From: Coprothermobacter sp. | GTDB taxonomy: Bacteria; Coprothermobacterota; Coprothermobacteria; Coprothermobacterales; Coprothermobacteraceae | Reading direction: 5' to 3' | Length of the DNA: 13,135 nucleotides | NCBI GenBank assembly: GCA_003476705.1 | Contig: DMVM01000036.1 | Span: forward strand, 1 to 13,135 | In this document: positions 1-13,135 of the stretch, piece by piece | Position numbering within the stretch: position 1 is the stretch's first letter | Layout of the letters: each line of letters opens with the position of its first letter | Translations under genes and position numbers: made by a program | Notes under the pieces: generated by a model | The model's database searches: none | Seen by the model: only the letters and a program-made list of their open reading frames with translations | Told to the model about the DNA's origin: nothing

Positions 1-300
1 AAACAAGGGTATCCATGGAACCAACGCAAAGAAGACTGCCATGAGTGGCATACCAGTTATGATAAAAGGCATGCGTCTTCCAATTTTCGTGCTCACTTTG
101 TCTGAATAAGCAGCAATAATGGGTATGAGCGTAACTGCAAAAATGTTATCGATATTCATAATCCAACCGGTGGCAAAGTTGCTCATACCAAATTGACTTT
201 GCAGTATGACAGGCACATCCGCATTGTACAAAGCCCATACCACCGAAATACCCATAAAACCAAACCCCAGTAGGAAAAGCTTCTTGTAATCGATTTTCAT
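1..300 (-). CDS. MFS transporter, N-terminal part (cut by window edge)
   Basis: The first 100 codons of a major facilitator superfamily transporter; the rest lies beyond base 1. The ATG is at 300-298 and is preceded by a strong AGGAGGT ribosome site about six bases upstream. The product begins MKIDYKKLFLLG, has three hydrophobic stretches, and carries the MFS loop 2-3 motif (SDKVSTKIGRRMPF, about residues 66-79), which helps gate the transport cycle. Aligned without gaps by eye, about 56 of its 100 residues match the transporter at 472-1710, so the two are tandem duplicates. The GRR-MP form of the loop recalls the sugar-transporting GPH/SLC45-like branch, but the substrate cannot be read from the sequence. 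It probably has its own promoter in the 171-base gap upstream. Confidence 0.88.
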   Translation of the reverse strand, partial: MKIDYKKLFLLGFGFMGISVVWALYNADVPVILQSQFGMSNFATGWIMNIDNIFAVTLIPIIAAYSDKVSTKIGRRMPFIITGMPLMAVFFALVPWIPLF

Positions 301-336
301 TCCCTTACCTCCTCTGCCCGTGTTGAACGTGCCTTC

Positions 337-351
337 TTCACCTCACGTGAA
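337..351. promoter_or_regulatory. Inverted repeat, possible operator
   Basis: TTCAC-CTCAC-GTGAA is a 5-bp inverted repeat with a 5-bp spacer. It lies just downstream of the candidate -10 box for the transporter gene at 1-300, where a repressor could block transcription. The same half-site pair occurs without a spacer as GTGAATTCAC at 466-475, at the end of the neighbouring paralogue. Short arms like these can occur by chance, so this is only a candidate. Confidence 0.2.
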
Positions 352-355
352 CAGC

Positions 356-390
356 ACTATACTATATTCACCCATTCTAAACTTGGATAA
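356..390 (-). promoter_or_regulatory. Candidate promoter for the transporter at 1-300
   Basis: On the minus strand there is TTATCC (390-385), 18 bases, then TATAGT (366-361), with a second TATAGT overlapping it at 361-356. The -10 match is fair and the -35 match poor (three of six bases). It lies 60-90 bases before the ATG, in the only non-coding gap upstream of this gene. Confidence 0.35.
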
Positions 391-439
391 CCTTAATAAG
401 TAAAAACCCAGTATCATAGCGAAAAGACCTCACTACGCC

Positions 440-469
440 AAAAAACAGGCGTTCCATCACCAATGGTGA
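440..469 (-). terminator. Weak hairpin after the second transporter gene
   Basis: Just past the stop codon of the gene at 472-1710, the minus strand carries TCACC-ATT-GGTGA (469-457), and after 11 further bases a run of six T (445-440). The stem is only five base pairs and the T-run is not adjacent, so this is not a classical Rho-independent terminator. Read-through into the downstream transporter gene is quite possible. Confidence 0.25.
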
Positions 470-471
470 AT

Positions 472-1710
472 TCACTGGACATCCTGACGGGTCTTTTCGG
501 TCTTGGCAAAAAACATAAAAACCAGAGCAAGAGCAATAAAAACAAGCGTTAGCTCAAAAACAACACTTCGACTTCCCACTAAGTCAGATGCAAATCCTAT
601 CAATGGAGCTGATATGAGGTAAGCAACTTGAGAGGCAAATAAGTAGAAAGCCGTAAAAGTACCATTTTGTGTTGGTTTAGCCATATCCATAACTGCCGGA
701 TAAGAATTAATACCGACCATCGCCATACCAACACCCGCTAGAGCGAAATAGCCTCGTGACATTACCGGACTTCCAGCGGGCATGATACAGAATATTGCAA
801 ATCCAGTAAGCAGAAGACCAAGTATCATGATGCGCTTGTTGCCAAATCTTGCTCCGAGCCAGCCCGCGGGAACAGCAAAAAAAGCGAAAGCTGAAGACAT
901 AATCCCCAGATTAAGTTTTGCCAATGTTTCAGCGACGGCCTCAGGAAATCCTGACTCCATGGCAACGAATACAACGTAGAAAACCTCTATTCCGCTTACT
1001 GCCATAAACCAGAGAAAAACACCGAACAACTCCAGCCAAAGGCCAGCATACTTTGCGTTCATAACCCTTTGAACCTCATGCCACCAATTGCCACTATTGA
1101 TCAAAGGTGACACGCGAGGAACTTCTTTTATGTAAGAACTTACCACTGAGGCACAGAGGAGAGCTACCGCAGATGCTATAGCGAAACCGGCAAATCTGTT
1201 GTAACTGCTGATGTGTCCTATACCAAAATAAACCAAAATAGAACCCAAACCGCCCATAAAGTTTAGGAATCCGTAAGCCACAGAGCGTTCCCTAGGCTCC
1301 GTGACGTCACACATTAGAGCCATAAATGGTCCCTTAGCTGCACCCAGAAAAACATTAGTTAGTATTAGCATGAGTACGAACACTAAAAGTGCACGAGTAC
1401 TGCTGCCCAGTACCATCGGTATCAGCGCACTTAGAGCGAAGAAGAAAGCCATTAATGGCATGGCTCTTAGGAAAAAAGGCAATCGTCTTCCAGTTCTCAT
1501 TCGGACGATATCAGAATATGCCGTAACAATCGGCATAAAAGCCACTGCGAAAAAAGCATCAATGTTTATGACCAACCCTGTAGCAAGGTTGCTCAAGCTA
1601 AATGTCTCTTCCAACATCACTGGAACATCTGCTTCGTACAAACTCAATATGACCGAAATTCCCATGTAACCAAGGCCCATCAAGAAGTATTTCGCGTAGG
1701 TTCCTTTCAT
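472..1710 (-). CDS. MFS transporter, 12-helix type
   Basis: A full-length 412-residue major facilitator superfamily permease, the usual size for the family, made of alternating hydrophobic segments consistent with 12 membrane helices. The loop 2-3 signature is SDIVRMRTGRR at residues 66-76, followed by LPF. A long hydrophilic loop around residues 195-220 separates the two six-helix halves. It acts in the cytoplasmic membrane, probably as a secondary transporter. The substrate is unknown; the GRR-LPF form resembles GPH/SLC45-like sugar carriers, but drug or metabolite export cannot be excluded. Its start lies nine bases after the stop codon of the E1-like gene (1720-2481), with only a weak AGGT ribosome site overlapping that stop, so the two are probably co-transcribed and translationally linked. 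It is a tandem paralogue of the transporter at 1-300. Confidence 0.9.
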   Translation of the reverse strand: MKGTYAKYFLMGLGYMGISVILSLYEADVPVMLEETFSLSNLATGLVINIDAFFAVAFMPIVTAYSDIVRMRTGRRLPFFLRAMPLMAFFFALSALIPMVLGSSTRALLVFVLMLILTNVFLGAAKGPFMALMCDVTEPRERSVAYGFLNFMGGLGSILVYFGIGHISSYNRFAGFAIASAVALLCASVVSSYIKEVPRVSPLINSGNWWHEVQRVMNAKYAGLWLELFGVFLWFMAVSGIEVFYVVFVAMESGFPEAVAETLAKLNLGIMSSAFAFFAVPAGWLGARFGNKRIMILGLLLTGFAIFCIMPAGSPVMSRGYFALAGVGMAMVGINSYPAVMDMAKPTQNGTFTAFYLFASQVAYLISAPLIGFASDLVGSRSVVFELTLVFIALALVFMFFAKTEKTRQDVQ

Positions 1711-1719
1711 GCCGTCTAC

Positions 1720-2481
1720 CTAAAAATCGCCCTCTAACGCTGGGTAACGCTTACCAGAACAGACCTGGCATTGGGGATTTTCGGCGATGTAGAGTTGACT
1801 CCACTGGTTTTCCCAAAGATCGAAAACCATAAGCCTTCTTTCCACCTTATCCAAGGCACCTATGAGTACTTTTATGGTCTCGGTACCCATGAAGGCGGTG
1901 ACCACACCTAAGATTGGGTTTATTAGCCCTCCTGTGGCGGCTGTAGGTGCGTTAGAAACATCGGGGCTGTCTCCCACCACGTCACGCAAACAGATCTTTT
2001 CATCAGGAAGGAACATTTTAGACATGCCATAGGCGCCAGCAACACTACCAAATGCAAAAGGAATGCCATTCTTCTTGGCCACGTCGTTCATTATAAAGCG
2101 TGCTTGATAATTGTCCGTTCCATCCATAATCACGTCAAAACCCGTAAGAAGCTTTTCAGCATTTTGGCTGGTGAGTTTATCCTCCAGCGGTTCCAAGGTT
2201 ACCTCACCGTTAATTCGTCTCAAGTGTACATAAGCACATTGGACTTTGGATTTTCCCACATCACCTTCGTCGTACAAAACCTGCCTTTGAAGATTTGATA
2301 GCTCAACAACGTCAAAATCAATCATTCTGAGACGACCCACACCTGCTCTGACCAAGTACTGAGCAATAAAACTTCCCAAACCACCCACGCCAACTAAAAC
2401 AACACTACTTTTTTTAAGCAGTTTCTGTCCTTCCACCCCCAGTGGGGGAAACTTTTCCTGAACCACATAGCGTTCGCTCAC
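1720..2481 (-). CDS. ThiF/MoeB/HesA-family E1-like adenylyltransferase
   Basis: A 253-residue E1-like protein, the usual size of MoeB/ThiF. Family members use ATP to adenylate the C-terminal glycine of a small ubiquitin-like sulfur carrier (MoaD, ThiS) or another carboxylate. Visible features: nucleotide loop GVGGLG (31-36), IDFD (54-57), NLQRQ (63-67) and MDGTDNYQARF (119-129). The C-terminal zinc pair CQVC (238-241) is present. Two departures stand out: the other zinc pair, normally C-x2-C, reads C164-L-R-D167, and the conserved cysteine in the usual PTCAEAG motif is alanine (PTAATGG, A181). The start is GTG, chosen for the AGGAGG site eight bases upstream. No MoaD- or ThiS-like partner is in the window, so the substrate is unknown. 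HesA- or TcdA-like roles are alternatives. It leads a likely two-gene operon with the MFS transporter. Confidence 0.85.
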   Translation of the reverse strand: MSERYVVQEKFPPLGVEGQKLLKKSSVVLVGVGGLGSFIAQYLVRAGVGRLRMIDFDVVELSNLQRQVLYDEGDVGKSKVQCAYVHLRRINGEVTLEPLEDKLTSQNAEKLLTGFDVIMDGTDNYQARFIMNDVAKKNGIPFAFGSVAGAYGMSKMFLPDEKICLRDVVGDSPDVSNAPTAATGGLINPILGVVTAFMGTETIKVLIGALDKVERRLMVFDLWENQWSQLYIAENPQCQVCSGKRYPALEGDF

Positions 2482-2537
2482 AATTAGTCCTCCTTAGGAG
2501 AGAAGTTCATGCTCATACTATTTCATTTTAATGGATT

Positions 2538-2549
2538 TATAATATTTCC
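2538..2549 (+). promoter_or_regulatory. Promoter -10 box placed for a leaderless fab operon mRNA
   Basis: A perfect TATAAT at 2538-2543 is followed by six bases and then the ATG of the first fabD-like gene at 2550. Transcription normally starts about seven bases after the -10 box, which would put the first base of the mRNA on or next to the A of the ATG. No ribosome-binding sequence is present before the ATG. I see no good -35 box at 16-18 bases. The divergent E1-like gene shares this AT-rich core on the other strand (TATTAT or TATAAA), but it has a normal leader and ribosome site. Confidence 0.6.
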
Positions 2550-3392
2550 ATGGCAACAAAGATTGCACATGCGTACCCGGGGCAAGGTGCACAGTTCCCA
2601 GAAATGGGAAAGTACCTTTCAAGGAAGGCATTGCAAATTGCTAATGAAAGCTTCCAAAAGCTAATAAGTGCTTTGGAAGAACGAGATAAAGAAACGGTCA
2701 CAGAAACAGCATTCGTACAGCCTTCTGTTTACCTAGTAGAAGCGTCCCTCATGGAAAAGCTGCCATCTCCATTCCTAGTCTTAGGGCACAGTTCAGGAGA
2801 ATATGCGGCCTTGGTGGAGGCTAGAGTTTGGGATGTTCGAACTGGATTTGAAATCATAAGGGCTCGTGGCCATTTCAGCGCTTCCTTCGCGCCCAAGGGT
2901 TTCATGGTGCAAATCCCCTCAAGTAGCAGGCAACAGGTGCTTAGAGAATTCAAGTCTGTATACTTGGCTGCCATTAACAGTGAAGACCGAGTAGTTGTAG
3001 CAGGTGTAGAAGCTGATTGGAAAAAAGTGAGGAAGTTCTTAGAAGAAAACCACGTGCAATATACATTGCTACACGTGTCAGCACCTTTTCACACGCCCTA
3101 CATGGAAAAAGCCGCACAAAGGCTGCGTTCCTTCTTGGAAATTAATCCGGGCAAAATGCCCCTGATTCCTGTTTACTTAAATGCCCTAAGGCGCACCGTA
3201 CAAAGTTATGATGATGTAATCGAAGGTTTAACCTTAGGTTTGACAAGACCCATCAACTGGTTGGAAACCCAAGAGTATCTAAGGAAAAGTGAAATGAGCA
3301 CATTGGTGGAAGTGTACCCACGCCCTTATTTGAGCAAGTTTACCTCCTATCCGACTTATAACGTGTTGGAGTTTTACCATTTGACTTTGTAA
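2550..3392 (+). CDS. fabD: Malonyl-CoA:ACP transacylase-like protein, first copy
   Basis: A 280-residue FabD-like acyltransferase. FabD moves malonyl from CoA to the carrier protein through an acyl-serine, supplying the extender unit for chain elongation in the cytoplasm. Motifs: PGQGAQ (10-15, oxyanion glutamine), VQPS (56-59), GHSSGE (79-84, nucleophile S81), R106 for the malonyl carboxylate, and FHTP (180-183, catalytic H181). The S-to-R distance of 25 equals that in E. coli FabD. The nucleophile elbow has Ser where FabD almost always has Leu (GHSLGE), which may change pocket shape. The protein is shorter than E. coli FabD (about 309 residues). It opens the fab operon, has no ribosome site and appears leaderless. 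A second copy follows 45 bases downstream, so one of the two may have a different acyl preference. Confidence 0.88.
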   Translation: MATKIAHAYPGQGAQFPEMGKYLSRKALQIANESFQKLISALEERDKETVTETAFVQPSVYLVEASLMEKLPSPFLVLGHSSGEYAALVEARVWDVRTGFEIIRARGHFSASFAPKGFMVQIPSSSRQQVLREFKSVYLAAINSEDRVVVAGVEADWKKVRKFLEENHVQYTLLHVSAPFHTPYMEKAAQRLRSFLEINPGKMPLIPVYLNALRRTVQSYDDVIEGLTLGLTRPINWLETQEYLRKSEMSTLVEVYPRPYLSKFTSYPTYNVLEFYHLTL

Positions 3393-3437
3393 CATTTCGC
3401 CCCCCAGGTGCATCTAATAGTATTGAGGTGATAAAAC

Positions 3438-4277
3438 GTGCGAAAAATGGCTCATCTTTTTCCAGGACAAGGCATACAGAAAGTTGGTATGGGAAAGTAC
3501 TTCAGTAGAACAGTAGAAAACTTACTAATGGCTGAAGATCCCAAGCTACTGGAAGTTGCCTGGGTAGGCCCTCAAGAGGAACTTAATAAGACCATTAATG
3601 CTCAACCAGCTATAACATTAATGCAAGTGTCGCTGGCAGAAGACTTGGACAAACCAGATTTGGCTGTGGGGCACAGTTTGGGTGAATACGCAGCACTCTG
3701 GGAAGCCGGAGTTTGGGATCTGCAATCCTTGTACAAGGTTGTAAAAGCGCGTGGATACTACATGCAAGAACTCTGCCCAGATGGATGGCTAATTGCACTC
3801 AGGGACAGAGAATCTGCAGATTTTGTAGTAAACGCATTCAAAGGAAGGGTTTTCTACTCGAACATTAACAGTCAAAGGCAGGTACTTGTGGGAGGTATCA
3901 TTGAAGATTTGCCGGCAGTAGAAGCCACATTGAAGGAAGAGCGTATTGCCTATAAGAGGATACAAGGAAACAAGCCTTTCCACACACCTTACTTAGAAAA
4001 GGCTTCAAAAGCTTTCTACGAATTCCTTCTCACCGTTGAAGGCAAGGATCCCGCATTTGATGTGTATTTGAACATTGCAGACGATGTAGTAACAGATTAT
4101 GGGGAAATTGTTAAGCTCTTGGCTGAGTCTTTAGCAAAGCCAGTAGATTGGACAAGAACTGTTGCCTTCTTAGAAAGCAAGAACTTTGACATGCTTGTGG
4201 AAATCAACTTGGATCCATTGCTGGCCAAACTCACCGGTCAAAAGGTGGTATTGGTTCATGAACTGGCAACTCTGTGA
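3438..4277 (+). CDS. fabD: Malonyl-CoA:ACP transacylase, second copy
   Basis: A 279-residue FabD, closer to the consensus than the first copy. Motifs: PGQGIQ (9-14), AQPA (55-58), GHSLGE (78-83, nucleophile S80), R105, and FHTP (181-184, catalytic H182). All catalytic residues are present, so this is the more likely housekeeping malonyl transacylase. The start is GTG, seven bases after a GAGGTG ribosome site; the in-frame ATG at 3447 would be too far from that site. It shares unusual blocks with the first copy (MGKY-SR after the PGQG loop; FHTPY-EKA), which suggests an old duplication within this lineage rather than separate acquisition. Its last 20 bases overlap the start of the fabG-like gene. 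Confidence 0.92.
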   Translation: MRKMAHLFPGQGIQKVGMGKYFSRTVENLLMAEDPKLLEVAWVGPQEELNKTINAQPAITLMQVSLAEDLDKPDLAVGHSLGEYAALWEAGVWDLQSLYKVVKARGYYMQELCPDGWLIALRDRESADFVVNAFKGRVFYSNINSQRQVLVGGIIEDLPAVEATLKEERIAYKRIQGNKPFHTPYLEKASKAFYEFLLTVEGKDPAFDVYLNIADDVVTDYGEIVKLLAESLAKPVDWTRTVAFLESKNFDMLVEINLDPLLAKLTGQKVVLVHELATL

Positions 4278-4932
4278 AAAAACGTTCGCCATTGTAGGAA
4301 GTGGCGATATCGGAAAAGCCACAGCTCGAGCTCTAGAACAGGAAGGCGCCAAAGCCATTCTGCTTAGTAGAAAAAGCGAACATTGTTTGGATGTCACTGA
4401 CGAAGAATCTTTTAAGCAGTATGGGTCGTGGTCCAAGATATTAGATGGATTGGTTTATACTGCAGGCATAACGGTGGACAAACCAGTAGGACTTCTCACA
4501 TTGGCTGACTGGCAACGAGTCATAGAAACAAACCTGACCGGTGCATTCCTGACAGCCAAACATTTTTACATGGCTTTAAAGCCCAACAGCAGTGTGGTAT
4601 TCTTAAGTTCCATAGTAGCTCAGTGGGGAAATATTGGACAAGCAGCCTACAGCTCTTCTAAGGCAGGTTTGGAAGCTTTGATGAAGACGCTGGCAAAAGA
4701 ATGGGCAAGAAAGGGTATCAGAGTCAACGCCATAGCGCCAGGTTTAGTTAACACCAAAATGACAACAGAGTTGCCTCAAATGGTCGTCGATGGTTTTACT
4801 CAGCACACACTGCTAAAGCGATTGGCTGAACCTGAAGAGGTGGCAAATGTCATCTGTTTCTTGCTCTCACCTCTGTCTTCCTTCATGACTGGGCAAGTCA
4901 TTTACGTAGACGGAGGCTTTTTTACTGCATGA
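4258..4932 (+). CDS. fabG: Compact FabG-like 3-oxoacyl-ACP reductase (SDR)
   Basis: A short-chain dehydrogenase of 224 residues, about 20 shorter than typical FabG (roughly 245). In this operon it should reduce 3-oxoacyl-ACP with NADPH. The catalytic set is complete: N92 (NLTG), S118, Y131 and K135 (YSSSK), and the APG motif at 160-162. Two cofactor motifs are altered: TGxxxGIG is replaced by GSGDIG (14-19), and NNAG reads YTAG (67-70). The stretch between strand 2 (AILLSR) and the LDVTD motif (44-48) is almost absent, giving a compact Rossmann fold as in some short SDRs. Start: ATG at 4258, ten bases after an AGGTGG site, overlapping the upstream fabD copy by 20 bases. An earlier in-frame ATG at 4186 would only add residues read from the wrong frame of fabD. 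Substrate is inferred from context. Confidence 0.85.
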   Translation: MNWQLCEKTFAIVGSGDIGKATARALEQEGAKAILLSRKSEHCLDVTDEESFKQYGSWSKILDGLVYTAGITVDKPVGLLTLADWQRVIETNLTGAFLTAKHFYMALKPNSSVVFLSSIVAQWGNIGQAAYSSSKAGLEALMKTLAKEWARKGIRVNAIAPGLVNTKMTTELPQMVVDGFTQHTLLKRLAEPEEVANVICFLLSPLSSFMTGQVIYVDGGFFTA

Positions 4933-4996
4933 TTTAAGTGCGTTAATACTAACCAGATAAAAACTAAAAAGAAAAAACAAGGAGGTTTGAAAGAAC

Positions 4997-5212
4997 ATGA
5001 TGGACATGGTAAAAAGCTTATTGGAAGAAAATGGTTATCCCACAGAAGGCTTAACTGAGGAGACCAATTTTGAAAGCTTGGGTGTGGATTCCTTGGGTTT
5101 GGTAGATCTTACCCTTTCTTTGGAACAGAAAGGCTATACAATTCCCGAAGAAAAGCTATCCGAAATCAAGACCGTGGGCGATCTGCTCCGGGTGCTAGGT
5201 GGTAATGCATGA
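4997..5212 (+). CDS. acpP: Acyl carrier protein
   Basis: A 71-residue acidic carrier protein that holds the growing acyl chain on a phosphopantetheine arm. The attachment site is the classic LGVDSLGLVDL block (28-38), with S32 as the modified serine. It is slightly shorter than E. coli ACP (77 residues) but covers all four helices. A strong GGAGGT lies ten bases before the first of two adjacent ATG codons; the second ATG (5000) is also possible. The 64-base AT-rich gap upstream, the longest within the fab operon, and the strong ribosome site fit the need for more ACP than enzymes. The stop overlaps the fabF start (ATGA). The AcpS transferase that would activate it is not in the window. Confidence 0.95.
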   Translation: MMDMVKSLLEENGYPTEGLTEETNFESLGVDSLGLVDLTLSLEQKGYTIPEEKLSEIKTVGDLLRVLGGNA

Positions 5213-6429
5213 AACGAATCGTAATCACCGGAGTAGGTGTAGTAACACCCTTCGGCGTAGGCCTGCAAACGTTTAAGGAAGGTATATTTGCAGGACGAAA
5301 CGGCATAAAACCTATAACCAGATACAGTGATCTGCCAGTGAAATATGCAGGGGAAGTGGGTTTTGATCCCCTGCAGTACTTTGATAAGAAAGATGCCAAA
5401 AGATTGGACCGCTTCACGCAGTTTGCCCTAGTGGCAGCTCGAGAGGCAATAGAAGCTGCTCAGTTAAAGGATATTGATCCATACACGGTGGGAGTAGTAT
5501 TCGCATCCGGCATGGGCGGTCTGGAGTACTTGGAGAACCAAATAGTGAACCTGTACACAAAGGGACAAAGAACAGTTTCGCCTTTCACTGTTCCAGCTTC
5601 CATCATTAACATAGCGGCTGCAAACATTGCCATAGAACACGGTTTTCATGGTCCCGCATTCGCACCCACTACGGCATGCGCAGCTTCCCTAGACGCCATC
5701 GGACAAGGATACACCTTACTGCAACAAGAAGAAGACCTTAACGTGGTACTAGTTGGAGGCTCTGAAGCCAGTATTACTCCCTTAGGTATCACTAGTTTCC
5801 ACAATATGAAAGCACTATCACCGTTGAATGAACCCACTGCATCACGACCATTTGATAAAAGGCATTCTGGATTTGTTATGGGAGAAGGCGCTGGTGCTTT
5901 GGTTTTGGAAAGCTTGGAACATGCATTAAAACGTGGTGCTAAACCATTAGCCGAAGTAGTGGCTTATGCTGCCACCTGCGATGCTCATCATGTGACGGCT
6001 CCAGACCCTTCTGCTGAGCCTCAAGCAAAAGCCATAGAAAAAGCATTAAAGAGAGCAGGCATAACACCAGCACAAATTGACTACGTATGTGCTCATGGAA
6101 CGTCCACTCCACTAAACGACGTTATTGAAACAAAAGCAATAAAGCAAGCTTTAGGAGACCATGCTTACGAAATACCTGTGAGTTCCGTAAAATCCATGAT
6201 AGGACATTTGCTGGGCGCATCAGGCGCTGTGGAAACCGTAGCAACTGTTTTGGCTTTGCAAGAACAAATGGTGCCACCCACGATAAACTTCCAGGAACCT
6301 GCCGAAGAGTGTGACCTTTACTATGTGCCAAACAAAGCCGAGAAAAGAACTATCAACTATGCTCTAAAGGAGTCATTGGGTTTCGGAGGTCATAACTCCG
6401 TATTGGTGCTGAGGCGCTATGAAGGTTGA
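5209..6429 (+). CDS. fabF: 3-oxoacyl-ACP synthase II (KAS II)
   Basis: A full-length 406-residue condensing enzyme that joins malonyl-ACP to the acyl chain with loss of CO2. The Cys-His-His triad is clear: C157 in TTACAAS, H296 in CAHGTST and H333 in KSMIGHLLGA, with K328 five residues before it as in E. coli FabF. The C-terminal gate loop GFGGHN (391-396) is present. The start ATG overlaps the acpP stop by four bases, so translation is coupled. Its last 11 bases overlap the sigma factor gene. FabF rather than FabB is chosen from the thiolase-fold length and the motif set. With no FabH in the window, this enzyme could also start chains by decarboxylating malonyl-ACP, but fabH may lie elsewhere. 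Confidence 0.96.
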   Translation: MKRIVITGVGVVTPFGVGLQTFKEGIFAGRNGIKPITRYSDLPVKYAGEVGFDPLQYFDKKDAKRLDRFTQFALVAAREAIEAAQLKDIDPYTVGVVFASGMGGLEYLENQIVNLYTKGQRTVSPFTVPASIINIAAANIAIEHGFHGPAFAPTTACAASLDAIGQGYTLLQQEEDLNVVLVGGSEASITPLGITSFHNMKALSPLNEPTASRPFDKRHSGFVMGEGAGALVLESLEHALKRGAKPLAEVVAYAATCDAHHVTAPDPSAEPQAKAIEKALKRAGITPAQIDYVCAHGTSTPLNDVIETKAIKQALGDHAYEIPVSSVKSMIGHLLGASGAVETVATVLALQEQMVPPTINFQEPAEECDLYYVPNKAEKRTINYALKESLGFGGHNSVLVLRRYEG

Positions 6430-6991
6430 ACATGTGCTCATTGAAAAAGTAAAACGTGGTGATCCAAAAGCTTTTCAGGAACTCTTTAGTCGTTTTGAGC
6501 GTGATATTTACACGTTAGCATACAGACTGCTGGGAAACCGAGAGGACGCTGAGGATGTAACCCAAGAAGTAGCGTGGATATTGTGGTCCAAGATAAAATC
6601 CTTCAGAAACGAATCCAGCTTGAGCACGTGGCTTTACCGCGTAACAGCAAATACTGCTCTTCAACTTCTTAGAAAAAAGCGAAAAATCATTTATGTTGAG
6701 CCCAGTGCTCATACAGCAGAGGATATGCATCTTATGCTAGAAATGGCTGTAATGGACTTACAAGAAAATCAACGCACACTCATAGTTCTGCGTGACATTT
6801 ATAACTTCCCCATGAAAGAGATCGCAAGAATGTTGGACATATCAGAGGAAAACGTGCGGGTGCAACTCCATAGGGCTCGGAAAGCCTTAAGAAAGAGATT
6901 AGAAGGAGGTGAGAACGGTGGAATGCAAAGAAGTAGTGGAACTAATACCAGCCTACGTAAAGGGCGAGCTGACGAGAAATCAAATGAATGA
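6419..6991 (+). CDS. ECF-family RNA polymerase sigma factor
   Basis: A 190-residue sigma-70 family protein of the extracytoplasmic function group: a region 2 domain (about 15-85, with the DAEDVTQEV core-binding block at 43-51 and WLYRVTANTAL at 71-81) and a region 4 helix-turn-helix (about 110-160, EIARMLDISEENVRVQLHRARK), with no region 3. It directs RNA polymerase to a set of stress or envelope promoters. The start ATG lies inside the end of fabF (11-base overlap), with GAGG four bases upstream. Region 4 ends near residue 161; the last 29 residues (GENGGMQRSSG onward) have no domain, and most of them are encoded in DNA that also codes for the anti-sigma factor in another frame. Finding such a gene between fabF and fabZ is unusual and suggests control of membrane lipid synthesis. 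Confidence 0.95.
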   Translation: MKVEHVLIEKVKRGDPKAFQELFSRFERDIYTLAYRLLGNREDAEDVTQEVAWILWSKIKSFRNESSLSTWLYRVTANTALQLLRKKRKIIYVEPSAHTAEDMHLMLEMAVMDLQENQRTLIVLRDIYNFPMKEIARMLDISEENVRVQLHRARKALRKRLEGGENGGMQRSSGTNTSLRKGRADEKSNE

Positions 6992-7226
6992 GGTCTCTGA
7001 GCACCTGCAAAATTGCAATAGCTGCTATGAAGAGGCTGAGAAATGGGAAGAGCTGTTTGCCGAACTTCGAAGTTTGGTTAGCTACACCCACAAGCCAGAG
7101 AAGAAAGTAGCACAGTTAACCAGAGGTAAGACATCTTCCTTAACACCGTGGATAGTAGGTGGTGTTGGTTTGGGTGTGGGCGTACTAATAGCTGCAGGAG
7201 GTGCCTTGCTTTGGAGGAAAAAATGA
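6918..7226 (+). CDS. Membrane-anchored zinc-finger anti-sigma factor
   Basis: A 102-residue partner of the sigma factor upstream. The N-terminal zf-HC2 (ZAS-type) domain has C3 and H29-x3-C33-x2-C36, the zinc set found in anti-sigma factors that clamp ECF sigma factors in the cytoplasm. After a charged linker (about 40-75) there is one membrane helix (about 78-99) that is rich in glycine, with overlapping G-x3-G pairs, and has Trp at each end (W78, W99). Only R-K-K follows, so there is no outside sensor domain. The GTG at 6918 is chosen because a perfect AAGGAGGT (6903-6910) lies seven bases before it; the GTG at 6909 overlaps that ribosome site. It overlaps the sigma gene by 74 bases and fabZ by four. 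Confidence 0.9.
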   Translation: MECKEVVELIPAYVKGELTRNQMNEVSEHLQNCNSCYEEAEKWEELFAELRSLVSYTHKPEKKVAQLTRGKTSSLTPWIVGGVGLGVGVLIAAGGALLWRKK

Positions 7227-7612
7227 TACCCCTTCCCCATCGCTGGCCATTTTTATTTGTTGACAGCTTTAAGGCGGAAGGAAATATGTGTGAAGCACAG
7301 TATTATGTGGACCCTAATTTACCCTTTTTTCAGGGTCATTTCCCGGGTTATCCTATCTTTCCAGGCGTACTGCACGTTGAAGCCATGGCTCAGACGCTGG
7401 GGCTACTGGTTAAAACACCTGGGCTACCACTACTGGCACGGATTGAGCAGGCTAAATTTATGCAGCCCATTTTCCCAGGTGACAACATTACCATAAAGGC
7501 GAAGCTGGAAAACGAAAAAGCGGGCTTCTATTTTGGAAGCGGACAAATTTTCAAAGATGATACGCTGGTTAGTGAAGCGAAAATAGTCTTTAAGGTGGCG
7601 GTGGAACAATGA
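7223..7612 (+). CDS. fabZ: 3-hydroxyacyl-ACP dehydratase
   Basis: A 129-residue single hotdog-fold dehydratase that turns 3-hydroxyacyl-ACP into trans-2-enoyl-ACP. Family motifs: the opening LPHRWPFLFVD (4-14), then GHFPGYPIFPGVLHVEAMAQ (38-57), holding catalytic H39 and E53, 14 residues apart as in other FabZ enzymes. The length is a little under the usual 140-150. The ATG at 7223 overlaps the anti-sigma stop as ATGA and follows GGAGG; longer in-frame extensions upstream would be read from the membrane-helix codons of the anti-sigma gene in another frame. No FabA-type isomerase signature is apparent, so how or whether unsaturated fatty acids are made is unclear. Confidence 0.95.
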   Translation: MIPLPHRWPFLFVDSFKAEGNMCEAQYYVDPNLPFFQGHFPGYPIFPGVLHVEAMAQTLGLLVKTPGLPLLARIEQAKFMQPIFPGDNITIKAKLENEKAGFYFGSGQIFKDDTLVSEAKIVFKVAVEQ

Positions 7613-8502
7613 TCTCTTTGGAAGAACTACTTGGCATTGAATATCCCATCATACAAGGCGGCATGGCACGCGTTGCAAAAGCACCACTGGTGGCGGCAGT
7701 GAGTGAAGCCGGCGGCTTAGGAGTACTAGGTGGCGCTGCTATGACACCTGAGGAACTCAGGGATCAAATTCACGAAGTCAGGAGAAACACATCTAAACCT
7801 TTTGGCGTGAATCTGATGCTTCAAAGCGAGTTCTGGCAGGACCAAATAAAGGTCGTGCTGGAAGAAAGACCTCCAGTGATTACTACGGGAGCAGGCAATC
7901 CTTCCAGTTTCATGAAAACCCTCCAAGAAAAAGGCATCAAAATATTGCCTTTGGTTGGTTCTGCAAATCAAGCACTTTTATTGGAGAAAGCTGGTGCTGA
8001 CGGAGTAATTGCGGAAGGCAAGGAATCAGGTGGCCACATTGGCGATGTGACCACCATCGTACTGGTAAATGCAGTTCTTAAATCAGTTACGAACATTCCT
8101 GTCATAGCCGCAGGCGGCATAGTAGACAAAGATAGTTACCGCGCCATGAGAGCCATGGGTGCAGCAGGCGTTCAAATGGGAACGCGTTTTGTAGCCTCTG
8201 AAGAGGCACCTATTAGTCCTGCATACAAGGACGTGGTGCTAAAAGCTAATGAACGGTCCACTGTGGAAGTGGGCAGACGGTTCAAACACGCTGTGCGCAT
8301 ATGGAGGAACCAGTTAGCACAAAAGCTTATTGAGGCAGAATACAACGGTGATGAAGAAACGTTTTCCAACCTCATGCTGGGAGCTCTTATCAGAGCGGTT
8401 GAAGGCGATTTAGAGAACGGCGCCTTCATGATGGGGCAAAGCGCAGGATTAATAAAAGAAATCCTGCCCGTTAAAGACATAATAAGGTCCATAGCAGCAT
8501 AA
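7609..8502 (+). CDS. fabK: Enoyl-ACP reductase II, FMN-dependent
   Basis: A 297-residue TIM-barrel flavoprotein that completes the elongation cycle by reducing enoyl-ACP with NAD(P)H. It begins with the family block YPIIQGGMA (12-20) and continues with AGGLGVLGG (34-42), FGVNLM (65-70), TTGAGNPS (92-99), ESGGHIG (139-145, with catalytic-type H143), PVIAAGGI (164-171) and VQMGTRF (188-194) for FMN phosphate. By recall, the sequence follows pneumococcal FabK closely through most of its length. The same fold includes nitronate monooxygenases, but the GGHIG form and the position at the end of a fab operon favour FabK. It replaces FabI, so triclosan resistance would be expected. The start overlaps the fabZ stop (ATGA). 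I see no clear terminator after it. Confidence 0.94.
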   Translation: MISLEELLGIEYPIIQGGMARVAKAPLVAAVSEAGGLGVLGGAAMTPEELRDQIHEVRRNTSKPFGVNLMLQSEFWQDQIKVVLEERPPVITTGAGNPSSFMKTLQEKGIKILPLVGSANQALLLEKAGADGVIAEGKESGGHIGDVTTIVLVNAVLKSVTNIPVIAAGGIVDKDSYRAMRAMGAAGVQMGTRFVASEEAPISPAYKDVVLKANERSTVEVGRRFKHAVRIWRNQLAQKLIEAEYNGDEETFSNLMLGALIRAVEGDLENGAFMMGQSAGLIKEILPVKDIIRSIAA

Positions 8503-8503
8503 C

Positions 8504-8557
8504 CTTGCAAAGCCTTCTGAACCATGACGCATAAGAATGGGTACCCATGGGTATAAA
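8504..8557 (+). promoter_or_regulatory. Repeat-rich candidate promoter before the SPW gene
   Basis: The 104-base gap after fabK holds a direct repeat ATGGGTA (8537-8543 and 8547-8553), spaced exactly 10 bp, which is one helical turn. It also holds two overlapping palindromes, ATGGGTACCCAT (8537-8548) and ACCCATGGGT (8543-8552). A -10-like TATAAA lies at 8552-8557, touching the second repeat. A different, ECF-style reading is TGAACC (8518-8523), 16 bases, GGTACC (8540-8545). Neither promoter has a convincing partner box, so I read this as a likely regulator site with an uncertain start point. Confidence 0.35.
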
Positions 8558-8606
8558 ACATGTGGGCAATGTGAGAATCGCAAGTTGCCTAAGGAGGTGT
8601 TGAAAC

Positions 8607-8897
8607 ATGCAATGGTTAGTTGGTTTGCTTGGTATCTGGTATTTGGTATCCCCATGGATCCTTCAGGCATCGGCAGGAATGTGGAACGGAATTATCGTAG
8701 GTATTATAGTAGCAATTTGTGCTTACATGTTCCCAGCTGAGAAATCATGGCAGAAATGGCTTGGCGTATTAATGGGTATTTGGGCAATCATAGCAGCATT
8801 CTTCTTAACACAGGGAACTGGCTTCGTGTGGAACAACGTCATTGTTGGTATCCTAATGGCTATCGCAGGTTTTGCTGCACTTGGTGGAAATAGGTAA
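8607..8897 (+). CDS. SPW-repeat small membrane protein
   Basis: A 96-residue, very hydrophobic protein made of two tandem repeats of about 40 residues. Repeat 1 (about 4-43) runs LLGIWYLVSPW ... WNGIIVGIIVAI, and repeat 2 (about 51-92) runs LMGIWAIIAAF ... WNNVIVGILMAI. Each repeat should form two membrane helices, so four in all. The SPW triplet that names the family is at 15-17; in repeat 2 it has become AAF. The function of this family is unknown. A strong AAGGAGGT lies eight bases before the ATG. It is followed by a strong terminator, and it sits directly after the fab operon, so it may be read from the operon, from its own promoter, or both. A link to membrane lipids is suggested only by position. 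Confidence 0.85.
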   Translation: MQWLVGLLGIWYLVSPWILQASAGMWNGIIVGIIVAICAYMFPAEKSWQKWLGVLMGIWAIIAAFFLTQGTGFVWNNVIVGILMAIAGFAALGGNR

Positions 8898-8933
8898 CAC
8901 CATAGCTAACTTGAAGGCTTAGGTAATTGATTA

Positions 8934-8962
8934 GGGGCTCCTCGTAGTGGGAGCCCCTTTTT
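8934..8962 (+). terminator. Rho-independent terminator
   Basis: GGGGCTCC (8934-8941), an eight-base loop, GGAGCCCC (8950-8957), then TTTTT (8958-8962). The perfect 8-bp GC-rich stem with an immediate T-run is a textbook terminator for plus-strand transcripts, ending the SPW gene and any read-through from the fab operon. On the minus strand the stem is followed only by TAATC, so it would be weaker for the aldolase operon that ends at 8985. Confidence 0.95.
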
Positions 8963-8984
8963 GTTTGTTGTTTTGAAATTCTCT

Positions 8985-9923
8985 TTAGGCTTTTCCTGAA
9001 GAACCAAGTACTCTCATTCTGTCTCTTACCACTTCAGTAACAAAATCTTTAGCTTCACCGAAGTACTTCCTGGGGTCGAACTCCTTCGGATTCTCAGCCA
9101 AATGCTTCCTTAAACCAGCCAAGAAAGCAATCCTGAGGTCCGTATCGGTGTTGACTTTGTTAATACCCCTCTTAACTGCTTCCTGAAGCACTTCATCAGG
9201 AACACCCTTAGCGCCTGACAGGTCAGCACCATATTTCTCAGCAAGTTCAACCCACTGGGTAGGCACACCACTAGCTCCATGAAGTACCAGCGGAAGTTGG
9301 GTTAGTTCTTTTACCTTGGAAATTCTTTCATAATCAATCTTTGCTTCACCTTTGAACTTAAAAGCACCATGGCTCGTCCCTACTGCTGGAGCTAAGAAAT
9401 CTACTTGAGTTTCAGTAACAAATCTCTTAGCTTCATCTGGATCCACCAAAATGGTTTCGGCGCTGGCAACGTTGTCTTCAATGCCCATTAATCGACCAAG
9501 CTCAGCTTCCACAGCCACACCAGCGGCATGTGCCACTTCCACAATTTGTCGAGTAATTCTAATGTTTTCCTCCAAAGGTTTGTCTGAAGCATCGATCATG
9601 ACGGAAGTAAATCCTGCCTTTATAGCCGCCATGACGTGTTTAAGATCGTGTCCGTGGTCCAAATGAAGTGAAATGGGCACAGAAACAGCATCTGCATAAC
9701 GGCGCACCATATCAGTTAAGATGAAAGCTCCCTTTTCTACGTCGCCATCACCAGCATACTTCAAGGCTCCTTCTGAAGCCTCAATAATGGCTGGTGAATT
9801 TTCCATAACTGCGGCTTTTACGATGGCTTGTACGAACTCCAAATCGTTAACGTTAAAAGCACCTACTCCGTAACCCTCGTTGTGCGCTTTGCTAAGGATG
9901 TCTTTAGTTTTTGCATATGGCAA
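8985..9923 (-). CDS. fba: Class II fructose-bisphosphate aldolase
   Basis: A 312-residue zinc-dependent aldolase that splits or forms fructose 1,6-bisphosphate in glycolysis and gluconeogenesis. Motifs: GAFNVN (21-26); LDHGHD (88-93), with catalytic D89 and zinc H90; the EAELGRLMGIED block (139-150); GTSHGAF (182-188, zinc H185); LHGASG (214-219, zinc H215); and NTDTDLR (258-264). It is about the length of the common bacterial class II enzymes. The start codon is TTG at 9923-9921, supported by AAAGGAGGT eight bases upstream; the nearby ATG in CATATG is out of frame. The gene lies 40 bases after the M20 peptidase gene, with no terminator visible in between, so it is probably the last gene of a three-gene operon. 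A weak start codon behind a strong ribosome site is notable for a usually abundant enzyme. Confidence 0.95.
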   Translation of the reverse strand: MPYAKTKDILSKAHNEGYGVGAFNVNDLEFVQAIVKAAVMENSPAIIEASEGALKYAGDGDVEKGAFILTDMVRRYADAVSVPISLHLDHGHDLKHVMAAIKAGFTSVMIDASDKPLEENIRITRQIVEVAHAAGVAVEAELGRLMGIEDNVASAETILVDPDEAKRFVTETQVDFLAPAVGTSHGAFKFKGEAKIDYERISKVKELTQLPLVLHGASGVPTQWVELAEKYGADLSGAKGVPDEVLQEAVKRGINKVNTDTDLRIAFLAGLRKHLAENPKEFDPRKYFGEAKDFVTEVVRDRMRVLGSSGKA

Positions 9924-9963
9924 TCAAATCAACCTCCTTTCACTACAAGCAAAAAACCTGTTC

Positions 9964-11184
9964 TTACTCTATTCTACTCATGAGTTTTGCAAAAACCAGT
10001 GCATCTTTTGTTAAATTTTCAATCTTGGCATACTCATCAGGTTGATGCGCAAGCTCATCAATGGTAGCCCAAACCACAGACGGTATACCAACCCTTCGTA
10101 AAGGTGCTGCACAGGTACCACCACCAATACCGCCAACTTTCGGCTCAATGCCTCGCGTTTCCTTGATGACGCTGGCAAGAGTCTTTACCAAGGAATGCTC
10201 TGGGTCAGTAGGAGCCGGAGCGTCGCTCCGCTGTATAATCTCCAGTTGAATACGTACCTTGTATTCGTACTCGAAGTATGTTCTTATTTCATCAATGATT
10301 CTTAGTATGTCATCCAGATTCTCATCAGGCAGAATTCTCATGTCCATGTAGAAAACATCGCTTCCTGGTATGGTGTTAATGTTCTCCACGTTCGCTTCTT
10401 TCTTTGTTATTTCAAAGGTACTAAATGGTGGCTCAAACAGTTCGTCTCTGTCACTGAAATTATCATGGAGAGCTTCATCCACTGACAAGGCAAACATCAT
10501 ACCAATCTTGTGAGCGTTTATGCCACTTCCCGGCATGGACGCGTGAGTCTGTTTTCCCATGACCTTGAATTTCAGCCACATCATGGATTTCTCGGCTACC
10601 TCGATAAAAGAACCTTCACTATCTCCTGAATCTGGGACTACGGCCATGTCAGCGGATTTAAAAATACCTTGCTGAATAAGGTAAATGATACCGTAATCTG
10701 AGCCAGTTTCTTCATCTGCCACAAAAGCTAGCCCAATATTCACATTGGGTTTTACTCCAGCTTCCATTAAGGCTTTTACTGCGAATAAGCTGGTAATCAC
10801 TGCTTGACCGTTATCTTCAGCTCCACGTCCGTAAATCTTTCCATCTTCCACGTGAACTTCAAACGGATCATGACTCCATAAGCTAGGATCACCTGCTGGC
10901 ACAGTATCCAAGTGCCCTATGAACCAAAGAGTTCTAGACGTGTCCTTGCCGGGCAGCACAGCTAACAGGTTGGGTCTTCCTTCAGCTACCAACGGATCAG
11001 GAGCTACAACTACCTTCGTATCCAAACCCATTTCTTTTAGGATGGGTTCTAAGAACTTCACTCTGTCCCATTCGCTCTGCCCTTCACCAGAGCGTACATT
11101 TACAGCTTTAATACTGACTAACTTGGACAGTGTTTCCACCATCTCTTGTTCGTAACTCTTTACTAACTCCTCTAAATCTTTCAT
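9964..11184 (-). CDS. M20-family metallopeptidase (amidohydrolase/carboxypeptidase type)
   Basis: A 406-residue di-zinc hydrolase of the M20 clan, which includes ArgE, DapE, PepV, CPG2 and aminoacylases. Metal ligands are visible: H91 and D93 in GHLDTVP, bridging D124 in GRGAEDNGQ, catalytic E158 and E159 in ADEETG, D185 in VPDSGD, and H380 in ELAHQPDE. The small dimerisation domain lies about 196-310 with H214. It probably removes terminal amino acids or acyl groups from peptides in the cytoplasm; the exact substrate cannot be read. The ATG at 11184 is used: an AAGGAGGT site lies 11 bases before it, within the last codons of the HD gene. A longer reading from 11217 would place that ribosome site inside the protein. 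The two genes are seven bases apart and likely coupled. Confidence 0.9.
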   Translation of the reverse strand: MKDLEELVKSYEQEMVETLSKLVSIKAVNVRSGEGQSEWDRVKFLEPILKEMGLDTKVVVAPDPLVAEGRPNLLAVLPGKDTSRTLWFIGHLDTVPAGDPSLWSHDPFEVHVEDGKIYGRGAEDNGQAVITSLFAVKALMEAGVKPNVNIGLAFVADEETGSDYGIIYLIQQGIFKSADMAVVPDSGDSEGSFIEVAEKSMMWLKFKVMGKQTHASMPGSGINAHKIGMMFALSVDEALHDNFSDRDELFEPPFSTFEITKKEANVENINTIPGSDVFYMDMRILPDENLDDILRIIDEIRTYFEYEYKVRIQLEIIQRSDAPAPTDPEHSLVKTLASVIKETRGIEPKVGGIGGGTCAAPLRRVGIPSVVWATIDELAHQPDEYAKIENLTKDALVFAKLMSRIE

Positions 11185-11191
11185 ATGTGTT

Positions 11192-12379
11192 TTACACCTC
11201 CTTGTAAACTCTAACAAAAACGTTCATTTCCTGTTGAAGCAATGAATAACCAGTCTTTTCTTCGTAGTCTGAAAGTGGCATGACCACACCTTTTTCATCC
11301 AAGATGAGCACCTCGCCACGATCCATGGGACTAACAAGGCTAAGCTTCTCAGGTACATCAATATGGCAAGGTGCATGCAACAAATAAAGCTCTTCCAAAA
11401 TCTGGCTCTGCTGCTCAGCCTTCACAATTCTTTCTTCCACCACCTTCCACAGCTTTCTTCGGAGGAGCTGGTCATAAATCTGCGCGCTCTTACCTCCCCT
11501 TATCTTTACTAAACCCAAGAGGGTAGGTTCATCTAGGTTGATAAACTCTTTCACACTTCGATAGCCATCTAGAAGCCCTTCCTCAATTGCTTCCGCGATC
11601 ATGAGTTGCATCATAAGCTCAGCAGCCCTGCTGGTTTTGTGGTAATACACATTCTTGTACATGAGAAAACGCCCCAGTGTCAAGCCATAAATGTTGTCCA
11701 CAACTTTTGCCCTGTACACCAGCTGACCATCCATTAGAAGGGCATTTCCTGTGAGCCTAAAAATATCCACTGTGTTAAACGCACTAACACCAGTAAAATA
11801 TGCATCACGAGTTATAAAGTCCAACCTGTCGGCACCCATGGGACCATCAACAATGTGAGCTCTGTAGTCTTCGTTCTTTACAGCTGAAATGGTTTCCTCA
11901 AAAGCCCAGTGCACGTAATCACTTGCATTATCGAATCCATAAATGTGCGCTTCCCTCTCCAAACCCTGTAAAAGCTTGGCAGGACACTGATCCAGCAGGG
12001 TATCTCTAATTAACTGCATTATGCTCATGCCGAGCTGCTCATGGTTCATACCTAACCAGCTAGAAGCCGCATCTTCAAAACAGTGGCTAAAGGGACCATG
12101 ACCAACATCATGCAAAAGAGCAGATAGCGATGTGATCAAATAATCCTCTGGACTTAGCTCCAGCGCCTCAGCATAAAGTTTTGCCACGTTCATGGTTCCT
12201 AAAGAATGTGAAAAACGTGTATGGACAGCAGCCGGGTACACAAACGGGGCACCAGCCAGTTGTGTTATCCTTCTTAGCCTTTGGAAAGCCACATGATCCA
12301 TAATGGCAGCTTCTAGGAAGTTCAACCTTATGTCACCGTAAAGAGGATCTCGAATAACCTTGGCAACTAACGGTCTCAC
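11192..12379 (-). CDS. HD-domain phosphohydrolase (dNTPase/SAMHD1-like, COG1078 type)
   Basis: A 395-residue HD-superfamily protein. The opening IRDPLYGDI (9-17) and the metal motifs RFSHSLG (55-61, H58), LLHDVGHGPFSH (88-99, H90-D91) and ADRLDFITRD (183-192, D187) match the YwfO/YdhJ group related to dGTPases and SAMHD1. Such enzymes remove triphosphate from dNTPs or cleave other phosphates; the substrate here is not known. The C-terminal third (about 290-395) is a less conserved extension typical of the group. The start is GTG with no ribosome site. A TATAAT sits six bases before it, so the mRNA is probably leaderless. It heads an operon with the M20 peptidase and the aldolase. Nucleotide clean-up next to peptide and sugar catabolism has no obvious shared pathway. 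Confidence 0.88.
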   Translation of the reverse strand: MRPLVAKVIRDPLYGDIRLNFLEAAIMDHVAFQRLRRITQLAGAPFVYPAAVHTRFSHSLGTMNVAKLYAEALELSPEDYLITSLSALLHDVGHGPFSHCFEDAASSWLGMNHEQLGMSIMQLIRDTLLDQCPAKLLQGLEREAHIYGFDNASDYVHWAFEETISAVKNEDYRAHIVDGPMGADRLDFITRDAYFTGVSAFNTVDIFRLTGNALLMDGQLVYRAKVVDNIYGLTLGRFLMYKNVYYHKTSRAAELMMQLMIAEAIEEGLLDGYRSVKEFINLDEPTLLGLVKIRGGKSAQIYDQLLRRKLWKVVEERIVKAEQQSQILEELYLLHAPCHIDVPEKLSLVSPMDRGEVLILDEKGVVMPLSDYEEKTGYSLLQQEMNVFVRVYKEV

Positions 12380-12391
12380 AATTTCATTATA
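12380..12391 (-). promoter_or_regulatory. Promoter -10 box placed for a leaderless HD-gene mRNA
   Basis: On the minus strand TATAAT (12391-12386) is followed by six bases and then the GTG at 12379. This is the same geometry as at the first fabD-like gene. No ribosome site and no good -35 box are visible. The overlapping CATAAT (12396-12391) is a second possible -10 box. On the plus strand the same AT core reads TATATT or TATTAT (12388-12395) and could serve the divergent peptidase gene, so the two promoters may overlap. Confidence 0.55.
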
Positions 12392-12434
12392 TTATGCACT
12401 AAGTGAGATAAACTGTTCTTGAGGTGATGCATGA

Positions 12435-13135
12435 ATGGATCCCGCAAAAAAGGTTTGGGGGCTTTTGTCTTCAATGGATCGTTTACAGGGAACTGCTGGG
12501 CTAATTGAGGCTGCAAAAATCATTTCACAAGAAGCTTCTAATTTGGGGCTAGATGTAGTCACACGTACTTACCAATACGACGGGAAAGAAACCATTATGG
12601 GCTTAACCATGCCTCTGGGCTGGGAACTAACCGATGGATACTGTGAACTGGTAAGTCCTTATAATGAGCTGCTTTGTTCTACTCAGGAACATACACTCGC
12701 TGTAGTGCCTTACTCACCTGGTGGAGTAGCTGAGGGTTCTTTGGTAATTCCTCTTCCAGATTGGTCCAATACCACCGGAAAAATAGTACTCACTGATGAG
12801 GAACCGCTAGTGGCTTTGTACAAAGCCTCAGAAAAAGGAGCATTGGGCGTTATATGGTATCAAGATCGCGACATAGATGCCTACACCTACAGGGGTTTGT
12901 TTCTAAATGAGAGCCACCTAGAAGAACTAAAAATGATTCCCATGGTGCAGGTAAAACCCAGCATTTCGAAGAAGCTAAAAAGGCTACTAATCAACCAAAA
13001 CAACGTGGAAGCACACTTGGAAGTAAAGAGCTCTTTTAAACTAGAAAAGATGCCCGTAGTTGAAGCCAGACTGAATCCCTCTGAGAAAGCAAATATTGTG
13101 CTAACTGCTCACTACTGCCATGTGGGTCCAGGCTC
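12435..13135 (+). CDS. M28-like aminopeptidase with PA domain, N-terminal part (cut by window edge)
   Basis: An open frame of 233 codons running off the window end, with no signal peptide, so probably cytoplasmic. The N-terminal part (1-85) starts MDPAKKVWGLLSSMDRLQGT, as in M28-type aminopeptidases that begin with a helix leading into the split catalytic domain. Residues about 90-187 look like a protease-associated (PA) insert: GKIVL (115-119), the KGALGVI core (134-140), then IPMVQV (168-173). The final block TAHYCH (224-229) fits the start of the catalytic core, whose first metal histidine lies in an H-x-C-H or GHxD-type motif (H226 and H229 here). The expected D and E ligands would lie beyond base 13135. 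The start ATG at 12435 follows GAGGTG by eight bases; the ATG codons at 12427 and 12431 are in other frames. Family assignment is by pattern recall. Confidence 0.65.
   Translation, partial: MDPAKKVWGLLSSMDRLQGTAGLIEAAKIISQEASNLGLDVVTRTYQYDGKETIMGLTMPLGWELTDGYCELVSPYNELLCSTQEHTLAVVPYSPGGVAEGSLVIPLPDWSNTTGKIVLTDEEPLVALYKASEKGALGVIWYQDRDIDAYTYRGLFLNESHLEELKMIPMVQVKPSISKKLKRLLINQNNVEAHLEVKSSFKLEKMPVVEARLNPSEKANIVLTAHYCHVGPG

What the first reader, a model, noticed from the sequence alone, without database searches (positions are those of the whole stretch)
6419..7226. Sigma/anti-sigma switch built into a fatty acid synthesis operon
Seen: an ECF sigma gene and a zf-HC2 anti-sigma gene lie between fabF and fabZ, on the same strand, with overlaps of 11, 74 and 4 bases. 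Known: zf-HC2 anti-sigma factors hold ECF sigma factors at the membrane until a signal frees them. Fatty acid operons are usually run by DNA-binding repressors such as FapR, FabT or FadR. Inference: here membrane state may set fab expression, or sigma output may be tied to fab expression, giving a feedback loop between lipid supply and envelope response. I do not recall such an arrangement being described.
Basis: partly seen in the sequence, partly recalled or inferred. Interest (0 to 1): 0.75.

Follow-up and report, generated by a model that had tools for sequence, protein, structure and literature searches.

The report
Self-controlling sigma switch for membrane lipids
A heat-loving bacterium carries, inside its fatty-acid-making operon, a sigma factor and its membrane-anchored inhibitor, and the DNA around them suggests that this pair switches on membrane lipid synthesis, itself included, which would be an unusual way for a bacterium to control its lipid supply.

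Summary
In detail: an ECF sigma gene (6419-6991) and a zf-HC2 anti-sigma gene (6918-7226) sit between fabF and fabZ with overlaps of 11, 74 and 4 bases, in a Coprothermobacter. It is not a chance insertion. The fabF-sigma-anti-sigma-fabZ-fabK block recurs in three other Coprothermobacter genomes and two genomes of a second family; in a third family (WS2-type) the pair is first in a fab-acc operon. A related genus without fabF lacks the pair too. I found an ECF-type promoter, TGTAAC-N18-RTCTAA, at the operon head in all six genomes that have the pair and a readable head. In relative G002 (one contig) the exact motif occurs twice, before the fab operon and before plsY; C. platensis has the same two sites only. 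The genus without the sigma keeps plsY but lacks the motif there. Best reading: a dedicated, autoregulated lipid-synthesis sigma held by a membrane-anchored anti-sigma with no outside sensor domain. The sigma-fab-plsY coupling is well supported by sequence; the signal is unknown and there are no expression data. Precedents (B. subtilis SigW, P. aeruginosa SigX and a fabH3-ECF operon) make it a new variant of a known kind.

The parts
2538..2543 (+). TATAAT, 6 nt before the fabD1 ATG: housekeeping-type, probably leaderless promoter P1
   Evidence: sequence; the same TATAAT-N6-ATG stands before fabD1 in G002, G001 and G004. The -35 is weak and the site is not listed by the promoter scan
2550..3392 (+). 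fabD1, malonyl-transferase paralogue
   Evidence: Acyl_transf_1 3.2e-21; best NCBIfam fabD, below cut-off
3388..3417 (+). predicted ECF-type promoter P2, TGTAAC-N18-ATCTAA, at the head of fabD2-fabG-acpP-fabF-sigma-anti-sigma-fabZ-fabK; overlaps the last 5 bases of fabD1
   Evidence: exact match (at up to 2 mismatches it is the only match, but 1.68 would be expected by chance, so exactness and conservation carry the weight); same motif at the fab head in G002, G001, G005, G006, G007
3438..4277 (+). fabD2, malonyl-transferase
   Evidence: Acyl_transf_1 6e-21; best NCBIfam fabD, below cut-off
4258..4932 (+). fabG, 3-oxoacyl-ACP reductase
   Evidence: adh_short_C2 3.5e-53; best NCBIfam 3oxo_ACP_reduc, below cut-off
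4997..5212 (+). acpP, acyl carrier protein
   Evidence: PP-binding 5.5e-12
5209..6429 (+). fabF, 3-oxoacyl-ACP synthase II
   Evidence: TIGR03150 558.5 bits, over cut-off
6419..6991 (+). ECF sigma factor, 190 aa
   Evidence: Sigma70_r2 and r4_2; nearest solved relative of the family profile is B. subtilis SigW, E 9.5e-36
6918..7226 (+). zf-HC2 anti-sigma factor, 102 aa: zinc-type anti-sigma domain, one hydrophobic stretch (78-99), 3-residue tail
7223..7612 (+). fabZ, 3-hydroxyacyl-ACP dehydratase
   Evidence: FabA domain 1.8e-20; best NCBIfam FabZ, below cut-off
7609..8502 (+). fabK-type enoyl-ACP reductase
   Evidence: NMO 5.6e-67; best NCBIfam FabK, below cut-off
8607..8897 (+). small SPW-domain membrane protein, last gene before the terminator
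   Evidence: SPW 2.7e-17; kept beside fabK in G001-G004
8933..8958 (+). intrinsic-terminator-like hairpin with T-run
   Evidence: 10 pairs, 7 G-C

Best explanation
The pair is a dedicated, autoregulated lipid-synthesis switch. The ECF sigma factor is held at the membrane by the anti-sigma factor. When freed it directs RNA polymerase to TGTAAC-N18-RTCTAA promoters. In Coprothermobacter these stand at the head of the core fab operon, which encodes the sigma and anti-sigma themselves, and before plsY, which spends acyl chains on phospholipid. Overlapping reading frames probably couple the translation of sigma, anti-sigma and FabZ, so fab output, sigma and its inhibitor rise together: positive feedback with a built-in brake. 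A separate TATAAT promoter before fabD1 could give basal read-through that primes the loop. Shown by sequence: gene order and its conservation, the motif, its sites, its absence where the sigma is absent, and the anti-sigma build. Inferred: that this sigma binds the motif, that the anti-sigma holds it, and the signal. The anti-sigma has no extracytoplasmic domain in any of the 16 family rows aligned, and its zinc ligands are not conserved, so I think it most likely senses the bilayer through its single membrane helix (about 50%), rather than an outside signal or zinc/redox.
For: Linkage: fabF-sigma-anti-sigma-fabZ-fabK in window, G001 (= C. platensis, L022), G002, G003, G005, and G006 (on two contigs that both carry the start of the sigma gene; the join is inferred); in G007 the pair is first on the contig in sigma-asig-fabZ-fabK-fabH-accD-accA-accB-accC-birA-fabD-fabG-acpP-fabF, with 297 bases readable before it. 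Co-loss: G004 lacks fabF genome-wide, lacks fabD2/fabG/acpP/sigma/anti-sigma/fabZ at the locus and has no close sigma homologue. Promoter: exact motif at the fab head in 6 of 6 genomes with the pair and a readable head. Of 13 exact TGTAAC-N18-RTCTAA sites in 9 genomes, 6 are fab heads, 3 plsY heads, 1 a DegV head, 2 lie at one shared intergenic place in G005/G006 and 1 inside an ORF. G002: exactly 2 sites against 0.54 expected by composition. 935 ortholog pairs G002/G001: a perfect site in both upstream regions for 2 pairs, fabD2 and plsY; 200 permuted motifs gave none. Unbiased dyad scan: 10 of 5803 conserved dyads recur at two loci, and 4 of these 10 are registers of this motif. In G004 plsY is kept but has no motif, although three other ECF-like matches remain. 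Partner build: RsiW-like by sequence, E 0.0036; anti-sigma structures rank first in both fold comparisons. FapR: 0 of 9 genomes.
Against: No transcript, binding or mutant data. Assignment of the motif to this sigma is indirect (own operon, absence in G004). plsY lacks an exact site in G005-G008, so only the fab head is shared by all three families. G003 has no site at all, though its fab head and the start of its main plsY are not on its contigs. G008, which has fabZ-fabK but no pair in the assembly, has no site in the 1252 bases before fabZ (best 4 mismatches). At up to 2 mismatches the conserved pairs (3) lie within the permuted-motif range (mean 1.0, maximum 5), so only the perfect sites stand out. 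Three other dyad signals also recur at two loci in the unbiased scan. The G007 sigma is unresolved against other ECF factors. The motif was first seen by eye in G005-G007. The G004 loss could be one deletion. P1 could alone supply fab transcription.
Confidence: 0.75

Rival explanations
1. Hitch-hiking: the pair shares the fab promoter for expression level only and controls an unrelated envelope regulon elsewhere.
For: ECF pairs often act on many genes (recalled); overlapping frames alone show only co-expression. G005 and G006 have a motif site at one shared place with no obvious target.
Against: In G002 and C. platensis the only exact sites of the motif are before fab and plsY. In G004 the pair is absent together with the fab core.
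Confidence: 0.12
2. The conserved dyad is a real promoter of fab and plsY but is read by another sigma factor or is a regulator's operator; the embedded sigma does something else.
For: G002 has three further ECF-like matches; no binding data.
Against: The motif heads the sigma's own operon in three families, ends about 10 nt before the sigma start codon in G007, and is not found at fab or plsY in G004, which keeps three other ECF-like matches but not this sigma. The two hexamers are not a palindrome.
Confidence: 0.1
3. About the signal only (not exclusive with the best explanation): the anti-sigma is released by a cytosolic cue such as acyl-ACP, malonyl-CoA, zinc or redox, not by the membrane.
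For: No extracytoplasmic domain in 16 of 16 aligned rows; in the window protein Cys/His at 3, 29, 33, 36 could be redox-active.
Against: The His-x3-Cys-x2-Cys motif is absent in 12 of 12 rows that are not Coprothermobacter-like, so zinc/redox is not the shared signal; a hydrophobic stretch is kept in 16 of 16.
Confidence: 0.35
4. Chance insertion of a mobile or stray ECF pair with no regulatory meaning.
For: One related genome (G008) has an IS605-type tnpB directly before fabZ.
Against: Same position across two families, same operon in a third, conserved promoter.
Confidence: 0.03

Closest known systems
Bacillus subtilis SigW/RsiW and its promoter inside fabHA-fabF
   Same: Nearest solved relatives of both family profiles by sequence; a SigW promoter in a fab operon tunes membrane fluidity (PMC8144471 and PMC3498285, passages).
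   Different: SigW is not encoded in the fab operon (recalled), has a broad stress regulon, and RsiW is removed by regulated proteolysis (PMC8144471, passage); here the pair lies in the fab operon, the predicted regulon is fab plus plsY, and the anti-sigma has no outside domain.
Pseudomonas aeruginosa SigX
   Same: An ECF factor whose overexpression raises many FAS enzymes and changes fluidity (PMC3875570, passages).
   Different: SigX is called an orphan ECF there, no ECF consensus was found before the FAS operons, and the effect may be indirect (same passages).
P. aeruginosa fabH3-PA14_21550(ECF)-PA14_21560(anti-sigma) operon
   Same: An ECF/anti-sigma pair predicted in one operon with a FAS gene (PMC3875570, passages).
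   Different: One fabH paralogue only, and overexpression of that ECF did not induce the FAS genes tested; here the pair is within the core operon and the predicted promoter is the operon's own.
FapR, FabT, FadR type fatty acid regulators
   Same: They adjust fab gene expression to lipid state (recalled; FapR also in PMC8144471, passage).
   Different: They are DNA-binding regulators that sense acyl compounds (recalled); FapR matched in 0 of 9 genomes of the phylum. FabT and FadR were not searched.

Membership tests
ECF sigma factors | sigma-70 regions 2 and 4 with no region 3, about 160-200 aa | tested here: met
   (regions 2 and 4 only), 190 aa
ECF sigma factors | directs RNA polymerase to an ECF-type promoter | not testable with these tools
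   only the conserved motif was shown
Zinc-type anti-sigma factors (zf-HC2, ZAS) | Cys...His-x3-Cys-x2-Cys | tested here: met
   window protein C3, H29, C33, C36; zf-HC2 over cut-off
Zinc-type anti-sigma factors (zf-HC2, ZAS) | the same ligands in the orthologues of the other families | tested here: not met
   0 of 12 such rows have the motif; zf-HC2 below cut-off (2) or absent (1) for the three scanned
Anti-sigma domain fold | three-helix N-terminal domain as in RslA, RsiW, MucA, RskA, ChrR | tested here: inconclusive
Membrane anti-sigma factors released by site-1/site-2 proteolysis (RsiW, RseA type) | one TM helix with an extracytoplasmic domain for site-1 cleavage | tested here: not met
   hydrophobic stretch in 16 of 16 rows, but only 3-9 residues follow it
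Autoregulated sigma/anti-sigma operon | the operon carries the sigma's own promoter | tested here: inconclusive
   shared motif at the operon head in 6 of 6 genomes with the pair and a readable head; sigma dependence not tested
FapR control of fab genes | FapR gene in the genome | tested here: not met
   0 of 9 genomes, several incomplete; the control search rang in 5 of 14 known genomes, 1 over cut-off

The most novel reading that the evidence does not exclude
Across the phylum Coprothermobacterota a sigma factor encoded within the FASII operon is the dedicated direct activator of fatty acid synthesis, joined in Coprothermobacter by plsY, and its inhibitor reads the bilayer with nothing but one membrane helix: a self-contained lipid homeostat in place of a FapR/FabT/FadR-type repressor.
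Probability: 0.45. Interest if true: 0.85.

Novelty: new variant of a known kind. Interest (0 to 1): 0.72.

Why it matters
A 2013 paper (PMC3875570, passage) states that no global direct positive regulator of FAS genes was recognised in E. coli, P. aeruginosa or B. subtilis. A sigma factor built into the fab operon, with plsY as its second target, would be such a regulator. It would tie acyl-chain supply and phospholipid use to one membrane-anchored switch. The anti-sigma, with no outside domain, offers a minimal system for asking how a cell reads the state of its own membrane.

Tried and rejected
Fab promoter as ECF promoter at fabD1: the conserved element there is TATAAT 6 nt before ATG, also in G004, which lacks the sigma, so it was set aside as housekeeping-type.

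Further regulon members: with 1 mismatch allowed G002 has 14 sites, of which 3 precede an ORF; the read part of G001 has 16, of which 3 precede an ORF. The third G002 site precedes an ORF that I read as an aldo/keto reductase, with only weak matches in the read part of G001, and the third G001 site has its first base changed and lies 103 bases from a short ORF; neither was counted. With up to 2 mismatches, 3 conserved pairs at spacer 18 (6 at spacers 17-19) were found, against a mean of 1.0 and maximum of 5 for permuted motifs at spacer 18; the imperfect ones were not claimed.

Linkage outside the phylum: 41 non-phylum loci with sigma relatives were scanned (23, 13, 5). None has a fab gene beside the sigma; 2 of the 20-kb loci hold a fabG-like (SDR) gene about 1.0 and 3.3 kb away, and 1 locus an anti-sigma-like stretch. 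In one search, 217 of 386 genomes matched but only the 30 best loci were cut out (7 of them of the phylum), so linkages elsewhere are not excluded.

plsY in other families: no exact motif in G005, G006, G007, G008. Tree of 44 sigma proteins: the Coprothermobacter and 3DAC-type sigmas form one clade (100/97); G007 is unresolved, and the six rows labelled fab-linked do not come out as a single group (4 changes; 3 forced by well-supported branches), partly because unlabelled proteins of unseen context (P0014-P0019) lie among them.

Zinc sensing as the shared signal: rejected because ligands are not conserved. Rfam and tRNA scans of the window: nothing. Literature: listings showed no title or abstract on a sigma pair within a core fab operon; I read passages of three papers only, and only open-licence papers are held.

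Full report
WHAT IS THERE. The window is contig C6 of a 1.18 Mb, 163-contig draft, about 79% complete. The same operon with 84% and 94% identical sigma lies in C. platensis DSM 11748 (L022) and a Coprothermobacter MAG (L023), so the source is a Coprothermobacter. On the + strand lie fabD1, fabD2, fabG, acpP, fabF, the ECF sigma, the anti-sigma, fabZ, fabK and a small SPW membrane protein, then a terminator-like hairpin. Through the 74-base overlap the last 24 or so residues of the sigma share DNA with the start of the anti-sigma.

CONSERVATION. Searches of the 9 genomes held for the phylum gave fabF in 8 and fabK in 9. Gene maps: G001, G002, G003 (same genus; the G003 contig is cut in acpP) have the same block. 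G005 (another family; its anti-sigma is 99% identical to that of 'bacterium 3DAC') has fabD-fabG-acpP-fabF-sigma-asig-fabZ-fabK. G006 has the same on two contigs that both carry the start of the sigma gene; the join is inferred. G007 (its anti-sigma is 84% identical to one named candidate division WS2) has the pair first on its contig, before fabZ, fabK, fabH, accD, accA, accB, accC, birA, fabD, fabG, acpP and fabF, 14 genes in all (families checked). G008, its sister, has fabZ-fabK preceded by an IS605-type TnpB gene, and no pair in the assembly; its best sigma match lies elsewhere beside another zf-HC2 protein with a long outer part. G004 (same family as the window, another genus) keeps fabD1, fabK and SPW at this locus but lacks fabF genome-wide, and lacks fabD2, fabG, acpP, sigma, anti-sigma and fabZ at the locus; no close sigma homologue is left. 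So the pair stays with the fab core in three families and is absent where the core is absent, although the G004 case may be one deletion.

PROMOTER. Reading the operon heads of G007, G005 and G006 side by side I saw TGTAAC, 18 bases, RTCTAA in each. I then looked for it in Coprothermobacter: it stands in the fabD1-fabD2 gap of the window (3388-3417), of G002 and of C. platensis. In the window and G002 the TAA of TGTAAC is also the fabD1 stop codon, but in C. platensis fabD1 ends earlier and the motif is still there. In the window it is the only match at up to 2 mismatches; 1.68 would be expected by chance at that looseness, so that number alone says nothing. A scan of all 9 genomes for GTAAC-N18-RTCTAA gave 24 sites against 10 for the pattern read backwards. 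The first T was not part of that pattern and acts as an internal check. Of the 13 sites that have it, 12 lie outside ORFs, apart from a few bases of overlap with gene ends (6 fab heads, 3 plsY heads, 1 DegV head, 2 at one place in G005/G006), and 1 is inside an ORF; of the 11 without it, 10 are inside ORFs. G003 has none; its fab head is off its contig. G008 has none of the 13, and none with fewer than 4 mismatches in the 1252 bases before fabZ. The likeness to ECF promoters (AAC in the -35, TCTAA in the -10 as for E. coli sigma-E) is from recall.

GENOME-WIDE TEST. I read all of G002 (1.425 Mb) and 1.023 of 1.423 Mb of the main C. platensis contig. G002 has exactly 2 exact sites, against 0.54 expected from base composition; positions within 150 bases upstream of an ORF make up 7.8% of both strands, and both sites are there. 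One search also covered the unread part of G001 and found no further TGTAAC site (first base). Among 935 reciprocal-best ortholog pairs, 2 have a perfect site in both upstream regions: fabD2 and a 242-aa protein that is PlsY-type by Pfam (G3P_acyltransf 2.9e-50). No permuted motif of 200 drawn gave a perfect pair. At up to 2 mismatches the 3 conserved pairs are within the range of the permuted motifs (mean 1.0, maximum 5), so the weight lies on the perfect sites. The spacers have diverged (33% identity at plsY, 67% at fab). A scan for any 6-N14..20-6 dyad kept in both species with a spacer at most 70% identical found 5803, of which 10 recur at two gene pairs; 4 of those 10 are registers of this motif, and the other 6 belong to three other signals, one of them two neighbouring genes. 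G002 has three PF02660 matches; only the best-scoring one carries the site.

CO-LOSS. In G004 plsY keeps its place beside the S41-type protease gene (45% identical over the part read; family), but the best motif match has 3 mismatches and the region has AAATATAATG instead. G004's only GTAAC-N18-RTCTAA site is antisense inside an ORF, while three other ECF-like matches remain in that genome. This links the motif to this sigma rather than to the others, without proving it.

HOW IT PROBABLY WORKS. Sigma, anti-sigma and enzymes are probably made from one mRNA. Free sigma would raise fab, itself and, in Coprothermobacter, plsY. More anti-sigma inserted in the membrane would end the burst. A signal from the bilayer, or less likely from acyl-ACP or malonyl-CoA, would set the balance. 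P1 (TATAAT, 6 nt before the fabD1 ATG in four genomes) could give the basal transcript. These steps are inferred.

PRIOR ART AND NOVELTY. Seen in passages: SigW promoter inside fabHA-fabF; SigX and the fabH3-PA14_21550-PA14_21560 operon, whose ECF did not induce the FAS genes tested. My searches (listings) showed no title or abstract on a sigma pair within a core fab operon or on sigma factors of Coprothermobacter lipid genes; only open-licence papers are held. FapR matched in 0 of 9 genomes. I call it a new variant of a known kind.

LIMITS. No expression or binding data. The plsY link holds in Coprothermobacter only. The G007 sigma's place in the tree is unresolved. Most genomes are drafts.

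Noticed in passing
L067 1500-1529 (G005:C8) and L075 1500-1529 (G006:C89): Exact TGTAAC-N18-RTCTAA at one shared intergenic place between an NMT1-like (TAXI-type) binding-protein gene and a thioredoxin-reductase-like gene (families), pointing at no gene start; perhaps a small or antisense RNA.
   Followed up: partly
L079 1500-1529 (G005:C89): Exact motif 20 nt before a DegV-family gene (PF02645). DegV proteins include FakB fatty-acid-binding subunits (recalled), so this may be a third lipid target in that genome; no exact site was found for it in G006.
   Followed up: partly
whole genomes G000-G006: No FabH and no AccC over the family cut-offs in these 7 genomes, several of them drafts, against both in G007 and G008. 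How malonyl-CoA is made and how chains are started is unclear; Coprothermobacter carries two fabD genes.
   Followed up: partly
L061 9116-11226 (G004): A genus of the same family lacks fabF genome-wide and the fab core at this locus but keeps fabD1, fabK and plsY; it may live on external fatty acids.
   Followed up: partly
window 2538-2550: TATAAT exactly 6 nt before the fabD1 ATG in four genomes: a probably leaderless transcript.
   Followed up: partly
L060 5086-6210 (G008): IS605-type tnpB gene (OrfB_IS605, Cas12f1-like_TNB) directly upstream of fabZ, at the place where the sigma pair stands in the sister genome.
   Followed up: partly
genomes G001, G002, G004: Three PF02660 (PlsY-type) matches each, one at 165-173 bits and the others at 52-115 bits; G003 has only lower-scoring ones.
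   Followed up: no
window 1-300 and 472-1710: Two tandem MFS-type transporter genes; in G002 the neighbouring paralogue is 47% identical to the window gene 472-1710.
   Followed up: no
G007:C156 and G007:C24: Several further ketosynthase-like frames, one within a 2050-codon open frame, suggesting a polyketide or PUFA-type cluster.
   Followed up: no
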